Assembly: GCA_016200665.1 (NCBI GenBank)
Contig: JACQEG010000111.1
Coordinates: forward strand, 1-45,800
Origin: Chloroflexota bacterium
GTDB taxonomy: Bacteria; Chloroflexota; Limnocylindria; Limnocylindrales; CSP1-4
Length of the DNA: 45,800 bases
Direction of reading: 5' to 3'
The first letter of the stretch is position 1. Each line of letters begins with the position of its first letter. Shown piece by piece: positions 1 to 45,800 of the stretch. The notes beneath the pieces were generated by a model that was not told the DNA's origin, did no database searches, and saw only the letters and a list, made by a program, of their open reading frames with translations. The translations under genes and the position numbers were made by a program.

Positions 1-122
1 GATTTGACCGTCCAGAGGGGCGCGCTCGTCGCGTTCATACCCCCGACGTAAGAGGAATGTGGAACCGAGCCGCGGGATAGGCCCGTTCAGGGGCAACGGT
101 CGCTGGACGGCGGGCTCTGCCC

Positions 123-770
123 TCAGCGGCGCAACACCGCCGGATCCCCGGGTTGGATCTCCGGATGGCGCCTGGCGAGCCAGTCGACGATGGCCCAGTA
201 GGTCGTCTTGAACGCGATGCCGTCCCATGGGATCGCGTCCGGCGCGAAGGTCCGGACCTCGAGCGATTCCGGGCTGGTCGCCGGCTCGCCGCCCATGACG
301 CGGGCCTCGAAGGCGAGCACCACCACGGCCGCCTCGAGGCGCGTGTAGAGGCCCACGATCTCGCCCGGCTCGACGATGAGGCCGGTCTCCTCGAGGGTCT
401 CGCGCCGGGCGGCCTCGGTCACCGTCTCGTCGACCTCGAGAAAGCCTCCGGGCTGGGCCCACGAGCCGATGCCCGGCTCGATGCCACGGCGGATGAGCAC
501 GAGCTCGCCATCGTCGGTCAGGGGCAGCGTCGTGACGACGAGCCGTGGATTCACGTAGGCGACGAAGCCGCACGACAGGCACGCGAGCCGGTGGCGCTCC
601 TCGCCGGGGACCTCGCCGAAGTGCAGCTCCGCGCCGCACCGCGAGCAGTACGTGATCGAGGCCGCGAGCCAGGACGGGATGCCGCGACCGGACTCGATGT
701 CGGTCGGGCGCGCGTCGAGGCCACGATCGGACCCAGACTCGAGGGAGCGGTCGGCCGTTGGCTTCGTCAC
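123..770 (-). CDS. NUDIX hydrolase with N-terminal zinc ribbon
   Basis: CSRCGAEL...CLSCGF zinc-ribbon cysteines and Nudix box GGFLEVDETVTEAARRETLEETGL; GTG start at 770 overlaps the upstream gene's stop (GTGA). Confidence 0.88.
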   Translation of the reverse strand: MTKPTADRSLESGSDRGLDARPTDIESGRGIPSWLAASITYCSRCGAELHFGEVPGEERHRLACLSCGFVAYVNPRLVVTTLPLTDDGELVLIRRGIEPGIGSWAQPGGFLEVDETVTEAARRETLEETGLIVEPGEIVGLYTRLEAAVVVLAFEARVMGGEPATSPESLEVRTFAPDAIPWDGIAFKTTYWAIVDWLARRHPEIQPGDPAVLRR

Positions 771-1213
771 GCCGTCAGCACCACGATCCAGGCGGCGGCG
801 ATGACGAGGATTCCGATCGAGCCAACGGCGACCCACGACAGCCGGAACAGCCCGCGCCCGCGATTCACCGGCATCCAGGCCCAGGCGCTCCGCCAGATCC
901 GGAGGATCGCGTCGCCGGTCGTGAGCACGAGGATCGGGCCGCCGACGAGGACGCATAGCTTCACCAGCGGGCTGCCGAACGTCGAGCCCGTCTCGAGGGC
1001 GGTGATCGCGACGAACCCGGCGACGAGGGCGATCGCCGACAGGTTGATGTAATGCCGCTGGAGCGGGGTTGGGGCGGTCTCGGGGATCCGGTCGGGCGGC
1101 CGTGACGCGGCCGCCGCCGCGAGCGGTGACGCAAGGTCACGCGGCGCCACGGAGGCCGGCAGGCCCTGACGATCGAGCACGGGCATCCCGGGCTCCCAGC
1201 GCGGATCGTCCAT
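767..1213 (-). CDS. Hypothetical membrane protein
   Basis: ATG at 1213; several hydrophobic helices (LSAIALVAGFVAITAL, LCVLVGGPILVLTTG, VAVGSIGILVIAAAWIVVLTA); coupled to the NUDIX gene. Confidence 0.65.
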   Translation of the reverse strand: MDDPRWEPGMPVLDRQGLPASVAPRDLASPLAAAAASRPPDRIPETAPTPLQRHYINLSAIALVAGFVAITALETGSTFGSPLVKLCVLVGGPILVLTTGDAILRIWRSAWAWMPVNRGRGLFRLSWVAVGSIGILVIAAAWIVVLTA

Positions 1214-1223
1214 GGCGGGAAGC

Positions 1224-1724
1224 CTAGACCGGCTCCTCGTTGGACGGGTCGTCCATGACCATCCGCGTCTGATCGGCGCGGTAGGCCGCCAGCCGGCCCG
1301 CAAGGGCGGCGTCGGACAGGGCGAGGATCTCGACGGCGAGCAAGGCGGCGTTCTCGGCGTTGCCGATCGCGACCGTCGCGACGGGGATGCCGCGCGGCAT
1401 CTGGACGATCGACAGCAGCGAATCGAGGCCGCCGAGGTGCTGGGTCGGGATCGGGACGCCGATCACCGGCAGCGTCGTCTTGGCCGCGAGCATGCCCGGC
1501 AGGTGGGCCGCACCGCCGGCGCCGGCGACGATGACGCGGATCCCGCGCGCCGCAGCGGTCTCGGCATATCGGAACAGGTGGTCGGGTGTCCGATGGGCCG
1601 ACACGACCCGCAGTTCGCAGGGGACCTCGAGCATCTCGAGGACGGCCGTGGCCATCTCGAGGATGGGGAAGTCCGACCGGCTGCCGCCGACGACTCCGAC
1701 GAGCGGCCGCTTTGCGTCAGCCAC
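1224..1724 (-). CDS. purE: 5-(carboxyamino)imidazole ribonucleotide mutase PurE
   Basis: [51 protein letters not shown] motifs; adjacent to purK. Confidence 0.93.
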
Positions 1725-3507
1725 GCGAGGCCCCGTTCGTCGCGGGGTCGCCGTCCGGCACGCCGGCGCCGTCCGGCGCCCACGACAGGAGCATCCGGGC
1801 CTGGCGGGCCTTCGCGAGCGCCTCGTCCGGGTCTCGCCCAAGTGCCGTCACGTGGCCCATCTTCCGCCGATCGAAGACCTCGCGCTTGTCGTACAGGTGG
1901 ACGTGGACGTCGGGCACGCGGAGCGCGTCGGCAATACCGTGCAGCGCCGCCGGGCGGCGCGGCCCGTCGCCCAGGATGTTGACCGTCGCGGCGGCCGGAG
2001 CGCGCATCTCGACCGAGCCCAGCGGCAGGCCACAGATCGCCCGGACGTGCTGCTCGAACTGGCTCGTGACCGCGCCCTCGATCGTCCAATGGCCGCTGTT
2101 GTGGACCCGCGGCGCGAGCTCGTTGACGACGAGCGAGCCGTCCGCCATGAGGAACAGCTCCGCGGTGAGCACGCCGACCAGGCCCATCCCCGTCGCGAGG
2201 AGCTCGCCGAGCTCCTGCGCCGCCCGGACCACCTCGTCACCGAACCCGCATGGCACGACCGACTCGATGAGGATCCCCTCGTCGTGGACGTTGCGGGCCG
2301 GTGGGTAGGCGGCCAGCGTTCCGTCGGCCGCGCGCGCCACCACGATGGACAGCTCGGCCTGGAACGCCAGCTCGCGCTCCACGAGCATCGAACCGGAGAT
2401 CTCGTGGCTCACGAGATGGGCCTCGACGTCCGCCGCGGACGCCAGCCGCCACTGGCTCCGGCCGTCGTAGCCGCCGATGCTGGCCTTCAGCCGGACCGGG
2501 TAGCCGAGGTCCGATGCGGCGGCGCGCACCTCGTCGGCCGACGAGACCGGCCGCCACGGGGCGACCGGCACGCCGTTGCTCTCCAGGAAGCGCCGTTCGG
2601 CCAGCCGATCCTGGGTGATCTTCAGCGGGTACGGCCCGGGCCGGATCGGGCGCGTGCCGTCGTCGATCCCGGAGACGAGCGGCGCCGAGACATGCTCCAG
2701 CTCGTAGGTCACGACCGCGGCGTCGGCGGCGAGGCGGCGCGCGGCCTCGAGGTCGGCGTAGGTCCCGACCTCGACGCGGTCCGCGATCGCTGCCGCGGGG
2801 CAGGCCGGATCGGGATCCAGGACTGCCACCCGATAGCCGAGCTGGCGGGCCGCGATTCCGACCATCCGACCGAGCTGGCCGCCGCCGAGGATCGCGATCG
2901 TCGCCGGCGGGCTGATCGCCGGGGGCACGAACCCGAGGCGCCGGTAGACGCCGAGGATCCAGGTCGTCTTCGAGTGCGTGTAGCGGAAGCCCTCGACCGG
3001 GCCGGCCTTCGTGATGCCGCGCTTCAGCTCGGTGTACTGACGCTTCAGCTCCGGGTCGTTGCGGAGGGCATCGCGAAAGGCGATGTCGCGCGGGAAGTCA
3101 CCGCCGCGGGGCTGGACGTGGAGGTGGATCCGGAACTGCGCGCCGTCGTAGAGATACGAGCCCACCGGCATCGGCCGGGTCGCCGGCCACGGGTCGGGCC
3201 CCGGCTGGGGCTGGAAGCCGAGGTCATAGAGCATCGCGACGACGCCGGGGATGTCGGACGGCTCGGTCTCGATCGACAGGTCGACGATGCCCTTGCCCGG
3301 CAGGCCCGGGACCGCCGTGCTGCCGATGTGCTCGACAGCCAGGTCCGGCCGGCGCTCCCGGACGAGCTCGCCGATCCGGCGGGCGACCTCGACGGTTCGC
3401 GGGTCCCACTCGTGAACCTCCGCGGTCCGGCGCTCGTATGGCCCGATAGGCCGCGCGCCGGACACGTCGGAAGTGCCGGGTGCAGCGGGCGCGGCTGGCT
3501 CGGTCAC
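1717..3507 (-). CDS. purK: GrpB (UPF0157)-like nucleotidyltransferase domain fused in frame to PurK (N5-carboxyaminoimidazole ribonucleotide synthase)
   Basis: Single open frame: N-terminal [20 protein letters not shown] (GrpB), C-terminal [33 protein letters not shown]...ATP-grasp (PurK). GTG at 3507 is the likely start; an internal GTG at 2928 precedes the PurK domain. Confidence 0.85.
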
Positions 3508-3564
3508 GGGTCGGAAGTGTAGGCGGGGCTTCCACTTGCGACGAGGGGGCCGTATGGTGCGCCG

Positions 3565-4524
3565 GTGACTGCGGGCGTCCCCGCTCTCGTCGAAGAGATC
3601 GACCACAGCGTCAGTCGCACCAGCGGCTCGCGCCTGCGCCGGGTGCTGGTCCGGAATCCTGCGTTCTGGATCGGCTCGATCGGGGTGCTCGTCATCGCCC
3701 TCGCGGCGGTCCTCGCCCCCGTCATCACCAGTCACGACCCCAACTTCGCGTTTCGCAAGGAGGGGCTGACCGCGGCCGGCAACCCCGTCGGGCCGACCGT
3801 GCTGTTCCCGCTCGGCACCGACCGGCTCGGCCGGGACTACCTGAGCCGGCTCCTGTACGGCGCCCGGACCTCGCTGACGGTCGGGATCGTGGCCAACCTC
3901 ATCGCGACCGCGATCGGCGTGACCATCGGATCCGTGGCTGCGTTCGCCGGCAGCCCGCGCATCCGGATCCGGTTCCGTGGCCGGCGGCGCGAGCTGGCGA
4001 TCCCGGTCGAGAGCCTGCTCATGCGCCTGACCGACGCGGTTCTGTCGTTCCCGGTGCTGCTCTTCGCGATCGCTCTCGTGGCGATCCTGCGGCCGAGCCT
4101 GGGCCTCGTCATCGTCGTCATCGCCGGGGTGCTCTGGACGACGATCGCCCGGATCGTCTACGGCCGCGCGGTGGTGATCCGGGAGCAGGAGTTCATCGTC
4201 GCGGCGCGGGCCGTCGGCGTCCGGTCGTCACGGATCCTCGTCCGGCACGTCATGCCGCACCTGGTCTCGCTGATCGTCGTCTACGCCACGCTCGGGATCG
4301 CCTCGACGATCCAGTTCGAGGCCGCCCTGTCGTTCCTCGGGGTCGGGGTCCCGGTGCCGGCGGCATCGTGGGGCAACATGATCTCCGACAACCTCGGCTA
4401 CTACCGCACCGACCCGCGACTGGTCGTGCTGCCCGGCCTCGCGATCATGGTGACGATCCTCAGCTTCAACCTCCTCGGCGACGCCCTGGCGGACGCCTTC
4501 GATCCACGGCGGTGGGCGAATTGA
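3565..4524 (+). CDS. Peptide/nickel-type ABC transporter permease (DppC/OppC family)
   Basis: LGTDRLGRDYLSRLLYGARTSL and EFIVAARAVGVRSSRILVRHVMPH permease motifs; GTG start. Confidence 0.9.
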   Translation: MTAGVPALVEEIDHSVSRTSGSRLRRVLVRNPAFWIGSIGVLVIALAAVLAPVITSHDPNFAFRKEGLTAAGNPVGPTVLFPLGTDRLGRDYLSRLLYGARTSLTVGIVANLIATAIGVTIGSVAAFAGSPRIRIRFRGRRRELAIPVESLLMRLTDAVLSFPVLLFAIALVAILRPSLGLVIVVIAGVLWTTIARIVYGRAVVIREQEFIVAARAVGVRSSRILVRHVMPHLVSLIVVYATLGIASTIQFEAALSFLGVGVPVPAASWGNMISDNLGYYRTDPRLVVLPGLAIMVTILSFNLLGDALADAFDPRRWAN

Positions 4525-4665
4525 ACGATCCGGCCGCCACGAGCATCTCACTGGACGTCGGGACGGGACCGGCGCGAGGAGGGCCGTGCCCGGATCCCCG
4601 CTGAGCCCTGAGCGCGCCATGCGCAGCGAGCGGCCGCTGACCTGCCGCACGGAGGAGGAACGGCC

Positions 4666-6372
4666 TTGACGTCCCCAGCGAAACGGCTGGCCGCCATCAC
4701 GGCGGCGATGGCCATCGCGGTCAGCGCTTGCTCCGGCAACGCGTCGACCGCACCGGAGCAGAGCCCCACCGGGAGCAGCCCCGCGGGTGAATCCGCGACG
4801 GCCAGCCAGCCCACCTCGATCCCGCAGGGCGGGACCATCTCCCTGGCCTACGCCAGCGACTTCCAGCATTTCGACCCGGCGGTGATGTACGACACCGTCG
4901 GGATCGCCGCGGTCCGGCTCATGTTCGATTCGCCGCTCACCTACGACTCGGGCACGAAGCTCGTGCCGCTGCTCGCCTCGGAGATGCCGACCGTCAGCGC
5001 GGACGGCAAGGCCATCACGATCAAGCTCCGGTCCGGCGTGAACTTCGTGAAGGAGGACGGCTCGGTCCTGCGCGAGATGACGGCGGATGACCTCGTCTAC
5101 TCGCTCAACCGGGTCCTGGACCCGAACCTGAAGCCCAACCCCTCGCCCGTCGCCAGCGCGTTCTTCAGCAACATCGTCGGCTCGGCCGACGTGCTCGGCG
5201 GCAAGGCGAAGACGGCCTCCGGGATCAAGATGATCGATGCCCACACCGTCGAGATCGACCTCGATCACGCCGATGCCACGTTCATGAACATCCTCGCCAC
5301 GACCTTCTCGGCGGTCGTGCCGAAGGAGCTCGCGACCGAGGACACGGCGGCCTTCGACCTGGCCCCGGTCGGGACCGGGCCATACCTGCTGAAGAGCTAC
5401 ACGAAGGGCCAGCAGGCGGTCTTCGTCGCCAACAAGAGCTACTGGCAGCCGGGCCAGCCGTACCTCGACGAGATCGACTTCCACGTCGGCGTCGACGACA
5501 ACGCGGCCCTCCAGCAGGTCGAGGCCGGCACCCTCGACATCCTCGGCGACACGATCCCGAGCGGGTCGTTCACCGCCGTCACCACCGACCCCCAGTACGC
5601 CGACCAGATCGTCCACCACACGACGGTCGCGACGTCGTACCTGTCGATGGACACGACCCAGCCGAACGACGGCCCGCTGTCCAAGCTCGCGGTCCGGCAG
5701 GCGATCGAGGAAGGGATCGACAAGGACAACATCCTCAAGATCCAGCACGGCGCCGGCGTCGTCGCGACGTGCATCTTCCCGCCCGACATGCCGGGCTACG
5801 ACCCGAGCTGCAACCCGTACACGTACGACGCCGCCAAGGCCAAGGCAGACCTTGCCGCGGCGGGCTACCCCAGCGGCTTCTCGACGACGATCTACACCGA
5901 CACGACCGACCCCGACCCGGCCATCGCGGCAGCGATCCAGCAGGACCTCGCCGCGATGGGCATCACCGCCGAGATCGTCACCCAGGAGTTCGGGACGTTC
6001 CTCGGCACGATCGAGACGCCCCACGCGGCGCCCCTCGTGTTCGTCGGCTGGTACCAGGACTACCCGGATCCGTCCGACTTCATCGACCCCATCCTGTCGT
6101 GCGCGTCGGCCGTCTCCGGTGGCGCGAACGCGGCCTGGTACTGCAACAAGGACGTGGACACCAAGGCGGCAGCCGCCCGTGCTGAGGCCCTCGGTCCACA
6201 GCGCCTCGCCGACTACCAGGCGATCCAGAAGGAGATCATGGCCGACGCCCCGTGGGTACCGCTCTACCACCAGGACTGGTACACGATGACCTCCAAGCGG
6301 GTCGGCGGGTTCCAGATCCACCCGGTCTGGCTGTACTCCATCCGCGACGTCTACATCAAGCCGGGTTCGTGA
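4666..6372 (+). CDS. ABC transporter substrate-binding protein, family 5 (DppA/OppA-like), lipoprotein
   Basis: Signal/lipobox SACSGN; SLAYASDFQHFDPAVMYDT; GTGPYLLKSYTKGQQAVFVAN; RBS ggaggagg before TTG start. Confidence 0.9.
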   Translation: MTSPAKRLAAITAAMAIAVSACSGNASTAPEQSPTGSSPAGESATASQPTSIPQGGTISLAYASDFQHFDPAVMYDTVGIAAVRLMFDSPLTYDSGTKLVPLLASEMPTVSADGKAITIKLRSGVNFVKEDGSVLREMTADDLVYSLNRVLDPNLKPNPSPVASAFFSNIVGSADVLGGKAKTASGIKMIDAHTVEIDLDHADATFMNILATTFSAVVPKELATEDTAAFDLAPVGTGPYLLKSYTKGQQAVFVANKSYWQPGQPYLDEIDFHVGVDDNAALQQVEAGTLDILGDTIPSGSFTAVTTDPQYADQIVHHTTVATSYLSMDTTQPNDGPLSKLAVRQAIEEGIDKDNILKIQHGAGVVATCIFPPDMPGYDPSCNPYTYDAAKAKADLAAAGYPSGFSTTIYTDTTDPDPAIAAAIQQDLAAMGITAEIVTQEFGTFLGTIETPHAAPLVFVGWYQDYPDPSDFIDPILSCASAVSGGANAAWYCNKDVDTKAAAARAEALGPQRLADYQAIQKEIMADAPWVPLYHQDWYTMTSKRVGGFQIHPVWLYSIRDVYIKPGS

Positions 6373-6389
6373 TCCTCCCGAACCCGAAC

Positions 6390-6427
6390 GGCAGCGGAGG
6401 GACCGGTCCGCCGGCCCCTCCGCTGCC
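6390..6427. promoter_or_regulatory. 12-bp perfect inverted repeat (stem-loop) between the substrate-binding protein and permease genes
   Basis: GGCAGCGGAGGG (6390-6401), 14-nt loop, CCCTCCGCTGCC (6416-6427); no T-tract follows. Confidence 0.8.
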
Positions 6428-6440
6428 CTGATCGCCAATC

Positions 6441-7382
6441 GTGATCCCGTACCTGATCCGGCGACTCGGCTGGGGCCTCGTGGTCCTGGTCGGCGTCATG
6501 CTGATCACCTTTCTCCTGACCTACGTCATCCCGGCCGACCCGGCCCGGATGATCGCGGGGGCGAATGCCAGCCCGACGGACGTCGCCGCGATCCGGCGGT
6601 CGCTCGGCCTCGACCGGCCGTTCCTCGAGCAGCTCGCGACCTACGTCGCGAACGTCCTCCACGGCGACTTCGGCTTCTCGTACCACCAGCATCGGGCGGT
6701 CCTGCCACTGCTGCTCGAGCGCTTCCCGGCGACCGCCCAGCTGGCCCTCGCGGGGCTCGCGATCGAGGTCGCGATCGGGCTGCCGTTGGGCATCCTCGCG
6801 GCGACCCGGCGCGGCGGGTTCTGGGACCGCGGCGCCACGATGGTGACGGTCGTCCTCGTGTCCGCCCCGTCGTTCTGGGTCGGCTACCTGCTGCTGGAGG
6901 TCGTGTTCCAGGGCCACCAGAGCTACGGGATCGACATCCTGCCGCTGGGCGGCGGCTACAAGCCGTTCGACCTGCGCTACCTGTTCCTGCCCGCGCTAAC
7001 CCTCGGCTTCGGCGGGGCGGCGTACTACAACCGCCTCATGCGCGCGACGATGCTCGACGAGCTCCACCGCGACTACGTCCGGACCGCCCGGGCGAAGGGC
7101 CTCCAGGAGCGCGCGGTCCTGTGGCGGCACGCCCTCCGCAACGCGATCGGCCCGGTCCTGATCCAGGTCGGGCTCGATCTCGGGTTCTTCCTGGGCGGTG
7201 TGGTCATCGTCGAGCAGGTGTTCAGCTGGCCGGGCATCGGCAAGCTGGCCGTCGACTCGATCGTCACCGCGGACGTGCCGCTCATCATCGGCACGGTCCT
7301 GTTCGGGACGCTGTGCATCGTCACGGCGAATCTGTTCGTCGACATCCTCAATGCCGTGACGGATCCCCGGATCCGGTTCTGA
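6441..7382 (+). CDS. Peptide/nickel-type ABC transporter permease (DppB/OppB family)
   Basis: MIPYLIRRLGWGLVVLVGVMLITFLLTYVIPADPA N-terminus; DYVRTARAKGLQERAVLWRHALRNA EAA motif. Confidence 0.92.
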   Translation: MIPYLIRRLGWGLVVLVGVMLITFLLTYVIPADPARMIAGANASPTDVAAIRRSLGLDRPFLEQLATYVANVLHGDFGFSYHQHRAVLPLLLERFPATAQLALAGLAIEVAIGLPLGILAATRRGGFWDRGATMVTVVLVSAPSFWVGYLLLEVVFQGHQSYGIDILPLGGGYKPFDLRYLFLPALTLGFGGAAYYNRLMRATMLDELHRDYVRTARAKGLQERAVLWRHALRNAIGPVLIQVGLDLGFFLGGVVIVEQVFSWPGIGKLAVDSIVTADVPLIIGTVLFGTLCIVTANLFVDILNAVTDPRIRF

Positions 7383-7396
7383 CTCGAGGTGCCCCC

Positions 7397-8356
7397 GTGA
7401 CCTTCTCGATCGTGGCGCTGGACCCGGCGACCGGGGACCTCGGCGTCGCCGTCCAATCGAAGTTCCTCGCCGTCGGCGCGGTCGTCCCGTGGGCCGCCGC
7501 CGGGGTGGGGGCGGTCGCCACCCAGTCGTTCGCCAACGTGGCCTACGGACCGGACGGCCTGGCGGCCCTGCGCGCGGGCGGATCCGCCGCGGACGTCCTG
7601 GCCCGGCTCACCGCCGACGATCCGTTGCGGGATCAGCGCCAGGCCGGGATCGTCGACGCCCACGGCGGCAGCGCCACGTACACCGGCCGCGGCTGCATGG
7701 CCTGGGCCGGCGGACGGACCGGCTCGGGCTGGGCCGCCCAGGGCAACATCCTCGCCGGCTCGGCGGTCGTCGACGGGCTCGCCGACACGTACCTCGCCGG
7801 CGGCGCGCCGTTCCCCGAGCTGCTCGTCACGTGCCTCGCGGCGGCGGACGCCGCGGGCGGCGACCGGCGCGGGCGCGAGTCGGCGGCGCTGTACATCGCC
7901 CGAGCAGGTGGTGGCTACGGTGGCGGAAACGACCGCTACCTCGACCTCCGGGTCGACCAGCACGACGACCCGATCGCGGAGCTCGGCCGGGTCCTCGCCT
8001 TCCACCACCTGTACTTCGACCGGCCGACCGCCCAGGAGCTCCTGCCGCTGACGCCGGCGCTGGCCGCGGAGCTGCGGGCCGACCTTGAGCGTCTCGGCGC
8101 CGGGCCCGGCGGCTGGACCGCCCGGGTCTACGTGCCGATGGATCCGAGCTACGAGCCGAACGATCCCGGCGGCGACGCGGCGCGGCCGTTCGTCGGCGAG
8201 CCGCGACCCCTGCCGGAGGGCTGGAACGACGCCTGGCAGGCCGCCCTCGTCTCGTGGATGGGCGTCGAGAACGTCGAGGAGCGAACGGCGGCACCGGGCT
8301 GGATCGATCCACGCGTCCTGCAGGTCCTCCGTTCGAAGGTCGCCGCCGCGACGTAG
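7397..8356 (+). CDS. DUF1028 family protein (Ntn-hydrolase-like)
   Basis: TFSIVALDPATGDLGVAVQSKFLAVGAVVPWA...GVGAVATQS; GTG start at 7397. Confidence 0.85.
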   Translation: MTFSIVALDPATGDLGVAVQSKFLAVGAVVPWAAAGVGAVATQSFANVAYGPDGLAALRAGGSAADVLARLTADDPLRDQRQAGIVDAHGGSATYTGRGCMAWAGGRTGSGWAAQGNILAGSAVVDGLADTYLAGGAPFPELLVTCLAAADAAGGDRRGRESAALYIARAGGGYGGGNDRYLDLRVDQHDDPIAELGRVLAFHHLYFDRPTAQELLPLTPALAAELRADLERLGAGPGGWTARVYVPMDPSYEPNDPGGDAARPFVGEPRPLPEGWNDAWQAALVSWMGVENVEERTAAPGWIDPRVLQVLRSKVAAAT

Positions 8357-8365
8357 CCTCGCGGG

Positions 8366-9181
8366 GTGAACCGGCCCCGTCAGACGCCACCGGAGCCCGA
8401 GCTCGCGCCCGGGCTCCACGGCCGCGCTCGTGCCGTCCCCGGGATCACGTATCGACTCCTGCGCCTCTGCTGGCGGCTCGCGGCATCCGCGCTTCGGCTG
8501 CGGCTCGTCGTGGAGGGTCGCGAGCACCTGCCGCTCGGGCCGGACGGTCGGCCGGCGGGCCGCTGGATCGCCGCGGTCATGCCGCATCGGACCTGGGTCG
8601 ACCCGTTCATCCCGTGGATCGCGTTGCCCGGCCGGCCGCGGCTGGCCTTCTTCGGTGACGCGCGGACGATGGCGCGCTCGCCGCTCCGGCGCTTCGTCCT
8701 CGACCGGCTCGGCGGCGTCATCCCGATCCCGGCCAGCCACGATCCGGCGACGGTCGCCCTGCACTTCGAGGCGGCCCGGGCGGCGCTCGATGGCGGCATG
8801 GTCTTCTGCCTCATGCCCGAGACCGGCCCGGCGTCCGACCTCGGGCAGATCCGGCGTCTTGGCAGCGGGATCGGCTACATCGCGATTCGCAATCGGGCCG
8901 CGATCGTGCCGCTCGTCCTCGGTGGCAACGACGAGCTGTATCTCGGCCGAACGATCCTGATGCGGGTCCTGCCGCCGCTGGACGCCGGGGTGCTGGCCGG
9001 CCTCGATCCCGCGTCGCCCCTGCCCGAGGCCGGCAGCCAGGCCGAGCGCGAGGCCGTGCACCGGCTGCTCGCCGCCCTCGCGGATCGCGTGGCGCCGGAG
9101 GTCGCGGAGGTCCACCGCCGCTCCGAGCCGCCGGCGGGATCGCGCAGGCGCGGGCGCTTCCTGACGACGCTGTTCCGCTGA
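8366..9181 (+). CDS. 1-acyl-sn-glycerol-3-phosphate acyltransferase-like (PlsC family)
   Basis: PHRTWVDP fits HX4D; FCLMPETGPAS and VPLVLGG downstream motifs. Confidence 0.75.
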   Translation: MNRPRQTPPEPELAPGLHGRARAVPGITYRLLRLCWRLAASALRLRLVVEGREHLPLGPDGRPAGRWIAAVMPHRTWVDPFIPWIALPGRPRLAFFGDARTMARSPLRRFVLDRLGGVIPIPASHDPATVALHFEAARAALDGGMVFCLMPETGPASDLGQIRRLGSGIGYIAIRNRAAIVPLVLGGNDELYLGRTILMRVLPPLDAGVLAGLDPASPLPEAGSQAEREAVHRLLAALADRVAPEVAEVHRRSEPPAGSRRRGRFLTTLFR

Positions 9182-9350
9182 CGCGGCTGCCAGTCGAGGG
9201 CCGGCGACGAGCGCGCCGACGTGGCGCGAGCGGTGGGGCGCTCCGGCTCGCGCGGGCGAGGCCGTTCGGACCGTGACCCGGTCGGGCAACCGCCCGTAGC
9301 GTGACCCTGGGAAGGGCCGTGCCGGATCGGGTGCCGGCGGGGATTCGGTG

Positions 9351-12314
9351 ATGTTCGAGCGACTGGGTCACGCCGTCTTTCGCCTTCGCTTCGCGATCGT
9401 CGTCGCGTGGGTCCTCGGGGCCGCGGCATGCGTCGCCTTCGCCCCGAGCCTCGCCGACGTCGGCTCGGCCGACCAGTCGTCGTTCCTGCCGCCGAACGCC
9501 GAATCGTCGACCGCGACATCGGTCCTCGAGCGGGCGTTTCCCAGGGAGGCGGGCGCCGGTTCCGCCACGGTGGCGTTCAGCCGCGACGGTGGCATGACCG
9601 AGGCCGACCACAACGCGATCGCCGACCTCGCGACGTGGATCACGGACGCCTCGCCGGCCGAGCTGCGGGACGTCGTCAAGAGCGTCACCAGCGCCGAGGC
9701 CCAGCCCGAGATCGCGACCCGCCTCCGCAGCCAGGACGGCAGCGTCGAGCTCCTCCAGGTCGACCTCTCGGTCAGCGCCTTCGACCAGCGCGCCGGCCCC
9801 GCCGCCGCCGCGCTGCGGGACCGCCTCGCGACGGCCCTGCCGGCAGGCCTGACCGGCCACGTCACCGGCAGCGTCGGGATCGCCTCCGATTACCTCGCGG
9901 CGATCCTCCAGGCGACCGACCGGACGACCGTCGTGACCGTCATCCTCGTGGTCTTCGTCCTGCTCCTCATCTACCGCGCCCCACTCGCGGCGCTCGTCCC
10001 GCTGCTGACGATCGCCGCCGCGTACCTCGTCGGGCGCGGCGTGCTCGGCTACCTCGGCCAGGCCGGCTGGAAGATCTCGTCGCTGCTCGAGACGTTCGTC
10101 GTCGTCCTCGTCTTCGGGGTCGGGACCGACTACACGATCTTCCTGATCTCGCGCTTCCGCGAGGAGGTCGGCGGAACGCGCTGGCGGACGGCCGTCGGCA
10201 CGACCGTTCGGCGCATCGGAGCGGTCATCACGGCGAGCGCCGCGACCGTCGCGATCGGCCTCGGCTCGATGGTCGTCGGCCAGTTCGGGATGTTCCAGAC
10301 CACCGGCCCGGCCCTGGCGATCGTCATCCTCGTGACCCTCGCCGCCGGGCTGACCCTCGCCCCGGCGCTCCTCGGCATCTTCGGCCACCACCTCTTCTGG
10401 CCCCTCCGGGAGGAACGGCTGCGGGGCGACCCGGAGCGTGGCGTCTTCGGCCGCCTCGCCCGCATGACGTCGCGCCGGCCGCTCGCCGTCGCCGCGATCG
10501 TCCTCGTCGCCCTCGGAGCGCCCGCCATCGCCTCCAGCGGGCTGCATCAGACCTTCGACGTCCTGGCCGACCTGCCGCCGTCGTCCGACGCCAAGGCCGG
10601 CTTCGACGTCGTCGCCGACCACTTCGACAAGGGCCAGCTGCTGCCGGTCATGGTCGTCATCGACGGTGGCACCGGGTCCGACCTCGGATCGCCGGCCAGC
10701 CTGTCCGTCCTCCGTGCGACGACCCAGCGCGTCCTGGCGGTCGAAGGCATCACGCGAGTCGAGAGCCTCATCGCGCCGACCGGCGACGGCACCACCCCGG
10801 ACGGCTTCCGGCCCTCGATCCAGCTGACGTCGATGGCGAAGCAGTTCGTCGTCCCGACCGACCCGGCGGCGGGCCTGAAGAAGCTCCTCGACCCGGACAC
10901 CACGACGGGGCTGCACTCGGCTTCGGAGTACCTGGGCGCCCTCGGAGGCTCGTTTGCCGACGTCGCGACGCAGTCGGACTTCCAGCAGGCGCGGGCGGAC
11001 CTGGAGCGGATGCCCGCGGCGATCGCCGCGCTCCGCGAGCGCCTGACGGTATCCAACCAGCTGACCCGCCTTGCCGGGGCTCTCCAGGCCGCCGCTGCCG
11101 CCGGGATCCCGGTCGACCGATGGCTGCCACAGCTCACGGCCTACGTGAACGACCTGGCCGCGGCGTACCCCCAGATCAAGGCTGTGCCCGCGTTCCGGGA
11201 CCTCGCTGCCAGGCTCGTCTCGTCGGCGACGCCTCCGGATCCGGGCGCCATCGCCGCGGACGTCGCCGACATGGCCACGACGTTCGCGAGCACGCCGGAC
11301 GCGATCCTCGTCCCGTCCGGCGCCGCCGCGGACAGCGAGACCTCGGCGATCCAGGCCGAGATCGCGACGATCGGCGTTCGGCTGCCGGTGGAGCTCACGA
11401 GTCTCTCGGCGACGTTCGCCGCGCGAGCCGACGACCTCTTCATCCCGACGGGCCTGTCAGGCGAGGGCCAGGCATCGATCGATCAGACCCGCGCCGCGTA
11501 CCTCTCCGGCGACGGATCGGTCACGCGCCTCTACGCGGTCACGGCCGACGATCCGTACTCGACCGCGGCGTTCGACACGGTGGCCCGGATCCGCGGCGAC
11601 CTGGCTGGGACGGCGATTGGCTACGGCCAGGTGGCCCGGATCCTCGTCGGCGGCCAGAGTGCCCTCGAGCGTGACCTCCAGGACACGATCGCCACCGACT
11701 TCGTCCGCGTCGCGGCCCTGACCGTCATCGGCGTGCTCCTCGTCCTGATGCTCCTCCTGCGTAGCGTCGTGGCACCGCTGTACCTCGTGGGCACCGTGCT
11801 GCTGTCGTACCTCGCCACCCTGGGTCTGGGGTCGCTGTTCTTCCAGGACGTCCTGGGCCAGGCCGGCATGAACTACTTCCTGCCGCTCATGGTCTTCGTC
11901 CTGCTGGTGGCGCTCGGCTCGGACTACAACATCTTTCTGATGAGCCGGGTCCGGGAGGAATCGGCCGCCCGCGGCACGACGGACGGCATCCGAATCGCGT
12001 CGGCCCGGACCGGCGCGGTCATCACCTCCGCCGGGATCATTTTGGCCGGCACGTTCCTGGCGATGGTCGCGTCGCCGCTCACCGTCCTGTTCCAGGTCGG
12101 GATCATGGTCGCGGTGGGCGTCCTGATCGACACGTTCATCGTCCGGTCGCTGCTCGTGCCCGCGATCACGACGATCCTCGGCGAGCGCGCCTGGTGGCCG
12201 TTCGAGCACCACGACGCGCCGCCCGCGCCACACGCGCCGACGCCACCGGAGCCGACGCCACCCGAGGTGCGACCGGTCGGCCACCTGCCCGGGGCGCAGC
12301 CCGGCCGGCCGTAG
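9351..12314 (+). CDS. MMPL/RND family transporter
   Basis: Duplicated 6-TM modules with GVGTDYTIFLISRFREE and ALGSDYNIFLMSRVREE signatures. Confidence 0.93.
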   Translation: MFERLGHAVFRLRFAIVVAWVLGAAACVAFAPSLADVGSADQSSFLPPNAESSTATSVLERAFPREAGAGSATVAFSRDGGMTEADHNAIADLATWITDASPAELRDVVKSVTSAEAQPEIATRLRSQDGSVELLQVDLSVSAFDQRAGPAAAALRDRLATALPAGLTGHVTGSVGIASDYLAAILQATDRTTVVTVILVVFVLLLIYRAPLAALVPLLTIAAAYLVGRGVLGYLGQAGWKISSLLETFVVVLVFGVGTDYTIFLISRFREEVGGTRWRTAVGTTVRRIGAVITASAATVAIGLGSMVVGQFGMFQTTGPALAIVILVTLAAGLTLAPALLGIFGHHLFWPLREERLRGDPERGVFGRLARMTSRRPLAVAAIVLVALGAPAIASSGLHQTFDVLADLPPSSDAKAGFDVVADHFDKGQLLPVMVVIDGGTGSDLGSPASLSVLRATTQRVLAVEGITRVESLIAPTGDGTTPDGFRPSIQLTSMAKQFVVPTDPAAGLKKLLDPDTTTGLHSASEYLGALGGSFADVATQSDFQQARADLERMPAAIAALRERLTVSNQLTRLAGALQAAAAAGIPVDRWLPQLTAYVNDLAAAYPQIKAVPAFRDLAARLVSSATPPDPGAIAADVADMATTFASTPDAILVPSGAAADSETSAIQAEIATIGVRLPVELTSLSATFAARADDLFIPTGLSGEGQASIDQTRAAYLSGDGSVTRLYAVTADDPYSTAAFDTVARIRGDLAGTAIGYGQVARILVGGQSALERDLQDTIATDFVRVAALTVIGVLLVLMLLLRSVVAPLYLVGTVLLSYLATLGLGSLFFQDVLGQAGMNYFLPLMVFVLLVALGSDYNIFLMSRVREESAARGTTDGIRIASARTGAVITSAGIILAGTFLAMVASPLTVLFQVGIMVAVGVLIDTFIVRSLLVPAITTILGERAWWPFEHHDAPPAPHAPTPPEPTPPEVRPVGHLPGAQPGRP

Positions 12315-12345
12315 CCTCCGGCGTCAGCCCCGGCTCAGCGCACGA

Positions 12346-13305
12346 TCAGGGTCGGCGGCGGTCCACCACGGCGAAGGCGAGGACGATGCCGGCGAGGCCC
12401 AGGGCGGCGAAGAGCAGGGTCATCCGGGCCACGACGAGCGGATAGATCTCGCCGGGGTTCACGAACAGGACCGTCTTCAGGTCGGGCATGACGGGCCCGC
12501 CGGACGACTGCGGTGCGCCAGGATCCCCGTACCGGGCGTAGGCCTCGTTCCAGGTGATGATCGCGCCGTCCGGGGCCAGGACCCGGTAGTCGACGACCCG
12601 CCAGCTCGGCTGGACGTTCCCCACGTCGTCGACGCCGAGCACGGCGACCGTCTCGTGGTGGAGCCAGGCATCCGTGGCGAGGTTCACGCCGGCGATCGCG
12701 CCGACGCTCAGCGCCGCAGCGACGAGCAGCGCCGGCAGGATGCGACCGAGGACCGCCCCCGCCGCGAGAGCAAGCCCGAACACGGCGAGGGCCTCGCCGG
12801 CGATGACGGGCCCGCGGAGCCCCAGATGCCCGAACGTCGTCGCCGGGTCGGTGCCGGGGTCGCGGAGCGCCTCCAGCTGGTCCCCGAAGAAGCCGCCGAT
12901 CAGGCCCGCGACGACGACGGCGAGCGCGGCGGGCGCGACCCGCTGGACGAGCCAGCGGCGGCGGGAGGGCGCCAGTGACCAGGCGAAGACCGTCGTGCCG
13001 CGGTCGATCTCCTTCCCCGCCATCGCGATCCCGAGGAACAGGCCCGACACGATCGGCAGGAGGACGATCCCGGCCAGCGCGAAGAAGCCCCAGTCGCGGG
13101 CGATGGAGAGGTAGGCGTCCATGTCGCCGCTGAGGCCCTGGCAGATGAGGGATGGCCCGGTGCCGCGGAAGCAGCTCGCGGGGATGCCGTAGGCCATGAG
13201 GCGGACCACGACCAGCGCGGCCCCACCCAGGCTGGCGACCGCGAAGAGCCCGACCGCGAGCGTCTCGAAGCGGTGAGCGCGGACGGCAAGGACGAGGTTC
13301 GTCAT
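12346..13305 (-). CDS. ABC-2-type transporter permease
   Basis: MTNLVLAVRAHRFETLAVGLFAVASLGG; multiple TM helices; ATGA overlap with the upstream ATPase gene. Confidence 0.8.
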   Translation of the reverse strand: MTNLVLAVRAHRFETLAVGLFAVASLGGAALVVVRLMAYGIPASCFRGTGPSLICQGLSGDMDAYLSIARDWGFFALAGIVLLPIVSGLFLGIAMAGKEIDRGTTVFAWSLAPSRRRWLVQRVAPAALAVVVAGLIGGFFGDQLEALRDPGTDPATTFGHLGLRGPVIAGEALAVFGLALAAGAVLGRILPALLVAAALSVGAIAGVNLATDAWLHHETVAVLGVDDVGNVQPSWRVVDYRVLAPDGAIITWNEAYARYGDPGAPQSSGGPVMPDLKTVLFVNPGEIYPLVVARMTLLFAALGLAGIVLAFAVVDRRRP

Positions 13306-14165
13306 GCCGCGGCGAGCCTCCGGGCCGGACGGACGGACGCGAGGTAGCCGAGGACGATCTCCTCGAGCGTCGATGGCTCGCCGGGCGTCCCCGGCTCGAC
13401 CCGCCGCAGCTCGACGAGCCGACCGTCCCGCTCGGGGAAGACCGAAACGAGCGCACCCGTCGTCGGACGCTCCGCGCCGTCGGCGCCACGGCGGAGCGTT
13501 CGGTGCGCTGCCCGCGTGGCCTCGATCGTGTCGTGGGCGAGGACCCGCCCGTCGGCGAGGAGCAGCAGGCGATCCGCGATCGGCTCGACGTCGGAGATCA
13601 CGTGCGACGAGAGGAGGACGGTCACGCCATTCGCCTTCGCGGCGTCGGCGACCACCTGCAGGAACTCGCGCCGGGCGAGCGGATCCAGGTTCGCCAGCGG
13701 CTCGTCCAGGAGGAGCAGCGGCGCACGGGTCCCGAGCGCGATCGCGAGCCAGACCTGGGCCGCTTGGCCGCCGGAGAGCTCGCCGGGCTTCGACGACTCC
13801 GGGATGCCGAGATCGTCCAGCCGCCCGCTGGCATGCGCGAGATCGAAGCCTGGACGCAGCCCCGCCGCCAGCTGGAGGTGCTCGGCGAGGGTGAGCTCGC
13901 GATAGAGGGTCGGCGACTGGGGGACGTAGCCGATGGCGCGGATCGCCGCGGCGCGGTCGCGGGTCGGGTCCGCGCCGGCAACCGTGACCCGGCCCGCCGT
14001 CGGTCGCTCGAAGCCGACACACAGCTTCAGGAGGGTCGACTTGCCGGCGCCGTTCGGCCCGACGAGCGCCGTCACCCCGCCGCCCTCGATCTCGACGCTG
14101 ATCGCCCGGAGCGCCTCGGCCCGGCCATAGCGCTTGGCGAGCTGGTCGGCGACGACGATCGGCAT
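13302..14165 (-). CDS. ABC transporter ATP-binding protein
   Basis: Walker A VGPNGAGKSTLL, signature ELSGGQAAQ, Walker B LLLLDEPLANLDP. Confidence 0.93.
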   Translation of the reverse strand: MPIVVADQLAKRYGRAEALRAISVEIEGGGVTALVGPNGAGKSTLLKLCVGFERPTAGRVTVAGADPTRDRAAAIRAIGYVPQSPTLYRELTLAEHLQLAAGLRPGFDLAHASGRLDDLGIPESSKPGELSGGQAAQVWLAIALGTRAPLLLLDEPLANLDPLARREFLQVVADAAKANGVTVLLSSHVISDVEPIADRLLLLADGRVLAHDTIEATRAAHRTLRRGADGAERPTTGALVSVFPERDGRLVELRRVEPGTPGEPSTLEEIVLGYLASVRPARRLAAA

Positions 14166-14274
14166 GGGCCAACCGTCGGGCCGCGCTTCTCCCGCCGCCA
14201 GCCGTGAGGACCCGGGCGCCGGTTCGGGGTTCTCATGGACATTCGGACGGAATCCCCTCTGGTACCGTCGAGCC

Positions 14275-15960
14275 GTGGATCAGCTCGGCCGGGCACGCCT
14301 CGCCGTCGCCGTCGCCGGCGTGGCCCTGGTGGGCGGGATGCTCGCCCTTGCCGCCTGGCGCGTGGACCTCGGGTTCACCCTCGCGGCGAGCAACGACCGG
14401 GTCGTCATCGTGAGCGTGGCCGATCACAGCCCCGCCCAGATCGAAGGCTTCGTCCCGGGCATGGTCGTCATCAACCTGAACGGCATCCAGCTGATGCAGC
14501 TTCCGGAATACGTCTACGCGTCGCCGGACGTGAACGGCGAGGTTCCCGGCCCACCGATCGGGATCGAGCCGCTCGCTCCGACGCCAGTCCAGATGGACGC
14601 CGGCCAGCGCGTTGCCCTGGCGCAGGGGACCGTCCACGACCTCGTCGCCGTCCCATCCAGTGCGCTCGAGCACTACGCCCCCGAATCCAGCCCGACGTGG
14701 GTCTACCTGGGCCGCGACTACGCCGGCGACGTCTCGCGATCCGTCGGCACCTACCTCGGGGGCGCGATCCTCCTCGTGATCGGGTCGTGGTGGCTCCTCC
14801 AAGGCAGCGGCGGCCGATCTCTCCAGCCGATCGCCATCCAGCTCGCAGCCGCGGTTGCGACCCCGCTCCTGGTGCAGCCATTGCTCGCGTCGTGGGCCGC
14901 GCCGGGGGTCGCGCTCGCCGGGCTCCTCGTGCCGCTGGCCATGCTGCCGTTGGGGCTGGCCCTTCTCGAGCGCGTCCCGGAATCACCGAGCCGCGGCCCG
15001 ATTCGCGCCGCGGTCTGGGGCGCGGCGGTGGCAGCGGCGACGATCGGCGTGTTCCGCGTCTGGCTGCCTGCGTCCGTTGGATCGGCCGATCTGCTGTGGC
15101 TCGTTCTCAGCGGCGCGGTCGCGCTCGTCCCCGGCATCGCTGCCGCGTCGCCGATGGCTGCCACGGACGGCCTGACGGCGCCGGCTCACCGGGTGCAGTC
15201 GACTGAGCTGGCCGTCGCCGGCGCAACGCCCGGCATGGCCATCGTGACCGCAGGCGCCAATTTCGGATTGCTGTTCCCCCTGTCGGGCTGGCTCGTCCTC
15301 GTGCTCCTGGCCGGGCGGTTCACGTTCCGGCCCCTCGCCCGTTTCGCCGTGCGGGCCCAGGTCCAGCGCGACCTCATCGTCGCCGCGACCGAGGCCGAGC
15401 GGGCCCGCGTGGCCGCCGACATCCACGACGACGCCCTCCAGGAGCTGACCCTGCTCGTCCGGCGGCTCGACGACGCCGGAGACGTCGAGGGGGCCGACAT
15501 CGCGAGGACCGTCTCGGATCGCCTGCGAGCGATCTGCGGCGACCTTCGGCTGCCGATCCTCGACGACCTCGGCGTGGGGCCGGCGCTCGACTGGCTCGTC
15601 TCGCGGATCGAGCGGCTCTCGGGCGGCGAGGTCCGCCTGGAACGCAGCGACGGGACGCGCCTGCCGATGGACGTCGAGCTCGGGATCTTCCGCGTCGCCC
15701 AGGAGGCGCTGGCGAATGCCGTGAAGCATGGCAAGCCCCCGATCGTCGTCCGCTACCGCTCGACCGACGCCGGCGCCTCACTCTCGATCGACGATGCCGG
15801 CCCCGGCATCGAGCCCGACGCGGCGGTCAAGGCCGAGGCCGAGGGCCGCTTCGGGCTCCTGAACATGCAGCAGCGAGCGGAGCAGATCGGGGCGATCCTC
15901 GACATCCGGCGCTGGCCGGCCGGCGGCACCCACGTGGCCCTCGAATGGCGAGCCCACTGA
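14275..15960 (+). CDS. Membrane sensor histidine kinase (HisKA_3/NarL-DesK type) with PDZ-like extracytoplasmic segment
   Basis: DIHDDALQELTLLVRRLDDA (HisKA_3), FRVAQEALANAVKHGKP, GRFGLLNMQQRAEQIG; N-terminal NDRVVIVSVADHSPAQIEGFVPGMVVINLNGIQL is PDZ-like. Confidence 0.85.
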   Translation: MDQLGRARLAVAVAGVALVGGMLALAAWRVDLGFTLAASNDRVVIVSVADHSPAQIEGFVPGMVVINLNGIQLMQLPEYVYASPDVNGEVPGPPIGIEPLAPTPVQMDAGQRVALAQGTVHDLVAVPSSALEHYAPESSPTWVYLGRDYAGDVSRSVGTYLGGAILLVIGSWWLLQGSGGRSLQPIAIQLAAAVATPLLVQPLLASWAAPGVALAGLLVPLAMLPLGLALLERVPESPSRGPIRAAVWGAAVAAATIGVFRVWLPASVGSADLLWLVLSGAVALVPGIAAASPMAATDGLTAPAHRVQSTELAVAGATPGMAIVTAGANFGLLFPLSGWLVLVLLAGRFTFRPLARFAVRAQVQRDLIVAATEAERARVAADIHDDALQELTLLVRRLDDAGDVEGADIARTVSDRLRAICGDLRLPILDDLGVGPALDWLVSRIERLSGGEVRLERSDGTRLPMDVELGIFRVAQEALANAVKHGKPPIVVRYRSTDAGASLSIDDAGPGIEPDAAVKAEAEGRFGLLNMQQRAEQIGAILDIRRWPAGGTHVALEWRAH

Positions 15961-16610
15961 TCCGGCTCGCGATCGTCGACGATCACCCGATCGTCCGCGA
16001 CGGCACCGCCGCGCTCCTCGCGACGCAGCCCGGCATCGAGCTCGTCGGCACGGCCGGGAGCCTCGAGGAAGCCCGTGCGTTGATCGCCGCGACCGCGATC
16101 GACGTCCTCCTGCTCGACATCCGCCTCGGGGCCGACAGCGGCCTGAGCCTGCTGAGCGCGAACCAGGGCGTCTCTGCCGGGCCGGGCGTCGCCGACGGGC
16201 CGGCGATCGCCGACGGCGGCCACCCGGCGCCGGCCGTCGTCCTGCTGTCGGCCTACGACTACCCGCAGTACGCCGAGGCCGCGATGCGGCTCGGAGCCGC
16301 CGGGTTCGTCGTGAAGACCGCGCCCCTCACGGAGCTTGTCGACGCGATCCGGCGGGCCGCTGCCGGCGGCATGGCGTTCGGGATCCGGCCCCGCGCGGGT
16401 GCGCCGCACCTGTCCGTCCGAGAGCTGGACGTCGTCCGCCAGGTCATCGATGGCCGCAGCAACGACGAGGTCGGGGCCACCCTCGGCATCGGGGTGAAGA
16501 CCGTCGAGACGCACCTCCGCCGGATCTTCGAGCGGTTCGGCGTCGGCTCCCGGACCGAGCTCGTCGCCCGGGCCCTCCGCGAGGGCTGGCTGGAGATCCC
16601 GCCGGGCTGA
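15945..16610 (+). CDS. LuxR/NarL-family response regulator
   Basis: IRLAIVDDHPIVRDG receiver; C-terminal HTH SNDEVGATLGIGVKTVETHLRRIFERFGVGSR. Confidence 0.93.
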   Translation: MASPLIRLAIVDDHPIVRDGTAALLATQPGIELVGTAGSLEEARALIAATAIDVLLLDIRLGADSGLSLLSANQGVSAGPGVADGPAIADGGHPAPAVVLLSAYDYPQYAEAAMRLGAAGFVVKTAPLTELVDAIRRAAAGGMAFGIRPRAGAPHLSVRELDVVRQVIDGRSNDEVGATLGIGVKTVETHLRRIFERFGVGSRTELVARALREGWLEIPPG

Positions 16611-16613
16611 CCG

Positions 16614-18272
16614 TCAGGGGCTCGGGGTGCTCTCCGCGATCTGGAAGGTCGTTTTGACGCCTTCGCCGCGATCGCCAAGCTGCCAGACGAGGGTCGCCTT
16701 GCCCGGTGATGCGTCCGACGGTATCTCGAGGCGCATCTCGAAGGTCGCGCTCAGGCCCAACGTGAGGACTCCGGCCGGGCCGCAGTTGAGCAGCCGCCGC
16801 GTGTCGATCGAGCCCTGTTCGCCAGGCAGGAACAGCCGCTGGATGTAGCTCGGGCAGTCGCCGGACAGGTTGATCGGCTTGTCGTAGACGGAGGTGTTCG
16901 TGAGCGTGACCACGTAGACGTACGTTGAGCCCGGTGACGCGGTAGGCAGCGGCGGGATCGTGACCTTGAACGGCAATGAATCGCCGGGGTCGGACGGCGG
17001 CGGCTCGGGCGCGTCGGGCAGCCTGAACGGGGCCGGATCGAACCCCGGCGCGGATGAAGCCGCCGGGTCGCCCATGCACGGCGGGACCGGAATGGTTGCG
17101 AACTCGTCGGGCATCGGCGCGACGTCGAGCCGGGAATCACCCAGGACGACGTCCGCCCGCAGCGGCAGCGGGGGCGGCGCCGCGCACCAGTTGGCGAAGG
17201 CCAGCCACGAGCCGGCGCTCGAGCCGGCCGGCAGGACGAACGTCGCGGGCGACGGCAGCGGTCCGCCTGCTTCGGACGCGATCGCGATGTCGCCGGAGGC
17301 GTCCCGAAGCTCGACGGTCGGGCCGGCCGGGAAGAGGCAGTCGACGCCAGAGACATTCAGGACCGCGATCTCCGAGTACCACGTCCCGGCGGCGGCGCCC
17401 CAGTCACCCGACCACGCGAGCAGGTCCGCCGCCACGCATGGCTTGAGATCGGTGCCACCGGAGCCTTCCCCGGTCGACTGGAACTGGAGCACGCCCAGGC
17501 CCGATCCGGCCTCGGGGGCGTCGCAGCGCGGCGTCGAGTAACCCGGCTCATCGACCTTGACCTCGGTCCTCAGCAGCTGACCGCCGCTGCCGTCGGCGGC
17601 CGGCATCGTGAGATCCAGCTCGAGCGGCCCGGGCGGCGCGGCCGCGCCGCACCAGTTGTTCCACACGACGATCGCCCACGCGCTTCCGGCCTCCCCCAGG
17701 CCGATCGCCTCGAGACCGGACCCGGACCCGCGCGCCGTCGGCTCGCGGGACGCGACAACGGTGCCGCCGGCGTCCCGAAGAGCGGCTTCGATGGGCGGAT
17801 CGAGGCGGCAACGCACCTGCGAGACGTTCACGATCGTGACCCCGCCCGCCGCCGAACCCGTGGCACCGCCCCACCCGCCCGCGACCACGGCCAGGCGGGT
17901 CGGATCGCACAGCGGCAGCGCGGATGGCGGCTCGGTCGGCTCCGGCGTGGGAATGACATAGGGCTCGTCGATCCAGGCGATGGCGCCGGGCGGGGTCGTC
18001 GGGACACCCTCGGACGCGACCGGCGAACCGCCAGGTGATCCGGTCGGGGCAGCGGGCGTCCGCCCAACGACGAGCGATCCGAGGACCGCCACGAGGGCCA
18101 CGGCGGCCGCGAGGGAGGCCCACCGGAGGGAGCCCAGCCCGGTCGCGCCAAGCGAGGTGCGGCGAACCCTTAGCAGGTCTGCGGCCGGCTCGTCGAGCTC
18201 CAGGTTGATCGAGTGAAGCGGCTCGTCGGGTGGACGGCGGCGAAGCAGCTCCTCGATCCGATCGGGCTTCAC
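16614..18272 (-). CDS. Membrane-anchored protein with duplicated DUF4232-like extracellular domains; probable anti-sigma factor
   Basis: Short cytoplasmic N-terminus, one TM (LAAAVALVAVLGSLVVG), two internally similar Cys-containing domains; gene directly follows the ECF sigma gene. Confidence 0.6.
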   Translation of the reverse strand: MKPDRIEELLRRRPPDEPLHSINLELDEPAADLLRVRRTSLGATGLGSLRWASLAAAVALVAVLGSLVVGRTPAAPTGSPGGSPVASEGVPTTPPGAIAWIDEPYVIPTPEPTEPPSALPLCDPTRLAVVAGGWGGATGSAAGGVTIVNVSQVRCRLDPPIEAALRDAGGTVVASREPTARGSGSGLEAIGLGEAGSAWAIVVWNNWCGAAAPPGPLELDLTMPAADGSGGQLLRTEVKVDEPGYSTPRCDAPEAGSGLGVLQFQSTGEGSGGTDLKPCVAADLLAWSGDWGAAAGTWYSEIAVLNVSGVDCLFPAGPTVELRDASGDIAIASEAGGPLPSPATFVLPAGSSAGSWLAFANWCAAPPPLPLRADVVLGDSRLDVAPMPDEFATIPVPPCMGDPAASSAPGFDPAPFRLPDAPEPPPSDPGDSLPFKVTIPPLPTASPGSTYVYVVTLTNTSVYDKPINLSGDCPSYIQRLFLPGEQGSIDTRRLLNCGPAGVLTLGLSATFEMRLEIPSDASPGKATLVWQLGDRGEGVKTTFQIAESTPSP

Positions 18273-18827
18273 TCAGGCCTCCGGTCCCAGTCGATCGCGT
18301 AGCCGCGCGATCGCGCGAGCGGCGTGCCCGCGAGCGGAGGACGCCTCCAGCCCGAGGACCCTGCCGATCGCCTCGAATGTGAGGTCGGCCCGATAGTGCA
18401 GGTAGAGCACCTGGCGCTGGCGGGGCGGGAGACGGTTGACCTCAGCCCAGACCGCGATGAGCTCATCGGGCGACGACGTCGGGATCGAGTCGAGTCGGGC
18501 GGTGTCGGATCCGCCCAGGCCCTCGACGAATCCGGCCCAGCGGCGGCGGAGGCGGTGGCGATCCATCGCCAGCCGGTAGGTCGTGCGGAACGTCCAGGCT
18601 CGCGGATCGTCGATCGTCGCGCCACGCCGGAGCGTGCGCCACAGTCGAAGGAGTGCCTCCTGGACGACCTCGGCTGCCTCGTCGTCGGTGAGTCCCAGCC
18701 GACGAGCAAACCCGAAGAGCTGCTGGCTGCTCCGTGCATGCACATCCTCGAGAACGCGTCGCGCCTCCAGGTCGTCGATCGCCCTGGCGTCAGACACGAC
18801 CGTCACACCTCTGCTGACGCTCGACAT
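18273..18827 (-). CDS. ECF-type RNA polymerase sigma factor
   Basis: LTDDEAAEVVQEALLRLWRTL (region 2) and RLPPRQRQVLYLHYRADLTFEAIGRVLGLEASSARGHAARAIARLR (region 4). Confidence 0.88.
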   Translation of the reverse strand: MSSVSRGVTVVSDARAIDDLEARRVLEDVHARSSQQLFGFARRLGLTDDEAAEVVQEALLRLWRTLRRGATIDDPRAWTFRTTYRLAMDRHRLRRRWAGFVEGLGGSDTARLDSIPTSSPDELIAVWAEVNRLPPRQRQVLYLHYRADLTFEAIGRVLGLEASSARGHAARAIARLRDRLGPEA

Positions 18828-18913
18828 GGCCCGAAGCGCTGCATGCCGTTCAGGATCACGATGCGACCAGGACCGAGTCCCGGCCAGGGATCATTCGTGT
18901 AGCCGCTCGCAGG

Positions 18914-19792
18914 CTACCGCTTCAGGTCCTCCAGGCGGACGGTGCTCGAAGCCTTGGGGATCCCGAGATCGAGCGGCTGCCCGAAGTCGTGGAAGGTGTA
19001 GGCGACTTCGAGTCGTCCACCGCCCAGCACCGGGCCGAGGTTGAAGGTGTACATCACTTTCTGAACGTCGCCATCGCGGCCGATCCAGGCCTGTCCCTCG
19101 AGCCGCCGTTCGATGCCAGCTGCCCGGAGCGCCGCGATCGCGTCGAGCATGTGCTCCCGGACGCCGGCGGGGACGGCGTCCGGCGCCAGCTCGAGGTCGA
19201 GATCGAACCGGAAGTGATCCGTGACAACCCCGTTCACGTCCTCGGAGGCGAGGAACTCCACCGGCGGCACCGCGCCGAACAGGTCGTAGATCACGAGGGA
19301 GCTGTCGTTCTGGCCCTTGGTGACCTGGAGGAACGGGACGGCCCGCGGGTCGGTGGAGGTCAGATCCACGAGCAACCACTTGCCCGACGGGACGGCGGTG
19401 CCGAGAAACGAGCCGCTCAGGAACAGGCGCTTGTCGTCCAGGATCATGCGCATGTGGCCGAGGGACAGGGCCGAGTAGTCCGTGTCGACGACGATCCTGG
19501 TCGGAGACCCGAACGACATCGCCCCGGTTCCACGGATCGCCGTGCCGTCCTTGATTGCGAGGTTCCCGACGTACGTCGTCGAGACGTCGAACCCGACGGT
19601 TCCCGCGGCGATCGTGGCCAGTGCGGCGTCTCGGATCTGACCCACCATCGGGTCGACCGTCGGGGATGGGATCGGCGTCGGCGAAGGCGGGACGGTGGGA
19701 GTCGGTGCCGTCGGTGAAGCGCTCGGGAATGGGGCCGCGCTCGAGCAGCCGGCGAGCAGCGCCACGAGCGCGAGGAGGGCGAAGCGGCGCAT
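18914..19792 (-). CDS. LppX/LprAFG-like lipoprotein
   Basis: Lipobox LLAGCSS; LppX-like body (GTGAMSFGSPTRIVVDTDY..., YDLFG..., VTDHFRFDLDL). Confidence 0.65.
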   Translation of the reverse strand: MRRFALLALVALLAGCSSAAPFPSASPTAPTPTVPPSPTPIPSPTVDPMVGQIRDAALATIAAGTVGFDVSTTYVGNLAIKDGTAIRGTGAMSFGSPTRIVVDTDYSALSLGHMRMILDDKRLFLSGSFLGTAVPSGKWLLVDLTSTDPRAVPFLQVTKGQNDSSLVIYDLFGAVPPVEFLASEDVNGVVTDHFRFDLDLELAPDAVPAGVREHMLDAIAALRAAGIERRLEGQAWIGRDGDVQKVMYTFNLGPVLGGGRLEVAYTFHDFGQPLDLGIPKASSTVRLEDLKR

Positions 19793-19992
19793 CGGCTCCC
19801 TCGGGTTCAGCGACCAGGCCTGACGCTAGCAAGGCCGCCGGGGCTGTACGAGAGGCCATTCGTCCTACTCGTCCGCCGTACGGCCACCTGCCACCGAGGG
19901 TCGCACTCGACCTGGGCCCAGCGCCTGCTGGCAGGCAGCCGTCACGATCCGACGCGGCCGGAGCGGACCGTCGTGCTCGTGCGGCTGCGATC

Positions 19993-21069
19993 ATGACCAG
20001 CGTGAGCGGCTCGACGGTCCCGATGATCCTCGACGTCGACACCGGGATCGACGACAGCTTCGCCCTGCTGCTCGCCTGCGCGACCCCCGAGATCGAGCTC
20101 CTCGCCGTCACGACGATCGGCGGCAACGTGCCGGTGCGGCAGGTCGAGGCGAACACCCGCGCTGTGCTGGAGCTCGCCGGCTACGGCCGGGTGCCGGTGG
20201 CGCTCGGGGCGACGAAGCCGATCCGAAAGCGGCTCCAGACCGCCGAGGACACCCATGGCCCCAAGGGCGTCGGCTACGCGGAGCTCCCGCCACCGACGCA
20301 GCCCCTCGATGAGCGGGGCGCGGTCGACGTCATCGTCGAGGAGGCTCGCGCTCGGCCCGGCGCGGTCACGCTCGTGACGCTCGGGCCCCTCACGAACCTC
20401 GCCCTCGCCCTGGAGCGCGAGCCGGCACTCCCCCGCCTGCTCCGCGGCTGGACGCTGATGGGCGGGGCCTACGGCGTGCCCGGCAACACGACCCCGACGG
20501 CGGAGTGGAACGTCTTCGTCGACCCCGACGCAGCCCAGCGGGCGTTCGCCGCCTGGGCGAGCGCCCGCGAGAAGGACGAGACCGTCCCGCTGCCGCTGGC
20601 GATGGGCCTCGACGTCACCGAGCAGGCCCGCCTCCTGGGCGAGCACCTGCGCCAGCTGGCCCTTCGCGGCGGCGCCCGCCCGTACGACGCGGAGATGCTC
20701 GCCCGCGAGCCGGTCGTCGCGAACGGCTCGGTGGCGGACGATCCCCTCCTCCACTTCGTCGTCGAGGCCCTGCGCTTCTACTTCGAGTTCCACGCCACCT
20801 GGGACGGGTTCTACGGCGCGGTCGTCCACGACCCGTATGCGGTGGCGGCGACCCTCGACCGGTCGCTGGTCCAGACGCAGGCGGTGTTCGTGGACGTCGA
20901 AACCGGGTCCGGGCCCGCCCACGGAATGACCGTCGCCGACTGGCGCGGCCTCACCAAACGCCCCCCGAACCTCGACGTCGCGGTCGGCGGCGACGCGCCG
21001 GCCTTCCTGCGGCTCCTGGTCGATCGCGTCGGAGGGCTGGCGGCGGACCGCTCCGGCGTGGCACGCTAG
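19993..21069 (+). CDS. Inosine-uridine-preferring nucleoside hydrolase family
   Basis: PMILDVDTGIDDSFALLLA (DxDxxxDD), TLGPLTNLALAL, MGGAYGVPGNTTPTAEWNVFVDPDAA. Confidence 0.93.
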   Translation: MTSVSGSTVPMILDVDTGIDDSFALLLACATPEIELLAVTTIGGNVPVRQVEANTRAVLELAGYGRVPVALGATKPIRKRLQTAEDTHGPKGVGYAELPPPTQPLDERGAVDVIVEEARARPGAVTLVTLGPLTNLALALEREPALPRLLRGWTLMGGAYGVPGNTTPTAEWNVFVDPDAAQRAFAAWASAREKDETVPLPLAMGLDVTEQARLLGEHLRQLALRGGARPYDAEMLAREPVVANGSVADDPLLHFVVEALRFYFEFHATWDGFYGAVVHDPYAVAATLDRSLVQTQAVFVDVETGSGPAHGMTVADWRGLTKRPPNLDVAVGGDAPAFLRLLVDRVGGLAADRSGVAR

Positions 21070-21118
21070 GCCACGATCGGCCGCTCCCCGCGAGCAGCCT
21101 GGAGGAGGTGGAGATCCG

Positions 21119-22189
21119 ATGTCCTCGAGCTGGTTCCGCGTGCTGGTCGCGGCGGTCGTTGCGATCGTCGCGCTCGTCGCCGGCCTTGCGCTCTACGGAA
21201 GCTCGATCGGCGGTGGGACGGCGAACCCGGATACGGGGCTGGTCCCGGGATCCGACGCCTTCATGCTCGTGCTCGCCCTCTCGCTGCTCCTCGGGTTCAT
21301 CGCGTACGCCGCCATCGAGTTCGCCCAGACGCGACGGCTCGACTCCATCGCCCGGCAGTTCGACACCCGGACCATCGTCCTCATGCCGATCGCGATCGCG
21401 ATCAACATCGTCCTCGGCCAGACCGTCGGGACCGCGCTGAAGATCCCGCTCTACCTCGACTCGATCGGGACGATCCTCGTCGGCGCGCTGGCCGGCCCGA
21501 TCCCGGGCGCGCTGACCGGCCTGCTCGCGAACCTCATCTGGACGTTCGTCCTCGCCGGCACGCCGTTCGGCAGCCCGTATGCCTGGCCGTACGCGATCGT
21601 CGCCGCCGAGATCGGGCTGCTCGCGGGCGTGTTCGGCTACTACGGCTTCTTCCGCAGCCGCCCGAACACCAGCTGGCCGAAGCTGCTGGGTGGCCTCGCG
21701 GCCGCCATCGTGATCCTGCTGGGCCTCGTCGTGTACGGGGTCATCCCGTTCTACAAGGGCGATTTCGTGTTCTTCGGCTCGAGCCCGACCGAGGGCTTCT
21801 TCAACGTCATCGCCTACGGGATCGCCGTCGGCCTGATCCTCGGGCTCATCGCCCTCGCAATCCAGCTGTTCGTGAAACGCGACCTCGGGGTGGCGTTCAT
21901 CGTCGTCGGTGGGGCGATCTGCGGGGTGGTCTCGGCCCTGATCTCGGCGCCGATCTCGGCGTTCGTCTTCGGCGGCGTGACCGGCAGCGGGGCGGACATC
22001 CTCGTGGCCGCCTTCCAGCAGGCCGGGTCGAGCCTCATCGACGCGGTCTTCCAGCAAGGGCTGCTCCAGGACCCGATCGACAAGACGATCGAGTTCATCG
22101 TCGCCTTCCTGTTGCTCCAGACGCTGTCCCGGCGGTTCACGGCCAGGTTCCCCCAGGGTGAGCGGGCCGTCGGCGTGATCGAGGCCTGA
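21119..22189 (+). CDS. ECF transporter S component-like membrane protein
   Basis: Polytopic; PIAIAINIVLGQTVGTALKIPLYLDSIGTILVGALAGPIPGALTGLLANLIW; followed directly by T and A components. Confidence 0.8.
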   Translation: MSSSWFRVLVAAVVAIVALVAGLALYGSSIGGGTANPDTGLVPGSDAFMLVLALSLLLGFIAYAAIEFAQTRRLDSIARQFDTRTIVLMPIAIAINIVLGQTVGTALKIPLYLDSIGTILVGALAGPIPGALTGLLANLIWTFVLAGTPFGSPYAWPYAIVAAEIGLLAGVFGYYGFFRSRPNTSWPKLLGGLAAAIVILLGLVVYGVIPFYKGDFVFFGSSPTEGFFNVIAYGIAVGLILGLIALAIQLFVKRDLGVAFIVVGGAICGVVSALISAPISAFVFGGVTGSGADILVAAFQQAGSSLIDAVFQQGLLQDPIDKTIEFIVAFLLLQTLSRRFTARFPQGERAVGVIEA

Positions 22190-22196
22190 GCCTGGC

Positions 22197-23063
22197 GTGA
22201 GCTCGTCGACGACGGCGCCGACGCCCATGGCGCCGCCGTCGGGCAACCCGACCACGCTCTCCGAGGCGGACCGCGCCTACCTCGCGTCGCTCGCGCCGCA
22301 GGCGGCCTCGCCGTACCACGCCCTCAATCCGCTGACGAAGGCCGCCATCGCCACGATCGCGACGCTGGCGGCGTTCGTCCTCGGCGGCTACGTCGCGCCG
22401 CTCGCGATCCTCACCGTCCTCGTGATCCCGGGCGCGGTGGCCGCCGGCGTGCTGACGCGACTGACCCGGGTCGCCGTCCTCATCAGCGTGCCGATCTCGA
22501 TCTCTGTGGCTCTCGTCTCGGTCTTCACCCGGGCCGGTGCGACGGTCCTGTTCACCGTGGGACCGTTCGACGCCACGGCGGAGGGGGTCGACTTCGCCGG
22601 CCAGATCATCGTTCGGCTGTTCGTCACTGCGATGGCCCTCGGGCTGTTCGGCCTCACGACCGAGCCCCGGGCATTCGTCGTCGACCTCGAGCGGCGAGGC
22701 CTCTCGCCGCGGGTGGCGTTCGCCGCGGCGGCGACCCTCGAGACGATCCCCCTCATGGTCGAGCGGGCCCTCGCGATCCAGGCGGCGCAGCGGGCCCGGG
22801 GCCTCGACACGGAGGGCAGCCTCGCGGCGCGGATCGGCGGCGTGATGCCGCTCGTGGGGCCGGTCATCCTGTCCTCGCTGACCGAGGTGGAGGAGCGGAG
22901 CCTGGCGCTCGAGGTGCGCGCCTTCGGCCGGCCAGGGCGGCGCGACCAGCTCTGGACCCTCGCCGACGACGGCCGCCAGCGACTGCTCCGGTGGGCCCTG
23001 CTCGTGGGTTTCATCCTCGTGCTCGTCGGGCGCGTCGCAGGCGCGCTGCCGGCGCTGCCCTGA
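22197..23063 (+). CDS. ecfT: ECF transporter T component (EcfT)
   Basis: HALNPLTKAAIATIATLAAFVLGGYVAPLAIL; coupling motifs AAQRARGLDTEG and EVRAFGRPGRRDQ (A-R-G / A-F-G). Confidence 0.88.
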   Translation: MSSSTTAPTPMAPPSGNPTTLSEADRAYLASLAPQAASPYHALNPLTKAAIATIATLAAFVLGGYVAPLAILTVLVIPGAVAAGVLTRLTRVAVLISVPISISVALVSVFTRAGATVLFTVGPFDATAEGVDFAGQIIVRLFVTAMALGLFGLTTEPRAFVVDLERRGLSPRVAFAAAATLETIPLMVERALAIQAAQRARGLDTEGSLAARIGGVMPLVGPVILSSLTEVEERSLALEVRAFGRPGRRDQLWTLADDGRQRLLRWALLVGFILVLVGRVAGALPALP

Positions 23064-23077
23064 GCGCAGACGGCCTG

Positions 23078-23875
23078 ATGCTGGAGCTGGACGCCGTCTC
23101 CTACCGCTACCCGGGCTATGCCCGGCAGGTCCTCGCCGACGTGAGCCTGGCGATCGGCAGCGGCGAGATCGTCGGCCTCGTGGGCCGGAACGAATCCGGC
23201 AAGTCGACGCTGTGCCTGGTCGCCTCGGGCCTGGCGCCGGTGTCGGTCGGCGGCGTCCTCGCGGGCGAGGTCCGGATCGACGGCACGGCCACCGCAGGGC
23301 TGCGACCGTTCGAGCTCGCGAGCCGGGTCGGGCTCGTGTTTCAGAACCCGAACACCCAGCGATCCGGCGTGACCGCGACGGTGTTCGAGGAGGTCGCGCT
23401 CGGGCCGGTCAACCTCGGGCTGCCGGTCGCCGAGACGGTCGAGCGGACGCACTGGGCCCTCCGGACCTTGCGGATCGAAGCACTGGCCGACCGCGATCCG
23501 GCGCGGCTGTCGGGCGGCCAGGCCCAGCTCGTCGCGATCGCCTCGATCCTGGCGATGCGCCCGCCGCATCTCGTCCTGGACGAGCCCACCGCACAGCTGG
23601 ATCCCGAGGGGACGCGGCTCGTCGGCGAGGCCCTCCAGGCGCTGGCCGGGACCGGCGCCGCGCTCCTCGTCGCCGAGCACAAGACCGATCTCCTCGACCG
23701 GCTCTGCTCCCGGGTCGTCGCCCTCGACGGCGGACGGGTGGCGATGGACGGTCCCGCGGCGATCGTCCTTGCCGACCCGGCGCTGGAGCAGCTCGGGGTG
23801 GAGCGGCCGGCTCGCCACCGGATCGCCGGTGAGGTCGCCGCTGCGGGGCTCGTGCTGCCGGGAGCGATCGCGTGA
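23078..23875 (+). CDS. ECF transporter ATPase (EcfA-type)
   Basis: Walker A VGRNESGKST, signature LSGGQAQLVAIAS, Walker B HLVLDEPTAQLDPEG. Confidence 0.88.
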   Translation: MLELDAVSYRYPGYARQVLADVSLAIGSGEIVGLVGRNESGKSTLCLVASGLAPVSVGGVLAGEVRIDGTATAGLRPFELASRVGLVFQNPNTQRSGVTATVFEEVALGPVNLGLPVAETVERTHWALRTLRIEALADRDPARLSGGQAQLVAIASILAMRPPHLVLDEPTAQLDPEGTRLVGEALQALAGTGAALLVAEHKTDLLDRLCSRVVALDGGRVAMDGPAAIVLADPALEQLGVERPARHRIAGEVAAAGLVLPGAIA

Positions 23876-24726
23876 TCCACTGCGAGGGCCTCGTCCACGT
23901 CTACCCCGGAGGGACGCGGGCGCTCGACGGCGTCGATCTCGAGATCCGGGCCGGCGAGCGCGTCGCGATCATCGGCCAGAACGGGTCCGGCAAATCGACG
24001 CTGATCCTCCACTGGAACGGCCTGCTCCGGCCGACCGCGGGCCAGGTCGTCATCGACGGCCGGGCGGCCGAGGGCCAGCGCGTTGCGCACCTCGCCCGGA
24101 CGGTCGGGATCGCCTTCCAGGACCCGGACCGCCAGATCTTCGCGGGTCGCCTCCGGACCGAGGTCGCGTTCGGAGCGCGCAACGTCGGGCTGCGCGGCGC
24201 CGCGCTCCAGCGGGCCGTCGACGAGACGCTCGACGTCGTCGGGCTGCGGGGCGAGGCGGACGCCAACCCGTATGACCTCGGCTACTCGCGCCGGAAGCTG
24301 CTCGCCCTCGCCTCGATCCTGGCGATGGGCACCCCGGTCGTGGTGCTCGACGAGCCGACGACGGGGCAGGACGCCGCGGGCGTGGCACGAATCCAGGCCA
24401 TCGTCCGGTCGCTCACCGAGGTGGGTCGGACCGTTGTGACCGTGAGCCACGACATGCGCTTCGTCGCCGAGACGTTCGAGCGGGTCGTCGTGATGGGCGC
24501 TGGGCGCGTGCTGCTGGACGGCTCGCCGGCCGAGGCGTTCGGGGAGCCGGCCTGGCCGAGCCTCGCCGCGACGAACCTCGAGGCACCGCTCGCGGCGCAG
24601 CTCGGGGTGCGCTGGGGCCTCGGCCCGACGCCGACCGAGGCCGGGCTCGTGGCGGCGCTCGCCGGAGCGCCGCGAGCCCGGCCCGCTGACCGGGCTGGCA
24701 CCTTCGGGAGCAGCGACCCCCGCTGA
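23872..24726 (+). CDS. ECF transporter ATPase (EcfA-type, second)
   Basis: Walker A IGQNGSGKST, Walker B VVVLDEPTTGQD; signature region reads LGYSRRKLLALAS. Confidence 0.88.
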   Translation: MIHCEGLVHVYPGGTRALDGVDLEIRAGERVAIIGQNGSGKSTLILHWNGLLRPTAGQVVIDGRAAEGQRVAHLARTVGIAFQDPDRQIFAGRLRTEVAFGARNVGLRGAALQRAVDETLDVVGLRGEADANPYDLGYSRRKLLALASILAMGTPVVVLDEPTTGQDAAGVARIQAIVRSLTEVGRTVVTVSHDMRFVAETFERVVVMGAGRVLLDGSPAEAFGEPAWPSLAATNLEAPLAAQLGVRWGLGPTPTEAGLVAALAGAPRARPADRAGTFGSSDPR

Positions 24727-24792
24727 AGAGGCCGTCCGGCCGCAGCGCGGCGGCGCCGGCGCGACCAGCATCGACCCCGAAGGAGGTGCCAG

Positions 24793-25761
24793 ATGCGAGT
24801 CCTCCTGGCCACCGACGGATCGGCCTCTGCGGATCGTGCCCGGGATCTCGTCGCCGGGCTGGCATGGCCGGACGGCACGATCGTCCGAGTCCTCGTCGCG
24901 GTCGACACCCATCTCGAGATGCTCGCGGCGCCCTTCGCCGTGGTCTCCGGCGACGTCGTCGACGAGCTCGACAGCGAGCTCGTCACCCACGCCCGGGTGA
25001 CGCTGGAGGCGGCCGAGACCGCGCTGCGCGAGGCCGGCCTGGCCACCGAGGCCATCACCCGGCGGGAGCGCGCCGCCGACGCGATCATCGACGAGGCGCG
25101 GGCCTGGGCGGCGGATCTCGTCGTCCTCGGCAACCGGGGCCACACGACCCTCACCTCGATGGTCCTCGGCTCGACCTCGGCCGAGGTCGTCGACCATGCC
25201 CCGTGCCCGGTGCTCGTGGCGCGAGCGGCGTCGATCGGCGAGCTCGTCCTCGCCTCGGACGGGTCGCCGTCGGCGATCGTGGCGGAGCGACTGCTCACCG
25301 GCTGGCCGATGTTCCGAGGGTTCCACACGACCGTGGTGTCGGTGGCCCTCATCGGGCCGCCGTGGAGCCCCGGCCTGGCCTCGGGTCTCTACGACCCCGT
25401 CGCGACGACGGACGAGCGCGGCGACGCCGCCGCCCGGAGCGAGGTGATCGACCTTGCCGAGACGGTCGCGAGGCGCCTGCGCGACGCCGGCATCGACGCG
25501 ACCGCCCGGCCGATGGAAGGCGACGCGGCCTCCGAGATCCTCACCGTGGCGCGGGGCGCATCGCGCCCACTGATCGTCATGGGCAGCCGCGGCCACACCG
25601 GGATCGCCCGGCTGCTGCTCGGCGGCGTGGCCCGGAACGTCCTGCACCACGCGACCGGCTCGGTGCTGATCGTCCGGCAGGGCGTCCGCGTCGCCCCGGC
25701 CGAGCCGGCCGTCGAACGAGCGGCCAAGCCCGGTCAGGAGCTGGTGAGCTCGATCTCCTGA
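24793..25761 (+). CDS. Universal stress protein, tandem UspA domains
   Basis: MRVLLATDGSASADRA; two ATP-loop motifs VLGNRGHTTLTSMVLGS and VMGSRGHTGIARLLLGGVARNVLHHATGSVLIVR; RBS aaggagg. Confidence 0.92.
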   Translation: MRVLLATDGSASADRARDLVAGLAWPDGTIVRVLVAVDTHLEMLAAPFAVVSGDVVDELDSELVTHARVTLEAAETALREAGLATEAITRRERAADAIIDEARAWAADLVVLGNRGHTTLTSMVLGSTSAEVVDHAPCPVLVARAASIGELVLASDGSPSAIVAERLLTGWPMFRGFHTTVVSVALIGPPWSPGLASGLYDPVATTDERGDAAARSEVIDLAETVARRLRDAGIDATARPMEGDAASEILTVARGASRPLIVMGSRGHTGIARLLLGGVARNVLHHATGSVLIVRQGVRVAPAEPAVERAAKPGQELVSSIS

Positions 25762-26201
25762 CCATCCGCGGTCCACGCCCGCAGGCTCGGCGCGTCCGTC
25801 ACGTCGGGCCCCGCCGCGTCGACGTGCGTCGCGTCCAAGGACACGATGAGCTGCAGTGCCGCCGGGTGACGCGCCTCGCGGAGGTCGTTCGCGGATGGGC
25901 GCGCGGGCGAGACGACGTGCGAGTGGACGATCGCCCAGATGACCTCACCGACGTCGTCGATCGCGATGCTGTGTCGCAGCAGGTCGTCAGGGTGGATCTC
26001 GAAGCGATACGGCGACGCGAGCACGTTGCGGGTCGGGATCCAGCGGAGCGGGTGACCGCCCGCCGCGAACGGCGCGTCGCTCGCGATCAGCCCGCAGGCC
26101 TCGTTCGGGAGCTCGGCGCGGGCATGGGCGACGATCTCGTCGGCGATCGCGCGAGGCAGCTCCACGTGCGCGATGGCCGGCGTCTCGGCCACGGGCGTCA
26201 C
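25734..26201 (-). CDS. JAMM/MPN+ (M67) metalloprotease
   Basis: NEACGLI and HSHVVSPARPSANDL: exact HxHx7SxxD JAMM motif; GTG start overlaps the E1-like gene's stop. Confidence 0.9.
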   Translation of the reverse strand: MTPVAETPAIAHVELPRAIADEIVAHARAELPNEACGLIASDAPFAAGGHPLRWIPTRNVLASPYRFEIHPDDLLRHSIAIDDVGEVIWAIVHSHVVSPARPSANDLREARHPAALQLIVSLDATHVDAAGPDVTDAPSLRAWTADGQEIELTSS

Positions 26202-27343
26202 GAGGCCGCGATGGGCGCCGATCGAGGCTCGGAGCAGGCCGGGCAGGCCGGATCGCGCTCGAGCCGGATCTCGCTGAACGTCGAGTCGAGGGCATCGAAC
26301 ACGAGCAGCCGCCCCGCGAGCGTCTCGCCGATCCCGAGCAGGAGCTTGAGGACCTCGTTCGCCTGGAGCATGCCCATGATCCCGGGCACCACCCCGAGGA
26401 CCCCGACGACGGAGCACGAGGGGGCGAGCTCCGGTGGCGGCGGCGTGGGGTACAGGCAGCGGTAGCAGGGACCCTCGAACGGCACGAACGTCGTGACCTG
26501 GCCCTCGAACCGGAAGACCGAGGCGTGGACGACCGGGATTCGGGCCTCGACCGCCGCGTCGTTCAGCAGGTAGCGCGTCTCGAAGCTGTCGGTGCCGTCG
26601 AGGATGACGTCGTACCCGGCGATCAGCTGCGCGACATTCGAGTCGTCCAGGCGCGCCCGCTGGGCGACGACCCGGACATCGGGGTTGAGGCCCGCGAGCG
26701 TGCGTCGGGCGCTCGCGACCTTCGGTGCGCCGACCGCGTCGGTGGCGTGGAGCACCTGGCGCTGCAGGTTGCTGGCATCGACGACGTCGTCGTCGACGAG
26801 CCCGAGCGTCCCGACGCCCGCCGCCGCGAGGTACAGCGCCGCCGGGCTGCCGAGGCCACCCGCGCCGACGATGAGGACCTTCGAGGCGAGGAGCCGCGCC
26901 TGCCCCTCCGGCCCGACCTCCGGCATGAGGAGCTGGCGGCTGTAGCGCTCGCGCTGGCTGGTCGTCAGGCCGCCGGGCCCGAGCGGCTCCGCGGGCGGGA
27001 CGACGACGGGCAGGCCGGCGCGCTGCCAGGCGATGATCCCGCCGGCGAGATTCACCACGTGGCGGTAGCCGAGCTGGCCGAGCGCGGCAGTCGCGTAGTG
27101 GGAGCGGTTGCCGCTCCGGCAGTAGACGACGATCGAAGCATCCCTGTCCGGGACCGCGGCGGCGACGCCCGCATGGAGGCGGCCCTGGGGCAGGTGGATG
27201 GCGCCCTCGAGATGCCCTTCCTGCCACTCGGAGGGCTCGCGGACGTCCAGCAGGATCGCGCCCTCGTCGCGGAGGCTCGCGGCCTCGGCGGGCCCGACCT
27301 CGGCGACCGGGCCAGGGCCGTGCCGGTCCGGCGTGGGCGTCAC
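26198..27343 (-). CDS. ThiF/MoeB-type E1-like adenylyltransferase with N-terminal rhodanese domain
   Basis: Rhodanese ILLDVREPSEWQEGHLEGAIHLP...VVYCRSGNRS; ThiF/MoeB VLIVGAGGLGSPAALYLAAAGVGTLGLVDDDVVDASNLQRQ; CYRC/CPAC zinc ligands. Confidence 0.92.
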   Translation of the reverse strand: MTPTPDRHGPGPVAEVGPAEAASLRDEGAILLDVREPSEWQEGHLEGAIHLPQGRLHAGVAAAVPDRDASIVVYCRSGNRSHYATAALGQLGYRHVVNLAGGIIAWQRAGLPVVVPPAEPLGPGGLTTSQRERYSRQLLMPEVGPEGQARLLASKVLIVGAGGLGSPAALYLAAAGVGTLGLVDDDVVDASNLQRQVLHATDAVGAPKVASARRTLAGLNPDVRVVAQRARLDDSNVAQLIAGYDVILDGTDSFETRYLLNDAAVEARIPVVHASVFRFEGQVTTFVPFEGPCYRCLYPTPPPPELAPSCSVVGVLGVVPGIMGMLQANEVLKLLLGIGETLAGRLLVFDALDSTFSEIRLERDPACPACSEPRSAPIAAS

Positions 27344-27744
27344 TCGCCGCCGGTGGCGGCGTGGGCGGTGGCTCCCTCGGAGCCTTCGCCGAGCGCGTGC
27401 TGGAGCGTGTCGAGCGAGAGGAGCGCGCACTTGAGCCGGGCCGGGCTGATCTCGATGCCGAGCAGGTCAAGGACGTCGCTGGAGGACAGCTTCGCGGCCT
27501 CATCGACCGGCTTGCCCTTGACCTCGTCGGTCAGGAGCGACGCCGAGGCCTGGCTGATCGCGCAGCCGCGACCGGTGAACGACACGCCGTCGAGGACGCC
27601 GGCGCGAACCCGCAGCTGGAGCGTGATCCGGTCGCCGCACAGCGGGTTCGCGCCCTCGTAGGACGCCGTCGCGTCCTCCATCGTCCCGAAGTTGTGGGGG
27701 TGGCGGTAGTGCTCGAGGATGTAGTCGCGATACAGGTCGTCCAT
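27340..27744 (-). CDS. sufU: SufU-type Fe-S assembly scaffold / sulfur acceptor
   Basis: LYRDYILEHYRHPHNFG, NPLCGDRI, GRGCAISQASASL; downstream of sufS. Confidence 0.92.
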   Translation of the reverse strand: MDDLYRDYILEHYRHPHNFGTMEDATASYEGANPLCGDRITLQLRVRAGVLDGVSFTGRGCAISQASASLLTDEVKGKPVDEAAKLSSSDVLDLLGIEISPARLKCALLSLDTLQHALGEGSEGATAHAATGGE

Positions 27745-27785
27745 GCGCCGTCGATTCTAGCGGTGGCTGTCGGGGCTTCCGGCCG

Positions 27786-29060
27786 TCAGGCCTGGATCCC
27801 GAAGACCCGCTTGACCTCCGTGATGCCGTCGACGAGCGCATCGACGTCGGATCTGGTCGAGTAGACGTTGAAGCTCGCCCGGGCGGTGGCCGGCAGGTCG
27901 AGCCGCTCGTGGAGCGGCATCGTGCAGTGGTGGCCGGCGCGAACCGCCACGCCGACCCGGTCCAGGACCTGGGCGACGTCGTGGGGGTGGACGCCCGGGA
28001 TGTTGAACGGGATGACCCCGCCCCGGATCGAGGTGTCCATGGGGCCGTAGAGGGCCACGTCCGGGTGGGCCGCCTGGAGCCGCGGCAGGGCGTAGTCCAG
28101 CAGCGCCCGCTCGTGGGCCTGGACGCGATCCATCCCGAGCGCCATGAGGTACTCGGCCGCGACGCCCATGCCGATCTCCTCGGCGATGGCCGGGGTCCCC
28201 GCCTCGAACTTCCACGGGATCGAGTTCCACTCGGAGCGGCGCAGGTGGACCTCGCGGATCATCTCGCCGCCGGCGAGGAACGGCGGCATCGCCTCGAGCA
28301 GCTCGCGCCGGGCCCACAGGGCGCCGGAGCCGGTCGGGGCCAGCATCTTGTGGCCGCTGAAGGCGTAGAAGTCGCAGCCGATCGCCTGGACGTCGACCGG
28401 CACGTGGGGCACCGCCTGGGCGCCGTCGACGAGGACGAGCGCGCCGGCCTCGTGGGCCATCCGGGTCATCTCGACGACCGGGTTGATCGTCCCGAGGGTG
28501 TTGCTGACGTGGGTGAACGCCACGAGCTTCGGTCGGAGCTTGAGCAGGACCTCGAAGACCTCGAGGCGGAGGACGCCGTCGTCCGTGATCGGGATGAACT
28601 CGAGGTCGCCGTCCTGCTCCTGGACGAGGAGCTGCCACGGCACGAGGTTGGCGTGGTGCTCCATCTCGGTCAGGACGATCGCGTCGCCCCGCCGGATGTT
28701 CCTGCGGCCCCACGAGTAGGCGACGAGGTTGATCGCCTCGGTCGCGTTGCGGGTGAAGATGACCTCGTGGTGGTCGGGGGCATTGATGAACCGGGCCACC
28801 GACTTGCGGGCTGCTTCGTACGCCGCCGTCGAGCGCTCGCCGATCTCGTAGATCCCGCGGTGGACGTTGGCGTTGTAGGTCGTGTTGAACTCGGTGACCG
28901 CATCGATGACGGCCTGCGGCTTCTGGCTCGACGAGGCCGAGTCGAGGTAGACGAGCGGCCTGCCGCGCGAGGTCAGGGTCGAAAGGATGGGGAAGTCCTT
29001 CCGGATCTCCTCGGGGTCGAGCGGGCCGGCAGCCGGCGTCACGAGCGCTTCGACAGCCAT
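27786..29060 (-). CDS. sufS: Cysteine desulfurase SufS
   Basis: DFPILSTLTSRGRPLVYLDSASSSQKP, FSGHKMLAPTGSGALW, VRAGHHCTMPLHERL. Confidence 0.95.
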   Translation of the reverse strand: MAVEALVTPAAGPLDPEEIRKDFPILSTLTSRGRPLVYLDSASSSQKPQAVIDAVTEFNTTYNANVHRGIYEIGERSTAAYEAARKSVARFINAPDHHEVIFTRNATEAINLVAYSWGRRNIRRGDAIVLTEMEHHANLVPWQLLVQEQDGDLEFIPITDDGVLRLEVFEVLLKLRPKLVAFTHVSNTLGTINPVVEMTRMAHEAGALVLVDGAQAVPHVPVDVQAIGCDFYAFSGHKMLAPTGSGALWARRELLEAMPPFLAGGEMIREVHLRRSEWNSIPWKFEAGTPAIAEEIGMGVAAEYLMALGMDRVQAHERALLDYALPRLQAAHPDVALYGPMDTSIRGGVIPFNIPGVHPHDVAQVLDRVGVAVRAGHHCTMPLHERLDLPATARASFNVYSTRSDVDALVDGITEVKRVFGIQA

Positions 29061-29061
29061 G

Positions 29062-29940
29062 TCAGTGCACCTCGGCCGGCTCGAGCTCCGGGCCCAGCGG
29101 CACGGCGAGCGCCTCGTCGGAGACGTTGGTCTCGAGGCCGGCCTCGCGGAGGATCGGGCCGTAGCCCTCCTCCTCGAGCCGCAGCGCGAGGTCGCGCCCG
29201 CCGGTCTTCACGATCCGGCCCTGGGCCAGGACGTGGACGACGTCTGGCTTGATGTAGTTCAAGAGGCGCTGGTAGTGGGTGATCAGGAGCACGCCGAGGG
29301 TCGGGTTGAGCATCGCGTTGACGCCCTCCGCGACGATCCGCAGGGCATCGATGTCGAGGCCCGAATCGGTCTCGTCGAGGATCGCCATCTCCGGCTCGAG
29401 CATCGCCATCTGGAGCATCTCCAGGCGCTTCTTCTCGCCCCCGGAGAAGCCCTCGTTGACGTAGCGCGTGACGAACGTCTCGTCCATCCGGAGGAGGGCG
29501 AGCTTCTCGCGCATGCGCTTGCGGAAGTCGCCCATCGAGACGCCGCCCCGCATCGAATCGGTGGGATCGACGTCGGTCGTCTTGTCGACCCCCTGGAGCT
29601 TGGCGTTGAGCGCGCTCCGGATGAAGCTCGCGACGCTGAGCCCGGGGATCGCGGTCGGGTACTGGAACGCCAGGAACATCCCGAGCCGGGAGCGCTTGTC
29701 CGGCGACAGCTTCAGGACGTCGCGGCCCTTCCAGGTGATCTTGCCGCCAGTGACGACGTAGCCGGGGTGGCCCATCAGCGCGTAGGCGAGGGTCGTCTTG
29801 CCGGATCCGTTCGGACCCATGATCGCGTGGACCTCGCCCGGCCCGACCTCGAGGTCGATGCCCTGGAGGATCTCGTGCTCGGGCGCGGTGACGGGGGCCA
29901 CCCGCAGGCCGCGGATGACCAGCTGATCGGTGTCGGTCAC
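29062..29940 (-). CDS. sufC: Fe-S assembly ATPase SufC
   Basis: MGPNGSGKTTLAYALMGHPGY, FSGGEKKRLEMLQMAMLEPEMAILDETDSGLDIDAL. Confidence 0.95.
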   Translation of the reverse strand: MTDTDQLVIRGLRVAPVTAPEHEILQGIDLEVGPGEVHAIMGPNGSGKTTLAYALMGHPGYVVTGGKITWKGRDVLKLSPDKRSRLGMFLAFQYPTAIPGLSVASFIRSALNAKLQGVDKTTDVDPTDSMRGGVSMGDFRKRMREKLALLRMDETFVTRYVNEGFSGGEKKRLEMLQMAMLEPEMAILDETDSGLDIDALRIVAEGVNAMLNPTLGVLLITHYQRLLNYIKPDVVHVLAQGRIVKTGGRDLALRLEEEGYGPILREAGLETNVSDEALAVPLGPELEPAEVH

Positions 29941-30530
29941 GGGTGGGTCAGGACTCCTTCGGGACGGCTGTCGAGGAGGGTCTCGGGCCGGCGCTGCGGC
30001 ACGAGGTCGGCCAGGGTCATGGTCTCGAGCGCGCCCGCGATCGCGTCGCGCACGCGGATCCAGAGGAAGTTCACGGTGCAGGTCGATGTCCGATCGCAGT
30101 TGCTGGCGTGATCCGGATCGTCCGTCGCGCAGATCATCGGCGCGAGTGGCCCCTCCAGGGCCCGCAGGATCTCGCTCATCGGGATCTCGCTCGGCGGCCG
30201 GGTCAGGGCGTAGCCACCGCGGGCGCCGCGGGTCGAGGTCACGAGGCCGGCGTCGCGAAGGACGAATGCGAGCTGCTCGAGGTAGGCCTTGGGGAGATCC
30301 TCCGCCGCCGCGATCTCGGTCAGCGACGACGGACCGGCACCGAAGCGCCGGCCGAGCTGGACCATGAGCCGCACGCCGTATTCGCCCTTCGTGGAGAACG
30401 CGACCGCACCGGTCCCGTGGAACGCCGGGCGGACCGTGTGGATGGGCGGGCTCAGGGTGCGTACAGACGCGGGCAGCGGACGATCCTCAATCCCTAGTGA
30501 TTTCGTCGGGATTGAGTCTACGGCCACCAT
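29937..30530 (-). CDS. Rrf2-family (IscR/SufR-like) transcriptional regulator; start codon uncertain
   Basis: FSTKGEYGVRLMVQL, LPKAYLEQLAFVLRDAGLVTSTRGARGGYALTRPP; cysteines ICATDDPDHASNCDRTSTC typical of Fe-S-binding Rrf2 proteins. Confidence 0.85.
   Translation of the reverse strand: MVAVDSIPTKSLGIEDRPLPASVRTLSPPIHTVRPAFHGTGAVAFSTKGEYGVRLMVQLGRRFGAGPSSLTEIAAAEDLPKAYLEQLAFVLRDAGLVTSTRGARGGYALTRPPSEIPMSEILRALEGPLAPMICATDDPDHASNCDRTSTCTVNFLWIRVRDAIAGALETMTLADLVPQRRPETLLDSRPEGVLTHP
30486..30516. promoter_or_regulatory. 9-bp perfect palindrome arms, candidate Rrf2 operator
   Basis: CTCAATCCC-N13-GGGATTGAG at the 5' end of rrf2-suf. Confidence 0.65.
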
Positions 30531-30543
30531 CGTGGAGCGTCAA
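30515..30543 (-). promoter_or_regulatory. Candidate sigma70-type promoter of the rrf2-suf operon
   Basis: On the minus strand TTGACG (30543-30538), 17-nt spacer, TAGACT (30520-30515). Confidence 0.5.
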
Positions 30544-30552
30544 CGACCGGGA

Positions 30553-30584
30553 GGGGTAGTAGGTAGGGCGGTCGGAAGTTGCCG
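30553..30584 (+). repeat. Left inverted repeat
   Basis: GGGGTAGTAGGTAGGGCGGTCGGAAGTTGCCG. Confidence 0.8.
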
Positions 30585-30627
30585 ACATCGGCGGCCGCCC
30601 AGCACTGGCGCGAGCCCATTCGTCAGC

Positions 30628-30656
30628 GCATCCGCTCGGGACGCATAAGCGGACGC
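30628..30656 (-). terminator. Candidate stem-loop downstream of the ABC permease gene
   Basis: Minus-strand GCGTCCGCT-N11-AGCGGATGC (9 bp with one G-U); no U-tract. Confidence 0.3.
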
Positions 30657-30699
30657 GGCGGCGGCGCCCACCCAAGGGTGCGGCCGTCACAGTCACGTC

Positions 30700-31566
30700 C
30701 TACACGGTGATATCCCGGCGACCGAAGACGATGGCGGTCGCCGCAAATTCGGCTGCGATGACCAGGGCGAGCGTGGCGAGAGCCACGGGCACGGGAACCG
30801 GGGCGAAGAACGCTGCCCCACTCATTGACGCGTGATTGCTCCCGGCGGGCGCCCCTGCCGCGAGGAGGGCATTGATGAGCTCTGTCGGCATCCAGCGAGT
30901 GACTTCGGGCGGCAGGCCAACGCTTGGCAGGGTGGCGACGACTGCCCAGGCGCCAACGAAGGAGGCAGCGCTCAGGATCACGGAGCGAACGAGGACGGCG
31001 AAGAGCAGGCCCGTTGCCGCTGCCCACACGTTGACGGCGACCAATGCAGCCAGAGTCCCGATAACGCCGAGATCGAAAGCCTCAGCATCAACATATGGCA
31101 AGAGGCCAAGACCGTGGGCTGCGGGCGGGACGGCAACCCCGACCAGTACGGTGCTCGCGGCCACAAGTCCACTTAGGGCGAGGCCCAGAGCCGCCTTGCC
31201 CACAAGGAGCCGAGGGCGGCTACTGTCCCTCACGAGTCGCGTACGAATCGTTCCCGTGTCGAACTCAGAGGCAACCAGCCAGCAGCTCAGCAGTCCGGTG
31301 CAAACGGCGCCGATAGGAAAGGCGTCCAGAGAAACGCTCCCAACACTTGCCCAAAGCTGATACCCACGCTGCAGGAGGACGACCGGGTCGACGCCCCCCG
31401 CAGGGAGCTCGGGGCCGACTCCCGGCGGCGTCGGGGCTGGGAGTAAGAGGAGCTCACGAGCGAGCAGGATCGGAGTGAGGGCGAGAAGCAGGACAGCAAC
31501 GTCTCGTCGCCTGCGTCCCACACGCCACTCAAAGGCGATCGCCTGCATTGTCCGGGAACGCTTCAT
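30700..31566 (-). CDS. ABC-2-type transporter permease
   Basis: Polytopic protein (LLVGKAALGLALSGLVAASTVLVGV etc.); 4-nt overlap with the ATPase gene. Confidence 0.72.
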   Translation of the reverse strand: MKRSRTMQAIAFEWRVGRRRRDVAVLLLALTPILLARELLLLPAPTPPGVGPELPAGGVDPVVLLQRGYQLWASVGSVSLDAFPIGAVCTGLLSCWLVASEFDTGTIRTRLVRDSSRPRLLVGKAALGLALSGLVAASTVLVGVAVPPAAHGLGLLPYVDAEAFDLGVIGTLAALVAVNVWAAATGLLFAVLVRSVILSAASFVGAWAVVATLPSVGLPPEVTRWMPTELINALLAAGAPAGSNHASMSGAAFFAPVPVPVALATLALVIAAEFAATAIVFGRRDITV

Positions 31567-32468
31567 CGATGACCCCGAGCAGCTCTGAGGAATACCTGTT
31601 CAAGGGACTGGCGCACATGGCGCACCTCAGAGGGATAAAGCCCGGCGGTCGCCAGGAGCCCGACTACTGCTGCTCCATCCTCGGAATGCACCCGAAGCAG
31701 GCGCTGATCTGAGTCGTCGCTCTCCGCCCCGATCATCTGGCCGTTTAGGGCCTCCTTGGCCCTTCTTGCAGCCTCCGGGGAATCGAAGCCAACCTGGAGG
31801 TGTGGACGCTGACGCAGCTGATCCTGCGTGCCCTCCGCGACGACCTTGCCTTCGTGGATGATTACCACGGCATCGGCCAGGGCTTCGATCTCCGGGAGAA
31901 GGTGAGACGACAGGAGGATGGCGACCCCCTCGGCCTTGCGTCTGAGAATGGCCTCACGCACCATGGCAACACCTTCCGGGTCGAGGCTTTCCGTTGGCTC
32001 ATCGAGAACCAGGACGCTGGGCCGCCCGCAAAAGGCGACCGCGACTCCAACCCGCTGGCGCATTCCGGATGACAGCGCTCCCACACGCCTGCGGGCGACG
32101 CCCTCCACCCCGAACTCCTTGAGCAGGCGGTCGGACATGCGCGTGATCGAATCTCCACGTGCTGAAAGTGCGCCGTAGATCGCCACCGTCTCGAGGACCG
32201 TGAGATGCGGGTGCAGCGCGGGGCGGGAAACGAGACCTCCCAGCACACCCGGTTCTGGACGGGAGTTTGCCGCTCCATCGAGGACCCGGACCGATCCGCT
32301 CGTGGGATTGAGCAGGCCAAAGCAGACCCGAATGGCAGTCGTCTTGCCGGCGCCGTTGAGCCCGAGGAGGCCCGTCACGGATCCGGCCTGGACAGCGAAC
32401 GACACCTCGGTGAGGGCGTCGATCATACCGAAGCGCTTCGAGATCCGGTCGAACGCAAGCGCGGTCAT
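31563..32468 (-). CDS. ABC transporter ATP-binding protein
   Basis: Walker A LGLNGAGKTTAIR, signature LSSGMRQRVGVA, Walker B VLVLDEPTESLDPEG. Confidence 0.93.
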   Translation of the reverse strand: MTALAFDRISKRFGMIDALTEVSFAVQAGSVTGLLGLNGAGKTTAIRVCFGLLNPTSGSVRVLDGAANSRPEPGVLGGLVSRPALHPHLTVLETVAIYGALSARGDSITRMSDRLLKEFGVEGVARRRVGALSSGMRQRVGVAVAFCGRPSVLVLDEPTESLDPEGVAMVREAILRRKAEGVAILLSSHLLPEIEALADAVVIIHEGKVVAEGTQDQLRQRPHLQVGFDSPEAARRAKEALNGQMIGAESDDSDQRLLRVHSEDGAAVVGLLATAGLYPSEVRHVRQSLEQVFLRAARGHR

Positions 32469-32479
32469 GGGTCGGCAGA

Positions 32480-32514
32480 GGGCGGACGGGGTTGGAAGGT
32501 ACGCCCGTCCGCCC
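32480..32514. promoter_or_regulatory. 11-bp perfect inverted repeat between the Cys-rich secreted protein gene and the ABC ATPase gene
   Basis: GGGCGGACGGG (32480-32490), 13-nt loop, CCCGTCCGCCC (32504-32514). Confidence 0.75.
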
Positions 32515-32529
32515 GTGGGCCTTTGCTTC

Positions 32530-33018
32530 CTAGACCCGGAACTCTTGGGTGAATAGGTCGCGGACCTGTAGGCCGCAACACACGGTTGTCAGCACCGTGT
32601 GGTTCTGAACGTGATAGAGCCCTCCAGCGATCAGGCCGTATTGCTTGCAGCTACCCGATGTGGGCACCCACATTGCCCACGGACTTGAGTACTTGTCCTT
32701 CGTGCAGCCCGCGATCGGGCCGAGAAAGTCGCTCCAGTGGAAGCAGACGCCACCAACGTCGTAGTCGCAGTGCCCGTAGAACACGGCGATGTAGAGATGA
32801 GTTATGTCTCCAGTGCAGCTGTCGTATGCCTGCGCCCACAGAGCGCCCGAGCCGTACTTCCCCCCAAATTCTGTCTGGTAGCACCCCCCATCAGCGCTGA
32901 CGTTCGCGACCAATGGAGTACCCGGAGCCGCGAAGACGAGAAATGCCGGCAGGCAGAGGACAATGGCCCTCAGCCGTCGCAGGAATCTGCTGTTCCGCAC
33001 CACTTCTCCAATCCTCAA
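32530..33018 (-). CDS. Cys-rich secreted protein of unknown family
   Basis: Basic N-terminus plus hydrophobic segment (LRRLRAIVLCLPAFLVFAAPGTPLVA) followed by a mature region with 8 Cys; separate ORF upstream of the ABC pair. Confidence 0.6.
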   Translation of the reverse strand: MRIGEVVRNSRFLRRLRAIVLCLPAFLVFAAPGTPLVANVSADGGCYQTEFGGKYGSGALWAQAYDSCTGDITHLYIAVFYGHCDYDVGGVCFHWSDFLGPIAGCTKDKYSSPWAMWVPTSGSCKQYGLIAGGLYHVQNHTVLTTVCCGLQVRDLFTQEFRV

Positions 33019-33117
33019 TGCTGAGTCTCCGCTGAGTCAGAATGTTGCCTCGGCCCTCCTTCCGTCGCGCGACTGCCCGGTGAGAGGCGCCCACCGACCG
33101 CGCGTTCGACCTCGGTA

Positions 33118-33678
33118 CTACCGGGCCTCCTCGAAAAGGTCCCGGATGCGCGTCTCGAATAGGCCCGCTTTGCGGAGCACCTCGCCTGCGGCGCCCGCGC
33201 TGACACTTAGGGCGACCAACAGGTCGACGGCGCGAGCGGGCCTCTGCTCGGACAAGGCCGCCTCGCCCATCGCTTCGATCAAGGCCTTTGCCTCGGGCCC
33301 GAGCCCAAAGCCGACTGGCCGCGCTCCTTGTCGGGCGAGCGCTGCTTCGACAAGCAGGTCCGGTGCGATTCCAGCCTGAGCTAGCCGCTCCGCGATCGGC
33401 TTGGTCTGGAGCGCGGCGATAAGGAAGTCGGTTGCCTCCACTTGACGTTCGGCCGCGAGCTGGATCGCGACGGCCTCGATCTCGGCAACGCGCGGGTCGT
33501 TGCCGATGAACCGCGTGTGGTCCGTTTCGAGCCTCCTTCCTACAATCAATACTTCGCGGGTGGACCAGCGGATATTCGGATCATCCGCGACACCGAAATG
33601 ACATACGCCCAGATGACCGTCGGCCTCTTCGTTTGCCGATCGGCCAAGGTCACCGGCTGGGGCTGTACGACCATCCAC
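33118..33678 (-). CDS. Clp-N (ClpC R-domain)-like protein; 5' end uncertain, probably begins or is truncated near 33540
   Basis: Two R-like repeats: DPRVAEIEAVAIQLAAERQVEATDFLIAALQ... and GPEAKALIEAMGEAALSEQRPARAVDLLVALS...; the N-terminal part of the ORF is antisense to protease coding. Confidence 0.5.
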   Translation of the reverse strand: MDGRTAPAGDLGRSANEEADGHLGVCHFGVADDPNIRWSTREVLIVGRRLETDHTRFIGNDPRVAEIEAVAIQLAAERQVEATDFLIAALQTKPIAERLAQAGIAPDLLVEAALARQGARPVGFGLGPEAKALIEAMGEAALSEQRPARAVDLLVALSVSAGAAGEVLRKAGLFETRIRDLFEEAR

Positions 33679-33927
33679 CGAGCTGACATTGACTGGCTCG
33701 ATCAGTCAGGAGATCCGCATTGGGGCGTCTGGGAAGTGTCCCACGTCAGTCAGAAGGGTGACAGCGGGGCGGGCTACGTCGCGTTCGAGAGTGACGACAC
33801 GTACGCCAAGCCGGCCGGAATCCTGTTCGGCGGTGACATAGGGCTGGGGGCTCGTTACACCTACTACTACCCGGTCTGGGACGACTGGGCCATCACGGTC
33901 CACGCTTGCGTGACAGCGGCCTGCTAG
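33537..33927 (+). pseudogene. C-terminal half of a trypsin-like (S1, streptogrisin-like) serine protease; no catalytic His/Asp region in frame
   Basis: VGLFVCRSAKVTGWGCTTI...SQKGDSGAGYVAF (catalytic Ser motif GDSG); upstream sequence is Clp-N-like ORF on the opposite strand. Confidence 0.55.
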
Positions 33928-33940
33928 GGAGGAGGGTTTG

Positions 33941-34357
33941 ATGCGAACCACGGCCATGGCGGTGATCGGCGAGGGGGCCTCGATTGCACTGCAGGCCTGG
34001 TTGGCAGCGTCTGGTGCCCTTGGTCTGTCCGGAGACACGGCCAGCGTCGGAGCCATCTGGCTCGCGATGACCGCGACCGTGGCAATCGCGGTGGCCATCG
34101 GCTCGGTAGGACTTCGGCAATCGTCCAGGAGGCGGACCAGCGGCGCGGTCCTGATCGTAATTGGGGCCGTCGCCGCCTACGCCTGGCCAGTCATCACGGC
34201 CGTCGGGAGCCCGCCGCCGGACTTTCTCGACAAGTGGATCCAGGGACCTGCCCTACCCGTATGGGAGGGCCTGGCCATTCTGGTCGTCGGGGTGGTCCTC
34301 GCGATCCGGAAGTCGAGCCCAAGCGTCACGGTGGATCCGGCAGAGGGAGCAGGCTAG
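33941..34357 (+). CDS. Small multi-pass membrane protein, unknown function
   Basis: RBS ggaggagg upstream of ATG 33941; hydrophobic helices (VGAIWLAMTATVAIAVAIGSVGL, GAVLIVIGAVAAYAWPVITAV, GLAILVVGVVLAI). Confidence 0.6.
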   Translation: MRTTAMAVIGEGASIALQAWLAASGALGLSGDTASVGAIWLAMTATVAIAVAIGSVGLRQSSRRRTSGAVLIVIGAVAAYAWPVITAVGSPPPDFLDKWIQGPALPVWEGLAILVVGVVLAIRKSSPSVTVDPAEGAG

Positions 34358-34460
34358 ACCACAAGCGTGGCCGGGCCAGCCAACAGCTTGATCGGGCCAG
34401 CCACACAGCCCCAGGGCCCGTCGAGCCGTCCAGCAGGGTGCCGCCAGGCGACGAGCCGAG

Positions 34461-34492
34461 CGGCAACTTCGGTACGCCCTATCTACTACCCC
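34461..34492 (-). repeat. Right inverted repeat
   Basis: Reverse complement reads GGGGTAGTAGATAGGGCGTACCGAAGTTGCCG; 28/32 identical to the left copy. Confidence 0.8.
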
Positions 34493-35376
34493 GTCAATGA
34501 CCCTGGCCTCGTCGACGGGGCCGTCGGCGAGCCCGGCGCCGGGACTTCCCGCCCGCCGGTCCGCTCGGCGCCGATCCCGGCCACGACGACGCACGCGATG
34601 CCCAGCACGGCGAGCACGTCGGGGACCTGGCTGAGCGCGACGAACCCGATCAGGAGTGCAAACGCTGGCTCGAGGCTCATCAGCGTGCCGAAGGCCGCGG
34701 TCGTCAGCCGCCGGAGGGCGAGGAACTCGAGCGTGTAGGGGATGATCGGCAACAGGATCGCCAGCCCGAGTCCGATCAGCAGCAGCTCCGGGGTCAGCCG
34801 GCCGACCGTGCTCGGCCCGGCCACGATCGTGGCGACCAGCGCCGAAACCGGGATCGAGACGGCGATCGACTTCAGGCCGGCGACCTCGTCGCCAACGTGC
34901 TGGGTCAGGACGATGTACGTGCCCCAGCAGACACCGGCAGCCAGGGCGAAGGCCACGCCGAGGGCGTCCGCAGCGCCGGTCCACGGCTGCGTCAGCAGGA
35001 TGACGCCGACGGCCGCGATCACGGGCCACGCCTTGACGGCCCCGCGACCGCGCGCGACGGCGACACCCAGCGGTCCCAGGAACTCCAGGGCGCTGGCCGT
35101 GCCAAGCGGGAGGCGCGCGATCGAGGCCATGAAGAACAGCGCGGTGCCGGACGTGACGATCCCGAGCGCGACGGTTGCGCGGAACGCGGACGGCGAGAAG
35201 TCCGACGGCCTCGGTCGCACCAGCAGCAGCAGGATCGGGGCGGCCCAGGCCAGGCGCAGCCAGGTCGTGCCCGCGGCGCCCAGATCGTCGAGCAGGTGGA
35301 CGGCGACCGCGAGCCCGAACTGGACGCACAGCATCGACGCGACGGCCATCGACGCGCCAATGCGCGACGCCGACAT
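34486..35376 (-). CDS. EamA/RhtA-family transporter
   Basis: Ten-TM pattern; LGTASALEFLGPLGVAVARGRG and PYTLEFLALRRLTTAAFGTLMSLEPAFALLIGFVAL motifs typical of RhtA-like EamA proteins. Confidence 0.88.
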   Translation of the reverse strand: MSASRIGASMAVASMLCVQFGLAVAVHLLDDLGAAGTTWLRLAWAAPILLLLVRPRPSDFSPSAFRATVALGIVTSGTALFFMASIARLPLGTASALEFLGPLGVAVARGRGAVKAWPVIAAVGVILLTQPWTGAADALGVAFALAAGVCWGTYIVLTQHVGDEVAGLKSIAVSIPVSALVATIVAGPSTVGRLTPELLLIGLGLAILLPIIPYTLEFLALRRLTTAAFGTLMSLEPAFALLIGFVALSQVPDVLAVLGIACVVVAGIGAERTGGREVPAPGSPTAPSTRPGSLTG

Positions 35377-35466
35377 CGCGAGTCCGGGTCTGCTGATGGC
35401 GGTCAAGGCCCTAGTACAACGGCTCCGGTCGCCCGCGTCCACCGGACGTTCCGACGCTCGCCTCGG

Positions 35467-35478
35467 GTCCGGCCGGAC
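35467..35478. promoter_or_regulatory. 12-bp perfect palindrome upstream of vapBC
   Basis: GTCCGGCCGGAC, about 33 nt upstream of the antitoxin ATG; -10-like TATCTT at 35499-35504. Confidence 0.5.
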
Positions 35479-35510
35479 GGATCGGACGACTCGTGTGCTA
35501 TCTTCTGCGC

Positions 35511-35771
35511 ATGGCTGTGCGCACGAACCTCCTCCTGCCTGAGGCGCTGGTGGCCGAGGTCGACCGGATCGCCGGGCCTCGAGGTCGGAGTCGATTCGTG
35601 GCCGAGGCCCTCGAAGAGCGCCTCGAACGGGAGCGTCGCCGTGTCGCGGCCCGGGAGGCCGCCGGTGCGTGGCGGGATCACCCCCTGTTTCCGACGTCGC
35701 GCGACGTCGCGGCGTGGGTGCGCGCGGGTCGCGTGGAGCCGGCGAGATCGTCCACGGACGCGAAGGGCTGA
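35511..35771 (+). CDS. vapB: VapB-type ribbon-helix-helix antitoxin
   Basis: MAVRTNLLLPEALVAEVDRIAGPRGRSRFVAEALEERLERE; upstream of a PIN toxin. Confidence 0.8.
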   Translation: MAVRTNLLLPEALVAEVDRIAGPRGRSRFVAEALEERLERERRRVAAREAAGAWRDHPLFPTSRDVAAWVRAGRVEPARSSTDAKG

Positions 35772-35773
35772 TC

Positions 35774-36154
35774 GTGCGTGTCTTCCTCGATACGACGATC
35801 GCGATCGACTACCTCCGAGGTGAGGAGGCGGCACTGGCGCGGATCGCGGGCCTGTTCGAGACGGGCGAAACGGCGATCGTGAACGACGTCGTCGTGTGCG
35901 AGCTCGCCACGGGTGCGCCGTCCGAGGACGACGCAGGGCTCGCGGCGTTCCTGCGGGCCGTCGAGTACGTGCAGCCAGGGCCGGACGTCGCCGTCATGGC
36001 GGGTCACTGGCGCGGCGACGCGAGGCGACGGGGCGTGACGATCAGCGCGCCCGACGCGTTGATCGCCGCCTGTGCGGCGCATCAAGGCGCGACGGTCGTC
36101 ACCCGGAACGCCCGAGACTTCGCGGGACTGCCCGTGAGGGTCGAGACCTACTGA
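35774..36154 (+). CDS. vapC: VapC-type PIN-domain toxin
   Basis: VFLDTTIAIDYLRG, NDVVVCELATG, SAPDALIAACAAHQGATVVTRNARDF. Confidence 0.93.
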   Translation: MRVFLDTTIAIDYLRGEEAALARIAGLFETGETAIVNDVVVCELATGAPSEDDAGLAAFLRAVEYVQPGPDVAVMAGHWRGDARRRGVTISAPDALIAACAAHQGATVVTRNARDFAGLPVRVETY

Positions 36155-36234
36155 CCCGGCGCACGGCCGAGCCAGGCGCCGAGGCGTCCGTCGTGCCAGT
36201 GAACCCCGGGCGCGACGGAGCCGTACTGGCCCAC

Positions 36235-36966
36235 ATGCCTGGCCTCCGCCATCGACGTCGGGCGACGTACCTGTTGCGATTGATCCTGGCCGGCCTGGTG
36301 GCGACGCTGGCAGTCGCGGCCTGCGGGCCCAGCGACGGGTCGGCGACGCCGGGCATCGGCCGGGCGTCCGGCGAGCCGACCGAGCGGCCGATCGCGACGG
36401 TGCCGGCGGATCCCACCCTCGCGGCGGCGGTCGGGCCGTGGCGGCGCGTCCCGGCCAAGGCGGATCCCGCGTTCGGCGCCACGTTCGTCGCGGGCTGCCG
36501 CGCCGCGGAGGCGGCCATCGGCTCGATGCCGGCCAGGGTCGTCGACGTGCGCGGCCGAGGCTGGATCACCGTGCTGCTCGCCTCCGACACGGCGGCGTTC
36601 CTGTGCCGGACGACCGTGGACGACCCGGCACACCCCGTCGAGATCCGGTCGGTCACCGTCCCGAGCGCCACCATCGCCACCGACCAGATCGACCTCGCGC
36701 TCTGGACGCAGGTCCGGATCTCGCCCGAGACGATCACCTATGCCGTCGGGCGGGTCGGACCGGAGCCCGCGGATGTCATCGGTGGCTACGTCGACCAGAC
36801 CTTCGTCTTCGCGACGCACGAGAACGGCTGGTGGGTCGCGTGGTGGCCACCGCAGGCCGCATCGGACGGCTTCGCCGCGGTCGACCACGGTCATGTCGTG
36901 CTGAACGAGGTCAAGGCGCCCGCCAGCGGCGAGTTCCCGGACGCTTCGGCGGGCGCGTCGCCCTAG
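36235..36966 (+). CDS. Hypothetical lipoprotein
   Basis: Signal peptide with lipobox (LAVAACGPS) after ATG 36235. Confidence 0.6.
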   Translation: MPGLRHRRRATYLLRLILAGLVATLAVAACGPSDGSATPGIGRASGEPTERPIATVPADPTLAAAVGPWRRVPAKADPAFGATFVAGCRAAEAAIGSMPARVVDVRGRGWITVLLASDTAAFLCRTTVDDPAHPVEIRSVTVPSATIATDQIDLALWTQVRISPETITYAVGRVGPEPADVIGGYVDQTFVFATHENGWWVAWWPPQAASDGFAAVDHGHVVLNEVKAPASGEFPDASAGASP

Positions 36967-39671
36967 GGTGAACCGGCGGGCGCCGCGGGACGCGCGGAGG
37001 CCGCAACCGGGGTCGGGCCGGGCATCGCCAGGACGGTTGCCACGAGATCCTCGACGGCGGTGTCGGCGCCGATCGACATGAGCTCGGCCGCCCGCTCCGT
37101 GCCGAGCTTCTCGGCCGCCGTCGCCACCGGATCGGGCAGGTGGAGCACCTTGACCGGGGCGAGCATCACGGTCTTCTCGCGGACGAGCCTGTCGGTCGCT
37201 CCGGCGAACCGCGCCCCGAGCTCCGGATCGCCGTACTCGAGCTCGATGATCGCGGCCATGCCGAGGGCGCGGGCGAGGCCCGACGCGTTGTCGTTCGCGG
37301 CGAAGAATCGCAGCCCTTCCTGCATGCGCTGCCACGCGCGCTCGGGCTCACCGACCCGGTAGCCGATCGCCGATTGGAGGGTCTGGCTGTCCGCGACCTG
37401 GTAGGCCGCGCCGGCCCGCGTGAAGGCCTCGAGGTTCTGTCCCTCGAGCTCCCTCGCCCTGGCGTAGTCGCCGCCGAGGAAGACGCCGAGGACGAGCGCC
37501 TGGCGGGCGCGGTTCATCCCCTCCTCGTGGCTCGCCTGCGTGTAGAGGTCGAGGGCGAGCTGCTCGTGCTCCCGGACGCCCGGCACGTTGCCGCTCACGA
37601 CCGACATGAACCCCAGGTCGTAGTGGGCGTCGGCGACGAGAACCGGGTCGGCGATGCGCTCGGCGAGGGCAAGTCGCTCCTCGTAGGCGGCCGTCGCCGG
37701 CTCGAAGTCGTTCATCCAGTAGGCCAGCCCGCCCTCGGCGACGAGCCCGGCGATGCGCACTCGCGGATCGCCGGGCGAGGGCAGCGCCAGCAGCGGGGCC
37801 AGGAGCGCGCGGCCCTCCCGCAGCCGGCCACGCTGCTGGAACCAGCGCCACGTGGCGCCCATGACGCGGAGCCCGGTCGCCGGATCGGCCGCGGCAGTCG
37901 AGCGGGCGAGGACCGCGCGGAGGTTGTGGTCCTCGCGGTCGAAGCGCCGGATGGCAGCCTGCCCGCCGGCGACGAGGAGGACCTTGCCGAGCGACTCCGC
38001 GAGCTCGACGAAGACCGCCGAGTGGCGCGCCTCGGCGGCGGCCTGTTCGCCCGCGGCATCGAGGCGCTCCAGGGCGTACTCGCGCAGCAGCGGGTGCATC
38101 CCGAATCGCATCTCGACCGCATCGCCGTGATCCTCGGCCGGGGGCGCCTCCAGCCGGATCAGGCTCTTGTCCGCGAGGGATCCGAGGCCGTCCAGCAGGT
38201 CCATCCCGAGGTCGGCATCTGCGTCGGCCACGGCCTCCGCGGCCTCGACCGTCCAGCCGCCGGCGAACACCGCGAGTCGTCGAAAGAGCCGCCGCTCCGG
38301 CTCGCTGAGCAGGTCGTGGCTCCAGTCGATCGCCCCGCGGAGCGTCCGCTGGCGCTCCGGGACGTCACGGGCGCCGCCCGCGAGATCGAGGCTGCGGGCG
38401 AGGCGCTCGAGGATCTGCGACGGGCTGAGGAGTCGCACCCGTGCAGCCGCGAGCTCGATCGCCAGCGGCAGCCCGCCGAGGCGCTCGCAGATCTCGCGGA
38501 TCGCCCGATTCGCCTCGTCGTTGAGGGCCAGGTCCGGCCGGTGGGCGCGGGCCCGGTCCTCGAACAGGCGGACCCCGGCGCCCAGGTCCAGGGGCGGGAC
38601 GACGTAGCCCTGCTCGCCGGCGATCCGGAGGAGCTCGCGGCTCGTCACGACGATCCGGAGGTTCCGCGCGTCGCGAACCAGCCGCGCCACGCCATCCGCG
38701 GCGTCGGGCAGGAGCTGCTCGAGGTTGTCGACGACGAGCAGCGCGACCCGGTCGCGGAGGTGCGTCCGGAGCGCATCGGCGATCGGTCGCTCGGCCGATT
38801 CGCGGACGCCCAGGGCCGTCGCGATCGACGGCTCGAGCAGCGCGGCGTCGCGTACCGCCGCGAGATCGACGAACCAGACGCCGTGCGGGAAGCTCCGCCG
38901 CACCTCGTGGGCGAGCGCCAGCGCGAGGCGGGTCTTGCCGCTCCCGCCGGGCCCGGTCAGCGTCAGGATCCGGCTGCCGCCGAGGAGCCCGCGAAGGCGC
39001 TCCAGCTCCGATCCGCGGCCGACGAACGCCGTGACCTCGCCCGGCAGGTTCGACGGCACCTCGGTCGTGCGCAGCGCCCGGGCGTCATCGGCGGCGCCCG
39101 GCACGACCAGCCGGCACAGGCGCAGCGGCTCGTCGAAGTCCTTGACCGCCCGGAGGCCGTCGTCGACGAGCTCCGCGTCGCGGAGGTCCTCGGGCCGCTC
39201 GCCCGCCGGCGCGTCGAGCACCACCCCGACAACCTTCGCGAGCGTGTCCGAGACGACGACCTGGCGGCCATTGCCGGCGGCCGCGATCCGCGCCGCGTAG
39301 TTGACGTCGATCCCGACGTAGTCCTCCGGCGCCCCCTCGGCAAGCCCCTGGCGGAGGCGCCCCTCGCCGAGGTGGAGTCCCATCCGGACCTGGATCGGAG
39401 CGTCGGCCGGCCACGGCTCGGTGGCGAGCGCGCGCTGCGCCGCCGCTGCGGCCACGAGCGCATCGAGGGGTCGGCTGAAGGCCGCGAAGAACGCGTCGCC
39501 CTCGGTCTTGACGACGACCCCACCGTGGCCCTCGATCGCGGCTCGGAGGAGCTCGTCATGGCGAGCCACGATGCCCGCCCACGCGGCGGCGCCCACTGCC
39601 CGCTCGAGGCGCGTGGAGCCCTCGATGTCGGTGAACAGGAAGGTGACGGACGCACCGATCGGGAGACGCAT
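36963..39671 (-). CDS. Class III adenylate/guanylate cyclase domain fused to STAND (AfsR-like NTPase) and TPR-like repeats
   Basis: VTFLFTDIEGSTRLER...VVVKTEGDAFFAAF (cyclase), ILTLTGPGGSGKTRLALALA (P-loop), GLPLAIELAAARVRLLSP (NB-ARC GLPLA). Confidence 0.92.
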   Translation of the reverse strand: MRLPIGASVTFLFTDIEGSTRLERAVGAAAWAGIVARHDELLRAAIEGHGGVVVKTEGDAFFAAFSRPLDALVAAAAAQRALATEPWPADAPIQVRMGLHLGEGRLRQGLAEGAPEDYVGIDVNYAARIAAAGNGRQVVVSDTLAKVVGVVLDAPAGERPEDLRDAELVDDGLRAVKDFDEPLRLCRLVVPGAADDARALRTTEVPSNLPGEVTAFVGRGSELERLRGLLGGSRILTLTGPGGSGKTRLALALAHEVRRSFPHGVWFVDLAAVRDAALLEPSIATALGVRESAERPIADALRTHLRDRVALLVVDNLEQLLPDAADGVARLVRDARNLRIVVTSRELLRIAGEQGYVVPPLDLGAGVRLFEDRARAHRPDLALNDEANRAIREICERLGGLPLAIELAAARVRLLSPSQILERLARSLDLAGGARDVPERQRTLRGAIDWSHDLLSEPERRLFRRLAVFAGGWTVEAAEAVADADADLGMDLLDGLGSLADKSLIRLEAPPAEDHGDAVEMRFGMHPLLREYALERLDAAGEQAAAEARHSAVFVELAESLGKVLLVAGGQAAIRRFDREDHNLRAVLARSTAAADPATGLRVMGATWRWFQQRGRLREGRALLAPLLALPSPGDPRVRIAGLVAEGGLAYWMNDFEPATAAYEERLALAERIADPVLVADAHYDLGFMSVVSGNVPGVREHEQLALDLYTQASHEEGMNRARQALVLGVFLGGDYARARELEGQNLEAFTRAGAAYQVADSQTLQSAIGYRVGEPERAWQRMQEGLRFFAANDNASGLARALGMAAIIELEYGDPELGARFAGATDRLVREKTVMLAPVKVLHLPDPVATAAEKLGTERAAELMSIGADTAVEDLVATVLAMPGPTPVAASARPAAPAGSP

Positions 39672-39749
39672 CGGACGGGCCGCATCTTGGCACTGCGGCG
39701 GCGACCGCGTCGATGGCGCTCGGCGCGCGGCGGGCCGGCGAGCGAGCGG

Positions 39750-41450
39750 TCAGGCCTTGGTCAGCTCCTGGACCAGGCGGGTCAGGCCGAGCGGCCCGAG
39801 GGCGAGCGATCGCGCGTGCCAGCCCTTGAGGTCGAAGTCGCGGCCGGCGGCACGGGCGGCGGCCTTCGCGCCGTCGCGACCGGCGAGCCAGGCCCGTTCG
39901 CCCAGCTTGTACGCCGTCGCCTGGCTGGGCCACGAGAGGTACCGCAGGACCTCGCTCTCGGACTTCTCGTGGTCCATGCCCCCGGCGCGGGTCATGAACT
40001 CGATGGCACCCTCGTAGCCCCAGCGCTGGCCGGGCTTGCCGGACCAGTCCGGGTAGAGCGTCTCCGCGACCGGCGGGATCGGGCGGCCGGTGTGGAGCCC
40101 GATGTCCGCCACGACGCGGGCCGCGCGGAAGGCGTGGGCGCAGAGGAAGCCGAGGCGCGTCTCCGGGGTCCGGAACCAGCCGAGCTCGTCCATGAGCCGC
40201 TCGGCGTAGAGCGCCCAGCCCTCGCCGTGGGCCGAGACGAAGCCGAGCTTGTGGGCCCGGGTCAGGTGGACGAGGCGGATCGTCGCGCCCTGGAGGTGGT
40301 GGCCCGGGACGGCCTCGTGGTACACGGTGCTGACGTCGTCCCAGGTCGGGAAGCGGGTCCGGCCGACGGTGGGGAACCACGTCTGGCCGGGCCGCGACAG
40401 GTCCTCCGACGGCGGTGTGTAGTAGGCCGCGGCGGCACTGCCCTCAGGTGGGATCCGAACGATGCAGCGGCGGATCGACGGGTCGATGTCGAACTGCTGG
40501 CCGGACAGGCCCGCGATCGCCTCGTCGGTGAGGTATTGGAGCCAGGCTCGGTAGGCATCCACGCCTTCGATCATCCGGGCGGGATCCGTCGTCAGGAGCT
40601 CCTGGACCTCCAGGAACGAGGCGCCCGGCAGGATCCGCTCGCACTCCCTGGCCTTCTCGGCTTCGAGCCGGCCGAGCTCGTCCCAGCCCCAGGCGTAGGC
40701 CTCGTCGAGGTCGAGCTCGGTCCCGAGCAGGAACCGCGCCCAGGCCTGGTAGCGCTCCTCGCCGGAGCCGTCGACGTCGGTGGCCTTCGCGGCGTAATCC
40801 CGGCGCAGCCACTCGGCAAGACGGCCGTAGGCGTTGCCGGCGACCGTGGCCGCGTCCCTGAGCTCGCGGCCGAGCGCGCCGTCCGTCGCGCCAAACCTGT
40901 GGTCGTACTCGGCCACATAGCCCGCGAACCAGCCGCCCTCCCCATTGCCGGCCCAGGTCGCGCACTGGTCGGCGACGGCGAGAGCCTGGCGCCGCGCGGC
41001 CGGCCGGCCGTCCACGAGGCCCCGCTCGAGGCTCGCCCGGTACCCGGCCAGCGCGCCATCGACGGCGCGGAGGCGCTTCGCGATCGGCTGCCAGGCCTCG
41101 GCGGTGGAGCGGTCCATGAGGTCGAACACCGAGCGGGTGCTCGATGGCGGCCCGGTGATGATGCTCAGCCAGCGGTCGCGCTCGCCGGTATCGATCAACC
41201 CGACTTCGCCACCGAGGAAGTCCTGCATCCAGCCCCCGCCGAGGCGCTCCGCGTCGTCCTGCGCCGGATCGGCCTCCTGGAGCTCGTTGAGGGTCCGCTG
41301 GAGCAGGGCACGAATCGCCGCGAGGCCCTCGGGCGAGTAGTCCGTCAGGCGCGTGGGGTCGGCTTTGACGCCCCAGCGCTCGCCTCGGACCGGATCCAGG
41401 GCCGAGACATTGTCGACGTAGCGGCTGGAGATGTCCGTGATCGTGGCCAT
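39750..41450 (-). CDS. DUF885 family protein (putative metallopeptidase)
   Basis: VYHEAVPGHHLQGA (HExxH-like HEAVPGHH of DUF885) and general DUF885 layout. Confidence 0.88.
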   Translation of the reverse strand: MATITDISSRYVDNVSALDPVRGERWGVKADPTRLTDYSPEGLAAIRALLQRTLNELQEADPAQDDAERLGGGWMQDFLGGEVGLIDTGERDRWLSIITGPPSSTRSVFDLMDRSTAEAWQPIAKRLRAVDGALAGYRASLERGLVDGRPAARRQALAVADQCATWAGNGEGGWFAGYVAEYDHRFGATDGALGRELRDAATVAGNAYGRLAEWLRRDYAAKATDVDGSGEERYQAWARFLLGTELDLDEAYAWGWDELGRLEAEKARECERILPGASFLEVQELLTTDPARMIEGVDAYRAWLQYLTDEAIAGLSGQQFDIDPSIRRCIVRIPPEGSAAAAYYTPPSEDLSRPGQTWFPTVGRTRFPTWDDVSTVYHEAVPGHHLQGATIRLVHLTRAHKLGFVSAHGEGWALYAERLMDELGWFRTPETRLGFLCAHAFRAARVVADIGLHTGRPIPPVAETLYPDWSGKPGQRWGYEGAIEFMTRAGGMDHEKSESEVLRYLSWPSQATAYKLGERAWLAGRDGAKAAARAAGRDFDLKGWHARSLALGPLGLTRLVQELTKA

Positions 41451-41547
41451 GGGTTCGCGTACGCCCTTCGACCTCAGTCCCGGGAGCCTACCGCGTTCGG
41501 GTCGATGGGCCCTGCCGCGGTGTCGCCGCCGGAGGCAGGATCAGGTC

Positions 41548-42222
41548 GTGACGATGGCGCCGGCACTCCCCTACGGTCCGGTCGTGACCCGGTTCCTGCG
41601 GCCGCTCCAGCGAGCGCTGAACGTGGCGAATCGCGCCTCCGTGGCGCCGCTGCTGCGAGCGCGCCTCGGCTGGCTCCTCGGCACGCCGCTGACCGGTCAC
41701 CTGATGCTGCTGCGGACGCGTGGGCGCCGGACCGGCCTGCTCCGCGAAGCGCCGCTGGGCTACGTGATCCGGGACGGGGCCGTGTGGTGCGTGGCGGGCT
41801 ATGGGGTGACGACGCCGTGGTATCGCAACCTCGTCGATGACCACTCGGTGGAGGTGATCCTCCCGACTCGCCGATTCTCTGCGCTCGCCAGGCCGGTCGA
41901 CGACGAGGCGGAATGGTGCCTCGCCTTCCGGGCGCTGATCCGGAGCTTCGCGGTCGTCGGGCTGGCCGTCGTCGGCGACGTCTCCGGCCTGGACGATGCC
42001 GAGCTCTTCGAACGCTTCCATGCCCTGCCCGTGGTCCAGATCACGCCGGCTGACGGCCGCCGGCTGAGGCCGGGCGCCTTCGATCCCGGCGGGCGAGGCT
42101 GGCTCCTCGTCTACGGCGTCCCGGCCGCCGGGCTCGCGGTCGCACTCGCGCTCGGCGCGGCTGGCTGGAGGCCCGGGCAGGGCGGAGCCATGAGCGACTC
42201 GAGCATCGGGCCCGCCAGCTGA
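41548..42222 (+). CDS. Deazaflavin-dependent nitroreductase (DDN)-like protein
   Basis: LMLLRTRGRRTGLLREAPLGYVIRDGAVWCVAGYGVTTPWYRNLVDD; DDN/F420 split-barrel pattern. Confidence 0.7.
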   Translation: MTMAPALPYGPVVTRFLRPLQRALNVANRASVAPLLRARLGWLLGTPLTGHLMLLRTRGRRTGLLREAPLGYVIRDGAVWCVAGYGVTTPWYRNLVDDHSVEVILPTRRFSALARPVDDEAEWCLAFRALIRSFAVVGLAVVGDVSGLDDAELFERFHALPVVQITPADGRRLRPGAFDPGGRGWLLVYGVPAAGLAVALALGAAGWRPGQGGAMSDSSIGPAS

Positions 42223-43040
42223 CGCCACGTCCCGCCGTCGTGTCCGCCCGGGACGACCCGGACCGGGACATCCACGCCCCGCGCCGCGAGGCGGTGGGAC
42301 AGCTCGGCAGCCCCCGCTCGGACCCAGCCGTAGTCGCTGTCGCCGTCACCCAGGAAGAGCCGCAGCCCCGTCAGGCTCGCGGTCCGGACGAGCTGCATCG
42401 GGTCGTTCGCCGCCGGGTCGCCGTCGAACAGCCACTGGCGATCCTTCGGCGTTGTGACGAACGCTGCCGGACTGAGCGCCCCGACCCCGGCGAGCAGGGC
42501 GGGCCGGCTGAACGCCAGGTGGAGCGCGGCGAACCCGCCCATCGACAGCCCGCCGACGTAGCGGCTCGAGGCCCCGCCGCGATAGCCCAACGATGCCTCG
42601 ACCGCCGGCAGCAGCTCCTGCTCGAGGTAGCTCGCATACCGCCCGTGATCGAACTGGTCGGGGCCCGGCTGCGAGTCGACGCCATAGCTGTTGGCGATGA
42701 ACGCCGAGGCGATGACGACCGGGCAGATCCGACCTTCGTCGATCAGTGCCTGGGCGATCCCATCGACGTGGATCCCGTCACCGCCATGCCCGTCGAACCA
42801 CGACGCCTCGTCGGACCCGAAGCCGTGGAACAGGTACAGGAGCGCGAACGGCCGGGTCGGATCGAATCCGCGCGGCCGAAACACCAGGACCGGCATTGAC
42901 CGGCCGAGCGCCGCGCTCTCGACGGTGAGCCGGGCGACGCTCGTCGCCGGGTAGCTCGGAGCCGCGGCGGGCGGCGAGCACGCGACGACGCCAGAGACGA
43001 GGTACGCGAGGACGACGCCCAGCCCGAGCAGCCTTCGCAC
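42111..43040 (-). CDS. Secreted/lipoprotein esterase (esterase D / tributyrin esterase-like alpha/beta hydrolase)
   Basis: Lipobox VVACSPP; PFALLYLFHGFGSDEASW; GGLSMGGFAALHLA (GxSxG); GGHDGGTW. Confidence 0.85.
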   Translation of the reverse strand: MRRLLGLGVVLAYLVSGVVACSPPAAAPSYPATSVARLTVESAALGRSMPVLVFRPRGFDPTRPFALLYLFHGFGSDEASWFDGHGGDGIHVDGIAQALIDEGRICPVVIASAFIANSYGVDSQPGPDQFDHGRYASYLEQELLPAVEASLGYRGGASSRYVGGLSMGGFAALHLAFSRPALLAGVGALSPAAFVTTPKDRQWLFDGDPAANDPMQLVRTASLTGLRLFLGDGDSDYGWVRAGAAELSHRLAARGVDVPVRVVPGGHDGGTWRQLAGPMLESLMAPPCPGLQPAAPSASATASPAAGTP

Positions 43041-43073
43041 GCTGCCGGAGACGCCCCGTGCGGGGACCTTGTG

Positions 43074-43946
43074 TCAGCCCGGCAGCGACCCAAGCTCCTC
43101 GTCGCGCCAGGCCACGGTGGCGGGCACGTTGTTGAACGTGTAGACGTGGAGCCCCGTCACCTTCGCGTCCGGGTTGGCGATGAGCGATGACAGGTCTTCG
43201 AGGAGGCCCGTCGGGCGGTAGGTGCCGCCGGATCGCAGGAGCTGGGCGACGAACCGCCGGTTCTTCAGCACGAACCGGCTGGCGTCCCGGACGCCGATCC
43301 GGGCGCTGATCGAGATGAGCTTCGGGATCTCGGCGACGCCCGGGATCCCGATCCGAACGGGGAGCGAGATCCCCTGGGCGCGGCGGCCCGCGAGCCATGT
43401 CTCGATCGCCTTTGGATCGAAGCACAGCTGGGTCGTCATGGACGTCGCGTAACGGGCCTTGGCCTCGAGCGCCGCGAGGAGCGCCCCATCGGGGATCGTC
43501 GGGTGGCCCTGCGGATAGCACGGGATGCCGACCTCGCGCGGCAGGACGCCGAGGTCGTCCATCGCCTCGAGCAGCGACAGGCCGTCGGCGAACTCGCCGG
43601 GCGTCTCCTCGTCGCCACCGACGACGAATGCTCGATCGATGTTCGCGTCCGTGAGCCTAGCCATGAGCTCGGTGAGGTGGTGGTCGTCACGGATCATCCG
43701 CGCGGACAGGTGGGGGACGACGTGGTGGCCGGCCCGCTCCAGCTCGATCGCGAGGTCGATCGTCGCCTCGATGCCTTTCGCCGGCGAGGCGGTCACGGAG
43801 ATCGTCGATCCGGGTGGCAGCGCGGCCGCCTGGTCACGGGCGTTCCTGAGCGGGATCAGCTCCCAGGTGGGATCCGCGAGGACGCGGGCGAGGGCGGCGC
43901 GGCCCCGGTCGTCGAGGGCGTTACCTCTGCGGAACAGGCCCCTCAC
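43074..43946 (-). CDS. Methylenetetrahydrofolate reductase-like (MetF family)
   Basis: SVTASPAKGIEATIDLAIELERAGHHVVPHLSARMIRDDHHL, AFVVGGDEETPG, YATSMTTQLCFDPKAIETW. Confidence 0.82.
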   Translation of the reverse strand: MRGLFRRGNALDDRGRAALARVLADPTWELIPLRNARDQAAALPPGSTISVTASPAKGIEATIDLAIELERAGHHVVPHLSARMIRDDHHLTELMARLTDANIDRAFVVGGDEETPGEFADGLSLLEAMDDLGVLPREVGIPCYPQGHPTIPDGALLAALEAKARYATSMTTQLCFDPKAIETWLAGRRAQGISLPVRIGIPGVAEIPKLISISARIGVRDASRFVLKNRRFVAQLLRSGGTYRPTGLLEDLSSLIANPDAKVTGLHVYTFNNVPATVAWRDEELGSLPG

Positions 43947-44023
43947 CGGCGTGCGCGCACTCGGCCGGGCGAGCCCCGGCGCGCGACTGGACTGTCAGAC
44001 CAGTCTGGAGCGCACGTTGCAGC

Positions 44024-44048
44024 GAAACTCGACCCCGGGTCGAGTTTC
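44024..44048. promoter_or_regulatory. 12-bp-arm perfect palindrome in the mttB-metF spacer
   Basis: GAAACTCGACCC-C-GGGTCGAGTTTC. Confidence 0.8.
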
Positions 44049-44098
44049 CGACCGAATCCGCCGGCGCCGGCCTGGATTTGGGCCCGAGATCGTCCGGA

Positions 44099-44158
44099 AC
44101 TCGACTGCCAGTCCGAAATCGTCGCAGGTTGTCCCCACAGCTGGACTAGCAGTCGAGT
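44099..44158 (-). promoter_or_regulatory. 16-bp imperfect inverted repeat in the mttB-metF spacer
   Basis: ACTCGACTGCCAGTCC (44099-44114) and GGACTAGCAGTCGAGT (44143-44158); the single mismatch is a G-U pair in minus-strand RNA. Confidence 0.8.
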
Positions 44159-44240
44159 CGGCGCCGTCCGCGGACCGCCGGGCGCCCGCGGAGCGCGAGG
44201 CCGCCGCTTCGGCCGGGGATCGCCCGCGCGACCCCGGAGC

Positions 44241-45797
44241 CTAGACATCGGAATCGGGGGAGGACGCCTTGCGCCTGGCGATGTAGTCGAGCAGGGCCTC
44301 GTCGACGGCGGCGTCGATCGGGGGCGCCTCGTACTCGCGGAGCATCCGCTTCCAGATCGCGTTCGCGCGCTGCGCGGCATCGAGCGAGCCCGCCTCCTGC
44401 CACTGCTCGAACGAGTTGTTGTCCGCGGTCTCGGCCCGGTAGAAGGCGGTCTCGAAGTTCGCCAGCGTGTGGCTGTTGGCGAGGAAATGGACGCCCGGGC
44501 CGTTCTCGATGATCGCCTCGACAGCCTGCCCGTTGTGGCTCATGTCGACGCCCTTCGCGAACACCGCGGCCATCCCGCACTGGTCGGCGTCGAGGATGAA
44601 CTTCTCGTAGCCGATGGAGAGGCCGCCCTCGAGCCAGCCCGCGGCGTGGAGCACGAAGTTCACGCCGGCGAGGACGGTCGGCTGGAAGGTGTTCGCCGAT
44701 TCGTAGGCGGCCTGGGCGTCGGCGACCTTGGAGGCGCAGAGGTTGCCGCCGGAGCGGAACGGCACGCCGAGCCGCCGCGCGAGCGCGGCCATGACATAGA
44801 GGACCAGTGCCGGCTCGGGGGTGCCGAAGGTGGGCGCTCCCGACTGCATCGAGATCGATGACGCGAACGACCCGAGGACGACCGGTGCGCCCGGGCGCAC
44901 GAGCTGGACGAACGCCATCCCGGCGAGCGCCTCGGCGAGGGTCTGGGCGCAGACACCGGCGGCGGTCACCGGGGCCATCGCGCCGGCGAGGATGAACGGC
45001 GTGATGAGCGTCGCCTGGTTGGCCTGGGCATAGACCCGTGCCGCGCCGAGCATCGTCGAGTCCCACACGAGCGGCGAGTTGGCGTTGATCAGGCTCAGGA
45101 CCACCGCGTGGTCCTCGAGGTAGCCCTCGCCGAACGCCAGTTTCGCCAGCTCGACGGTGTCGCGCGCCCGGTCGGGGTGCGTGACCGAGCCCATGAACGG
45201 CTTGTCGCTGTAGCGAATGTGGGAATAGACCATGTCGAGGTGCCGCTTGTTGACCGGCACGTCGACCGGCTCGCAGATCGTCCCGCCCGAGTGGTGGAGG
45301 TGCGGGCTGAGGTATGTCAGCTTCACGAAGTTCCGGAAGTCCTCGATCGTGCCGTAGCGCCGGCCGTTGTCGAGGTCGCGCACGAATGGCGAGCCGTAGT
45401 TCGGGGCGAAGACCGTGTACGGGTCGCCGACGATCACGCTCCGCTCGGGGTTGCGGGCGTACTGGATGAAGCTCCGCGGCGCCGAGCGCTGGACGACGGC
45501 GCGACACATCCCACGCGGGAACCGGACGCGCTCGCCAACGACGTCCGCACCGGCCTCGCGCATGAGCCGCAGGGCGTCCGGATCGCCGCGGAAGTCAATC
45601 CCGACCTCCTGGAGGATCGTGTCGGCGTTGGCCTCGATCGTCGCGAGCCCCTCGTCGTCGAGGATCTCGACCGGCTTCAGGGCGCGGGTGATGTAGGCCT
45701 GCCGCTCCGCGCGAGAGGCCGTGCGGGCCGCGATCCGGGCGGCCCGGCCGCCGCCAGCGCGATGCCGCGGACTGTCGTCAGTCATCCAATGCCTCAC
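44241..45797 (-). CDS. Trimethylamine methyltransferase (MttB) superfamily protein, non-pyrrolysine type
   Basis: HHSGGTICEPVDVPVNKRHLDMVYSHIRYSDKPFMGSVTHPDRARDTVELAKLAFGE and overall MttB layout in one ORF without internal TAG. Confidence 0.88.
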   Translation of the reverse strand: MRHWMTDDSPRHRAGGGRAARIAARTASRAERQAYITRALKPVEILDDEGLATIEANADTILQEVGIDFRGDPDALRLMREAGADVVGERVRFPRGMCRAVVQRSAPRSFIQYARNPERSVIVGDPYTVFAPNYGSPFVRDLDNGRRYGTIEDFRNFVKLTYLSPHLHHSGGTICEPVDVPVNKRHLDMVYSHIRYSDKPFMGSVTHPDRARDTVELAKLAFGEGYLEDHAVVLSLINANSPLVWDSTMLGAARVYAQANQATLITPFILAGAMAPVTAAGVCAQTLAEALAGMAFVQLVRPGAPVVLGSFASSISMQSGAPTFGTPEPALVLYVMAALARRLGVPFRSGGNLCASKVADAQAAYESANTFQPTVLAGVNFVLHAAGWLEGGLSIGYEKFILDADQCGMAAVFAKGVDMSHNGQAVEAIIENGPGVHFLANSHTLANFETAFYRAETADNNSFEQWQEAGSLDAAQRANAIWKRMLREYEAPPIDAAVDEALLDYIARRKASSPDSDV

Positions 45798-45800
45798 TCC

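Follow-up and report, generated by a model that had tools for sequence, protein, structure and literature searches.

What kind of element occupies positions 30553-34492 of the window (the whole stretch of 45,800 nucleotides that was analysed), a 3.94-kb islet with inverted repeats at its edges and no recognisable transposase, and by what machinery did it arrive? Very probably, the islet derives from a casposon, bears cargo without being autonomous, and was inserted by a Cas1-family casposase, acting in trans, at a 14-bp target.

Terminal repeats and composition of the islet

The two arms, found at 30553-30584 (+) and 34461-34492 (-), are 32 nt long and identical at 28 of 32 positions (GGGGTAGTAGRTAG...GAAGTTGCCG), exactly as the initial annotation had described them, and 100 dinucleotide shuffles of the window returned no match. 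The right arm holds the stop codon of the neighbouring eamA gene, as had been claimed. The weaker similarity that was said to continue inward is absent, with the local alignment of the arms halting at 32 nt and no similarity further in. No additional end was found within 30585-34460, and an Rfam search of the window gave no match. The suspected break in composition is genuine: GC content is 65.4% inside the islet versus 72.1% and 72.7% in its flanks, and its tetranucleotide distance is 0.386 versus 0.135 ± 0.018 (maximum 0.196) in the 137 windows of equal size taken from the rest of the sequence.

Target duplications and the eamA flank

Outside the arms are 14-bp direct repeats, which the initial annotation had missed, these being the left (GTCAACGACCGGGA, 30539..30552, +) and right (GTCAATGACCCTGG, 34493..34506, +) target site duplications. 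The two are identical at 10 of 14 positions (by chance, 10 or more matches are expected at a rate of 0.0018 per position), and, as they match only to this extent, the insertion would be an old one. Perfect 14-bp direct repeats lie outside the ends of the counterparts in the family genomes G011 (GTCAAACCTCGCAG), G015 (GTCAACGAGGCCCG), and G106. Read from one side, the duplications start with GTCAA (TTGAC on the other strand), and the remaining nine bases vary. TTGAC stands at the duplication edge, within one base, in 25 of 33 ends, as against about 0.6% by chance, and is missing in the other 8 of 33; in the window, the GTCAA edge is at the exact position in both outer 14-mers.

On the right, the eamA gene (34486..35442, -) has a C-terminus, SLTG*, that is built from the duplication and the repeat end, and the homology of EamA to its relatives mostly stops near residue 300 of 318. 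Adjoining eamA (35493-36154, +) are a small CopG/Arc-like ORF and then a PIN-like ORF, named by eye from the translation, which are probably a toxin-antitoxin pair.

The rrf2-suf promoter as insertion site

The left duplication lies directly upstream of rrf2 (29937..30404, -), which opens the suf operon and whose product matches PF02082 from residue 45. The longest rrf2 ORF begins inside the promoter (30404-30530), and since the listed ATG at 30530 falls there, the true start is probably near 30404. This promoter is well formed and consists of a -35 box, TTGACG (30538..30543, -), 17 nt from a -10 box, TAGACT (30515..30520, -), which was read from the sequence and aligned in relatives, together with a palindromic operator, CTCAATCCC...GGGATTGAG (30486..30516), that has equivalents in most rrf2 loci and is probably an Rrf2 site. 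A strict search for the whole layout was positive in 57 of the 70 rrf2 loci read. The insertion point is the -35 box itself, which is intact; that the left arm abuts it had also been overlooked. In fact, the -35 box TTGAC and the GTCAA of the promoter-side duplication edge are complementary, and so the duplication keeps the promoter whole.

The preference for this site is directly observed. Counting the genome of the window (G000), the end repeat follows GTCAA and 9-10 nt at the rrf2 -35 box in G000, G003, G011, G015, G031, G101, and G102, and G106 has two copies of this 14-mer beside an end; apart from G000, this makes at least seven family genomes in which the insertion site is used. As to the empty site joining rrf2 to eamA that the initial annotation had proposed looking for, unoccupied rrf2 promoters do occur in relatives such as G002 and G005, with no end and a different neighbour gene, but the exact rrf2-eamA junction was not found in the named genomes searched with EamA, which gave EamA homologues only. 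At four loci, L105 (G025), L118 (G035), L165 (G036), and L162 (G056), the rrf2 promoter is accompanied by what may be degraded or truncated ends, the sequences being GGGGTAGTTGCCG, GGGGTGGTAGGTGGAGG, and GGTAGTAGTT, with one contig stopping within GTGGGTAG.

Cargo of the islet

About six genes are carried by the islet, and a recognisable family was obtained for the ABC pair only. This pair, which had been correctly named, comprises an ABC transporter ATPase of 301 aa (31563..32468, -; PF00005, 1.5e-25) and an ABC-2 type permease of 288 aa (30700..31566, -), for which the match to PF12679 (4e-4) is below the cut-off. The other candidates are a small Cys-rich protein of 162 aa with a signal-like N-terminus (32530..33018, -), a possible ORF of 186 aa (33118..33678, -; no Pfam match above the cut-off) that overlaps the next one, a possible protease remnant of 161 aa (33442..33927, +), and a small membrane protein of 139 aa (33938..34357, +). 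Pfam gave no family for the Cys-rich or the small membrane protein. The 'protease remnant' owes its name solely to a GDSGAG motif, which is present, and it too has no Pfam match. The ATPase was considered as a defence gene and rejected, since its PADLOC matches look like generic ATPase matches. By tblastn, neither a Cas1 (casposase) nor a family-B DNA polymerase is encoded in the window.

Copies of the ends in the genome and its relatives

The genome of the window (2.37 Mb, 175 contigs, 82% complete) was searched by end pattern, Cas1, and rrf2. Further copies of the ends, the existence of which had been left as a question, are present: two occur in this genome (G000:C71:30526-30557 and G000:C63:74096-74127; L046, L047), both of them solo, with no partner end within the stretches examined around them, and the end is found in 14 of 107 family genomes, with no match to a reversed control pattern. 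Outside the family but within the class, only four genomes of one family (f4) have it, in a single copy each. Solo ends in Methanosarcina mazei have reportedly been described by Krupovic and colleagues in 2016.

Paired, inward-facing ends are spaced 1.6-17.9 kb apart in G003, G011, G015, G018, and G028. By BLASTN against ten elements of the same kind, the islet has essentially nothing in common with them but the ends, and none of its proteins matches them. In the relatives, the cargo includes an ice-binding protein and a sortase-like protein in G003, a LuxR-type regulator and a fragment of a specificity subunit in G011, a CHRD protein in G018, and type I restriction genes in the G015 and G028 elements.

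Such solo ends, and the tandem arrays at one target that are common in these genomes (G015, G028, G060, and G106), lend something to the explanation that best survives beside our own, namely that the two arms belong to different elements, several casposon-family insertions having accumulated at the rrf2 promoter and been merged by deletion around unrelated DNA. The four differing positions between the window duplications would fit this as well. Against it stand the exact placement of the GTCAA edge in both outer 14-mers, the lack of a further end between the arms, and a composition that is atypical across the whole interval, and we consider such a merger unlikely.

Cas1-encoding elements in relatives

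An autonomous partner with the same ends, as had been called for, is the 17.9-kb element at the rrf2 site of G015, which is flanked by perfect duplications and in which the predicted recombinase is Cas1, not a classical transposase. This Cas1 has 542 aa (PF01867, 3.7e-39) and matches both the M. mazei casposase structure 6opm (4e-18) and the CRISPR Cas1 4n06 (2e-20), with the candidate active-site residues Glu182, His265, and Glu280 also found in the Cas1 of G028. The accompanying family-B polymerase is very divergent, though exo I-III and motifs A, B, and C are present in order; its profile match is weak (0.006), while the G028 homologue matches PF03175 at 1.4e-5. A search of this polymerase against PDB sequences returned nothing relevant, and an AlphaFold2 model from a three-sequence alignment had a pLDDT of 33 and was set aside. 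As it encodes Cas1 and a family-B polymerase between these ends, the G015 element is a casposon, and the islet is directly seen to share its ends while carrying neither gene.

A second Cas1 and polymerase element is found in G028, with a Cas1 that is 55% identical to that of G015, and the two elements have mainly Cas1, the polymerase, and two small ORFs (one HTH-like) in common. Clear casposase homologues are confined to G015 and G028 within the family, with G085 in addition within the class, and IMG/VR gave no casposase relative. At the thresholds used, Cas1 was not found in the genome of the window itself (82% complete, 175 contigs), and the islet is possibly stranded there now for this reason.

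Most cargo-carrying inverted-repeat elements are moved by DDE transposases, and on this general ground an unrelated classical transposase might recognise the ends, with the G015 Cas1 being a mere passenger. Yet no DDE transposase was seen among the genes read in elements with these ends (a non-exhaustive search), the shared content of the two Cas1-bearing elements is as just given, and the duplication length and edge asymmetry are those of casposases, which makes this very improbable. Least credible of all, to the point of near exclusion, is that the repeats represent a regulatory or intergenic motif scattered through the genome, as some solo copies in intergenic or gene-end DNA might suggest, given their paired inward orientation, the unrelated DNA within each pair, the patchy presence in 14 of 107 genomes, and, foremost, the perfect 14-bp duplications outside the repeats in G011 and G015, which contradict it.

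Comparison with known casposons

Returning to the casposon derivative as the preferred reading, we picture a casposase, supplied in trans, that would have recognised the 32-nt ends and inserted the islet at the 14-bp target with GTCAA as the promoter-side edge, after which repair of the staggered cut would have doubled the 14 bp. From the sequences, we infer that Cas1 performed the insertion, that it did so in trans, and that the islet is now immobile in this strain.

The defining features of casposons are Cas1, a family-B polymerase, terminal repeats 25-602 nt long, and duplications of median 15 bp (PMC4046053). The islet has the terminal inverted repeats and the 14-bp duplication (10/14 in the window, perfect in relatives), whereas Cas1 and the family-B polymerase are missing inside it; lacking both, it is not a casposon by strict definition, though it is casposon-like in ends, target, and duplication. 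With the casposases of M. mazei and Aciduliprofundum boonei, duplications are 14-15 bp long and the leader side and first target bases are required (PMC6977970, PMC6614799), the same asymmetry as that of GTCAA here. M. mazei casposons also insert in tandem, and a cargo-only mini-casposon is mobile in vivo (PMC10359463).

Among the closest known systems is MetMaz-C1 of M. mazei (PMC10359463, PMC6977970), with a 31-bp inverted repeat, starting GGGATATAG, that bears a likeness to the islet ends, a 14-bp duplication with a conserved edge (CGCA there), a Cas1 integrase, and tandem insertion at one site. It differs in being archaeal and targeting tRNA-Leu, where the GTCAA edge here is a -35 promoter box, and the islet, unlike MetMaz-C1, is without Cas1 and polymerase. 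The A. boonei casposon (PMC6614799) is alike in its 14-15-bp duplication, for which the leader side and first target bases matter and the far side does not, but it is a complete casposon with a tRNA-Pro target. The artificial mini-casposon (PMC10359463) likewise has foreign cargo between casposon ends; it is engineered, and the islet would be its natural counterpart.

In calling the islet a non-autonomous, cargo-carrying mobile element, the initial annotation is supported by the other copies of the ends, the unoccupied rrf2 promoters in relatives, the autonomous partner, and the break in composition, but 'MITE-like' is imprecise, as MITEs are short and gene-free and the islet carries about six genes. 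MITEs and passenger-carrying non-autonomous transposons do resemble it in having ends without a transposase and being moved in trans, though to our knowledge they use DDE transposases. Described casposons are mostly archaeal and defined by Cas1 and polymerase, and the CRISPR adaptation machinery is considered to derive from them. In the part of the literature searched, casposons were reported neither from Chloroflexota nor with a promoter as target, and we came across no cargo-only form occurring in nature. Such natural derivatives would show casposases mobilising other genes in trans, a -35 box that stays intact after duplication would be a new kind of safe site for casposons, and the conservation of the promoter-side edge has a parallel in the insertion of spacers at the leader end.

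Tandem arrays and a CRISPR-bearing casposon

On contig C86 of G028, successive elements are set apart by the target CCGCCGGCGTTGAC, which is present four times, once with a single change, and whose final occurrence forms the -35 box of a sufU promoter. Tandem elements sharing a 14-bp target were noted at G028:C86:115, 8171, 18804, and 38240, and also in G015:C43, G060:C53, and G106:C311. Elements with different end sequences (GGGGTAGTAG, GGGGTAGTTG, GGGGTAAAG) use one common target.

The promoter-nearest element of C86 (G028:C86:18818-38239; L084, L196, L211) is a 19.4-kb casposon with 36-bp ends (33/36), which are unlike the window-family ends, and 14-bp duplications. In addition to Cas1 and the polymerase, it carries a CRISPR array of 23 repeats and type I-E cas3, cas8e, cas5e, and cas6e, the genes covered by the profile check. 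The locus is without cas1-cas2, for which the stretch from cas6e to the array leaves no room, and no Cas1 other than casposases was found in the G028 genome. Moreover, 3-4 nt separate the stop codon of the polymerase from the first CRISPR repeat, the Cse1 of this locus is missing in the genus-mates G048, G060, and G143, and an Rfam search of L084 gave no match. These array and CRISPR findings come from single draft assemblies.

More tentatively, and short of favouring it, we entertain the possibility that, in these Chloroflexota, a single 14-bp site upstream of iron-sulfur genes takes up repeated casposase insertions at its promoter-side edge, so that arrays may form of kilobase elements, with or without Cas1, between identical 14-bp repeats, spacer-like as in CRISPR. 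The G028 casposon, with its type I-E locus lacking cas1-cas2, would then be a present-day equivalent of the casposon-plus-effector step that has been proposed for CRISPR evolution. With this CRISPR-bearing casposon, a long-debated evolutionary step would become directly testable. G015 and G028 alike have an element with intact Cas1 nearest to the promoter and a decayed one further out, a pattern that, with two cases, is suggestive only.
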